Of a stretch of 42,000 nucleotides of DNA, positions 1-42,000 are shown in pieces. Made by a program: the position numbers and the translations under genes. The DNA is from Alistipes sp. (GTDB lineage: Bacteria; Bacteroidota; Bacteroidia; Bacteroidales; Rikenellaceae). Every line of letters begins with the position of its first letter. The first letter of the stretch is position 1. The notes beneath the pieces were generated by a model. It was not told the DNA's origin, did no database searches, and saw only the letters and a list, made by a program, of their open reading frames with translations. The stretch covers positions 1-42,000 of the forward strand of contig JAFXLG010000072.1 in assembly GCA_017531305.1 (NCBI GenBank). Reading direction: 5' to 3'.

Positions 1-66
1 ATCGACCAAGCAACGGTATCGTTCTCCTATTCGTTTGACTTAAAGAAGAAAGGAGGCAAGCAATGA
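1..66 (+). CDS. C-terminal end of an upstream gene, possibly an outer-membrane beta-barrel protein (5' truncated)
   Basis: Frame 1 is open from the window edge and ends at TGA (64-66), giving 21 residues that finish VSFSYSFDLKKKGGKQ. The stop overlaps the start of the next gene as ATGA, a usual sign of translational coupling in an operon. The alternating polar/aromatic pattern (VSFSYSFDL) resembles the last strand of an outer-membrane barrel. In Bacteroidales pilus loci a DUF3575-type outer-membrane protein often lies beside the FimB/Mfa2 gene. That identity is inference from position and 21 residues only. Confidence 0.55.
   Translation: MDQATVSFSYSFDLKKKGGKQ
52..56 (+). promoter_or_regulatory. 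Shine-Dalgarno-like GGAGG before the FimB-like gene
   Basis: GGAGG sits 6 bases before the ATG at 63. Most genes here have A/T-rich upstream regions without a Shine-Dalgarno, as is normal in Bacteroidota, so this strong site supports the chosen start and suggests efficient re-initiation after the overlapping stop. Confidence 0.6.
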
Positions 67-1124
67 GAAAGATTCTATACCTTATTATATGCCTGCCGAT
101 ATTGCTTCTTTCGGCTTGTGATGTTCACGAATGGCCTGAGACTCCCGAATTTGTAAAGTGTCATCTTCGCCTCAATTATGAAACAGATATGACCGAATGG
201 GAACATCTCTACGATGGAACATTGGTCATTGAGCAGGGATATGGCGAGACATACGACAATCATCGTGATTATGGTAAGATACGCTACATCGTCCGTACCT
301 ATCCCGTATCGGAGAAAATGCGTACCACATCGGACTATACGCAGGAGTTCGTATTCACGAAAGATATATCAGAGGGTTATGACCACGAAGTGACGCTCGA
401 CCTTCTACCCGGCAACTACAATGTGATGGTATGGTCGGACTTGGTGCAGACAAGCGGAGACAGCCATTTCCACAATGCCGACAACTTCGCAGAAATCAGA
501 CTGCAAGGCGACCACAAGGGCAACAATGATTATCGGGATGCCTTCCGAGGCTCAAACAACATTTCCCTCGTAGCGGATATTATGGAGCATCTGCCCGACA
601 CATTGGATATAGCGATGCAACGTCCTATTGCCAAATTTGAGTTCGTAACAAACGATGTGGTGGAGTTTATAGACAAGGAATCTGTCCGTGTCGCCTCAAA
701 AGCCAACGGAAACAAGGCCGCATCAAACGATGATACCCCGACAAGAGCCGTAAATATCGAGGATTACAAGGTGGTGTTCTACTACGTGGGATTTATGCCC
801 GATGCTTACAGTATGAATACCGACAAGCCTGTGGACTCTTCTACGGGAGTGATGTTTGAATCCACATTGAGAAAGCTCTCAGAGTCGGAGGCTACGATGG
901 GATTTGACTATGTGTTTGTGAACGGCAAGAAGTCGGCTGTAACGGTACAGATAGGTATTTACGACAATGAGGGTGCACAACTCTCCTTGACCGAGCCGAT
1001 AGAGGTACCGCTCAAACGTAGCCACCATACCATAATGACGGGTATGTTCCTGATGTCGGAGGCATCGGGAGGTGTTACCATCAATCCCGACTTTGACGGA
1101 GACCATAACCTTATTTTCCCCTAA
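63..1124 (+). CDS. FimB/Mfa2-family fimbrial anchor lipoprotein
   Basis: A 353-residue lipoprotein. The signal peptide ends in a lipobox LLLSAC with Cys19 as the predicted lipidated residue, followed by DVHEWPE, which I recall from Bacteroidales FimB/Mfa2 family members. FimB/Mfa2 proteins anchor the type V pilus in the outer membrane and limit its length. The remainder is beta-rich with no visible transmembrane segment, consistent with the two-domain transthyretin-like fold of the family. It overlaps the stop of the preceding gene and is 12 bases from the next one, so it belongs to an operon of surface proteins. Family assignment rests on the N-terminal motif, length and neighbours; no catalytic residues are expected. 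It could alternatively be a minor tip or accessory subunit. Confidence 0.72.
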   Translation: MRKILYLIICLPILLLSACDVHEWPETPEFVKCHLRLNYETDMTEWEHLYDGTLVIEQGYGETYDNHRDYGKIRYIVRTYPVSEKMRTTSDYTQEFVFTKDISEGYDHEVTLDLLPGNYNVMVWSDLVQTSGDSHFHNADNFAEIRLQGDHKGNNDYRDAFRGSNNISLVADIMEHLPDTLDIAMQRPIAKFEFVTNDVVEFIDKESVRVASKANGNKAASNDDTPTRAVNIEDYKVVFYYVGFMPDAYSMNTDKPVDSSTGVMFESTLRKLSESEATMGFDYVFVNGKKSAVTVQIGIYDNEGAQLSLTEPIEVPLKRSHHTIMTGMFLMSEASGGVTINPDFDGDHNLIFP

Positions 1125-1136
1125 CAGATAGACATA

Positions 1137-1997
1137 ATGAAGAATCTACTACATAACATACAGATATTGGCGATGCTTGCCCTGACTATGGCTGGCATAC
1201 AATCTTGTTCGGATGAATTGCACGATGTAGGCGATGTTCAGGTGAGTTTCACCGCCACACTCCCAACGGACACCCGTACCCGTTCATTCGGCAAGGCGGA
1301 ACAAGTAAATACCCTTGAAGTCGGCATATTCAAAAAGGGAGTTGCCGATGTGCATACCAACAGCGGTGGCAGTTGGAACTACTATGAAATAGACCGTCAA
1401 TCGTTCCCGATAAATGGCACTTCGGTAGATGTGCAGCTTACATTGGCACAGGAGCAGACATATAGTTTTGTCTTTTGGGCGTATGATGGCAATCAGAACA
1501 TCTACAACATAGATGATCTGACCGCCATCGAAATGAATACCTTGCCTAATACGATAACATTTACCCAAGCGGAAGCCGCAGACGCTTTCTTCGCCACAAT
1601 GGAAGATATTACCATTACAGGAAATTGCAGTTACCCCGTTGAACTTGTCCGCCCGTTGGCTCAAATCAATGTGGGGACTACAGTAACACCGATGCAAGCC
1701 GTATTCAAGGCAAATGATGTCCCCGATACTTTCTATCCGTTCACCAATACCGTAAGTGGAGCAGCCGAATTTACTTGGAAATTCAGCGAAACCACATCCG
1801 AGACATTCTCGGCTGACGGCACAGAATATAACTATCTCGCTATGGGCTATGTGTTTGCCCCGACCACAGCCACAAATATTTCTGCCGAACTGACCTTGAC
1901 CAATGGAGACACAAGCAAGACGGTAGAATTTCCGCAGGTGGAGATTGAGGCAAACCAAAGAAGCAACATCGCAGGAAATTTTACCCCAACAGAATAA
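1137..1997 (+). CDS. DUF6562-type lipoprotein, probable fimbrial subunit or adhesin
   Basis: A 286-residue lipoprotein with lipobox GIQSC (Cys24). It shares clear blocks with the next gene product: an LAQEQTYSFVFWAYDG stretch (LAKGQTYQVAFWAQDG there), an IDDLTAIE block, a DAFFATME block and an RPLAQINVG block. These place both in one family, which I recognise as DUF6562, a domain seen in Bacteroidales fimbrillin-like surface lipoproteins. Type V pilins are exported as lipoproteins, matured by a protease and polymerised by strand exchange, so this may be a shaft or accessory pilin. It follows the FimB-like gene by 12 bases in the same operon. Pilin function is inferred from family and context. 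Confidence 0.7.
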   Translation: MKNLLHNIQILAMLALTMAGIQSCSDELHDVGDVQVSFTATLPTDTRTRSFGKAEQVNTLEVGIFKKGVADVHTNSGGSWNYYEIDRQSFPINGTSVDVQLTLAQEQTYSFVFWAYDGNQNIYNIDDLTAIEMNTLPNTITFTQAEAADAFFATMEDITITGNCSYPVELVRPLAQINVGTTVTPMQAVFKANDVPDTFYPFTNTVSGAAEFTWKFSETTSETFSADGTEYNYLAMGYVFAPTTATNISAELTLTNGDTSKTVEFPQVEIEANQRSNIAGNFTPTE

Positions 1998-2260
1998 GAG
2001 ATTTTCAATATAAGTATAACCCTAATAACGAGTTAAAAGCCGAACAGAAAAGAACAAACAAGCTAACACCGCAAAGGTGAGGAACAGTTCCGAGACCTTT
2101 ACCCTGCATCAGCAGACAACGACAGATTGAAAATAATACTCGGTTCTGCATAGACAGAACAGCCCTCGACAATGGGTGCGACATCCACAAGGGATGTGGC
2201 AAACATTAAGAAACAAGAAAATCAAAATAACTATTTGTATAACAATTAAATTTTTCAAAG
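1998..2260 (+). promoter_or_regulatory. 263-base intergenic leader with several hairpins
   Basis: There is no credible ORF here. Inverted repeats include AAAGGT/ACCTTT (2073-2078 with 2095-2100) enclosing GGAAC/GTTCC (2081-2091), GTTCTG/CAGAAC flanking a short loop near 2143-2160, and GCGACATCC/GGATGTGGC (2178-2186 with 2192-2200, one mismatch). No clean TAnnTTTG promoter was found; ACTATTTG just before the gene is a weak match. The region is either the structured 5' leader of the next gene or a transcript processing zone within the operon. Confidence 0.45.
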
Positions 2261-4699
2261 ATGAACAAGAAATTATTCTTAGGTATGTTCGCAGCAGCAG
2301 GTATGTTGCTGGCAACATCGTGTTCGAATGACGAACTGGATATGGTTCAGTCAGGAAACGAGGCTCAGGTAACGTTCTCGCTTGGTCTTGAAGGTGGTAT
2401 CGCTACCCGTGCTATCAGTGATGGTACAAAAGCAGACAAGTTGGTGTATGCTGTTTACAAACTTAATGCTCAAGGGCAACCTGAGTTGCAAAATGTTGTA
2501 GGCTCAACCAACGGTCAGTTTGTAAAGACAGACTTCAAGTCAGGTGACAATGTATCTATCACACTTGCCAAAGGTCAGACTTATCAGGTTGCTTTCTGGG
2601 CACAGGATGGCGATTGCAAGGCATATGATACAAATGATTTGACAGCTGTAGAGGTAAAATACCAGAATGAAGATGGTACAAACGCAGTGAACAACGATGA
2701 ACTTCGTGATGCATTCTTCAAGATGGTTGAATTTGAAGTGGCAGGTAACAAAACCATCGATGTCGTTTTGAAACGTCCTTTTGCTCAAATCAATGTAGGT
2801 GTGGATGCTGAAGATTGGGCAGCTGCTGTTGCTTCTGGTATTGAAATTGAAAAGTCGGCAGTAGTTGTTAAAAATGCAGCTAATATTATCAACTTGCTTA
2901 CTGGTAAAGTATCAGGTAATGAAACAGTAGTGACTTATGTATCAGATATCATTCCAGATGAGACTTTGTATGTTGAAACTGATGCAACAATAGACGGCAA
3001 AGAGGCTTATAACTGGCTTTCAATGAGCTATATCTTGGTTGCAGACGCTAGCGAAACAGATGAGGACAATGACGGCACAGTAGGTGATGAAAGAACCACA
3101 TTGGAAAGCCTCCAATTTACATTCTCACCTAAGAGTGGCAATGATATTGAGTTCAATCAGGGCTTGAACAACGTTCCTGTACAGCGTAACTGGAGGACAA
3201 ACATCCTCGGTAAGATTTTGACAGGCGATATTCAGTTTAACATTACTATCGACCCTGTTTATGATGGCGATATCATTTACCCAGATAATGAAGGAACATT
3301 TGCTGAGTTGGAACTGGCTGCAAGTATGGGAGGTACAGTTACTTTGGATGAAAGCTTTGAAATGCCAGAAGAAAGACCATTCCTACAAGTTTCTGCGGAC
3401 TTTACTCTTAACATAAATGAGAATGTCGATTTTACTACTGGTAGTGCTGCTAATTATGGTATTATTGTTGCCAACGGTACTACAACTATCAACGGTGAAG
3501 GAAACATTAAATCACAAGGTGGCGGTATTGGTATTACAAACGGTGCAAGCCTGGTTTTCAACAGTGGTAACTTGGATGTAAATACAACAAGTACTTCTGG
3601 TCGCTATTTGTTCTATCTTGAAGGTGAGGGAAGTACTGCTACTATCAATGGTGGAAACTTTGACTTCAATAAGACTCAAAATCAGAAGAGGGCCTATATT
3701 TACGCAAGTACAGGTACTATAGTATATGTAAACGGTGGTACTTTTGGTAAGGCTTCTACTCGTAGCGGATATACTGATGGTATTTTAGGCGAAGGTACTG
3801 TAATTATCAAGGGCGGTACATTCGGTTTTGACCCTAAAAAATGGTTGGCTGAGGGATATAGCACTATTAAGGAAGGAGACAACTATGTCGTTGTTCCTAA
3901 AATTGTTGCTTCTTTGGCTAATGTAACAGAGAATACCACAGTGACATTAGAAAATAATGTAACCGTGTCTTCTGGTACAACTATTCAGACACAAAACGCA
4001 TCGGCTGATATAACCATTAATGGCAATGGAAATAGTATTATTTCTACTGCTGAATCTGCTGCTGATTTTACTTGGGACGGTGGTACCATACCTGCTATGT
4101 CAACGATTCTTTCTTCAGAGAACGGAAGCACTGTTACTGTAAATGATTTGACATTTGGAGGTACAATGTCTGCATTAATGCTTGGACATTATCAGAATGC
4201 TACATACAACAACTACAATACTGTATTGAACAATGTAGATGTTATTAATGCTAAGGTTGTATCGTTTAGTTCTAATGTTTCTCCTGCTGTTTGTGTTTAT
4301 GGAACTGCAACTCTGAATGATTGTGAAATCACCGGTACAACACTTTCAGAATTGGATACAGACCCAATGTGGCCTGTATATGATTTAGTTGGAGTAAATT
4401 ATTCAACAACAACTATCAACGGTGGAAAGATTGGTAGTATCTTCACTTGGAATCAGGCAGCTCTTGTTATTGATAATGGTGCAGAGATTGAGAAAATTGT
4501 TGTTAGAGGTAATATGAACACAACCAAACCAGAATGGTGTATAACAATCAAAGCTGGTACAACAGTCGGAACAATAGACCTCTCTGCAATTACAACAAAT
4601 TCAAAAGTAAATATTACAATTGAGACAGGTGCTACCGTTGGTAAGATTGTAGCTAATGGTGTAGAGTATGCTTCAATTGATGAGTTTAAGAATGCTTAA
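2261..4699 (+). CDS. DUF6562 lipoprotein with C-terminal right-handed beta-solenoid (surface adhesin)
   Basis: An 812-residue lipoprotein (lipobox ATSC, Cys21). Residues about 25-340 form the same DUF6562-type region as the preceding protein, ending near VYDGDIIYPD. From about residue 360 it changes to short repeated turns rich in Asn, Gly and Thr (TTINGEGNIKS, SLVFNSGNL, TIVYVNGGTFG, TVIIKGGTFGFDP and others), typical of pectate-lyase-like beta-solenoids. The stretch KKWLAEGYSTIKEGDNYVVVP is a punctuation motif I recall from Bacteroides surface adhesins. The gene is visibly richer in A/T than the two upstream genes, suggesting a separate history. No enzymatic residues can be identified. It is likely surface-exposed and adhesive, possibly a pilus tip; the function is inferred. 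Confidence 0.7.
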   Translation: MNKKLFLGMFAAAGMLLATSCSNDELDMVQSGNEAQVTFSLGLEGGIATRAISDGTKADKLVYAVYKLNAQGQPELQNVVGSTNGQFVKTDFKSGDNVSITLAKGQTYQVAFWAQDGDCKAYDTNDLTAVEVKYQNEDGTNAVNNDELRDAFFKMVEFEVAGNKTIDVVLKRPFAQINVGVDAEDWAAAVASGIEIEKSAVVVKNAANIINLLTGKVSGNETVVTYVSDIIPDETLYVETDATIDGKEAYNWLSMSYILVADASETDEDNDGTVGDERTTLESLQFTFSPKSGNDIEFNQGLNNVPVQRNWRTNILGKILTGDIQFNITIDPVYDGDIIYPDNEGTFAELELAASMGGTVTLDESFEMPEERPFLQVSADFTLNINENVDFTTGSAANYGIIVANGTTTINGEGNIKSQGGGIGITNGASLVFNSGNLDVNTTSTSGRYLFYLEGEGSTATINGGNFDFNKTQNQKRAYIYASTGTIVYVNGGTFGKASTRSGYTDGILGEGTVIIKGGTFGFDPKKWLAEGYSTIKEGDNYVVVPKIVASLANVTENTTVTLENNVTVSSGTTIQTQNASADITINGNGNSIISTAESAADFTWDGGTIPAMSTILSSENGSTVTVNDLTFGGTMSALMLGHYQNATYNNYNTVLNNVDVINAKVVSFSSNVSPAVCVYGTATLNDCEITGTTLSELDTDPMWPVYDLVGVNYSTTTINGGKIGSIFTWNQAALVIDNGAEIEKIVVRGNMNTTKPEWCITIKAGTTVGTIDLSAITTNSKVNITIETGATVGKIVANGVEYASIDEFKNA

Positions 4700-4756
4700 T
4701 TAACGACAGAGACTCTATCATCCCTTGATAGATATTTACATATAAGACGTTAGTTC

Positions 4757-4795
4757 GAGACCTGCCGTTCGTGAGAATAGCAGGTCTCTTTTTGC
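4757..4795 (+). terminator. Rho-independent terminator of the surface-lipoprotein operon
   Basis: Perfect 9-bp stem GAGACCTGC (4757-4765) with GCAGGTCTC (4780-4788), a 14-base loop, then a T-run. It lies 58 bases after the solenoid gene. Confidence 0.9.
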
Positions 4796-4799
4796 GCTA

Positions 4800-5183
4800 T
4801 TAGCATAGCCCTTTTGGTGAAATCTGATGCCTGATACTACCTAACGATAGCAGTATGCTAACCCCATTTTCTTTTCGTTGGCACAAACACTCCAATACCT
4901 TTTCTCTTATCTTGCTTGCCTCATAGGTGTTCAACCTAAATGCAAGAGCAATGACCACTTCAAGATTGTAAGATGTAGCCCAGCTTTTAGGCATTGCCAA
5001 ATCGCATCGTTGAGTGATTACAGGGCAGAGTGTTCCACTCTTATATATTGCTTTGATGGCAGCTCGGAGTGTCGGGGCTATTACCCCGAACAACTCCATC
5101 AATTCCATTTCAGACATCCATACATCGCCATCGGGAATGCTCACATCGCCCGATTCATTGATTGTTATTATTGTTCGTTCCAT
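4800..5183 (-). CDS. Small RhuM-like protein coupled to the integrase
   Basis: A 127-residue protein. The pattern GDVWMSEMELMELFGV followed by an AAIKAIYKSG helix and YNLEVVIALAFRLNT resembles the N-terminal DNA-binding-like part of the RhuM virulence-protein family, where a VWL-TQ-MAELF motif and a YNLD-ISVGYRV motif occur. It is much shorter than full RhuM proteins, so it is either a truncated member or a stand-alone small relative. Its ATG is only 2 bases after the integrase stop, so the two are almost certainly co-transcribed and coupled. Position suggests an accessory role in recombination, such as directionality factor or regulator. That role is inference; the family match is moderate. 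Confidence 0.6.
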   Translation of the reverse strand: MERTIITINESGDVSIPDGDVWMSEMELMELFGVIAPTLRAAIKAIYKSGTLCPVITQRCDLAMPKSWATSYNLEVVIALAFRLNTYEASKIREKVLECLCQRKENGVSILLSLGSIRHQISPKGLC

Positions 5184-5185
5184 AG

Positions 5186-6409
5186 TTACATTGCTATTGA
5201 GATTTCACAGAATGATTGATTAAGCCTATTGCCAAACATCGTCAAATCTTTGTCGATTTTCTCGGTGGTAATTTTCGCATATCGCTGTGTCGTGGTAATG
5301 TTCGTATGCCCCAATACTCGGCTTACACTCTCAATAGGAACGCCCTTGCTCAGAGCAAGCGTAGCGAATCCATGGCGACTTGAATGGAAGGAAATATCCT
5401 TTGAAATTCCGCACTCTTTTATCATCTTTTTCAATGGTTTACAGATATTCCAGTAGTTGAGATTCGGGAATACCAACTTGTCCTCCTGGAATCTCTCATA
5501 TCGCTTGATTATCTGCAATGGAATATCCAACAACTTAACTTGGAAATTGACCTTTGTTTTGTGTCGCTTGGATAGAATCCACTTTTCACCGTTAATCTCT
5601 ACAATATCATCGGTGGTAAGTTCTTTAATATCCACGAATGACAAGGCTGTAAAACTTGCGAATACGAACAAGTCTCGGATATAAGCCAACTTCTTATCAG
5701 CAAACTCGTGTGTCATTACAGTCTTGATTTCTTCTTCGGTAAGGTATTGTCGCTCCTTGATATTCTGATTTACCCGATACTGAGCAAATGGATTTCTCGG
5801 TGTCAGACCGTTATAATGAGCCTTTGCCACGATTGTTTTAAGCCACATACAATGAGACCACACACTGCCATTGTGCAACCCTGCATCGGTAGAAAGATAA
5901 ATTTCGTACTCCTTGATGAAGTCGGGAGTAAGTTCAAGCATAGAAATATCACTTCGCTTGTAGCACTTCTTGATAAATTTAGCCAAATGATTTCGTGACC
6001 TTACACGCACCTTATAGGAACCATCTGCACGGTCAATGCCGATACGCTTCTTGAAACTCTCGTTATCCTTATCAAATGCACCAAGCAGTGTTTCGTACTC
6101 CGTTCCTATACCCTGATAGGCATTGCGAACCATTTCAGCAGTTACATAGGCTTCTCTATCCGAAATGCGTTGATAGTGCTTGATGATTTGAGCCTTGATG
6201 TTATCCAAAGCCAAATTGATGTCCCGTGCCTCCTTGCTCTTGCCTTTTGCTCGGTTGCCTTTGGCATCCCACATTGTTTTTGCAATGGTCAGTTTGCAAC
6301 TGAATTGAGCCACCGAACCATTGATTGTAACTCGTCCCATAATCGGGACAATACCGTTTTTCTCTTTGCTTCCGTTCACGTAGAACAGCACCTTAAATGT
6401 ACTTCGCAT
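5186..6409 (-). CDS. Tyrosine recombinase/integrase (CTnDOT-like, lacking the first catalytic Arg)
   Basis: Site-specific integrase with an N-terminal arm-binding/SAM-like half (FKVLFYVNG at the start, typical of Bacteroidales integrases) and a C-terminal catalytic half. Counting from the upstream in-frame ATG at 6457, catalytic residues are H358-x-x-R361 (FHSSRHGFAT), H384 (VLGHTN) and nucleophile Y393 (QRYAK). The first catalytic Arg, normally in a TGLR-x-x-D motif, is replaced by Ser273 in FTALSFVDIKEL; a Ser here is also reported for the CTnDOT integrase IntDOT. I chose the ATG at 6409 because the protein then begins at the family's usual MRSTFKVLFYVNG, and a TAATTTTG promoter element lies inside the longer version. 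The gene marks the end of a mobile element or a DNA-inversion locus. Confidence 0.9.
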   Translation of the reverse strand: MRSTFKVLFYVNGSKEKNGIVPIMGRVTINGSVAQFSCKLTIAKTMWDAKGNRAKGKSKEARDINLALDNIKAQIIKHYQRISDREAYVTAEMVRNAYQGIGTEYETLLGAFDKDNESFKKRIGIDRADGSYKVRVRSRNHLAKFIKKCYKRSDISMLELTPDFIKEYEIYLSTDAGLHNGSVWSHCMWLKTIVAKAHYNGLTPRNPFAQYRVNQNIKERQYLTEEEIKTVMTHEFADKKLAYIRDLFVFASFTALSFVDIKELTTDDIVEINGEKWILSKRHKTKVNFQVKLLDIPLQIIKRYERFQEDKLVFPNLNYWNICKPLKKMIKECGISKDISFHSSRHGFATLALSKGVPIESVSRVLGHTNITTTQRYAKITTEKIDKDLTMFGNRLNQSFCEISIAM

Positions 6410-6429
6410 AATCCAACTCTTTTTGGTTA

Positions 6430-6437
6430 CAAAATTA
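6430..6437 (-). promoter_or_regulatory. Candidate -7 element of the integrase promoter
   Basis: TAATTTTG on the minus strand matches TAnnTTTG, about 20 bases before the chosen integrase start at 6409. No good -33 TTTG is visible at the expected spacing, so support is partial. Confidence 0.4.
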
Positions 6438-6457
6438 GTTATCAGCGAGTTGTACAT

Positions 6458-6678
6458 TGTTATGCAGAATGTGGCAGAGAGTAGAAATAAACTCCAACGA
6501 CCTATAAACTCACCTCGTTATCGGGTAATGATTTGAAAACCGTCCGCTCTCATTACCTTTCATTTCCTTGCACTTTTGCATCGGCGAGGCTTTCATCAAA
6601 AGTCCTCATAAGTCATTGAGCACCAGTGCTGCCATCATTATTTTCCCTCATTCGTTAGATTTTTCCAGAGATATACGC
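6458..6678. other. Gene-free junction between integrase and korA; possible attachment region
   Basis: No convincing ORF and no tRNA fold was seen. The stretch contains a short palindrome AGCAC-CA-GTGCT (6619-6630). Being between an outward-placed integrase and core metabolic genes, it is the expected place for one attachment site of the element, but the partner repeat would lie left of the window, so the crossover core cannot be defined here. Confidence 0.35.
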
Positions 6679-6686
6679 TATATTTG
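6679..6686 (+). promoter_or_regulatory. Candidate -7 element of the korAB promoter
   Basis: TATATTTG, an exact TAnnTTTG match, lies 38 bases before the korA ATG. The -33 element is not clear. Confidence 0.6.
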
Positions 6687-6724
6687 TAGTCAATTGAGAC
6701 AAACTAAAACAAAACAAATAAATC

Positions 6725-8566
6725 ATGGGAAACTTAAACGTAAAGGAGCTTAAAGATGTTGTAATACGTTTTTCGGGCGATTCGGGAGACGGAATGCAGC
6801 TTACAGGTACGCTCTTTTCAAACACATCCGCATTGAAGGGTAACGGAATATCTACATTCCCCGACTACCCTGCGGAGATTCGTGCGCCACAAGGTACTGT
6901 GGCAGGTGTATCGGGATTTCAGGTACATATCGGAAATAGCGAGGTGACAAACCCCGGAGACTATTGCGATGCATTGATCGCGATGAATCCAGCCGCACTG
7001 AAGGCTAACCGCAAATGGTTGAAGAAAGATGCTACGGTAATCCTTGACGGAGATACTCTGACCGAGGAGAATATCAAAAAGGCGGGATTCTCGACTCTCG
7101 ATCCAATAGCTGAGTTGGGTTTGGAGGGTTACAATGTGGTAATACCTGAGATCACAACCATGACAAAGGCAGCACTTGCCGACATGGGATTGGACAACAA
7201 GTCGGTGGGAAAGTGTAAGAATATGTTTGCGCTGGGTATCTGCTTCTACATCTTCAACCAGCCAGAGGATTATGCAAAGCGTTACATCGACACCAAGTTC
7301 GCAAAGAAGAATCCAGCCATCGCCGAGGCTAACAAGCGCGCCATTGACGCAGGATACAACTATGCTGCAAATACTCATCAGTTTGCAAACACATACAAGG
7401 TAGATGCGGCTAATCTGGAGAAGGGAACATACCGTTCGATTAACGGTAATGTTGCTACCGCTTGGGGCTTGTGTGCAGCAAGCGAGAAGGCGGGATTGCC
7501 TCTATTCTGCGGCTCATACCCTATCACTCCTGCAACTGTTATCTTGGAGGAGTTGGCAAAGCGCAAGGATTTGGGTGTAAAGACCGTGCAGGCTGAGGAT
7601 GAGATCGCAGGAATATGTACTTCGATAGGTGCAGCTTATGCTGGTAACTTCGCTGTAACTACAACCTCTGGACCCGGACTCTCGCTCAAGAGCGAAGCAA
7701 TGGGTTTGGCGGTGATGGCTGAGTTGCCACTCGTGGTGGTAGATGTGCAGCGCGGAGGTCCTTCGACAGGTCTGCCAACAAAGACTGAGCAGAGCGATTT
7801 GATGCAGGCTCTATACGGCAGAAACGGAGAGTGTCCGATGGTAGTCGTTGCAGCATCTTCGCCAAGCGACTGTTTCCACTATGCATTTATGGCTTCGAAG
7901 ATTGCGATGGAGCATATGACACCTGTAATTTTGCTTACAGATGGATTTATCGCTAATGGCTCGGAGCCTTGGAAGGTGCCTTCGATGAAGGATTATCCTC
8001 AGATCAATCCACCAATCGTGGAGAGAGTAGAGGATGGAGAGTTCATGCCATATAAGCGTAATGAGAAGCTGGCTCGCGGCTGGGCATTCCCCGGCAAGGA
8101 GGGTTTGGAGCATCGAATCGGAGGTTTGGAGAAGGATCATCTGAAGGGTTCGATCTCTTATGATCCGGCAAACCACCAAGAGATGACTCGCACACGTGCC
8201 GAGAAGGTGGCTCGCGTAGCAGATGTATTGCCTAAGCCAGAGATTATGGGAGAGAGCAATGCCGATGTACTTGTTGTCGGTTGGGGTGGTACTCGCGGAC
8301 ATTTGCAGAGTGCAGTGAGCGATTTGCAGCAGGAGGGCAAGAGCATTGCATTACTTCACCTGAATTATCTTAACCCACTGCCACACGGTGTAAAGGAGCT
8401 TCTTCAGGGACATAAGCATATCGTGGTTTGTGAGCTTAACGAGGGTCAGGCTGCAGCATATCTGCGTCAGAACTTCCAAGAGTTTACATTCGAGCAGTAC
8501 AACAAAACCGAGGGTCAGCCATTTACTGTGGTTGAGCTAAAGGAGAAGTTTAACTCATTACTATAA
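6725..8566 (+). CDS. korA: 2-oxoacid:acceptor oxidoreductase, fused gamma-alpha subunit (KorA)
   Basis: A 613-residue subunit of a 2-oxoglutarate (2-oxoacid):ferredoxin oxidoreductase, which makes acyl-CoA, CO2 and reduced ferredoxin from a 2-oxoacid and CoA. The N-terminal gamma domain (residues 1 to about 190) begins VIRFSGDSGDGMQLTG. The alpha pyrimidine-binding domain follows from about 235 (GLPLFCGSYPITPAT, QAEDEIAGICTSIGAAYAG, TTSGPGLSLKSEA), with a transketolase-C-like domain at the end. The gamma-alpha order and length match the usual Bacteroidales KorA. korB starts 15 bases downstream, so they form a bicistronic operon with a terminator after korB. Substrate preference for 2-oxoglutarate over other 2-oxoacids is by family resemblance, not proven here. 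Confidence 0.93.
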   Translation: MGNLNVKELKDVVIRFSGDSGDGMQLTGTLFSNTSALKGNGISTFPDYPAEIRAPQGTVAGVSGFQVHIGNSEVTNPGDYCDALIAMNPAALKANRKWLKKDATVILDGDTLTEENIKKAGFSTLDPIAELGLEGYNVVIPEITTMTKAALADMGLDNKSVGKCKNMFALGICFYIFNQPEDYAKRYIDTKFAKKNPAIAEANKRAIDAGYNYAANTHQFANTYKVDAANLEKGTYRSINGNVATAWGLCAASEKAGLPLFCGSYPITPATVILEELAKRKDLGVKTVQAEDEIAGICTSIGAAYAGNFAVTTTSGPGLSLKSEAMGLAVMAELPLVVVDVQRGGPSTGLPTKTEQSDLMQALYGRNGECPMVVVAASSPSDCFHYAFMASKIAMEHMTPVILLTDGFIANGSEPWKVPSMKDYPQINPPIVERVEDGEFMPYKRNEKLARGWAFPGKEGLEHRIGGLEKDHLKGSISYDPANHQEMTRTRAEKVARVADVLPKPEIMGESNADVLVVGWGGTRGHLQSAVSDLQQEGKSIALLHLNYLNPLPHGVKELLQGHKHIVVCELNEGQAAAYLRQNFQEFTFEQYNKTEGQPFTVVELKEKFNSLL

Positions 8567-8568
8567 AA

Positions 8569-8573
8569 GGAGG
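8569..8573 (+). promoter_or_regulatory. Strong Shine-Dalgarno before korB
   Basis: AAAGGAGGAG contains GGAGG 8 bases before the korB ATG (8582). Such a site is uncommon in this genome and fixes the korB start; it may help equalise KorA and KorB synthesis. Confidence 0.6.
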
Positions 8574-8581
8574 AGAATACA

Positions 8582-9613
8582 ATGGCAGAATATAAATATA
8601 CACCAGCAGATTTTAAGAGTGACCAGATCGTAAAGTGGTGCCCCGGATGTGGTGATCACGCGATTCTGAATGCCGTACAGCGTGCTTTGCCTGAGGTGGC
8701 AGAGAAGTTGGGCATACCTCACAATAAATTCACCTTTGTTTCGGGTATCGGCTGTTCGTCTCGTTTTATATATTACATGAAGATCTTCGGCTTCCACACT
8801 ATTCATGGTCGTGCAAATGCCGTAGCGACAGGTATTAAGGTGGCAAATCCAGATCTTTCGGTTTGGGTATGTTCGGGTGATGGTGACTCGCTCGCCATCG
8901 GAGGTAACCACTTCATACACGCCATACGCCGCAACATAGATCTTAACATGATTCTCTTCAACAACGAGATCTATGGTCTAACAAAAGGACAGTATTCACC
9001 TACCACAAAACTGGGCAAGATCACCAAGACCTCGCCTTTCGGTACGGTAGAGAAACCATTTAACCCCGGTGAGTTGGTAATCGGAGCCAAAGGTACATTC
9101 TTCGCGCGTACGATTGACATGGAGGTGATGCTTACCAAGGATTGTTTGGTGGCAGCAGCCGAGCATAAGGGAATGGCGGTAGTAGAGGCTTTGGTGAATT
9201 GTGTAATCTTCAACGACAAGACTCACGCTCTGTTTGCAGGCGACAAGGCTACACGTACAGAAAACACCATCACGCTCCGTCACGGCGAGAAGATGCTCTT
9301 TGGCAAGGATAATCAGAAGGGATTGGTATTTGAGAATATGCGTCTGAAGGTGGTAACAATCGGCGAGGATGGTTATACTTTGGACGATGTGTTGACTCAT
9401 GACGCACACACCGAGGACACCACCCTACACTCGATGCTTGCAGCCATGAAGTATCCAGAATATCCTGTTGCTGTGGGTGTGATTCGCGATGTGAAGGATG
9501 CTCAAATATATGACGAGAAGGTCGAGGAGCAGGTTAAAGAGGTGCAGGCTACATCGAAGATCAAGTGTGTGGATGATCTCTTACGCTCGGGCGAGACTTG
9601 GGAGATTGAGTAA
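8582..9613 (+). CDS. korB: 2-oxoacid:ferredoxin oxidoreductase beta subunit, TPP-binding (KorB)
   Basis: The 343-residue partner of KorA, carrying the thiamine diphosphate and Fe-S site. Near the N-terminus WCPGCGDHAI has Cys20 and Cys23 of the cluster-binding motif. The TPP/Mg2+ motif is GDGDSLAIGGNHFIHAIRRN with a downstream FNNEIYGLTKGQ segment that completes the cofactor pocket. The length is normal for two-subunit enzymes of this family. It directly follows korA and ends before a near-ideal terminator, so the operon is just korAB with no ferredoxin-like delta subunit in the window. In gut Bacteroidales the enzyme links the partial TCA branch to ferredoxin pools. Confidence 0.93.
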   Translation: MAEYKYTPADFKSDQIVKWCPGCGDHAILNAVQRALPEVAEKLGIPHNKFTFVSGIGCSSRFIYYMKIFGFHTIHGRANAVATGIKVANPDLSVWVCSGDGDSLAIGGNHFIHAIRRNIDLNMILFNNEIYGLTKGQYSPTTKLGKITKTSPFGTVEKPFNPGELVIGAKGTFFARTIDMEVMLTKDCLVAAAEHKGMAVVEALVNCVIFNDKTHALFAGDKATRTENTITLRHGEKMLFGKDNQKGLVFENMRLKVVTIGEDGYTLDDVLTHDAHTEDTTLHSMLAAMKYPEYPVAVGVIRDVKDAQIYDEKVEEQVKEVQATSKIKCVDDLLRSGETWEIE

Positions 9614-9637
9614 AAAAGAGATACTCTACAAAAAATG

Positions 9638-9672
9638 CCCTCCGACTCAAGAGTTTGAGTCGGAGGGTTTTT
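9638..9672 (+). terminator. korAB terminator
   Basis: Perfect 13-bp stem (9638-9650 with 9655-9667), GAGT tetraloop, then TTTTT. Confidence 0.95.
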
Positions 9673-9717
9673 ACTAACCTAAATATTACTCACAAAACGC
9701 ATCTACAACAGAGAGAA

Positions 9718-10155
9718 TTAATAATCTATATCTACTACTTTGAAATTGCGATCAAACTCAAGCTCTATGCGGCTCGACAACGATATTTCATAGCCCTTGC
9801 GCATACGCTCGATCTTAACGATTTTAGCATCAGGGTATTTCTGGGCAACATAATCTTTAATCTGCTTAGGAACAATCGCTCCAGGTACCTGACCATACTT
9901 ACAATCAACTTGCTTCCACTCTCCCGATGAGCTAAAATCCAACATTGCGCCATTAACAAGAACTACCTCATATTCATTATAGAGCATTTCGGAATCCTCC
10001 TTTGCAAGTGAAACCTTCACATCCGCAAAATGAGTCTTCAAGAAACTCTGCGCCTTGTCTGGCAACTCATTAACCTCGATTGGACGGTCAACTCCCGCGC
10101 AAGCAACTCCCAGAGCAAAAACTGAAATAGCTGCTGTCAAAATCATCTTTCTCAT
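9718..10155 (-). CDS. Secreted PepSY-like domain protein
   Basis: A 145-residue protein starting at MRKMILTAAISVFALG, with an N-terminal signal peptide ending around ACAG. The start at 10155 was chosen over an upstream ATG because only it places the signal sequence at the terminus. The rest has two PepSY-like/BLIP-like half-repeats: an LPDKAQSFLKTHF helix followed by strands ending in LDFSSSGEW, and a second VPKQIKDYVAQKYPDAKI helix followed by strands ending in ELEFDRNFKVVDIDY. In Bacteroidota such proteins (DUF2874 type) are periplasmic and often sit near two-component systems, as here. Molecular function is unknown; an inhibitor or ligand-sensing role is only inferred. Confidence 0.8.
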   Translation of the reverse strand: MRKMILTAAISVFALGVACAGVDRPIEVNELPDKAQSFLKTHFADVKVSLAKEDSEMLYNEYEVVLVNGAMLDFSSSGEWKQVDCKYGQVPGAIVPKQIKDYVAQKYPDAKIVKIERMRKGYEISLSSRIELEFDRNFKVVDIDY

Positions 10156-10310
10156 AACCAAAATTTCATTTAATTGTTTAATATTTATAATTCTTTTCCT
10201 AAGACAAAGATTAAACATGATTATGAAATGAATTTGAAATTATTATATTTTTTGCGATTTTTCTTAAAATTTCCGCATTTTGCGGGTTAAAACCATAAAA
10301 AACATCACTT

Positions 10311-10370
10311 CATCACTCCTGTGAGGGTGTTTTATTAGCGGGATACACCCCGAAGGGAATTCAAAATTAG
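10311..10370 (+). repeat. Hairpin-bearing intergenic repeat, copy A
   Basis: Aligns with copy B over about 60 bases. It opens with CATCACTCC, contains a CACTC/GGGTG stem (one G-T pair), then TTTTATTA, a C/G-rich block and GAAGGGAATTCAA. It has no coding potential and no transposase is nearby, so it may be a small non-autonomous or REP-like element. Confidence 0.55.
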
Positions 10371-10443
10371 AATTTGAGCTCTCCACTTTATGGTATTATT
10401 TAGCGTAGAGATGCCAATCAGCACTCGTTACACTCGGCTGTGG

Positions 10444-10503
10444 CATGACACCTCTAAGAGGTGCTTTATTAATAGGGAGCGAACCCGAGGGAATTCAAGA
10501 TTC
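10444..10503 (+). repeat. Hairpin-bearing intergenic repeat, copy B
   Basis: Second copy, 133 bases after copy A. The hairpin is CACCTC-TAA-GAGGTG, followed by CTTTATTA, a G/C-rich block and GAGGGAATTCAA. The stem bases differ from copy A but pairing is kept, which suggests the fold matters. Confidence 0.55.
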
Positions 10504-10598
10504 AAAAATAGATTTTGGGCTATGACTGATAAAACAAGTTCTCACTGCGTAAAATGACTTAATATGGTAAAACATATAATTCTCCCAAGTTCGGCGAC

Positions 10599-10636
10599 AA
10601 AAAAAATACTGCTGCCAAAATCATTCGACAGCAGTA
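10599..10636 (-). terminator. Terminator of the two-component operon
   Basis: On the minus strand TACTGCTG pairs with CAGCAGTA (10629-10636 with 10607-10614), followed by eight T. It starts 3 bases after the kinase stop. Confidence 0.9.
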
Positions 10637-10639
10637 ATT

Positions 10640-11908
10640 TTAGAACTCTATAATAAAGCGATGTTTGCCCTCTAAGAAATCATACGAGAGCTTAAACTCG
10701 TAGTATTTACAGATGGATGAGACCAAAGCCAAGCCCAAACCTGTGGAGCTGGCTCGCTTAGAGGAGTGATAGAAGCGATCGAAAAGACGCTCCGAGTCAA
10801 GAACAGAGTCTCCATCATTGGTAAAATAGAGAGCGTTATCCTTAATATAAATATTGCCCTTGCCACCCTGAGGGGTGTGGAGATAGAGATTCTTAACCAG
10901 ATTTGCTATCAGAGTAGATATGAGCGACTCATTGACCTGCACCACAAAACTCTCGGGCAAAGAGACCGTAACATCGAGCTGGCAAGACGAATATACCTCG
11001 GCACAAGATTCGATATGATCGTGCAAAAGCGGCACGATATCGACCTGCGAAGTTTCGGGGAATTGACCATTCTCGATCTTGGTCAGAAGCAACAAAGTCT
11101 TGTTTAGTCGAATGGCACGACCAAGCGTGGAGTTGATCTTATACAACTCCACAGCCTGCTGTTCGCTCAAAGAGGTAGAATCCAAAAGCCACTCTACACG
11201 ATTGCCGATAATGGCAAGTGGAGTCTGCAGCTCATGCGAGGCATCACCAATGAATTGAGATTGACGGGCAAAAAGATTCTCGGAGCGCTCCATAGCCCCA
11301 TAAAATGCTTTATAGAGCTTACGAAACTCATCCACATCGGGAATCACATCAATAGGCTTAACACCTTTACCTGGGATATACTCATCAATGCGATTAAGCA
11401 ACGCATACAAAGGTCGCATTGTCGAATAAAAAACAGCTATGGTAATGATGGTACCCGTAAGCAACAGCAACACATAGAGAATAACAATCCACATCAATAT
11501 CGAGCCGAAAAGATCACTCTTTTCGAAGGTGGGAGTTGCAACCCTTAGCTCATAGAATTGTCCATGTTCATCGCTAAAGATGGTGGTTAGAACTCGAGCA
11601 GGCTCATACTCACTCTTCTCGGGGATATAGACATCGACATCGGCGAAATGATAATGAGAATGTGTGCTTGCATAGAGACTATCGACAGGAGTGATGGTAA
11701 AGGTATTATTCGAGCCATCGCCTTCGTATGGCAAATCACGACCTGCCAATTTGCGAGTAATGATCAGCGAAGCATAATCCTCCAATGCGTCATCCGCCTC
11801 ATCGCGAATCTCATCTACCATGGTATAATAGAAGAGTCCTGTCCAAAACAACAGAAGTATAGAGATCACAATGAGGATGCGGACAGCTATGCGATATATG
11901 AGATTCAT
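10640..11908 (-). CDS. Sensor histidine kinase
   Basis: A 422-residue inner-membrane sensor. It has TM1 at about residues 8-30, an approximately 105-residue periplasmic domain, TM2 at about 136-160, a HAMP-like linker, then the dimerisation/phosphoacceptor helix with His225 in FIGDASHELQTPLAI. The ATPase domain has the N-box (NLVKNLYLHTP), a D-x-G-like TNDGDSV segment, FDRFYHSS (F-box) and a TGLGLALVSS G-box, all intact. It starts 14 bases after the response-regulator stop and is followed by a terminator. The signal is unknown; a secreted PepSY-like protein encoded just downstream on the same strand could be a target or a modulator. Confidence 0.93.
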   Translation of the reverse strand: MNLIYRIAVRILIVISILLLFWTGLFYYTMVDEIRDEADDALEDYASLIITRKLAGRDLPYEGDGSNNTFTITPVDSLYASTHSHYHFADVDVYIPEKSEYEPARVLTTIFSDEHGQFYELRVATPTFEKSDLFGSILMWIVILYVLLLLTGTIITIAVFYSTMRPLYALLNRIDEYIPGKGVKPIDVIPDVDEFRKLYKAFYGAMERSENLFARQSQFIGDASHELQTPLAIIGNRVEWLLDSTSLSEQQAVELYKINSTLGRAIRLNKTLLLLTKIENGQFPETSQVDIVPLLHDHIESCAEVYSSCQLDVTVSLPESFVVQVNESLISTLIANLVKNLYLHTPQGGKGNIYIKDNALYFTNDGDSVLDSERLFDRFYHSSKRASSTGLGLALVSSICKYYEFKLSYDFLEGKHRFIIEF

Positions 11909-11922
11909 AGCGACAAAATTAC

Positions 11923-12612
11923 TTATGCAGCATCCTGCTTGATGACCAACTTATATCCAAATCCATAGACCGATGTTATCTCGATAGTGGCTCCTGCTTC
12001 GGATAGTTTGCGGCGGAGGTTTTTGATCTGGGCATAGACAAATTGGAAATTGTCGGCATCATCGGCATAATCACCCCACACAGCCTCTGCCAGCACAGCC
12101 TTATCGACCATGTGACCCGGGCGTTGCATGAAGTAGAGCAAGATATCGAACTCCTTCTTCAAAAGAGCCAACTCGCAACCATCGACCTTGACGTGGCGGC
12201 TCTCGGGAGTGAGAACGACATTACCCTTCTCGAGGGTAAGTTCACCCGCAGTTTTACCTCGTCTAAGGACACTGCGCACGCGAGCAATAAGTTCTGCCAC
12301 GTGGAATGGCTTAGCCAGATAATCATCGGCTCCATTCTCAAGACCATAGATTTTATCCTCAAGCGAATTACGGGCAGAGATAATAATCACGTTCTCTCGT
12401 TTGCCCAATTTGCGCAGATGCTCCAACAAATCCAAGCCGCTACCATCGGGGAGCATGATATCCAACAGAATACAATCGTAATTGTAGCCAGCAAGTTTGA
12501 TATCCGCTTCCGAGAAGGTAGATGCATACTCTACCACATAGCCCTCCTGCTTCAATGCACGAAGCATGATTTCACGCAAGGAGGCATCGTCTTCCACTAT
12601 TAATACTTTCAT
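11923..12612 (-). CDS. OmpR-family response regulator
   Basis: A 229-residue transcription factor. The receiver domain has the acidic pair in VEDD, phosphoacceptor Asp51 (CILLDIMLPDG) and Lys101 (YLAKPF). The C-terminal winged helix of OmpR/PhoB type contains LLKKEFDILLYFMQRPG and ends with ITSVYGFGYKL. It is the first gene of a two-gene operon with the kinase. A TAAATTTG element 31 bases upstream is a likely -7 box. Regulated genes cannot be deduced from the sequence. Confidence 0.95.
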   Translation of the reverse strand: MKVLIVEDDASLREIMLRALKQEGYVVEYASTFSEADIKLAGYNYDCILLDIMLPDGSGLDLLEHLRKLGKRENVIIISARNSLEDKIYGLENGADDYLAKPFHVAELIARVRSVLRRGKTAGELTLEKGNVVLTPESRHVKVDGCELALLKKEFDILLYFMQRPGHMVDKAVLAEAVWGDYADDADNFQFVYAQIKNLRRKLSEAGATIEITSVYGFGYKLVIKQDAA

Positions 12613-12642
12613 CTTAGGATCTGATTATGTTATATTATAAGA

Positions 12643-12650
12643 CAAATTTA
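12643..12650 (-). promoter_or_regulatory. Candidate -7 element of the two-component operon
   Basis: TAAATTTG on the minus strand, an exact TAnnTTTG match. A TCTG about 21 bases upstream is a poor -33 element. Confidence 0.5.
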
Positions 12651-12731
12651 ATATCGAATTTTGAAATAAAACAGAAATAAAGAGGTTTTTTCAGAGAATT
12701 TTATTCTATAGAAAAGAGAATCGCAGAATAC

Positions 12732-12773
12732 AAAAAAAAGAAGAGGGTATCTAAAATAGATTAGAATACCCTC
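12732..12773 (-). terminator. Terminator downstream of the antiporter gene
   Basis: On the minus strand GAGGGTAT pairs with ATACCCTC (12766-12773 with 12743-12750), followed by TTCTTTTTTTT. Confidence 0.85.
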
Positions 12774-12814
12774 AACATTAAACCTATAATACCAATTCTA
12801 TTTGGCGGAATCTG

Positions 12815-14305
12815 CTATCGCAGACTCATCACATCCTTAATACCAAGTGTAGTATATACCTCCTGCAACTCCTCCTCGCTGCGATCCGAGACAATCAGCA
12901 GACGATCACCAATAGCGATCTGAGAGCCACCTCGCGGAACGAAATATCCGCCGTCACGATAGACCATCACTACGAGGGTATTATCGGGCAAGGCTACATC
13001 TCGCAAAGTATCTCCTCGAGAGATCATCTCGGATGTAACTTCAAGCTCCGAGAAGTTACTCTTGATGCTGTCGGGAACACCCACCTTGAAAAGTGGCTCC
13101 TTCTCGACATAAGCCAAGCCCAACCAGTTTGCCATAGAGCTGACGGTAGTACCCTGAACCAAAAGCGAGATAAGCGTACAAAGGAAAACTACATTAAAAA
13201 TCAACTCACCCTCGGGCACACCCTCGACTATGGGATAGATAGCGAAGATAATCGGCACGGCTCCACGCAGACCTACCCACGAGATATACAATCGTGCTTT
13301 GGTGGTGAGCTTTCTGAATGGCAGAAGCGTCAAAAATACCGACACAGGACGACCTATCAGAATAAGGAACAGACCTACAGCACCGCCAAGGATCAGAACC
13401 TCGGGGCGAATCAACTCCTCGATATTTACCAACAGACCGATTGTAAGGAACAGGATAATTTGCGCAAGCCATGTGAATCCATCGAAGAAAGTAATCAAAT
13501 GGGCACGATGCGAGAGTTTATTATTACCCACGACAAGTCCTGAGATATAGACTGCAAGATAGCCGTTTCCCCACATAAGTTCGGTGAAAGAGAACGAAAA
13601 GAACATAAAGGCAAGCAGCAGTACCGAATAGAGCGAAGTGTTGTTCTTGATGTTAATACGGTTTATCGTAAAGACCGCCAAGCGACCTACACCATAACCC
13701 AAAGCACAACCAACTCCCATCTGAACAAAAAATTGCAATATGGCACCGCCGAGGCTTATGCCCCCATCGGTTAATGAGACCACCGACACCAAGAGTACGG
13801 TAAGCATATACGCCATCGGGTCATTACTACCACTCTCCAGCTCAAGCAACGGACGCAGATTCTGCTGCAAACCCTGCTTCTTACTTCGAAGAATGGAGAA
13901 TACCGATGCCGAATCGGTAGAGGACATGGTTGAAGCCAACAGCAAGGCTATGGGAAAGGAGAGTGCCAAACCAATCCAAGAACTGAAAAAATAGATAAAG
14001 CCGCCTACAAGCAGTGCAGTCAACGCAACGCCCACCGTAGCGAGGGTTATTCCCTGAGACAAGACAGGCTTAATCTCGGTGAATTTGGTATCCATACCAC
14101 CCGAAAAGAGGATGATACACAATGCCACCATGCCGACAAATTGAGTAAACTCGAAAGATTGGAAGTCGATAAAATGAAATCCAAAGAGCATACCCACGCC
14201 CAAGAAGAGCAACAACGAAGGTGCGCCAAACTTATATGCTAACTTACCTGCGATAACTGCTACGAAAAGCAGCATCGCCCAAACCAATAAAAGATTCTCT
14301 GTCAT
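12815..14305 (-). CDS. K+/H+ antiporter of the CPA1/NhaP2 type with RCK_C domain
   Basis: A 496-residue inner-membrane protein. About 12 hydrophobic segments span residues 5-385. The ion-binding core shows TMSSTDSASV (Asp131) and LELESGSNDPMAY (Glu157, Asn161, Asp162), the conserved acidic motif of CPA1 exchangers. The cytoplasmic C-terminus from about residue 400 is an RCK_C/TrkA_C ligand-sensing domain (SEMISRGDTLRDVALP, then GGSQIAIGDRLLIVSD). Family members expel K+ or Na+ in exchange for protons. It is followed by its own terminator and is 61 bases downstream of a two-TM protein gene on the same strand. The exact ion is not visible from sequence. Confidence 0.9.
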   Translation of the reverse strand: MTENLLLVWAMLLFVAVIAGKLAYKFGAPSLLLFLGVGMLFGFHFIDFQSFEFTQFVGMVALCIILFSGGMDTKFTEIKPVLSQGITLATVGVALTALLVGGFIYFFSSWIGLALSFPIALLLASTMSSTDSASVFSILRSKKQGLQQNLRPLLELESGSNDPMAYMLTVLLVSVVSLTDGGISLGGAILQFFVQMGVGCALGYGVGRLAVFTINRINIKNNTSLYSVLLLAFMFFSFSFTELMWGNGYLAVYISGLVVGNNKLSHRAHLITFFDGFTWLAQIILFLTIGLLVNIEELIRPEVLILGGAVGLFLILIGRPVSVFLTLLPFRKLTTKARLYISWVGLRGAVPIIFAIYPIVEGVPEGELIFNVVFLCTLISLLVQGTTVSSMANWLGLAYVEKEPLFKVGVPDSIKSNFSELEVTSEMISRGDTLRDVALPDNTLVVMVYRDGGYFVPRGGSQIAIGDRLLIVSDRSEEELQEVYTTLGIKDVMSLR

Positions 14306-14333
14306 AAAAAATCAATATATACTCCTTAAACCC

Positions 14334-14348
14334 ATAGCCAAAGGCTAT
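14334..14348. repeat. Short inverted repeat between two minus-strand genes
   Basis: ATAGCC-AAA-GGCTAT forms a 6-bp hairpin in the 61-base gap before the antiporter gene. It has no T-run and is probably not a terminator; it could stabilise an mRNA end. Confidence 0.35.
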
Positions 14349-14366
14349 TGGCAAACCCGCGCTGAG

Positions 14367-14867
14367 CTAATTCTGAATTTTCAATTCGCTCACAGGTTTC
14401 AACTCAAGATCGATATATTCAAACGCCTGAGCCGCCACAAAGCCACTCTTGGGCGAAGAATAGATAACCACAACCAATACAGATATACCATCTGATGGAA
14501 GTGTGCGCAAGGTAGTAAAATCCTTCTTAGAAAGCAAATCCAAAACAACAGATCTTTGTTCTTTTTGGAATTTAAGCTCCTCGCGTTTAAGGAAGCAACC
14601 ATCTACGTTATGATATGGATCGAGTCCCGAATCTGAAAAACGCACAAACAGCAGAACAACTCCCACTCCTACGAATGAGCCACCGAAAAGAATCAGAGCC
14701 GAAGAGAGCGTATCCAGCTCTTCGCCACCAGAGAGCATGGAATTAGCTACGAACAACGCAACGCCGATGAGTAGCACCACAACAGGTGCGAAGAGCGACT
14801 TACGGCGTTTTACGATATGATATTCAGGCAAGGCATACAACGCCTCGCTTATACTATAATTAGCCAT
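14367..14867 (-). CDS. Two-TM membrane protein of unknown function
   Basis: A 166-residue protein I do not recognise. A basic stretch (IVKRRKSLFAP) leads into TM1 (VVVLLIGVALFVANSML), a short acidic loop, TM2 (LILFGGSFVGVGVVLLFV), then an approximately 90-residue soluble C-terminal part with YSSPKSGFVAAQAFEYIDLEL. It probably faces the cytoplasm at both ends. It is upstream of the antiporter gene on the same strand and may be co-transcribed. The ATG at 14867 is the only start that gives the complete basic N-terminus. Confidence 0.75.
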   Translation of the reverse strand: MANYSISEALYALPEYHIVKRRKSLFAPVVVLLIGVALFVANSMLSGGEELDTLSSALILFGGSFVGVGVVLLFVRFSDSGLDPYHNVDGCFLKREELKFQKEQRSVVLDLLSKKDFTTLRTLPSDGISVLVVVIYSSPKSGFVAAQAFEYIDLELKPVSELKIQN

Positions 14868-15022
14868 TAATTAAAGAAATAATCTATTAAAATTCACACT
14901 CTTTCGAACAGAGTTACACACTCTCTGTCCGAAAATAAAAACCAAAATTTACACACGTTCTCACCCCTCGGCTATATTCTTAGAGCATCGAGGAGTGCAT
15001 TTTTGGAATTTATGTGATTTGG

Positions 15023-15424
15023 CTAAATACGAAGCCGACACAACGCATGCAAATAATATGCTTTGCATAGTGACGAGCGGAAATAATTGTAGTCAAAGAT
15101 ATGATTTACATGTCCCAGATGGCGACAAGGCTCGACATGAGGCACAATTTCAGATTCGGAAGAGTTACGTTGGCGAAAATGATTCGCAGGCAGAGAGGTG
15201 ACTGACTCCTCAAAGCACAAGAGAGTACGACTCCCCGCTGAGCGTAGCATATCGCTACCACACTCACGCAACATGGCAAGCTGATCGCTAAAAGAGTCGG
15301 ATGCAGAGCTTAGGCAAAGGGTTTGTGCCTGATACTTAACCGCACTCTCCTCCTGCGCTCCGCCACTAAAGAAGATCAGACAGAACGATATAAGAGAGAG
15401 CGATATGGTTAAAAATTTACGCAT
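15023..15424 (-). CDS. Small secreted orphan protein downstream of the TonB-like gene
   Basis: A 133-residue protein with a signal peptide (MRKFLTISLSLISFCLIFFS). The mature part is short, contains six cysteines and ends YYLHALCRLRI; I have an impression that similar aromatic-plus-CRLRI endings occur in small Bacteroidales secreted proteins, but cannot confirm it. It starts 8 bases after the TonB-like stop, so it is in that operon. No known domain was recognised. It could be a periplasmic peptide acting with the TonB-like transducer, or a poorly conserved ORF. Confidence 0.5.
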   Translation of the reverse strand: MRKFLTISLSLISFCLIFFSGGAQEESAVKYQAQTLCLSSASDSFSDQLAMLRECGSDMLRSAGSRTLLCFEESVTSLPANHFRQRNSSESEIVPHVEPCRHLGHVNHIFDYNYFRSSLCKAYYLHALCRLRI

Positions 15425-15432
15425 CGGCTAAA

Positions 15433-16293
15433 CTACTGTGGAACGAATGTATAGGTAATAGTACCCTCATGGCGCGCAGGGGCAGAATTATTGATGTCGA
15501 AAAGTGATGCTCGAGCCGCCTTCAAAGCCTCTTCGCGCATGACTTCATCACCGCCCGACACTACTCTTGCCGAGATAACCTCACCACCTTGATTTAAAGC
15601 TACAGCCACAACGACCTGACCTCCCGCTTCGCAACGATATGCTGGGATCACGAGGTTACGCTTGGTACGAGTAGGATTCTTAAACTCGAAACGAACGGTC
15701 ACGCCGCCCTTATATTTGGAGTCTTCGCCCTTCTTCTTATTATCATCGGTGGGATTACTGCGGTCTGCATTCAAGATAGATTCAGCTTCTCTTAATCCAG
15801 CTTCATAAGCCGCGCGGTTTGCCTCCATACCCTCGGCAATGCTCTTTGCCGATTCGTTGATCTGAGAGGTATTGGTGTTGCGATCATCTTTGAGCTCTTC
15901 GTTGAGCATGGCATCATTGGACTGAAGGTTGCGAATCTTCGACCAATCGAGATCTGATTGCTGTTTCATTTCGATCTCGCGCTCCAGACGCTCCTTCTCC
16001 TGCTGCAACTCCTCCAAAGTCTGCAAATCAACATAGATGCCTTGCATGTGAGGTCGCTTGCCAACAAGGATCTTCGCACTCAAAAATGCTATACCAAGCA
16101 CCAAATATGCTATCACCATGACACTCAAGCCCAAACGATGATCGTATGCCCACTCACCTGCATCTTGCTTACGATTCTCAAAAGGCAGATGCATGCGCTG
16201 TCGGCGTGGACGCTTAACGGCACTCTTTTCCGCATCGGGATTGGGTCTTGATGAGGGTGATATATTTGTTTTATTTGACTTTACGCCATCCAT
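15433..16293 (-). CDS. TonB-family energy transducer
   Basis: A 286-residue inner-membrane protein. It has a basic cytoplasmic N-terminus, one TM at about residues 54-73 (LGLSVMVIAYLVLGIAFLSA), a charged coiled-coil segment (EELQQEKERLEREIEMK, about 93-110), a periplasmic linker, and a C-terminal TonB-like domain from about 195 (VIPAYRCEAGGQVVVAVAL, VVSGGDEVMREEALKAA, ending in TITYTFVPQ). It would couple the proton motive force through ExbB/ExbD to outer-membrane receptors, but no exbB/exbD or receptor is in the window. It is divergent from lpxC-fabZ. Confidence 0.82.
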   Translation of the reverse strand: MDGVKSNKTNISPSSRPNPDAEKSAVKRPRRQRMHLPFENRKQDAGEWAYDHRLGLSVMVIAYLVLGIAFLSAKILVGKRPHMQGIYVDLQTLEELQQEKERLEREIEMKQQSDLDWSKIRNLQSNDAMLNEELKDDRNTNTSQINESAKSIAEGMEANRAAYEAGLREAESILNADRSNPTDDNKKKGEDSKYKGGVTVRFEFKNPTRTKRNLVIPAYRCEAGGQVVVAVALNQGGEVISARVVSGGDEVMREEALKAARASLFDINNSAPARHEGTITYTFVPQ

Positions 16294-16353
16294 ATAGAGA
16301 GTCCAATTAGTATAAAACTTGGCAAAAGTACGTTTTTTTTATGAAATATTTAT

Positions 16354-16361
16354 TATATTTG
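16354..16361 (+). promoter_or_regulatory. Candidate -7 element of the lpxC-fabZ promoter
   Basis: TATATTTG, an exact TAnnTTTG, 61 bases before the ATG. The expected -33 position is a T-tract without a clear TTTG. Confidence 0.55.
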
Positions 16362-16422
16362 TGCAATTTTATTGAGCTATACTCATTAGCAGAAGGAATT
16401 TTAAAACTAACAAAGGAATTTT

Positions 16423-17820
16423 ATGCAAACTAAGCAACATACACTCGCCTCGCAAATATCTTTTTCGGGCAAAGGACTCCATACGGGAGTGGTGGTAAAC
16501 ATGACAGTGAACCCTGCTCCAGAAAACAGCGGTATAGTATTCCGCCGCACTGATCTGGAGGGGATGCCTACAGTACCTGCTCTTTGTGAGTATGTCACAG
16601 ATACTTCGCGCGGCACTACCATCGAAAAGGGTGCCGCAAAAGTAAGTACCATTGAGCATATTATCTCGGCACTTTGGAGCATGGGTGTGGACAATGCATT
16701 GATTGATATCACAGGTCCTGAGACCCCTATCATGGATGGCTCGGCAAGAGAGTATGTAGCAGCAATCTCTGAGGTAGGAATCGTAGCACAGAAGGCTGAG
16801 AGAAAATATTTCGAGGTAACAGAGAAGCAGGTATATACTATCCCAGACAAGGGCGTGGCAATCATTATCTATCCAGACGATGAGTTTACGGTATCGGTAC
16901 ACGTGGATTACAACTCAAAGATCATCGGTAATCAGTACGCCACACTCGACATGTTCAACCAATATGCCACTGAGATCGCTCCATGTCGCACGTTTGTATT
17001 CCTGCATGAGTTGGAGCCACTGCTCAAGATGAATCTGATCAAGGGTGGAGATATTGATAATGCTATCGTAGTGGTAGAGAACCCTGTGACAGACGAGCAG
17101 TTGGAGCATCTGAAAAAGGTATTCAACAAGGAGGATATCAGAGTAACTGGCGGTTATTTGAACAATCTGGAGCTTAGAGCAAGCAACGAGTTGGCACGCC
17201 ATAAGTTGCTCGACTTGTTGGGAGATTTTGCATTGCTTGGTATGCGTATTAAGGGTCGTGTATGGGCATCACGTCCAGGACACTTTGCAAATACAGAGTT
17301 CATGAAGCAGATCGCAACTTCGATCCGCCGCAATGGCGAGAAGCCTGCTTTCAAATACAGCCCTAACAAGCCAGCATTGATGGATATCAACCGCATAAGA
17401 GAGCTTCTGCCTCACCGCTATCCTTTCTTGTTGGTTGACAAGGTTTTCCACATGGATGAGAACTCTATCGGAGCGATAAAGAACGTGACGGTAAACGAGC
17501 CGATGTTTACAGGTCACTTCCCTACCGAGCCTGTAATGCCTGGAGTATTGTTGGTCGAGGCGATGGCTCAGGCTGGAGGTATCTTTATCCTCAATGGCGT
17601 GGAGCACCCTGAGGAGTATTCTACTTATTTCCTCAAGATCGACAACGTACGCTTCAAGCGTAAGATAGTACCTGGCGACACCCTTCAATTGGAGGTTTAC
17701 CTCACCGAGCCTTTGCGCCGAGGTATAGCTTCGATGTTGGGTAAGGTATTTGTAGGTGGTCAACTTGCATGCGAGGCTACACTCATGGCACAGGTAGTGA
17801 GAAACAAGAAATCAGAATAA
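16423..17820 (+). CDS. lpxC-fabZ: Bifunctional UDP-3-O-acyl-N-acetylglucosamine deacetylase / 3-hydroxyacyl-ACP dehydratase
   Basis: A 465-residue fusion found in Bacteroidota. The LpxC half (residues 1 to about 305) catalyses the committed deacetylation step of lipid A synthesis; zinc ligands are visible as His79 (STIEHIISAL), His260 and Asp264 (RHKLLDLLGD), with the catalytic-pocket His287 (RPGHFANTEF). The FabZ half begins at Met320 (MDINRIRELLPHRYPF) and has catalytic His365 (GHFPTEPVMPG) and Glu379 (LLVEAMAQAGG) for dehydration of 3-hydroxyacyl-ACP. The two enzymes compete for the same acyl-ACP pool, so fusion fixes their ratio. lpxA follows after 14 bases, making a lipid A operon. Confidence 0.97.
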   Translation: MQTKQHTLASQISFSGKGLHTGVVVNMTVNPAPENSGIVFRRTDLEGMPTVPALCEYVTDTSRGTTIEKGAAKVSTIEHIISALWSMGVDNALIDITGPETPIMDGSAREYVAAISEVGIVAQKAERKYFEVTEKQVYTIPDKGVAIIIYPDDEFTVSVHVDYNSKIIGNQYATLDMFNQYATEIAPCRTFVFLHELEPLLKMNLIKGGDIDNAIVVVENPVTDEQLEHLKKVFNKEDIRVTGGYLNNLELRASNELARHKLLDLLGDFALLGMRIKGRVWASRPGHFANTEFMKQIATSIRRNGEKPAFKYSPNKPALMDINRIRELLPHRYPFLLVDKVFHMDENSIGAIKNVTVNEPMFTGHFPTEPVMPGVLLVEAMAQAGGIFILNGVEHPEEYSTYFLKIDNVRFKRKIVPGDTLQLEVYLTEPLRRGIASMLGKVFVGGQLACEATLMAQVVRNKKSE

Positions 17821-17834
17821 CAAGAAATAGAGAT

Positions 17835-18626
17835 ATGATTAGTAATTTGGCTTATGTTCATCCCGATGCAAAAATCGGAGAAAATGTAACAATCGAACCA
17901 TTTGCTTACATCGCAGCAGATGTGGTCATTGGTGACGGATGCTGGATCGGTCCACACGCCGTAATCCACGATGGCGCACGAATCGGTAAGGGTTGTAAGA
18001 TTCACCCTTATGCTTCGATTGCTTGCACACCTCAGGATCTGAAGTTCCGTGGCGAGGTATCAACCGCCCAGATCGGAGATAATTGCGAGATCAGAGAGTG
18101 TGTGACAATCAGTCGCGGTACTGCTTCGACAGGTACAACCATCATCGGTTCGAACAATCTTGTAATGGCTTACGCACACGTAGGACACGACTGCGTAGTA
18201 GGCAACAACTGTGTGATAGTCAACGGAGTATCGCTCGCAGGCGAGGTACACGTAGGTGATTGGGTTGTAATCGGAGGTCACACCGCAGTACACCAGTGGA
18301 CTCACATCGGTGACCATGCGATGATCCAAGGCATGACAGGTGTAACGAAGGATGTTCCTCCATACGTTACGCTCTCAAACGAAGGTCACTATGCTGGCAT
18401 CAACAAGGTGGGTCTTTCGCGCCGAGGCTTCAGCCATGAGCAGATTATGGCGATCCACGATGTGTGCCGAATCCTCTTCCAGAGCGAATTGAACTACATA
18501 AACGCTTGCGACAAGGCAGAAGCAGAGCTTCCTGCATCGCCAGAGCGTGACTACTTGCTCAACTTTGTCCGTTCATCACAGCGTGGCTGCATCAAGCCAT
18601 ATCAGAAAAAGGCAAAGGCAGAATAA
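17835..18626 (+). CDS. lpxA: UDP-N-acetylglucosamine O-acyltransferase (LpxA)
   Basis: A 263-residue cytoplasmic acyltransferase for the first step of lipid A synthesis. The N-terminal two-thirds is a left-handed beta-helix of hexapeptide repeats (YVHPDAKIGENVTIEP and onward). The catalytic His is His118 in HVGHDCVVGNNCVI, and VIGGHTAVHQWTHIGDH forms the later coils; the C-terminal helical region ends with RSSQRGCIKPYQ. I chose the ATG at 17835, after the lpxC-fabZ stop, because the protein then starts with the family's ISNLAYVHPDA. It is coupled to lpxC-fabZ. Confidence 0.96.
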   Translation: MISNLAYVHPDAKIGENVTIEPFAYIAADVVIGDGCWIGPHAVIHDGARIGKGCKIHPYASIACTPQDLKFRGEVSTAQIGDNCEIRECVTISRGTASTGTTIIGSNNLVMAYAHVGHDCVVGNNCVIVNGVSLAGEVHVGDWVVIGGHTAVHQWTHIGDHAMIQGMTGVTKDVPPYVTLSNEGHYAGINKVGLSRRGFSHEQIMAIHDVCRILFQSELNYINACDKAEAELPASPERDYLLNFVRSSQRGCIKPYQKKAKAE

Positions 18627-18767
18627 AACAATAAGGCAGGGGGCAGGATATAGGAAGCGAGAGGATAGATGAGGTAGGATAGAGAGAGTGTGTGACAGAA
18701 TAAAGAGACAGGATAAAACAACAAGGCAGGATAGATGAGAAAAAATTAGCGATTTTATATATAAATA
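18627..18767 (+). repeat. Purine-rich intergenic stretch with direct repeats
   Basis: A strongly A/G-biased plus strand with imperfect direct repeats. ATAAAACAATAAGGCAGG (18623-18640) recurs as ATAAAACAACAAGGCAGG (18713-18730), 17 of 18 bases, 90 bases apart. AGGATAGATGAG occurs at 18662-18673 and again at 18728-18739. No ORF or terminator is evident. The first repeat overlaps the lpxA stop codon, so the block looks like a local duplication or slippage product. Confidence 0.6.
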
Positions 18768-18798
18768 TTTGTATTATAGTTTTTTTTCACTATTTTTG
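18768..18798 (+). promoter_or_regulatory. Promoter of the rimP-nusA-infB operon
   Basis: TTTG (18768-18771), 19-base spacer, TATTTTTG (18791-18798): both elements of the Bacteroidales promoter at the expected spacing. Transcription should start near 18805. Confidence 0.75.
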
Positions 18799-18815
18799 CA
18801 ACGTGAATAAGAGAG

Positions 18816-18843
18816 AAGGGGACGAGAGCGTCCCCTTATTTTG
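18816..18843 (+). terminator. Terminator-like hairpin in the rimP-nusA-infB leader
   Basis: Perfect 9-bp stem AAGGGGACG (18816-18824) with CGTCCCCTT (18829-18837), an AGAG loop, then ATTTTGT. It lies about 10 bases after the predicted start of transcription and 37 bases before the rimP ATG. It may end lpxA transcripts, stabilise the mRNA 5' end, or act in attenuation. Confidence 0.65.
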
Positions 18844-18873
18844 TATCTTACAGAGAAAATTAACTATTCAAAT

Positions 18874-19341
18874 ATGATAGATTGCGAGAAGATATTGGAG
18901 ATTGCCCAGAGAGAACTCTCTGGCACAGATATGTTTACGGTGAGTTGCAAATGCTCGCCAATGAATGAGGTGGAGCTTCTGATCGACAGCGACACTCACG
19001 TAACAATTGAACGTTGCGCAGAGCTGAGTCGCAAAATTGAGGCTGAGTTTGACCGCGAAGTGGAGGACTTTTCACTGACGGTAGCTTCAGCTGGCATCGG
19101 CTCAGAGCTGAAAAACATACGCCAATATCGTAAGCTCATAGGCTCTTCGGTGGAGGTGTTGCTTCTCTCGGGTATAAAGATCTTGGCGAAACTGGATGAG
19201 GTTACCGAGGAGGGAATCACAATCTCTTATGAGGAGAAGCAGGCAGTCGAGGGTAAGAAGCGCAAGGTGCTGGTAAATGTGGTGCGCAGCTACCGATTCG
19301 ATGAGATAAAGTACACCAAAGAGTATCTCGATTTTAAATAA
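18874..19341 (+). CDS. rimP: Ribosome maturation factor RimP
   Basis: A 155-residue protein needed for maturation of the 30S subunit. The N-terminal alpha/beta domain contains VELLIDSDTHVTIERCAELSRKIE and VEDFSLTVASAGIGSELKN, the latter matching the EVSSPG-like signature region of RimP. The C-terminal SH3-like domain contains SSVEVLLLSGIKILAKLDEV. The ATG at 18874 is preferred over an upstream TTG because it starts at MIDCEKILEIAQREL, where the first helix of the family begins. It is first in the conserved rimP-nusA-infB operon. Confidence 0.92.
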   Translation: MIDCEKILEIAQRELSGTDMFTVSCKCSPMNEVELLIDSDTHVTIERCAELSRKIEAEFDREVEDFSLTVASAGIGSELKNIRQYRKLIGSSVEVLLLSGIKILAKLDEVTEEGITISYEEKQAVEGKKRKVLVNVVRSYRFDEIKYTKEYLDFK

Positions 19342-19375
19342 AAGTGTAAATAACAAACAAAAAAATATATACAAA

Positions 19376-20608
19376 ATGGAAAACTTAAACTTGATCAGCA
19401 ACTTTGCCGAGTTCAAAGAGCTGAAAAACATCGACAAGGCGACAATGATCGGCGTGTTGGAGGATGTATTCCGCCACGCGTTGCAGAAGCAGTTCGAGAG
19501 CGATGAAAACTTCGATGTGATCATCAACCCTGAGAAGGGAGACTTGGAGATCTGGCGCAACCGCGAGGTTGTAGAGGATGGTGCAGTGGAGAATCCTAAC
19601 ACGCAGATCGCAGTATCTGAGGTAAAGGAGATCGATTCTACTTATGAGGTAGGTGATGAGTATTCGGATCAGATCAGCATGAATCAGTTTGGTCGCCGCG
19701 CGGTACTCTCGCTCCGTCAGAATTTGGCTTCACGACTTTTGGATTTGGAGAAGGCTAACATCTACGAGAAGTATTCGGAGAAGGTTGGCGAGATCATCAC
19801 AGGTGAGGTTTATCAGGTGTGGAAGCGCGAGGTATTGTTAATGGATGACGAGAACAACGAGTTGATCCTGCCTAAGAGCGAGCAGATTCCTAACGACTTC
19901 TACCGCAAGGGTGACACCATCAAGGCTATCGTAAAGAGCGTAGAGATGAACAACAACCAGCCACGCATCATCCTTTCGCGTACGGCTAATCAGTTCTTGG
20001 AGCGTCTTTTCGAGCAGGAGGTACCTGAGATCTTCGATGGCTTGATCACAATCAAGAACATCGTACGAATCCCTGGCGAGAGAGCTAAGGTTGCAGTAGA
20101 GTCTTATGATGATCGAATTGATCCAGTAGGAGCTTGCGTGGGTATGAAGGGTTCACGTATCTACTCTATCGTAAAGGAGTTGAGAAATGAGAATATTGAC
20201 GTGGTGAACTATACTACAAACGCTCAGCTCATGATTCAACGTTCACTCAACCCAGCAAAAATTTCGACAATCACTATCGATGAGGAGCGCAAGACAGCAG
20301 CCGTATATCTGAAGCCAGATCAGGTTTCACTCGCAATCGGTAAGGGTGGTTTGAATATCCGTCTTTCGAAGATGTTGACAGGTTACGACATCGATGTATA
20401 TCGTGAGATCGAGGAGGAGGATGTTGCACTCACAGAGTTTGCAGACGAGATCGAGCCATGGATCATCGAGGCTTTGAAGAACGCAGGTTGCGACACAGCT
20501 AAGAGCGTATTGGAGCTTCCAATAGAGGATATCGCATCACGCGCAGATTTGGAGATCGAGCAGGCCGAGAAGGTTGTTGAGATCCTCAAGGCAGAGTTCA
20601 AAGAGTAA
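19376..20608 (+). CDS. nusA: Transcription termination/antitermination factor NusA
   Basis: A 410-residue RNA-polymerase-binding factor controlling pausing, termination and antitermination. Order: N-terminal polymerase-binding domain (residues 1 to about 125), S1 domain (about 135-200, GEIITGEVYQVWKREVLLM), then KH1/KH2 (about 205-345) with DPVGACVGMKGSRIYSIVKEL and SLAIGKGGLNIRLS as GxxG motifs. A short helix-hairpin-helix tail (SVLELPIEDIASRADLE) ends the protein. It lacks the long acidic repeats of the E. coli protein, as is usual in this phylum. It is second in the rimP operon. Confidence 0.97.
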   Translation: MENLNLISNFAEFKELKNIDKATMIGVLEDVFRHALQKQFESDENFDVIINPEKGDLEIWRNREVVEDGAVENPNTQIAVSEVKEIDSTYEVGDEYSDQISMNQFGRRAVLSLRQNLASRLLDLEKANIYEKYSEKVGEIITGEVYQVWKREVLLMDDENNELILPKSEQIPNDFYRKGDTIKAIVKSVEMNNNQPRIILSRTANQFLERLFEQEVPEIFDGLITIKNIVRIPGERAKVAVESYDDRIDPVGACVGMKGSRIYSIVKELRNENIDVVNYTTNAQLMIQRSLNPAKISTITIDEERKTAAVYLKPDQVSLAIGKGGLNIRLSKMLTGYDIDVYREIEEEDVALTEFADEIEPWIIEALKNAGCDTAKSVLELPIEDIASRADLEIEQAEKVVEILKAEFKE

Positions 20609-20638
20609 GTTTAACCATTTTTCAGAAAGGATTTTTAG

Positions 20639-23356
20639 ATGAGTAATAGAAAAGTAAGACTCATTCAGGTAGCCAAGGAGTTTAAGGTTGGTCTTAGCTC
20701 CATCACCGACTTCTTACTCAAGAAGGGCGTGAGCGATGTATCTCCAAATTCACAGGTAAATGACGAGGTATATGCTATGCTGGAGAAGGAGTTTGGTGGT
20801 AACAAAGGCATCACCGGCAATGAGAGAGACAGCGTGAGAGAGCGTATCTCACTAAATAAGCAAGCAACGGTAACTCTTGATCAGAACAAGACTAATCAGC
20901 CTCAGAAAGAGGATGACGAGGTGGTGATCGTAAAGAGCAACGTGATAAATGTAAAGGATGAGATCCAGAAGCCTAAGTTTTTGGGAAAGATTGATCTTGA
21001 GCCTAAAAAACCAGAGCCTAAACCAGAGGTTAAACCTGAGCCAACGCCAGAGCCTACGGTTGCCGAGCAGCCAAAGACTGAGCCTAAGCCAGAGCCTAAG
21101 CCAGAGCCAAAGGTGGAGCCTAAAGTAGAGGAGACTGTTCAGGAGCAGAAGAAGGATTCTGTATTCCGTCCTAACCAGACTCAGTTGGCTGGACCTCAGA
21201 TCCTCGGTACGATGGATGTATCGGGCATGGTTCCTGGTGGCAAGCACAAGCGCAAGCGTCTGGACAAAGAGAAGGTTGACGTTAACAAGCAGGGCAAGGA
21301 GGGGAAGAAACAGGAGAAGCAGAACCACGGTCAGCAGAATCAGAAGAATAACGGTCAACAGAAGAACAACGGCAACAATAATCAGCCAAAGGCTGGAGAG
21401 CCACGCCGTAATAAGAAAGACAAGAAGCACCAGCCAAAACCAATCGTTCGTCCTGAGGTGAGCGATGAGGAGGTTTCAAAGCAGGTAAAGGACACCCTTG
21501 CTCGCTTGACTGCAAAGGGTGCAAAGAATAAGGGCGCAAAGTATCGTAAAGAGAAGCGAGAGGAGATCCGAGAGAAGATGTCGGAGGAGATGGAGCTCGC
21601 TGAAATGGAGCGTTCAGTATTGAAGGTAACAGAGTTCGTTACGGTGAGCGAGTTGGCTACAATGATGAATGTATCGCCAATGGAGGTTATCTCGGCTTGT
21701 ATGAACTTGGGTTTGATGGTATCTATCAACCAGCGTCTGGATGCCGAGGCTTTGGTCGTTGTGGCTGAGGAGTTCGGCTTCAAAACAGAGTTCGTAACGG
21801 TAGATGTTGCCGAGGCAATCGAAGAGGAGTCAGACAAGGATGAGGATTTGGTACCACGTCCACCTATCGTAACAGTTATGGGTCACGTTGACCACGGTAA
21901 GACTTCGCTCTTGGATAACATCCGTAAGACAAACGTAATCGAGGGCGAGGCTGGAGGTATCACTCAGCACATCGGTGCATACTCGGTAAACTACAACGGT
22001 CAGAAGGTAACATTCCTCGATACTCCAGGTCACGAGGCATTTACAGCCATGCGTGCCCGTGGTGCGAAGATTACCGATGTGGCTATCATCATCGTGTCGG
22101 CAGACGACAGCGTCATGCCACAGACTGTGGAGGCGATCAACCACGCTCAGGCTGCGGGTGTACCTATGGTATTTGCCATCAACAAGATTGATAAGCCTGC
22201 GGCAAACCCAGAGCATATCAAGGAGCAGTTGGCTCAGATGAACTACCTCGTTGAGGAGTGGGGAGGAAAGTACCAGAGTCAGGATATTTCGGCTAAGAAG
22301 GGTATGAACCTCGACAAATTGCTTGAGAAGGTATTGCTGGAGGCTGAGATGCTCGACTTGAAGGCTAATCCAAACAAGAAGGCTCAGGGTAGCGTGATCG
22401 AGTCAACGCTGGACAAGGGTCGTGGTTATGTAGCTACAATCATGGTACAGAGCGGAACATTGCGTATCGGTGATGTATTGCTTTCGGGCACATACACAGG
22501 TCGTGTAAAGGCAATGTTTGATGAGAACGGTAAGAAGGTTTTGGAGGCTGGGCCTTCAACTCCTGTGCAGGTATTGGGTCTGAATGGTGCGCCACAGGCG
22601 GGAGATAGCTTCAACGTAATGGATGATGATCGCTCGGCTCGTGAGATTGCCAACAAGCGTGAGCAGTTGCAGCGTATGCAGGGTATCATGACTCAGAAGC
22701 ACATCACGCTCGATGAGATTGGTCGCCGTATCGCTATCGGATCGTTCAAGGAGCTTAACATCATCGTTAAGGGTGACGTGGATGGCTCGGTAGAGGCGAT
22801 GTCGGGCTCTCTGATCAAGCTTTCGAAGGAGTCGGTGCAGGTGAATGTAATCCACGCTGCCGTAGGTCAGATTTCGGAGTCGGATGTATTGCTCGCAACA
22901 GCATCTAACGCCATCATCGTAGGTTTCCAGGTACGTCCTTCGGCTGCAGCACGTAAGACTGCCGAGAAGGAGGAGATTGAGATCCGTTTGTACTCTATCA
23001 TCTATGATGCGGTGAACGATATCAAGGATGCGATCGAGGGTATGTTGGAGCCTGTGATGAAGGAGGTTATCTGCTGTACAATCGAGGTTATGGAGACATT
23101 CAAAATCTCGAAGGTGGGTACTATCGCCGGAGGTATCGTGCGCGAGGGTAAGTTGCAGCGCAACACCGCGATCCGCGTAATCCGTGACGGTATTGTAATC
23201 TACACAGGTAAGCTCGGATCGTTGAAGCGATTCAAGGATGATGTGAAGGAGGTAGTCGTAGGACAGGATTGCGGTCTGAACATCGAGTCATTCAACGACA
23301 TCAAGGTCGGTGATATCATCGAGGGTTACGAGCAGGTAGAGGTTAAACGTAAGTAA
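20639..23356 (+). CDS. infB: Translation initiation factor IF-2
   Basis: A 905-residue GTPase that delivers initiator tRNA to the 30S subunit. The N-terminus carries an IF2_N helix module ([22 protein letters not shown]). A long low-complexity linker follows, with Pro-Glu-Lys repeats around residues 120-170 and a Lys/Asn/Gln-rich part to about 280, then a second IF2_N module. The G domain starts with G1 GHVDHGKT (residues 415-422), G3 DTPGHEAF and G4 NKID, and is followed by domains II-IV ending [15 protein letters not shown]. The linker is long but within the range for Bacteroidota. It is third in the rimP-nusA operon, 30 bases after nusA. Confidence 0.97.
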
Positions 23357-23396
23357 TAGATACATCAAAATACAATAAACTACAAACACAAAAACA

Positions 23397-24713
23397 ATGA
23401 CACAGATCAAGTTCACAACAGCTCAAGAGGCTGTAAAGGTGATTAAGTCGGGTGATCACATTCACCTTAGTTCAGTAGCATCGGCACCACAGTGTCTGAT
23501 CAAGGCTATGTGCGAGAGAGGTCGTGCGGGAGAGTTGAAGGATGTTCATATCCACCACCTCCACACAGAGGGTCCAGCTCCATACTCTGAGCCAGAGTTC
23601 GAGGGCGTATTCCAGCTCGATTCATTCTTCGTGGGTGGTAACGTGCGTAAGACTACACAGGCAGGTTACGCTGATTACATCCCTGTATTCTTGAGCGAGA
23701 CTCAGCGTTTGTATCGTTGCGGTGCAGTTCCATGTAACGTAGCTATGATTCAGGTTTCACGTCCTGACAAGCACGGTTTCGTATCACTCGGAACATCGGT
23801 AGATGCTACTTTGGCAGCCGTTGAGTGTGCTGACACAGTAATCGCAGTAGTGAACAAGTATGTTCCTCGTGCATTTGGTGATGCTATGATCCCAATATCG
23901 AAGATTGACCTCTTTGTGGAGGATGATCAGCCATTGGAGGAGGCACACTTCACAGAGCCTAACGAGGTTGAGGTTGCTATCGGTAAGCACTGTGCTGCAC
24001 TCATCGAGGATGGTGCTACATTGCAGATGGGTATCGGTGCTATTCCTAACGCTGTATTGGCTCAGTTGGGTGGTCACAAGAACTTGGGTATCCACACTGA
24101 GATGTTTGCTGACGGAGTGTTGCCATTGGTACGCGCAGGCGTTATCAACGGCGAGGCTAAGAACATCGACAAGGGTAAGATGGTATCTACATTCTTGATG
24201 GGTTCTAACGATGTATATAACTTCATTGATGACAACCCAGCAGTATTGATGAAGGACGTAGGTTACACCAACGACCCATACATCATCGCTAAGAACGACA
24301 AGGTAACAGCCATTAACTCTGCTTTGCAGGTTGACCTCACAGGTCAGGTATGTGCTGACTCACTTGGTCGTAAGTTCTACTCAGGTGTAGGTGGTCAGGT
24401 TGACTTCGTATATGGTGCTTCACTCTCTAAGGGTGGTAAGGCTATCATCGCTATGCCTTCAATCACAAACAAGGGGGTATCGAAGATTTGCGACACATTG
24501 CTCCCTGGCGCAGGTGTTGTAACTACTCGTAACCACATGCACTGGTTTATAACTGAGAACGGAGCCGTTGATCTCTATGGTAAGAGCTTGCAGGAGCGCG
24601 CTCGTCTGTTGATCTCGGTAGCTCACCCATCAGCTCAGGAGGAGTTGGATCGTGCTGCATTTGAGCGTTACGGTTCACACCACCACTACATCAAGTCTTA
24701 CATGGGTAAGTAA
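23397..24713 (+). CDS. Acetyl-CoA hydrolase/CoA-transferase family protein
   Basis: A 438-residue family-I CoA-transferase-like enzyme. The N-terminal half contains SGDHIHLSSVASAPQCLI. The core shows QMGIGAIPNAVLAQL and GIHTEMFADGV with catalytic Glu235, which forms the acyl-glutamyl/CoA thioester intermediate. The C-terminal half has VGGQVDFVYGASLSKGGKAIIAMPS, the CoA-binding GGxxDF motif. The closest groups are 4-hydroxybutyrate/butyryl-CoA:acetate CoA-transferases and succinyl-CoA:acetate transferases; the acyl substrate cannot be assigned by eye. It follows infB by 40 bases, with a strong terminator after it. It likely serves acetate/succinate fermentation. Confidence 0.88.
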   Translation: MTQIKFTTAQEAVKVIKSGDHIHLSSVASAPQCLIKAMCERGRAGELKDVHIHHLHTEGPAPYSEPEFEGVFQLDSFFVGGNVRKTTQAGYADYIPVFLSETQRLYRCGAVPCNVAMIQVSRPDKHGFVSLGTSVDATLAAVECADTVIAVVNKYVPRAFGDAMIPISKIDLFVEDDQPLEEAHFTEPNEVEVAIGKHCAALIEDGATLQMGIGAIPNAVLAQLGGHKNLGIHTEMFADGVLPLVRAGVINGEAKNIDKGKMVSTFLMGSNDVYNFIDDNPAVLMKDVGYTNDPYIIAKNDKVTAINSALQVDLTGQVCADSLGRKFYSGVGGQVDFVYGASLSKGGKAIIAMPSITNKGVSKICDTLLPGAGVVTTRNHMHWFITENGAVDLYGKSLQERARLLISVAHPSAQEELDRAAFERYGSHHHYIKSYMGK

Positions 24714-24747
24714 TCTTTTAGTGGCGCAAGATGCCGCTAATAAATAG

Positions 24748-24788
24748 AAATCGGATAGCTTCTCGCTGGAGGCTATCCGATTTTGTTT
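24748..24788 (+). terminator. Terminator after the CoA-transferase gene
   Basis: Perfect 12-bp stem (24748-24759 with 24772-24783) with GGATAGC/GCTATCC core, a 12-base loop, then T-rich sequence. Confidence 0.92.
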
Positions 24789-24827
24789 AGAGTCTTGATT
24801 TGTAAAATTTGCGTATTGATTTAAGTA

Positions 24828-24857
24828 AAAATTAAGGCATGCGTAAGCCTTAATTTT
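24828..24857. repeat. Perfect 11-bp inverted repeat between convergent genes
   Basis: AAAATTAAGGC (24828-24838) and GCCTTAATTTT (24847-24857) around an 8-base loop. A and T ends on both sides make it a possible bidirectional terminator. Confidence 0.6.
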
Positions 24858-24869
24858 GAATTTTGAATT

Positions 24870-24908
24870 AAAAAGAAAGTCGCAACCCCTAAAAAGGGAT
24901 TGCGACTT
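24870..24908 (-). terminator. Terminator of the beta-galactosidase gene
   Basis: On the minus strand a 14-bp stem (24895-24908 with 24877-24890, one mismatch) with AAGTCGCAA at its base, followed by TCTTTTT. Confidence 0.9.
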
Positions 24909-24929
24909 ATTTATTACGGTAGAGCTACC

Positions 24930-27900
24930 CTACTCCTTGATAAGTTCAAACTCGGCACCAGAAGCAAAGTCCTGACCATTCTGAGAGCTGAGGGCTGTGA
25001 AGCGGATGTAGCGAGCCTTGACAGGCTGAGAGAAGATGACAGTCTGAAGCTTGCCATCGTTCTTGAACTCACCCTGAACTACGGCATCACCCCAACTCTT
25101 ACCATCAAGGCTTACCTGCAACTTATAAGCCTTGATATTACCATTCACACCACCATCCTGACGTGGCATATACTTGAAGCCCTTGATTACAACCTCCTCG
25201 TTGGCATCGAAATCGACATAGTGAGGATAGATGGCAACGGTCACTGAATACATAGTATGCCAGATGGTAGAAGGATCACCATCGACCAACTTCTGAGCAT
25301 CCTCGCCAGCAGCTGACTCCTGACTTGAGCAGAAGACAACAGAGATAGGGATAGAGGTAACTTCCGAGTAGCTATATGTAGCTGCGAGGGCTGGAGATGA
25401 CTTCTCCCATACGATAATATCGCCGCCCTTGCTCATATCGACAGGCTCGGTATAGAGAGTCTCCTTGCCCTTTTCGCCAATCTTATAGAAAATCTGAGCA
25501 CCCTCCTTAGCACACTTCATAGATACCTGACCGCGAAGGTTGCGCGAAAGAAGGATTGGAGCATCGCCCGATGGGAGTACATTTGCCTTCTCCACAGAAC
25601 AGTCGCCCTTAGAGAATGGACGCATGATGAAACCAACGGAGTTCTCACCAGCCTTCACTACATCTGGCTCAAGAGGACCACCCTGACCACAACTATTACC
25701 GCCCAAGCCATTGACCTTCTTATCGAGGTTGAGCCATGTACCAGAAGATGCAGGCAACTGATATGGGTGAGCTGTCTCGGTAAGCTCCACAGAGTTCCAC
25801 TCCAAAGCTGAAGTTGACATACCCTCTGTAGAAACAAAAATCACACCATTACCAGCACCATTGGTGAGCGTTGCCCAGCGTACCTCTTCACGGTTAGCCA
25901 TATCCTGAGGTTTAGGCCATGCTACGAACTGATCCTTAACAGTGCTTGAATACTGCTCGATGAAAGAGCCTGTGCAACGGTCATTATAGTTATTCCATGG
26001 ACCACGACCATAGTATGAATAAGAGGTCATATCCTTCGAAAGCTGCATCTCGTATCCGATACGAGCCAAGCTAACCGATGCCTCGCTACCTGTGATTACA
26101 CTATTAAGTTCGACAGAGCCATCGGGATAGATGGTCCAGATACGGTTAGAGATGAAATGGAACTCATCGGCACCCATCTCACGCTGCTCGCTTGCAAGAG
26201 TGAAGCTATTATCCTCATTCTTAATGCGGCGACCAGGGTGCTTAGCCTGAGTGCGAACAACATACTGAACTACGACTGAGCCATCCTCCTGCTCAAGCAC
26301 CTTATGAGAGAGAACCTTATCTTCGGTATTAAACAAGCCGAGTGCAAACCAACGGTTGAAAGCCCAATTATCGTTATCGACAGGTGCTCGGTATGTGTAG
26401 AGCTTCATAGAGTTACCCTCAGGAAGGATTGTAGTACCATTATATACCACATGATAGAGAACGCCCTTCTCGTTATCCAACGCTATGGTAAATGGCTGCT
26501 CGCCTCCTGTAACTGTGGTAATCTTGCCATCGGTCTTAACGCTTGGCTTAACCTCTGACTTGGCAACATCGGCGATATAGACGCTCTTCTGAGCCGACTT
26601 CACAGCAAGCTGCTCCTCCATCTGAACATATCCCTTCTCAGCCCATGGCATCTGCTTCTTGAGCTTAAGCTGTACCTTGATGAAATACTCCTTATCGGCA
26701 GAGAGCTGGCTAAGATCGAACTTAGGCATGAAGCTCTTGGCGGTACGAGGTGCAATGGCAAGATCGGGCTGGATGTAAGAAGCCTTCTCAACACCATCCT
26801 CCCACAAAGAGACAACAATCTCCAAATCGCTCAAAGATTCGAAATAACGCTTATTGAAGATCTTGATCTGACCATCCTGCTGCAAAGTGATGCCAGCATT
26901 CTGATAGACCTTCTTGACCTCGTAGTATTGAGGTTTTGGAGTGTGATCGGGGAATACGATACCATTCATACAGAAAGTATGATCGTTAGGGCGATCACCG
27001 TAGTCACCACCATAACCCATGTATCGCTCTTTGGTCTTAGGATCGACATTCCAGAAAGCCTGATCTGCCCAATCCCAGATAGCACCTCCCATGAAGAAGT
27101 TGGTACTCTCGATAGCATCCCAATAATCCTGCAAGTTACCCACAGCATTACCCATAGAGTGAGCATACTCGGAGATATGGAATGGATATTTAATAGGAGC
27201 TTTACCTGTAACGGCATACTGAGTCCAACCGATAGATGGATACTGGTTAGAGCCCATATCTACGATATTGTTGTTACGCTCATACTGCACAGGACGAGTA
27301 GTATCGAAAGCCTTCAGAGCGTTATATGCCTCAACGAAGTTCTTTCCAGGACCCGCCTCATTACCAAGCGACCAAATGACAACAGATGGGTTGTTGATGG
27401 TAGCGTGTGCCATCTCCATAACGCGGGCAACATGGGCATCGCGGAACTCAGGAACATGAGAGAGCGAAGCATCGCCATAGTAGTATTGGTGGCTCTCGAT
27501 ATTTGCCTCGTCCTCGAGCATGATACCATACTTATCACACAAGTAATACCAATATGGAGCATCAGGATAGTGAGAACAACGCACATGGTTGATGTTACCA
27601 CGCAACATGAGCATCACCTCATGGTGCATCTGCTCACGAGTGATGGCATGACCACGCACAAGATTATTTTCATGGCGGTTGACACCCTTCATCTTGATGG
27701 TTTTGCCATTGAGGTAGTAGTAACGTCCCTCCAAACCGAACTCATCATCAGAAGCCTTGGTATCGCGAATCTCCACCTCGCGGAAGCCCATATAGGTAGA
27801 TGCCATCTCTACGGTACCTCCCTTCTTATCCTTAAGGCTGACAACCAGAGTATAGCGATATGGCGACTCGGCACTCCACTTAGAAGGATTCTTTACGGCA

Positions 27901-28970
27901 ATCTCCATAGCGGTAGTAGTGGTAGTCAGAGGAGCTGTAAGCTCTACTGCAGCGGTAGTGACTGCACCAGCAACTGCCCAATTGACATCGCTATAGAGGT
28001 CATTACGGAAGAGCTTAGCCTCCAGAGTATAATCCTTGGCTGCCTTAGCACTAAGGTTACGAACATCGACATTGATCTTCGCTACGCCATCCTTATACTC
28101 AGAGTCCAGATCGGTAGTAACTCTCAGATCGCGCAACTCAACAGGGTTGGTAGCAGTAAGAGATACTGTACGGAAGATACCTGGCAAGCGGAACATATCC
28201 TGAGATTCGAGGAACGAGGCATCGGAGTTACGATAAACCTCTACGGCAACAACATTCTCGCCCTCGACAAGATATTTGGTGATATTGAAGGCAGCAAGAT
28301 TGCGAGAGTTCTTTGAAAAACCTACATAGTGACCATTGATCCAAAGATAGAAGAATGAATCCACGCCATCAAAATTCAGATAGATCTGACGACCATCCCA
28401 AGCCTCAGGCACGTTGAAGGTGCGGCGATAAGAGCCCACTTCGTTACGGTGCTTATAGGTAGTATGGTGTGGTGCTGGCTCACGCATAACGCCTCCCTTC
28501 CAGTCGCCTACGGCAACCGAATGTTTGAAGATAACAGGCTGGTTGACATAGATCGGAGTACCGTACTTCTGCGAGCCATCTGCTTGCAGACCATAAACAT
28601 TCCAGTTCATAGGGACCTGCACATTATCCCACTTAGAGACATCAAAATCAGGCTTATAGAACTCCTTGGGGCGATCCTGAGGATGTGAAACCCAATGGAA
28701 TTTCCATGTGCCGTCAAGCGAGAGGTAATATTCGCTATTCTCGGGCAGAACCTTACGGGCAGACTCCTCATTGGCAAAGTTAAAGAACCATGCTCGAGGC
28801 TGCTCCTTATTGAGTGCAAGTTCCTGAGGAGACTCCCACTCGGCATTCTTGGACTCGTAACCACGTGGCGCCTGCTCCGAGCCATAGGCGAAGCCGCTAA
28901 GCTCCTGCGCAAAGGCTGATGCAGAGAACAATGTAGCCACTGCCAACGTAAAAAGATTAGTTTTTCTCAT
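24930..28970 (-). CDS. Secreted GH2 beta-galactosidase with C-terminal F5/8-type domain
   Basis: A 1346-residue protein with signal peptide MRKTNLFTLAVATLFSASAFA, so periplasmic or surface. Order: GH2 sugar-binding domain (about 60-270), Ig-like domain, TIM barrel (about 390-680) with acid/base Glu538 (WSLGNEAGPG) and nucleophile Glu601 (HISEYAHSMGN), a further beta domain, and a Bgal_small_N-type domain (about 830-1130) with SYYGRGPWNNYNDR. A chitobiase-C-like beta segment follows (about 1140-1200), then an F5/8 discoidin-like carbohydrate-binding domain with YIRFTAL near the end. Both catalytic Glu are intact. The gene stands alone, with promoter and palindromic operator upstream and a terminator downstream. 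It likely removes terminal beta-galactose from host or plant glycans; the exact linkage is unknown. Confidence 0.92.
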   Translation of the reverse strand: MRKTNLFTLAVATLFSASAFAQELSGFAYGSEQAPRGYESKNAEWESPQELALNKEQPRAWFFNFANEESARKVLPENSEYYLSLDGTWKFHWVSHPQDRPKEFYKPDFDVSKWDNVQVPMNWNVYGLQADGSQKYGTPIYVNQPVIFKHSVAVGDWKGGVMREPAPHHTTYKHRNEVGSYRRTFNVPEAWDGRQIYLNFDGVDSFFYLWINGHYVGFSKNSRNLAAFNITKYLVEGENVVAVEVYRNSDASFLESQDMFRLPGIFRTVSLTATNPVELRDLRVTTDLDSEYKDGVAKINVDVRNLSAKAAKDYTLEAKLFRNDLYSDVNWAVAGAVTTAAVELTAPLTTTTTAMEIAVKNPSKWSAESPYRYTLVVSLKDKKGGTVEMASTYMGFREVEIRDTKASDDEFGLEGRYYYLNGKTIKMKGVNRHENNLVRGHAITREQMHHEVMLMLRGNINHVRCSHYPDAPYWYYLCDKYGIMLEDEANIESHQYYYGDASLSHVPEFRDAHVARVMEMAHATINNPSVVIWSLGNEAGPGKNFVEAYNALKAFDTTRPVQYERNNNIVDMGSNQYPSIGWTQYAVTGKAPIKYPFHISEYAHSMGNAVGNLQDYWDAIESTNFFMGGAIWDWADQAFWNVDPKTKERYMGYGGDYGDRPNDHTFCMNGIVFPDHTPKPQYYEVKKVYQNAGITLQQDGQIKIFNKRYFESLSDLEIVVSLWEDGVEKASYIQPDLAIAPRTAKSFMPKFDLSQLSADKEYFIKVQLKLKKQMPWAEKGYVQMEEQLAVKSAQKSVYIADVAKSEVKPSVKTDGKITTVTGGEQPFTIALDNEKGVLYHVVYNGTTILPEGNSMKLYTYRAPVDNDNWAFNRWFALGLFNTEDKVLSHKVLEQEDGSVVVQYVVRTQAKHPGRRIKNEDNSFTLASEQREMGADEFHFISNRIWTIYPDGSVELNSVITGSEASVSLARIGYEMQLSKDMTSYSYYGRGPWNNYNDRCTGSFIEQYSSTVKDQFVAWPKPQDMANREEVRWATLTNGAGNGVIFVSTEGMSTSALEWNSVELTETAHPYQLPASSGTWLNLDKKVNGLGGNSCGQGGPLEPDVVKAGENSVGFIMRPFSKGDCSVEKANVLPSGDAPILLSRNLRGQVSMKCAKEGAQIFYKIGEKGKETLYTEPVDMSKGGDIIVWEKSSPALAATYSYSEVTSIPISVVFCSSQESAAGEDAQKLVDGDPSTIWHTMYSVTVAIYPHYVDFDANEEVVIKGFKYMPRQDGGVNGNIKAYKLQVSLDGKSWGDAVVQGEFKNDGKLQTVIFSQPVKARYIRFTALSSQNGQDFASGAEFELIKE

Positions 28971-29031
28971 AATTATTATTTAAAAGTTATTTATTGTTTA
29001 ACCCTTTATATGCCCACAAAAACGCAGACTT

Positions 29032-29051
29032 TAATTTAGTTTACTAAATTA
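29032..29051. promoter_or_regulatory. Palindromic candidate operator at the beta-galactosidase start site
   Basis: Two perfect 9-base arms, TAATTTAGT and ACTAAATTA, around TT. It overlaps the transcription start predicted from the -7 element next to it, the classic place for a repressor. The regulator is not encoded nearby. Confidence 0.6.
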
Positions 29052-29054
29052 CTA

Positions 29055-29062
29055 CAAAATTA
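29055..29062 (-). promoter_or_regulatory. Candidate -7 element of the beta-galactosidase promoter
   Basis: TAATTTTG on the minus strand matches TAnnTTTG and lies 84 bases before the ATG. No exact -33 element was found. Confidence 0.55.
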
Positions 29063-29092
29063 GCTATTTAGCAACTTTAAACGTGAAAAACG

Positions 29093-29136
29093 AAAAAAAC
29101 AAAGAGTCGGCACTACTTTAAGCGTATGCCGACTCT
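29093..29136 (-). terminator. Terminator of the sigma factor/membrane protein operon
   Basis: On the minus strand AGAGTCGGCA pairs with TGCCGACTCT (29127-29136 with 29103-29112), followed by TTGTTTTTTT. Confidence 0.9.
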
Positions 29137-29161
29137 CTTATGCAGGTTGGTTAGGTTAGGT

Positions 29162-29746
29162 TTAATGCTCCTGCAAATCTTTGATGCTATCAAGAACCTG
29201 ATTTATCTCTCGGCGTAATTTCACATGACGAGCCACGCCAATCACTCCGCCGATTGCTCCTCCGATAAGACCCGCAGTGATAAACGGGATGGGGGCTGGA
29301 TGAAACAGACTTGCATCGTAGGCAAACCAGCCAAACCATGCAGCGATCATCGGGATAGAGATGATTATCCAATTGGCATAGTGGCGTTTGATTGTCTGGA
29401 TTTTGGCACCCAGCGACACAAGGTTGTCTATCGATATGGTTTGGACATCGAGCTTCCTGTGCATCCACAAAGTACATACTAAGCATACAATCAGCATCAC
29501 CTCGGTACCGATCACAAACGATAGACTATGACCAAACATATAAAAAGCTACAGGACAATAGATAAAGGCGAAAATTCCACCGAAAATACTAAAGTTTCGC
29601 ATACGGTTGATCTTCGACACATTGTCACGGATGGTTCGCATCAGGTGTTTTTCGCTGATGATGGTTTGCTTAGAGAGTTTCGCCTTTAGGAGTGAAATCT
29701 GCTCGCGCATCTGATCGAATTCTGAACTTATGATGTTATTTTCCAT
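29162..29746 (-). CDS. Four-TM protein paired with an ECF sigma factor (possible anti-sigma/membrane regulator)
   Basis: A 194-residue protein from MENNIISSEFDQMREQ. The ATG at 29746 was chosen because an upstream alternative would run deep into the sigma gene. The N-terminal approximately 60 residues are cytoplasmic and helical (MREQISLLKAKLSKQ). Four hydrophobic segments follow: FSIFGGIFAFIYCPVAFYMF, FVIGTEVMLIVCLVC, WIIISIPMIAAWFGWFA and FITAGLIGGAIGGVIGVA, the last with a Gly-rich helix. A basic cytoplasmic tail ends it. It starts 14 bases after the sigma-factor stop. By position it is a candidate membrane-bound antagonist of the sigma factor, but it has no recognised anti-sigma (RseA/FecR) motif; the role is inferred. 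Confidence 0.7.
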   Translation of the reverse strand: MENNIISSEFDQMREQISLLKAKLSKQTIISEKHLMRTIRDNVSKINRMRNFSIFGGIFAFIYCPVAFYMFGHSLSFVIGTEVMLIVCLVCTLWMHRKLDVQTISIDNLVSLGAKIQTIKRHYANWIIISIPMIAAWFGWFAYDASLFHPAPIPFITAGLIGGAIGGVIGVARHVKLRREINQVLDSIKDLQEH

Positions 29747-29760
29747 AAAATGATATTTTA

Positions 29761-30246
29761 CTATTTCATGTTTTTCAATTGCTCTCGGATGCGTACCAAG
29801 CGTACTCCTACATTCTTTGCCGAGATACCGACAATGGCTCCAATCTCTTCGTAGGGCATATTCTCCAACCACAGCATGATGATGGCGCGATCGAAGACTC
29901 CCAGCCGATTGATACGCTCGTGCAGCATCTTGATCTGCTTGGTTTCATGATCGGAATCTTCATAGAGGTTGATGTTCAGATCAAGCGGCAAAGAGGCTCG
30001 CGAGGAACGCTTACGATCGTATGAGATGCATGTATTAAGGCTCAAACGCCAAATCCATGTCTTGAGCGAACTGCGCCCCTGAAACGAGGGAAGGCTCTTC
30101 CAAATATTTATAAGTATTTCTTGGTACAGGTCATCGACCTGCTGACTATCTTTGGAGAACATGTAGCATACCATATAGATCGTCTCCTTATATTCTTGGG
30201 CGATCCGAGTAAACTCTTGTTCCAAATCCTGTGATTTCTTCTCCAT
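29761..30246 (-). CDS. ECF RNA polymerase sigma factor
   Basis: A 161-residue sigma-70 family regulator. Region 2 shows YMFSKDSQQVDDLYQEILINIWKSLPSF (polymerase and -10 recognition), then SLKTWIWRLSLNTCISYDRKR. Region 4 shows ERINRLGVFDRAIIMLWLENMPYEEIGAIVGISAKNVGVRLVRIREQL, a helix-turn-helix for -35 recognition. Regions 1 and 3 are absent, as in all ECF factors. It heads a two-gene operon with a membrane protein. The promoter on its left side cannot be assigned; autoregulation is usual for such factors. Confidence 0.94.
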   Translation of the reverse strand: MEKKSQDLEQEFTRIAQEYKETIYMVCYMFSKDSQQVDDLYQEILINIWKSLPSFQGRSSLKTWIWRLSLNTCISYDRKRSSRASLPLDLNINLYEDSDHETKQIKMLHERINRLGVFDRAIIMLWLENMPYEEIGAIVGISAKNVGVRLVRIREQLKNMK

Positions 30247-30321
30247 CGTGGGAATCTATTATATTCATTTAATTAGTCGCAATTAGATACCATAAAACTA
30301 CAAAAAATCAACTAAAAAAAT

Positions 30322-30329
30322 TAACTTTG
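30322..30329 (+). promoter_or_regulatory. Candidate -7 element for the pseudouridine synthase gene
   Basis: TAACTTTG matches TAnnTTTG and lies 19 bases before the ATG, giving a very short leader. No -33 element is clear. Confidence 0.45.
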
Positions 30330-30348
30330 TCTCCCTAAAATCAAAATT

Positions 30349-31950
30349 ATGTTGCACCGATACAAAAAACCGATATCTGAAATAGCCTTACCCGATAGGT
30401 TTACATGGCCTTTTCATTACCGTCCGCACCAGCTTTCGCAGATGGCGGCAGAGGAGGTGCAGAGCTATCTGGCAGAGCGCGCAGAATGGGCTGAGGAGCT
30501 TTCGAAGGGTAAGATGTTCGGTGTAATGGTGGTCAAGGATAGGTGCCAAGAGATAGGATTTCTGGCGGCATTTTCGGGAAATTTGGCAGGCAGCAATCGC
30601 CATGAGTATTTTGTACCGCCGATATACGACATGCTTCAACCCGATGATTTTTTCAAAAAAGAGGAACATCAGATCACACTAATAAACAAGCAGATAGAGG
30701 CTCTCACCTCAAGTGATGAGTATATTAAAGCCGAGCAACACCTAAAAGATGTAAAAGCACAGGCTGAGGATGCAATGGCGCAGATGAAAGCCCTGATGCA
30801 GAGGCGCAAAGAGGCACGTCATAGGGCAAGGACAAGAGGTGGCGATATTGAGCAACTCACACTTGAGAGTCAGCATGACAACGCCGAGATGCAACGTCTG
30901 AAAAGGCATAACAAAGCACTTATCGCCGCAGCACAAGAAGAGCTGGACACTTTGCAAGCGGGCATAGAGCGTCTGAAACAGGAAAGGCGCACTCGCTCGG
31001 CAAAATTGCAGATGGATCTGTTCAGAGAGTTTCGCCTCAGAAACGCACTTGGCGAAACAAAGGATCTATGCCAGATCTTTGCATCAACACCACAGACAAT
31101 ACCCCCTGCTGGATCGGGAGAGTGTGCTGGTCCGAAGCTGATGCAATACGCATACAACAACGATTTGCAGCCATTGGCGATGGCGGAATTCTGGTGGGGC
31201 GAATCGCCCAAAGGCGAGATACGACAGCATGGCAACTACTATCCCGCATGCACCAGCAAATGCAAGCCAATCCTTACGTTTATGATGCAGGGTTTGAAGG
31301 TAGAGGATAATCCGCTGACAAAAATCGAGGTCGAGGAGCCTGAGATAATATGGGAAGATGAAGATTATGTGGCAATAAACAAGCCTGCGGGGATGTTGTC
31401 GGTAAGAGGTAAATCGGGGGTGCGCTCGGCGGAGGAGTGGGCTGAGGAGAGGTATGCTGGTACTCTTTGCCCAATGATCATCCATAGGCTGGATCAGTCC
31501 ACTTCGGGCATACTCATAATAGCTAAACACAAGCAGGCGCATCAAGCCCTGCAGGAGCAGTTTATAAAGCGTAGCGTAGAGAAGAGTTATGTGGCTTTGC
31601 TTGATGGTGTAATCAGTCAAAAAGAGGGAGAGATCAATCTACCAATGAGGCTCGATTACGATAACCGTCCAAGGCAGATGGTCGCCACAGACGGCAAGCA
31701 GGCGATAACTCGTTACAAGCTACTTGAGACGATCGGCGGGCATAGCAGAGTGAGATTCTACCCTATCACAGGCAGGACACATCAGCTCAGAGTACATTCG
31801 GCACACAAGGATGGTCTTGGCACTCCTATAATGGGAGATGATATATATGGAGTGGGTGGAGAGAGATTATATCTCCATGCCGAGACGTTGGAATTTACAC
31901 ACCCAAAGTCGGGCGAAAGGATAAAAATAGAATGCAGAGCTGAATTTTAG
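30349..31950 (+). CDS. RluA-family pseudouridine synthase with N-terminal coiled-coil extension
   Basis: A 533-residue protein. Residues 1 to about 320 are an extension not found in RluA itself. It has a first part with FTWPFHYRPHQLSQMAAEEV, a long charged coiled coil from about 105 to 230, then a domain with PPAGSGECAGPKLMQYAYNN and Cys residues (YYPACTSKCKPILTFMMQG). The catalytic domain follows from about 335: INKPAGMLSVRG, IIHRLDQSTSGILIIAK with catalytic Asp382, and GRTHQLRVHSAH. It isomerises uridine in rRNA or tRNA; the target is unknown. The extension is a variant I have met in other Bacteroidales. A terminator overlaps the stop codon. Confidence 0.9.
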   Translation: MLHRYKKPISEIALPDRFTWPFHYRPHQLSQMAAEEVQSYLAERAEWAEELSKGKMFGVMVVKDRCQEIGFLAAFSGNLAGSNRHEYFVPPIYDMLQPDDFFKKEEHQITLINKQIEALTSSDEYIKAEQHLKDVKAQAEDAMAQMKALMQRRKEARHRARTRGGDIEQLTLESQHDNAEMQRLKRHNKALIAAAQEELDTLQAGIERLKQERRTRSAKLQMDLFREFRLRNALGETKDLCQIFASTPQTIPPAGSGECAGPKLMQYAYNNDLQPLAMAEFWWGESPKGEIRQHGNYYPACTSKCKPILTFMMQGLKVEDNPLTKIEVEEPEIIWEDEDYVAINKPAGMLSVRGKSGVRSAEEWAEERYAGTLCPMIIHRLDQSTSGILIIAKHKQAHQALQEQFIKRSVEKSYVALLDGVISQKEGEINLPMRLDYDNRPRQMVATDGKQAITRYKLLETIGGHSRVRFYPITGRTHQLRVHSAHKDGLGTPIMGDDIYGVGGERLYLHAETLEFTHPKSGERIKIECRAEF

Positions 31951-31967
31951 CTCTGCATCTTATTTTT
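31932..31967 (+). terminator. Terminator overlapping the end of the pseudouridine synthase gene
   Basis: Perfect 10-bp stem ATGCAGAGCT (31932-31941) with AGCTCTGCAT (31949-31958), then CTTATTTTT. The left arm lies within the last codons and the stop TAG (31948-31950) is in the loop and right arm. Confidence 0.88.
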
Positions 31968-32019
31968 CGAGATTCACATCAGAGATTTCACCTCGTCTGC
32001 GGATAGGCAAAATGACGCA

Positions 32020-33042
32020 TTAAATATCGTGCGAAAGTGATGGTGGCACTGCCCCACTCATATCGTAATCGCCCCAACGCTCGGCAACATAATCGAGTGT
32101 AGCGTTGATCTCAGCCTCGTCATAGAGTGTAACCAACTTCAGGCGAGTCTGCTTGAAATCGGGCAAGCCCTTGAAATAATTGGATAGGTGACGGCGCATC
32201 TCCAAAATACCGACCTTGTCGCCTTTAATCTCGATAGATTTACGCAGATGCTCCTTGGCTATGGCGACACGCTCTACGACCGATGGTTGAGGCATTGTCT
32301 CGCCACTCTGCAAGAAGTGCTTTACCTCCTGAAAAATCCATGGACGCCCATAAGTGGCACGTCCTATCATCACGCCATCAACGCCATAGCGATCGAACAT
32401 CTCTTTAGCCTTAGCCCCAGAATCTATATCGCCGTTGCCGATGATAGGGATTTTGATGAGGGGATTATTTTTCACCTCTCCAATCAAGGTCCAATCCGCC
32501 ACTCCGCGATACATCTGAGATCGGGTGCGACCATGGATAGTAAGAGCTGCAATGCCGACATCCTGCAGACGCAGAGCGATATCCATGATATTTTTGGACT
32601 CCTCATCCCAGCCCAGACGGGTTTTAACGGTAACAGGGGTATTTACCGCCTGAACAATCTGGCGAGTCATCTCAACCATCAACGGCACGTCTCGCATCAT
32701 ACCTGAGCCAGCACCACGTCCAGCAATTTTCTTGACAGGACAGCCAAAATTAATGTCAATAAAATCGGGGTGGGCACTCTCGGCAATACGAGCCGCTTCG
32801 ACCATAGGCTCAATCAGATGACCATAGATCTGAATACCGACAGGACGTTCCGCTTCATCAATATTGAGTTTGGCTCGCGACTTCCAAGCATCGCGGATCA
32901 AACCATCTGAAGAGATAAACTCGGTGGTCACGACATCGGCACCGAAGCGTTTACACATATATCGGAACGAAGGATCGGTAACATCCTCCATCGGAGCCAA
33001 AAACAGAGGCTTCTCGCCCAATTCTATATCTGCAATTTTCAT
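32020..33042 (-). CDS. dusB: tRNA-dihydrouridine synthase (DusB type)
   Basis: A 340-residue FMN enzyme that reduces uridines in tRNA D-loops using NADPH. The TIM barrel starts LFLAPMEDVTDPSFRYMCKRFG. The catalytic cysteine is Cys101 in DINFGCPVKKIAGRGAG, and the FMN-phosphate region shows IGNGDIDSGAKAKEM and GVMIGRATYGRPWIF. The C-terminal helical domain (HLRKSIEIKGDKVGILEMRRHLSNYFKGL) is the tRNA-binding part. The gene stands alone, divergent from the MscS gene and convergent with the pseudouridine synthase gene, another RNA-modification gene. The DusB subtype is by general resemblance. Confidence 0.93.
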   Translation of the reverse strand: MKIADIELGEKPLFLAPMEDVTDPSFRYMCKRFGADVVTTEFISSDGLIRDAWKSRAKLNIDEAERPVGIQIYGHLIEPMVEAARIAESAHPDFIDINFGCPVKKIAGRGAGSGMMRDVPLMVEMTRQIVQAVNTPVTVKTRLGWDEESKNIMDIALRLQDVGIAALTIHGRTRSQMYRGVADWTLIGEVKNNPLIKIPIIGNGDIDSGAKAKEMFDRYGVDGVMIGRATYGRPWIFQEVKHFLQSGETMPQPSVVERVAIAKEHLRKSIEIKGDKVGILEMRRHLSNYFKGLPDFKQTRLKLVTLYDEAEINATLDYVAERWGDYDMSGAVPPSLSHDI

Positions 33043-33153
33043 CGTACTATATCATGAATTTTTGGGTTACAAAGTAAAATTCACATACTCTGCAATCTTA
33101 CTTTCAGACCCAAAGCTGAGAGCAAAGATAGTGTATTTTGTTGAAAAAATCAT

Positions 33154-33161
33154 TATTTTTG
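33154..33161 (+). promoter_or_regulatory. Candidate -7 element for the MscS gene
   Basis: TATTTTTG in the divergent region, 64 bases before the ATG. TTTG and TTG triplets upstream are too close (10-13 bases), so the promoter call is weak. Confidence 0.35.
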
Positions 33162-33225
33162 TCGCGCGATATACCCTACTACTGTTAGGGATCGAATTAT
33201 TAGAGAAAAATAATAGAACAAAAGT

Positions 33226-34143
33226 ATGCTGAATTTTCTTTTACAGGCTGATCAGACCATAGAGAATCTGATCGTACCAGACAGCGTGCAGAAGGCTCGC
33301 TTTGCGCAGACAATAGAACAGATCTCATCGCTTGAGATGAGCGATATATGGAAGCAGATCTCGGAGTGGTGTATATGGACAGGTATTAAGTTGGTGATAG
33401 CCATTGCCATATATTACATCGCCCGCTGGATACTGCACAGAATATTGCATATAGTGGATGCCATAATGACTCGCCGAGAGGTGGAACGCTCACTGCACTC
33501 ATTCTGCATGACGGCAGTCAAGACTTTGGGATATATATTTATATTGGTGATGATAATCTCTACGCTCGGCTTCGACACCACTATATTTGTCGGAATGTTG
33601 GCATCAATGGGATTGGCAATAGGTATGGCTTTGAGTGGCACGCTGCAGAACTTCGCGGGTGGAGTGATGATACTCGTTTTGCGTCCTTACAAGATAGGCG
33701 ATTTCATCGAGGCTAACGGAGTGAGTGGTACGGTGGCAAATATACAGCTCTTCACCACTATGGTATATACAACTGATAAAAAGACAATATACATACCCAA
33801 CAACATGATCTCGACTTCGATCATAAACAACTACTCCACTTCGACAACACGCCGTTGCAGTTGGAAGGTATCGGTGACATACGGAGATAATTATGATGTG
33901 ATACGCGAGGCAATGTTGAAGATTATCACGCGCGATGAGAGAACACTCAAAGATCCGATGCCGATCGTAAGAATTGACACCCTGGCAGATAGTGCAGTAG
34001 TGATCGAGGCAAGAGCTTGGGTAAAGAATGATGATTTCTGGGGACTCTACGATTCAGTGACCGAAGCATTCTACAAGGAGTTGCCTGAGGTGGGTGCAAA
34101 CTTCCCATTCCCACAGTTGGATGTCCACCTGAAGAAGGAGTAA
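33226..34143 (+). CDS. Small-conductance mechanosensitive channel (MscS family)
   Basis: A 305-residue inner-membrane channel that releases solutes under osmotic down-shock. After a polar N-terminal segment come TM helices around residues 45-65 (GIKLVIAIAIYYIARWIL), 88-108 (TLGYIFILVMIISTLG) and the pore helix 120-150, with the family's Gly/Ala-packed GLAIGMALSGTLQNFAGGVMI. The beta domain begins LRPYKIGDFIEANGVSGTVANIQLFTTMVYT, and a C-terminal alpha/beta domain follows (SVTYGDNYDVIREAM). The size matches canonical MscS. It has no close operon partner; the next gene has its own promoter. Confidence 0.93.
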   Translation: MLNFLLQADQTIENLIVPDSVQKARFAQTIEQISSLEMSDIWKQISEWCIWTGIKLVIAIAIYYIARWILHRILHIVDAIMTRREVERSLHSFCMTAVKTLGYIFILVMIISTLGFDTTIFVGMLASMGLAIGMALSGTLQNFAGGVMILVLRPYKIGDFIEANGVSGTVANIQLFTTMVYTTDKKTIYIPNNMISTSIINNYSTSTTRRCSWKVSVTYGDNYDVIREAMLKIITRDERTLKDPMPIVRIDTLADSAVVIEARAWVKNDDFWGLYDSVTEAFYKELPEVGANFPFPQLDVHLKKE

Positions 34144-34174
34144 ACATAGGAGAGGTGCATATATAGATAAAAAC

Positions 34175-34205
34175 TTTGAAATGGAGTGAAAAATACATAT
34201 ATTTG
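34175..34205 (+). promoter_or_regulatory. Promoter of the DUF5606 gene
   Basis: TTTG (34175-34178), 19-base spacer, TATATTTG (34198-34205): both elements match the Bacteroidales consensus exactly. Confidence 0.85.
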
Positions 34206-34239
34206 CACCACTGAAACTTTAGGAAAAAATTAAAACATT

Positions 34240-34653
34240 ATGGAATTTAAGGATATTTTGGCTATTTCGGGTATGCCCGGTCTTTACAAGTATGTTGCAC
34301 ACTCGACTCGCGGTATTATCGTGGAGTCACTCGCTGATGGTCGCCGTTCAAATGCTTCGGCTACTTCGAGAGTGAGTGCGCTATCTGAGATTTCGATGTT
34401 CACCGAGGGTGAGGATATAGCTTTGGCAGAGGTTTTCACCCGCATGTATGCCTACACCGAGGGTAAGCAGGCAATCTCGCACAAGGAGTCTGCCGATAAG
34501 CTCAAGGCTGAGTTTGAGGCTGTATTGCCTGAGTATGACAAGGAGCGTGTACACGTATCGGATATCAAAAAGGCATTCTCTTGGTTCAACATCTTGGTTG
34601 GCGCAGGCTTCACCGAGTTCAAGTTGCCAGAGGAGGAGCAGGCTCAGGAGTAA
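34240..34653 (+). CDS. DUF5606 family protein
   Basis: A 137-residue soluble protein recognised by its start MEFKDILAISGMPGLYKYVA followed by RGIIVESLADGRR, the signature of DUF5606, a Bacteroidota family of unknown function. The N-terminal approximately 60 residues look like a small beta-barrel (SH3/Tudor-like); the rest is helical and acidic, ending in EEEQAQE. It is a single-gene unit with an excellent promoter and a terminator, suggesting strong constitutive expression. No function can be stated. Confidence 0.88.
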   Translation: MEFKDILAISGMPGLYKYVAHSTRGIIVESLADGRRSNASATSRVSALSEISMFTEGEDIALAEVFTRMYAYTEGKQAISHKESADKLKAEFEAVLPEYDKERVHVSDIKKAFSWFNILVGAGFTEFKLPEEEQAQE

Positions 34654-34685
34654 GAGTGAGCTTCGACAGGGATAATTGAAACAAT

Positions 34686-34722
34686 AAGTCCGCATTACGA
34701 TTGTAGTGCGGACTTTATTTAT
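34686..34722 (+). terminator. Terminator of the DUF5606 gene
   Basis: 13-bp stem (34686-34698 with 34703-34715, one G-T pair), 4-base loop, then TTATTTAT. Confidence 0.85.
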
Positions 34723-34735
34723 GCTACTAAAGCAA

Positions 34736-35317
34736 CTATGATGGTTGCTCGGCATTAACCTTCACCTTGACGTATTTATATCCACGGTGGCGAAGTTCAA
34801 TCGAGATGCCGATTTCATAGAATACCTTGACGGCACGAGCATAGATATGGAATGCCATCACGCTCTGGGGCTCGATGCCCTCCTTGCGGATCATGGTGTG
34901 AGCAGTCTGAGCACATTTGCGGATAACACCCTCCAAACGCTGATGCTCCTCCGACTCAAGTTTATAACCCACCAAACACTCCACAACATATTCATCCAAG
35001 CAGTCAATGCCGCGTGGCTTAGCCAACATCGAATACCAATCCTCCACATGCTTATACTCAGCCCACGACTTATCCCACAGCACCGCAGCACCCATACCCA
35101 CATAGGCTGCCCACGCAATAGCCGCCAAAGGATACTCGGCGATCTGAGGGACTGCAGCAGCCATATATTCGGGAGCCATTGCATTCCACTTCTCATCCAG
35201 CTCCTCAACGGTATATAACTCGCCATCGAGCATCTGATCGGCAGTACACTGATCGATCAGGGTCTTGGCAAGTTTGCAGCTGAACGAATCCAAAAATTCA
35301 AGATCTTTTGTCTCCAT
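34736..35317 (-). CDS. Conserved-looking hypothetical helical protein
   Basis: A 193-residue soluble protein, METKDLEFLDSFSCKLAKTL at the start, that I do not recognise. It is predominantly helical with Trp/Tyr-rich stretches (IAWAAYVGMGAAVLWDKSWAEYKHVEDWY) and no signal peptide. The ATG at 35317 is preferred over one at 35335, because the latter lies inside the hairpin of the galM terminator. It is downstream of galM on the same strand, but the terminator between them suggests separate or read-through-dependent expression. Confidence 0.7.
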   Translation of the reverse strand: METKDLEFLDSFSCKLAKTLIDQCTADQMLDGELYTVEELDEKWNAMAPEYMAAAVPQIAEYPLAAIAWAAYVGMGAAVLWDKSWAEYKHVEDWYSMLAKPRGIDCLDEYVVECLVGYKLESEEHQRLEGVIRKCAQTAHTMIRKEGIEPQSVMAFHIYARAVKVFYEIGISIELRHRGYKYVKVKVNAEQPS

Positions 35318-35324
35318 ATCGTAT

Positions 35325-35350
35325 AAAAAGGGCAATCCGAGAACTGCCCT
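35325..35350 (-). terminator. Terminator after galM, placed just before the next start codon
   Basis: On the minus strand AGGGCA pairs with TGCCCT (35345-35350 with 35329-35334), then TTTTATA. It ends 8 bases before the ATG at 35317. Confidence 0.65.
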
Positions 35351-35377
35351 ATTAACTTATTGTTTAATTAATTCGCT

Positions 35378-36433
35378 TTAGAAAGTACCCAAACGGAATA
35401 CAATCTTCTGGCAATAGAGGTCTCCTGCCTTGAGTTCCACAGATGGGAAACGAGGCTCGTTAACGGCATTAGGATAGTTCTGGCACTCGATAGCAACACC
35501 CGAATAATCCTGATAGCGACCGCCTGACTTGGTCACAGGACATCCACCCTCAAGCCAATTGCCAGTATAGACCATAGCACCTGCCTGAGAAGAGAGAACC
35601 TCGACCTTACGACCTGAAGCATGATGACGAAGCTCGCCGATAGGAGCCAAGATGTTTGGCTTCCAATCGTCCATCACAAAGAAGTGGTCATAACCCTTGA
35701 AATCCTTCATGTGGTTGAACTCCGACAAGATATCATCGCCAAACTTACGCCATGAAGTGAAGTCCTGAGGAGTACCCTTCACATCGAGATATTCGCCTGT
35801 AGGGATCTGAGTAGGATCCATCTCCAAAACGCGTGAGCAATTCAGATGCATCTCATGATCCAAGATAGTCTGACCGCTACCCTCGCCTGCCAAGTTCCAA
35901 TAAACGTGGTTTGTGAGGTTTACAACAGTATTCTTGTCACTCTTGGCAACGTAAGTGATCTCCAACTCATTATCATCCGAGAAGTAGTAACCAGCCTCGA
36001 CATACAACTCGCCAGGATAGTTCTGCTCGCCATCTGGAGAGGTGCGTGAGAATACTACGCGGTTGGTCTCCACGCGGCTGTCCCACAACTGATTGGCAAA
36101 GCCCTTAGAGCCACCATGCAGATGGTTAGGACCATTGTTGATCTCGAGCATATACTCCACGCCATCAACCGTCATCTTGCCTTTGGCAATACGGTTGGCA
36201 ACACGACCTACGCTCTTACCGCTGGCTGCGCCATCGCCAAAATAGCTCATGGCATCTTTATAACCGAGTACGATATCATCTACCTTACCATCACGATCTG
36301 GTGCCTTCACCGATACGATAGATGCTCCGATGTTGCAAAGCTGCACCTCGCAACCCTTCTCATTGCGGATAGTATAGAGAACGATAGCCTCGCCCTCAGG
36401 GGTAGAACCCCAAATGTGCTGTAAAATTTCCAT
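35378..36433 (-). CDS. galM: Aldose 1-epimerase (galactose mutarotase)
   Basis: A 351-residue cytosolic enzyme interconverting alpha and beta anomers of galactose/glucose. Substrate-binding and catalytic residues are visible: Asn80-Arg81 (GRVANRIAKG), His104/His106 (GPNHLHGG), His176 (NLTNHVYWNL, general acid) and Glu316 (SGVAIECQNYPNA, general base). It has no signal peptide. Its ATG overlaps the gltX stop by one base (TAATG), so translation is coupled. It fits with the secreted beta-galactosidase encoded 7 kb away as part of galactose use, though not in the same operon. Confidence 0.95.
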   Translation of the reverse strand: MEILQHIWGSTPEGEAIVLYTIRNEKGCEVQLCNIGASIVSVKAPDRDGKVDDIVLGYKDAMSYFGDGAASGKSVGRVANRIAKGKMTVDGVEYMLEINNGPNHLHGGSKGFANQLWDSRVETNRVVFSRTSPDGEQNYPGELYVEAGYYFSDDNELEITYVAKSDKNTVVNLTNHVYWNLAGEGSGQTILDHEMHLNCSRVLEMDPTQIPTGEYLDVKGTPQDFTSWRKFGDDILSEFNHMKDFKGYDHFFVMDDWKPNILAPIGELRHHASGRKVEVLSSQAGAMVYTGNWLEGGCPVTKSGGRYQDYSGVAIECQNYPNAVNEPRFPSVELKAGDLYCQKIVFRLGTF

Positions 36434-37968
36434 TATTCAATAGGTTTAAGGTTAGTCAATAGATAGTCAATACGCTTGAGGCACTCCTCCTGTCCCAAGA
36501 ATGAAGTGACATCAAACATACCAGGTCCCTTGCCCGCGCCGACCAAAGCCAAACGCAGAGAGTTCATGATTTGTCCCATGCCATAGCCCTTCTCTTGAAT
36601 CCAAGCAGTAACGATAGCCTCGGTATTCTCCAACGAGAAATCCTCGATAGCAGCCAAAAGCTCACGAAGCTCAGCCAAGCGTGCAGGGTTTTCGCCCTTC
36701 CAATATTTCTTGACCTGCTTTTCATCGTACTCGGTTGGAGCTACAAAGAAGTATGAGGTAAGATCCCACAAGTCGTTAATAAACGAAGCACGCTCCTTCA
36801 TGATGCCAGCAGCTTTACCTGCCAACTCATCGGTAGTCTCAACGCCATTAGCCTTCAAGATAGGCTGGAACAACGATGCCAACTCCTCGTCTGATTTGTG
36901 GTGCATATATTGGGCATTGAACCACTTAGCCTTATCGGGCTGGAAGCGTGCACCAGCCTTAGAGACACGATCCAAAGAGAATGAGTCGATAAGCTCCTGC
37001 ATAGAGAAGATCTCCTGTTCGGTGCCTGGGTTCCATCCAAGCAAAGCAAGCATATTGACAAACGCCTCGGCAAAATAGCCATCCTCACGATAGCCATGAG
37101 CAGTCTCGCCTGTGGAAGGAGAAGTCCAGAAGAGTGGGAATACAGGGAATCCCATCTTATCGCCATCGCGTTTAGAGAGCTTACCACCACCCGTAGGCTT
37201 CAACAATAGTGGCAAGTGAGCAAACTGTGGCTGAGAATCCTGCCAACCAAAAGCACGGTACAACAAATAGTGCAAAGGCAGAGATGGCAACCACTCCTCG
37301 CCACGAATAACGTGAGAGATCTCCATCAAATGGTCATCAACGATATTTGCCAAGTGATAGGTTGGAAGCTGATCAGCACTCTTATAAAGCACCTTATCAT
37401 CCAAAGTAGAGGTATTGACCTTAACATGACCGCGAATCAAATCATCCATCTCGACAACCTCATTCTCAGGCATCTTGAAACGTACAACCCAGATATCGCC
37501 TCGCGCGATACGAGCCTCGACCTCCTCCTTGCTCAAGCTAAGCGAAGTAGGCAACTTCTCGCGGACGGTATAGTTATAGGCGAAGGTCTGACCCGCAGCC
37601 TCTGCCTCCTTACGCAAGGCATCCAACTCTTCCGATGTGTCGAAAGCGTAGTATGCCCAACCAGCCTCAACGAGTTGCTTGGCATACTTTAGGTAGATCT
37701 CCTTACGCTCACTCTGACGATATGGAGCGTGAGGACCTCCTACGCCCACACCCTCATCAATCTCGATACCACACCACTTGAGCGACTCGATGATATAATC
37801 CTCTGCTCCAGGGACGAATCGCTGAGAGTCGGTATCCTCGATACGAAGAATCATCTTACCGCCATGACGGCGTGCAAATAAATAGTTATAAAGTGCAGTA
37901 CGCACACCACCCATGTGCAAAGGACCTGTGGGCGATGGTGCAAAACGTACTCTAACCTCTTGTGACAT
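36433..37968 (-). CDS. gltX: Glutamate-tRNA ligase
   Basis: A 511-residue class I aminoacyl-tRNA synthetase charging tRNA-Glu. The HIGH-type motif is in [21 protein letters not shown] (HMGG) near residues 9-22, and the KMSKS-type motif is KLSKRDGDK. The C-terminal anticodon-binding helical region ends [10 protein letters not shown]. The length is normal for Bacteroidota. It is third in a minus-strand run SIMPL protein - four-TM protein - gltX - galM, with short gaps of 20 and 22 bases and then a one-base overlap, so all four may share one transcript. Confidence 0.97.
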
Positions 37969-37990
37969 AGTTTTCTTTTATTTTAAGTTT

Positions 37991-38365
37991 TTATTTATTT
38001 TTCTTCTCTTTGAGTTTCAGCCAAGTGGCAAGCAGGAGTGCCAAAATGGTATATGAAGCTGAATAGACCAGCATACCTCGGCTGAAACCGTGAGTTGCGG
38101 GATAGCTCTCTTGCAACCAAGTATTAACCGTAACGGCTAACATAACTGAGAGCAAGAATGACAAAGCTAACGCAAACTGATTACTCTTTTTGTTACGCTC
38201 AATTATAGGCATCGGAACCAAGAACATAAAAGTCCACAGCGTAAAACACCACACCCACATTGCCCAATAGGCAACCGTAGGAAAATAAAACGCCGCAACT
38301 GTCAATGCAGTTGCAAGAACTGCAAAGGCACACGCAATAAGCTGAAATATTCTCCAAATATCCAT
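37991..38365 (-). CDS. Small four-TM membrane protein
   Basis: A 124-residue protein I do not recognise, with four hydrophobic helices: IFQLIACAFAVLATALTVAAF, AYWAMWVWCFTLWTFMFLV, FALALSFLLSVMLAVTVNTW and GMLVYSASYTILALLLATWL. It ends in a Lys-rich cytoplasmic tail (KLKEKKNK). It lies between the SIMPL gene and gltX with gaps of 20 and 22 bases, so it is probably part of that operon. The function is unknown. Confidence 0.78.
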   Translation of the reverse strand: MDIWRIFQLIACAFAVLATALTVAAFYFPTVAYWAMWVWCFTLWTFMFLVPMPIIERNKKSNQFALALSFLLSVMLAVTVNTWLQESYPATHGFSRGMLVYSASYTILALLLATWLKLKEKKNK

Positions 38366-38385
38366 AGCCTTTAAAGTTGTTATGC

Positions 38386-39117
38386 CTATTTTACACGGTA
38401 TTCCACTCTCATTGTGATACGCGCTTTCTTTTGACGGCTTGAGGTATTAAACGAACCACCAGCCGAGAACTCTTCATTGGAGTTAGCACCCGTGATCTGA
38501 AAAACACCCATCTTCGCCGAAGCTACGCGACCGATAGCAGCACCTGCATTCTCTGCAATCTTCTCAGCACGAGCGCGTGCATCAGCCGAAGCTCGCTCGA
38601 TAAGTGAAAGCTTGACATCATCCAACTTGGTATAATAGTATGATGGCTGGTAGGCATCAATCGAGACTCCTTGTGCAATGAGCGAAGAGATCTCACGCGA
38701 GATATTTTCGACCTTATCAACCTCGGAAGACTCGATAGAGAAACCTTGACTCAAACGATAGCCCGTAAAACGCTGACCAGCATAATTACCGCTGGCGTTA
38801 TAGACTGGCTCGGTCTGCTTATAGACATTAACAAACTTAAAGACAATCTGCTCTGCCTTCACTCCGCGTGAGGTGATAAACTCCTGCACTTTGAGTTTGT
38901 TGCGCTCCAACTGAGCATACCCCGAAGCAACATCCAGAGTCTCATAAACAATCTCACCATTCCACACGATAAGGTCGGAAGAGAACTCGGTCTCACCCAA
39001 ACCCGTCACAACGATGGTATCTTGCGAACGGAACTTATAGGTATAGGCACGTCCCAAAAGCCATGCGCTCAGAATTATCGCAACTCCGATAATGATATAT
39101 TTCGAGTTCGCTTTCAT
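38386..39117 (-). CDS. SIMPL domain (DUF541) protein
   Basis: A 243-residue envelope protein anchored by an N-terminal hydrophobic helix (YIIIGVAIILSAWLLGRAY). The rest is a SIMPL domain: TIVVTGLGETEFSSDLIVWNG at the start, a VQEFITSRGVKAEQI helix-strand unit, a YRLSQGFSIESSEVDKV core, then LIERASADARARAEKIAENAG and a final ITMRVEYRVK strand. Members form oligomeric periplasmic assemblies, some linked to stress tolerance. It is the first gene of the run leading to gltX and galM. Confidence 0.88.
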   Translation of the reverse strand: MKANSKYIIIGVAIILSAWLLGRAYTYKFRSQDTIVVTGLGETEFSSDLIVWNGEIVYETLDVASGYAQLERNKLKVQEFITSRGVKAEQIVFKFVNVYKQTEPVYNASGNYAGQRFTGYRLSQGFSIESSEVDKVENISREISSLIAQGVSIDAYQPSYYYTKLDDVKLSLIERASADARARAEKIAENAGAAIGRVASAKMGVFQITGANSNEEFSAGGSFNTSSRQKKARITMRVEYRVK

Positions 39118-39300
39118 ATTGCAGTAATTTTATCTACACCCTAAATTTATTTGTGCTGTTGTTTTTTAAATTGCGCCCACTAATAATTGATTTGTGAGAT
39201 TATTTCAAGGCTTGCGAAGTTATCGAAAGCGGAGTTTACTATGGTAAATGAGCATTCTCAACGCAAGCAAGATGCCAAAACAACCCACAAGGCGAATGGT
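39118..39300. other. Intergenic block after ychF with a near-palindrome
   Basis: No credible gene. It contains TTTAC-TATG-GTAAA (39235-39248). The surrounding approximately 100 bases (from about 39208 to 39300) resemble a sequence I recall occurring between genes in other Bacteroidales, possibly a dispersed repeat. The promoter of the SIMPL operon should lie at the left end but no clear TAnnTTTG was found. Confidence 0.4.
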
Positions 39301-40398
39301 TTACACGTTGAAGAGGAAGTGCATAATATCCCCATCCTGCACTACATACTCCTTACCCTCGATACCGATCTTACCTACATCGCGGCAAGCCTTCTCGGAG
39401 CCAAGAGCAACGTAATCATCATACTTGATTACCTCGGCACGGATAAATCCTCGCTCAAAATCGGTGTGGATGATACCCGCAGTCTGAGGAGCCTTCATTC
39501 CCTTAACGAAGGTCCATGCGCGGCTCTCATCGGCACCTGTAGTGAAGAATGTCTGGAGATTGAGCAACTTATATGCCGCTTTGATCAGACGAGCTACGCC
39601 CGACTCCTCCAAGCCCATATCCTGAAGGAACATCTGACGCTCCTCGTAATCCTCCAACTCGGCAATATCTGCCTCGGTAGCTGCAGCCACGATCAACATC
39701 TCGGCATTTTCGTTGGCAATAGCAGCCTTGACTGCTTCGGTGTGAGCGTTACCGCTTACGGCACTTGCCTCATCGACATTACATACATAGAGAACAGGTT
39801 TATCGGTCAGAAGATTCATATCGGCAACCAACTTACGATCATTATCATCTGTCTCGACAGTACGCACGCTCTGACCCTGAAGCAAAGCCTCCTTGAAGAG
39901 CGAGAGGATCTCGAAACGGCGTTTAGCGTTCTTATCGCCCGCAACCGCCTGCTTCTGGCATTTGCCGATATTATTCTCTACGGTCTCCAAATCCTTTAGC
40001 TGAAGCTCAGTGTCGATAATGCCTTTATCACGCACTGGGTCGATGGTACCATCGACATGGGTGATATTGCCGTTATCGAAGCAACGCAAGACGTGAATAA
40101 TAGCGTTGGTATTACGGATATTACCTAAGAACTTATTACCCAAGCCCTCGCCCTTGGATGCGCCCTTAACCAAGCCAGCGATATCTACGATCTCGATGGT
40201 GGTAGGAACAACCTTTTTAGGATTATCAATCTCTGCCAACTTAACAAGACGCTCATCGGGAACGGTGATAACGCCTACGTTTGGCTCGATAGTACAGAAA
40301 GGGAAGTTTGCAGCCTGCGCCTTAGCGTTGGACAGGCAATTGAAAAGAGTGGATTTACCAACATTAGGCAAACCAACTATACCGCATTGTAATGCCAT
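39301..40398 (-). CDS. ychF: Ribosome-associated ATPase/GTPase YchF
   Basis: A 365-residue Obg-family P-loop NTPase. The G domain has the P-loop GLPNVGKSTLFN (residues 8-19), the switch region DIAGLVKGASKGEGLGNKFL, and CNVDEAS in place of a canonical NKxD specificity motif, which in YchF favours ATP over GTP. A coiled-coil insertion and a C-terminal TGS domain (TFFTTGADESRAWTFVKG, GFIRAEVIKYDDY) complete it. The length and all motifs are normal. It is a single-gene unit. Confidence 0.96.
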   Translation of the reverse strand: MALQCGIVGLPNVGKSTLFNCLSNAKAQAANFPFCTIEPNVGVITVPDERLVKLAEIDNPKKVVPTTIEIVDIAGLVKGASKGEGLGNKFLGNIRNTNAIIHVLRCFDNGNITHVDGTIDPVRDKGIIDTELQLKDLETVENNIGKCQKQAVAGDKNAKRRFEILSLFKEALLQGQSVRTVETDDNDRKLVADMNLLTDKPVLYVCNVDEASAVSGNAHTEAVKAAIANENAEMLIVAAATEADIAELEDYEERQMFLQDMGLEESGVARLIKAAYKLLNLQTFFTTGADESRAWTFVKGMKAPQTAGIIHTDFERGFIRAEVIKYDDYVALGSEKACRDVGKIGIEGKEYVVQDGDIMHFLFNV

Positions 40399-40435
40399 GT
40401 ATCTAAAGATTTACGTTTATTACTATAATATTTGA

Positions 40436-40443
40436 CAAAAATA
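40436..40443 (-). promoter_or_regulatory. Candidate -7 element of the ychF promoter
   Basis: TATTTTTG on the minus strand, 37 bases before the ATG. The -33 region reads TGTTT rather than TTTG. Confidence 0.5.
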
Positions 40444-40483
40444 CGAATTTTTCGGTAGAAACATTCATTTTAAACTCTAAATA

Positions 40484-40514
40484 TTTGTTGTTTCAAGAGT
40501 TTTACTTATATTTG
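40484..40514 (+). promoter_or_regulatory. Promoter upstream of the structured leader
   Basis: TTTG (40484-40487), 19-base spacer, TATATTTG (40507-40514): an exact Bacteroidales promoter, 282 bases before the next start codon. It predicts a long 5' leader starting near 40521. Confidence 0.85.
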
Positions 40515-40520
40515 CGGAGT

Positions 40521-40796
40521 AATCGCTAATAAAAATCAAGAAACTTAATTTTAAACAAACCTATGTTGGGGCATTTTGTGCCTTGGCTGAAGCGATTGTC
40601 GTTCTATACATGATAAACATTAAAGTGCGTCACTCAAGCGGTGATGCCAAGTTAAACATTCTCAAAAATTACGTTTTGCGGCTCGCATTGGAATGAGTCG
40701 CAAGTGGGTTCATTGACGTATTTGAGCCTTGAGATCGAGGGCGAGAGCTTTTGATCAACGGGAAAATTATGTTTAACTTTTAATGTTTATTAAATC
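40521..40796 (+). ncRNA. Long structured 5' leader or ncRNA of unknown type
   Basis: Complementary segments imply an ordered fold. P0: AATCGCT (40521-40527) with AGCGATT (40591-40597), enclosing a GGCA/TGCC hairpin. P1: ATAAACATTAA (40613-40623) with TTAATGTTTAT (40780-40790). P2: GCGTCAC with GTGATGC (40627-40633/40641-40647, one G-T). P3: AAGTTAAACAT (40649-40659) with ATGTTTAACTT (40769-40779), directly next to P1 on the 3' side. P4: TTGCGGCTC arm (40676-40684) with GAGTCGCAA (40695-40703). P5: CCTTG with CGAGG (40727-40740). P1 and P3 share the AAACATT/AATGTTT core and could exchange partners. P1 ends 6 bases before the ATG. It does not match a riboswitch class I can name. Confidence 0.6.
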
Positions 40797-41261
40797 ATGA
40801 AAAACAAAAATTCTAAGCTCGTCACAAAATTGATGAGCGAGTCGGGTACGCCCATCTATTATGCACCAGCAGCATCGACATCTGGTAATGGCGTAAAAAT
40901 CTATCGCTACGCATTTGAAAAACTCTGCATGGAGTACAAACGTCAGATTGACGAGGCGGAGTCGCCCATTAGGCAGGCAATCCTGCGACACGAATGGGCA
41001 ACATTCATCCGCGAGCATGTAGAGAATTACAGCGGTAACAAAAGATTCATGAGGGAGCTGGCGAAGTACCTCGAAAAGGAATCTATGGCTGGAGTAAAGC
41101 AGGAGTTCCGCCGAATCAACACCAGCATACACTCGGCAAAGAATTGCCACCGCATAACAGACCTCTGGCTCTATGAGCAACGTCTGGCGGAGATGACGGC
41201 GATGTGTCCTGCATCGCTTCTGGATCAGATCTATGACCATCGCAATACGTGGGTAGCCTAA
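40797..41261 (+). CDS. Orphan 154-residue protein behind the structured leader
   Basis: I do not recognise this soluble, basic, mostly helical protein. The N-terminus is polar (KNKNSKLVTKLMSESGTPIYYAPAAS begins it in two parts), followed by helices with LCMEYKRQIDEAESPIRQAIL, HEWATFIREHVENYSG and FMRELAKYLEKESMAGVK. The end has WLYEQRLAEM and DQIYDHRNTWVA. There is no signal peptide or TM segment. It is a monocistronic unit: exact promoter, approximately 275-base leader, gene and terminator. The length of the leader suggests post-transcriptional control of this gene. Confidence 0.75.
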   Translation: MKNKNSKLVTKLMSESGTPIYYAPAASTSGNGVKIYRYAFEKLCMEYKRQIDEAESPIRQAILRHEWATFIREHVENYSGNKRFMRELAKYLEKESMAGVKQEFRRINTSIHSAKNCHRITDLWLYEQRLAEMTAMCPASLLDQIYDHRNTWVA

Positions 41262-41265
41262 CAAA

Positions 41266-41305
41266 AAATCCCCATCCTTGATTTTACTCAGGGATGGGGA
41301 TTTTT
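41266..41305. terminator. Bidirectional terminator between convergent genes
   Basis: Perfect 12-bp stem (41266-41277 with 41292-41303) with ATCCCCATCC/GGATGGGGAT, T-run on the plus side and A-run on the other, so it can serve both the orphan gene and the lipoprotein gene. Confidence 0.92.
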
Positions 41306-41325
41306 ATTTACGCACAAAGCTACGG

Positions 41326-41772
41326 CTACTCGTTTGAAATAGTGGTACGAACATAGACGCTGACATTCGCTGGATCGTCCTTAGCCACCCATATCATCTT
41401 ATTGGCAGTAAGGCTCTTAACTACATAACGATGCGACCAATCGCCTACGCCGTAATCGTACTGACCACGAATAACAGCACCCAACTCCATATCGGTATCG
41501 ATATAATAGCTACCTGTGATCTCTCGCTCTGCAGTAGAATCGAGATTCTGACGGATGGTAAAGGTACGGTCTGCTCGCACAAACTCGATATGGACATAGC
41601 TACCCTCGGCAAGAGTCACACCATTATCGTAACTCTCCAAAGTCCACCAGCCTGCGATATTGTTGGGCGTAACCTCTAACTGTGGCTCCTGATACTCCTC
41701 CTCCTTGCTGCACGATACGGTCAACATTGCCACCATGAATGTAAGGAGCAAAACTCTTAATAAATTTCTCAT
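41326..41772 (-). CDS. Lipocalin-like lipoprotein
   Basis: A 148-residue lipoprotein. The start at 41772 gives MRNLLRVLLLTFMVAMLTVSC with lipobox LTVSC, then acidic KEEEYQEP. The mature part begins NNIAGWWTLESYDNGVTL and continues in short beta strands (YVHIEFVRADRTFTIRQN, REITGSYYIDTDM, RYVVKSLTANKMIWVAK), like the small lipocalin-like beta-barrels common among Bacteroidales lipoproteins. Ligand and function are unknown. It is read toward the shared terminator. Confidence 0.78.
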   Translation of the reverse strand: MRNLLRVLLLTFMVAMLTVSCSKEEEYQEPQLEVTPNNIAGWWTLESYDNGVTLAEGSYVHIEFVRADRTFTIRQNLDSTAEREITGSYYIDTDMELGAVIRGQYDYGVGDWSHRYVVKSLTANKMIWVAKDDPANVSVYVRTTISNE

Positions 41773-41835
41773 ATCTGATAACACTTTATAACAAGTTTAT
41801 GTTTCTAAATTATCCTCTTGTCTATCCTACTAAAA

Positions 41836-42000
41836 TTACTCTTTAAGCCTTATAACCAACATCCTCTCACGAGCAGGTAAACTCAGACCTTTGATATATA
41901 GTGAAAGGCAATCCTTAACTCCATTCTCTGTTTTATTGGTGCCGATCTGCCTACCAAATGGGAATCCACCTCCTACGCCACGAGGAGCAGGATGAGCATC
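41836..42000 (-). CDS. C-terminal end of a gene cut by the window edge
   Basis: The minus strand is open from 42000 to a TAA at 41836-41838, giving 54 residues that include RGVGGGFPFGRQIGTN and end ARERMLVIRLKE. The stretch is coherent and lies 63 bases upstream of the lipoprotein gene on the same strand, so it could share that transcript. I do not recognise the family. Confidence 0.6.
   Translation of the reverse strand, partial: DAHPAPRGVGGGFPFGRQIGTNKTENGVKDCLSLYIKGLSLPARERMLVIRLKE

Follow-up and report, generated by a model that had tools for sequence, protein, structure and literature searches.

A covarying leader RNA with a ribosomal-type boxA upstream of an orphan gene in some members of the genus Alistipes

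In the 42,000-nt stretch of Alistipes DNA analysed here (the window; contig C56 of a 2.05-Mb assembly in 72 contigs), the ATG of an orphan gene is preceded by a leader of about 275 nt (40521-40796, coordinates verified against the sequence). We find that this leader is a new covarying cis-RNA family which, among the 180 genomes of the genus and the 295 genomes of the order that were searched, is limited to some members of one genus. The original prediction of an undescribed, structured 5' leader is thus borne out, both by the fold of the window copy (z -4.7) and by homologous leaders, which lie upstream of the gene at all 14 loci where it occurs. The most conserved stretch of the leader, GTTCTTTGACGTnTTTGAG, had escaped that prediction: it is the ribosomal boxA of the genus.

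Architecture and covariation of the leader

A Bacteroidota-type promoter (TTTG-N19-TATATTTG, 40484-40514, plus strand) can be read in the sequence directly upstream of the leader, exactly where it had been placed before. Upstream DNA is available for 13 loci, and 11 of them, the window among them, show the arrangement: TTTG-N19/20-TAnnTTTG lies directly 5' of the leader, with a spacer of 19 nt in ten loci and of 20 nt in one; it was not found at L013 and L025. The count leaves out L004, the nearest relative of the window (an Alistipes sp. MAG from dairy cattle rectum), because its contig begins within the leader. Downstream of the gene, an inverted repeat followed by a T run (41265-41306, plus strand) was recognised by eye as terminator-like; the automated scan does not list it, its loop exceeding the limit of the scan. 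Terminator-like hairpins with T stretches were likewise seen by eye 3' of the gene in the window, L014, L017 and L025. The lysA gene lies downstream in six of the 14 loci, with a promoter-like site of its own in L021 and L022, the two that were inspected. Given these lysA sites and the terminator-like hairpins after the gene, promoter, leader, gene and terminator-like repeat probably form one monocistronic unit, as far as can be read from the sequence. The divergent neighbour is ychF in the window and in ten of the 13 other loci. In genome G001 (L086), whose YchF is 94% identical to that of the window, ychF and lysA are separated by 244 bp without the leader-gene cassette. That junction carries a promoter-like site.

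The window leader folds at -85.8 kcal/mol, against -62.7 +/- 4.9 kcal/mol for 200 dinucleotide shuffles, none of which reached its energy. Over the 14 loci, folding z-scores range from -1.95 to -5.8 (60 shuffles each); no shuffle folded as well in ten loci, one did in each of L014, L020 and L023, and three did in L017. All elements of the leader lie on the plus strand. In the fold, a separate upstream hairpin, P0 (40565-40587), with an AUU(R/U)UG-like apex, is followed by P1, which encloses the hairpin P2 (40627-40647) and the helix P3; P3 in turn encloses an anti-boxA strand, the hairpin P4 (40675-40704), boxA and the hairpin P5 (GATCGAGGGC / GCTTTTGATC, 40733-40756). P1 and P3 are perfect 11-bp helices: ATAAACATTAA (40613-40623) is the perfect complement of TTAATGTTTAT (40780-40790), and AAGTTAAACAT (40649-40659) pairs with ATGTTTAACTT (40769-40779). 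Their 3' strands abut, that of P3 ending 17 nt and that of P1 only 6 nt before the ATG, so that P1 does reach the region just before the start codon. The two long helices, the local hairpins between them and the upstream hairpin had all been proposed beforehand, and all are borne out, the two helices by the sequence and the hairpins by the minimum free energy (MFE) fold. The distance from the end of P3 to the ATG is 14-17 nt in all 14 loci. P3 is present in the MFE structure of all 14 cores and of 13 of the 14 full leaders (the exception being L020), and in the full MFE structure of nine of 13 loci P1 comprises at least 8 pairs between the tail and DNA upstream of P3.

In a plain MAFFT alignment of the leaders, the paired fraction is 94.9% for P3, three pairs of which have changes in both strands, and 43.7% for P4; RNAalifold finds only 17 pairs. 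The covariation score and the number of double-change cells of this alignment exceed those of all 500 shuffles, and the number of paired cells exceeds all but 2. The number of double-change pairs (15, against 12.8 in shuffles; 87 of 500 as high) and that of further pair types (75 of 500 as high) are unremarkable. As the alignment fails to align P4 and P5, we relied on strand-swap tests, in which the strands of a helix are exchanged between species and it is asked whether each strand fits its own partner best (20,000 permutations). L019 was left out as a copy of L004, and tests needing the 5' part were run on 13 loci, L004 being cut off within the leader. The resulting counts are not strict probabilities, because anchors were set by eye and the species are related.

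For P1, cognate strands sum to -93.9 kcal/mol, against -65.5 +/- 5.9 kcal/mol after swapping, and none of the 20,000 permutations was as good (13 loci), a result which holds when two near relatives are removed. Three negative controls paired the P1 tails with other regions: 14,001 permutations were as good with the first 110 nt of the gene, 8,819 with the 110 nt upstream of the promoter and 19,471 with the leader interior. Species by species, P1 stands out clearly from tail shuffles (at most 16 of 500 as good) in five of the 13 loci (window, L018, L021, L022 and L025) and is unremarkable in the other eight. No permutation was as good for P3, nor for P5 (14 loci, unchanged without three near relatives). 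Compensatory changes are therefore present in the homologous leaders, and P1, P3 and P5 covary. The pairing of the anti-boxA strand with boxA was equalled by 31 of 20,000 swaps and by none of 500 shuffles of the anti-boxA region, and that of the two halves of P0 by 173 of 20,000 (12 of the 14 loci). P4 has z-scores of -1.0 to -4.6 (14 loci), and P2 is statistically the weakest helix (z -2.65 to +0.47, 13 loci).

Distribution of the RNA and its gene

The orphan gene (40797-41261, plus strand) encodes a basic protein of 154 aa (pI 9.2) with the motif YYAPAASTSGNGVKIYRYAF. A profile search detects relatives in 14 of the 180 genomes of the genus, its own counted, and, among 198 genomes of the order, in its own genome only. 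The 13 homologues without in-frame stops are 146 to 206 aa long, all of them basic (pI 8.4-10.1), and share an invariant core, Y-A-P-x-A-S-T-x-G-x-x-V, near the N terminus. Comparison of the window gene with that of L004 gives a dN of 0.08 and a dS of 1.14, so the gene encodes a protein under selection; the codons of the motif vary at synonymous sites. Searches of Pfam, NCBIfam, PHROG and PDB returned no believable relative and no recognisable RNA-binding domain; a weak match to MamY (best E 0.001, one member) was taken as chance. Each carrier has one match to the protein profile, except genome G120. There, in-frame stops interrupt the gene at one locus (L023, contig C86), whose leader retains P3 together with a diverged boxA, and a second, C-terminal fragment of nearly identical sequence (L026, contig C114; E 1.9e-6) lies near a contig end, where it is perhaps a duplicate in the assembly. 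Short reading frames starting at the P0 apex differ between species in both start codon and peptide (by eye), so a leader peptide looks unlikely.

A covariance model of the RNA, R1, matches 20 of the 180 genomes of the genus at E <= 0.1, and of the 295 genomes of the order only that of the window. These searches used the stricter Infernal filters, under which only the best first-look candidates are scored, so weak relatives may be missed. The 14 carriers of the protein score at E 7.2e-15 or better, by construction since they built the model. The six weak matches outside these 14 (E 0.001-0.09) do not resemble a second case: L071, L072 and L074 are matches of 67-71 nt and, as does L075, lack GTTCTTTGAC, L073 is a different boxA leader, and L076 (E 0.088) is an rRNA leader. 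R1 also scores the opposite strand in four of the 14 loci (E 0.0017-0.041), which can happen with a hairpin RNA that is nearly palindromic; the strand is fixed by the promoter and the gene. Within these filtered searches, RNA and gene thus appear to travel together. A mobile element was considered and rejected, as there is a single RNA match per carrier genome and the window protein has no relatives in phages or plasmids (a search of viral contigs with the protein profile A5 gave no match).

Comparison with Rfam, which had been suggested at the outset, yielded no known family for the leader. No family reaches its gathering cut-off there in a search of the whole window; positions 40400-40900, searched to E 10, give one chance match, to CRISPR-DR49 (17.3 against 41 bits), and the loci L015, L017, L021 and L025 give only a tRNA, outside the leader, in L017. 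No tRNA or tmRNA was found in the window. In the literature searched (most subscription journals lying outside its scope), we found neither a description of the leader RNA nor boxA control of protein genes in Bacteroidota. In a human-microbiome RNA survey, an Alistipes motif is mentioned that precedes L20 and not the gene studied here (PMC8040213).

The ribosomal boxA and the strand facing it

The window boxA, GTTCATTGACGTATTTGAG (40708-40726, plus strand), was identified by its match to the 16S-leader boxA of the genus, and a boxA is conserved upstream of the orthologues at all 14 loci. The 16S-leader form is GTTCTTTGA(A/G)GTATTTGAG; a 16S start motif follows such sites by 112-122 nt in ten loci, and an Rfam search confirms SSU or LSU rRNA at the loci L028, L029, L033 and L038. 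A wider pattern, GTTCTTTGACRTNTTTGAG, with one mismatch allowed, occurs in 55 of the 180 genomes of the genus, against 4 of 180 for the backward-read control; many of its hits have the 16S-leader form. We compared the 14 mRNA leaders with 15 script-collected rRNA-leader copies, 12 of which have the 16S start motif in reach; the contigs of the other three (L045, L049 and L056) stop less than 102 nt or at most 102 nt from boxA, and these copies were included for the context of their leaders. No rRNA-leader boxA was found in the 14 carrier assemblies, and the leader boxA was matched against other genomes of the genus. By majority, the two consensuses agree at 17 of 19 positions and differ at base 10 (C in the mRNA leader, not A/G) and at the variable base 13. 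C at base 10 is also found in the boxA of a 16S-23S spacer in genome G087 (GTTCTTTGACATGATTGAG). Contigs C1 and C3 of that genome carry the boxA variants GAAGTATTTGAG and GACATGATTGAG, 1,741 nt apart; on C1, GACATGATTGAG sits in the 16S-23S spacer, and the mRNA leader has the spacer-type base 10.

The leader boxA thus shares a 19-nt core, GTTCTTTGA.GTnTTTGAG, with the rrn leaders and spacers of the genus. These differ in their surroundings: none of the 16 rrn-type copies examined has TTAAAC in the 110 nt upstream of boxA or GTTTAA in the 200 nt downstream, the two sequences being the cores of the P3 strands. In the 14 carrier genomes, a scan gave 15 boxA matches, 14 of them in the leader and one elsewhere in G014. 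A NusB gene was found in 13 of the 14 carriers, the missing one being a genome that is 57% complete. The window and L004 share a T-to-A change at the fifth base of boxA, in its core, which may weaken or abolish Nus binding in the window copy. The shared change may mark a weakened or altered site. Other bases deviate in L015, L023 and L025.

Upstream of boxA, CTCAAA followed by TACGT (40661-40674, plus strand) forms the anti-boxA strand, which can pair with the 3' half of boxA. Exact CTCAAA precedes boxA in seven of the 14 mRNA leaders and in two of 16 rRNA-type copies. The anti-boxA helix is part of the predicted fold in eight of the 14 loci (L004, L013, L015, L016, L017, L020, L024 and L025) and lies outside it in the other six (window, L014, L018, L021, L022 and L023); it is weak in L016, L022 and L023 (-4.2 to -5.7 kcal/mol). 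In the MFE fold of the window, a local boxA hairpin takes its place, whereas the nearest relative, L004, has the helix.

Candidate modes of control

That boxA is the most conserved part of the leader points to Nus factors rather than to a metabolite. In E. coli, NusB and S10 bind the boxA of nascent rRNA (PMC5725501, PMC10250234), and for Gammaproteobacteria it is documented that boxA can also control protein genes: in E. coli suhB and in a ParE-like toxin gene of Citrobacter koseri, a boxA in the 5' UTR mediates Nus-dependent repression, and that of suhB recruits Nus factors and lowers translation, for which it needs the full Nus complex (PMC5725501). The Alistipes leaders resemble these two in having a ribosomal-type boxA in a protein-gene leader outside rrn. 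They differ in that boxA lies within a covarying multi-helix RNA, with the anti-boxA strand paired in eight of 14 predicted folds, in that the genus belongs to the Bacteroidota, and in that the orphan gene is no known Nus factor. The distance also differs: the end of boxA lies 69-112 nt from the ATG, beyond the 50 bp from the start codon to which the search in PMC5725501 was limited. As the suhB boxA remains active when as many as 100 nt are placed between it and the Shine-Dalgarno sequence, that limit is a search convention and not a functional one (PMC5725501), and the distance seen here may be tolerated. By its parts, then, the leader appears to work like a boxA leader and is a candidate member of that class.

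Our preferred reading, which we hold to be about evenly balanced between right and wrong, is that of an mRNA leader controlled by NusB-S10, which would link expression of the basic orphan protein to the Nus machinery of transcription. Judging from the sequence, Nus factors would bind the leader boxA. NusB-S10, riding on RNA polymerase, would compete for the emerging boxA with the anti-boxA strand, which has by then already been made upstream. If the anti-boxA helix forms, P3 and P1 would close over the region before the ATG; if NusB-S10 wins, the boxA domain and P3/P1 would fold differently or later, with altered access of ribosomes to the A/T-rich region 5' of the ATG and, through this, altered Rho-dependent termination. 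In Bacteroidota, translation initiation is not known to require strong Shine-Dalgarno pairing. Expression of the gene would then track how much free NusB-S10 is available and, with it, the demand for ribosome synthesis, and repression upon Nus-factor binding, by analogy with suhB, is a first guess. In leaders without a predicted anti-boxA helix, the window included, the competition would have to depend on some other pairing (the local boxA hairpin, for instance), or there would be none. A more specific version, which we think rather unlikely, is a Nus-factor sensor: the leader would mimic an rRNA leader, hide its boxA behind the anti-boxA strand and report free NusB-S10, and the product of its gene would act as a partner, specific to this lineage, of the rRNA antitermination complex, so that a feedback loop resembling that of SuhB would be closed in Bacteroidota.

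Within the literature searched, a covarying RNA combining a ribosomal boxA with an anti-boxA strand would be the first hint of a switchable boxA. If the leader is indeed a boxA leader, it would tie an orphan protein family to ribosome synthesis, and it offers a ready RNA on which the action of the Nus complex in Bacteroidota can be tested. Lambda nut, put and LoaP sites are RNA elements near a promoter that act through Nus factors or RNA polymerase; the leader is like them in this respect and differs from them in that a single 0.5-kb gene follows a long structured leader.

Among the alternatives, an autogenous leader, in which the basic protein would bind P3/P5 or the P3-P1 junction and repress its own translation, with boxA as a part of the fold or a second input, is unlikely but the one that survives best. 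Autoregulated ribosomal-protein leaders likewise combine a structured leader, a single gene family and a basic product, and the one-to-one co-occurrence of RNA and protein in all 14 carriers, the basic character of all 13 proteins compared and the conservation of the P3 sequence itself, as expected of a protein site, fit this idea. The orphan leader differs from those leaders in that it has no Rfam match, its product is no known ribosomal protein and boxA is present; autogenous control, moreover, leaves a 19-nt ribosomal boxA as the best conserved stretch unexplained and must do without a recognisable RNA-binding domain in the product.

A metabolite riboswitch, whose multi-helix fold with P1 before the ATG would bind a small molecule, is suggested by the architecture (a long-range P1 ending close to the start codon, a multi-way junction and a conserved junction sequence) and by the covarying helices. 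The conserved junction sequence, however, is the ribosomal boxA; no Rfam riboswitch matches, and the leader is tied to one gene family only, an orphan that is neither a transporter nor an enzyme. Nor does lysA help: it follows in six of the 14 loci, but where this was inspected (L021 and L022) it is preceded by a promoter-like site of its own. We consider this explanation improbable.

The same low probability is given to a trans-acting RNA, either a NusB-S10 sponge or another non-coding RNA, with the gene as a passenger. A single-copy, structured, boxA-bearing RNA with its own promoter could act in this manner, and sequestration of its boxA would mirror rRNA control. Against it, the P3-ATG distance is constant, there are no strong RNA matches without the gene in the 180 genomes of the genus, and the terminator-like repeat follows the gene, none being listed between leader and gene in the scan of the plus strand. 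The independent non-coding RNA which the original prediction had kept as an option is thus made unlikely by the strict co-occurrence of RNA and gene and by their constant spacing.

The strand exchange proposed earlier as a built-in switch, in which the P3 5' strand (TAAACATT, 40653-40660) displaces the P1 strand for AATGTTTA (40782-40789), is very improbable: the exact 8-nt complement does exist in the window, but its duplex (-5.6 kcal/mol) is weaker than either P1 (-11.5) or P3 (-10.6) there, eight uninterrupted pairs between these strands occur in none of the 12 other loci tested, and pairing of the P3 5' strand with the tail before the ATG is no better for cognate than for swapped strands (-32.3 against -33.8 +/- 4.8 kcal/mol; 12,408 of 20,000 as good, 13 loci), so that the complement stands as a feature of the window and not as a conserved switch.

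Further boxA sites were seen in other genomes of the genus. At about position 1501 of L027 (G023:C17:2891-2909), a perfect boxA, GTTCTTTGACATGTTTGAG, comes right after a promoter-like site. Small ORFs follow, and we take one of them, by eye, to resemble a microvirus replication initiator; this boxA stands at the start of a possible prophage transcript. On the minus strand of L073 (G071:C6:93088-93106), a boxA leader lies 82 nt before a 148-codon ORF, which is followed by a second, similar-looking ORF and a helicase-like gene (by eye); from its sequence, this would be another boxA-bearing mRNA leader. Finally, in L036 (G110:C4:46437), GTACTTTGACGTATTTGAG lies 62 nt before a small ORF, and the identical 19-mer is found in G129 and G084; the site perhaps marks a further boxA-led gene in the genus.
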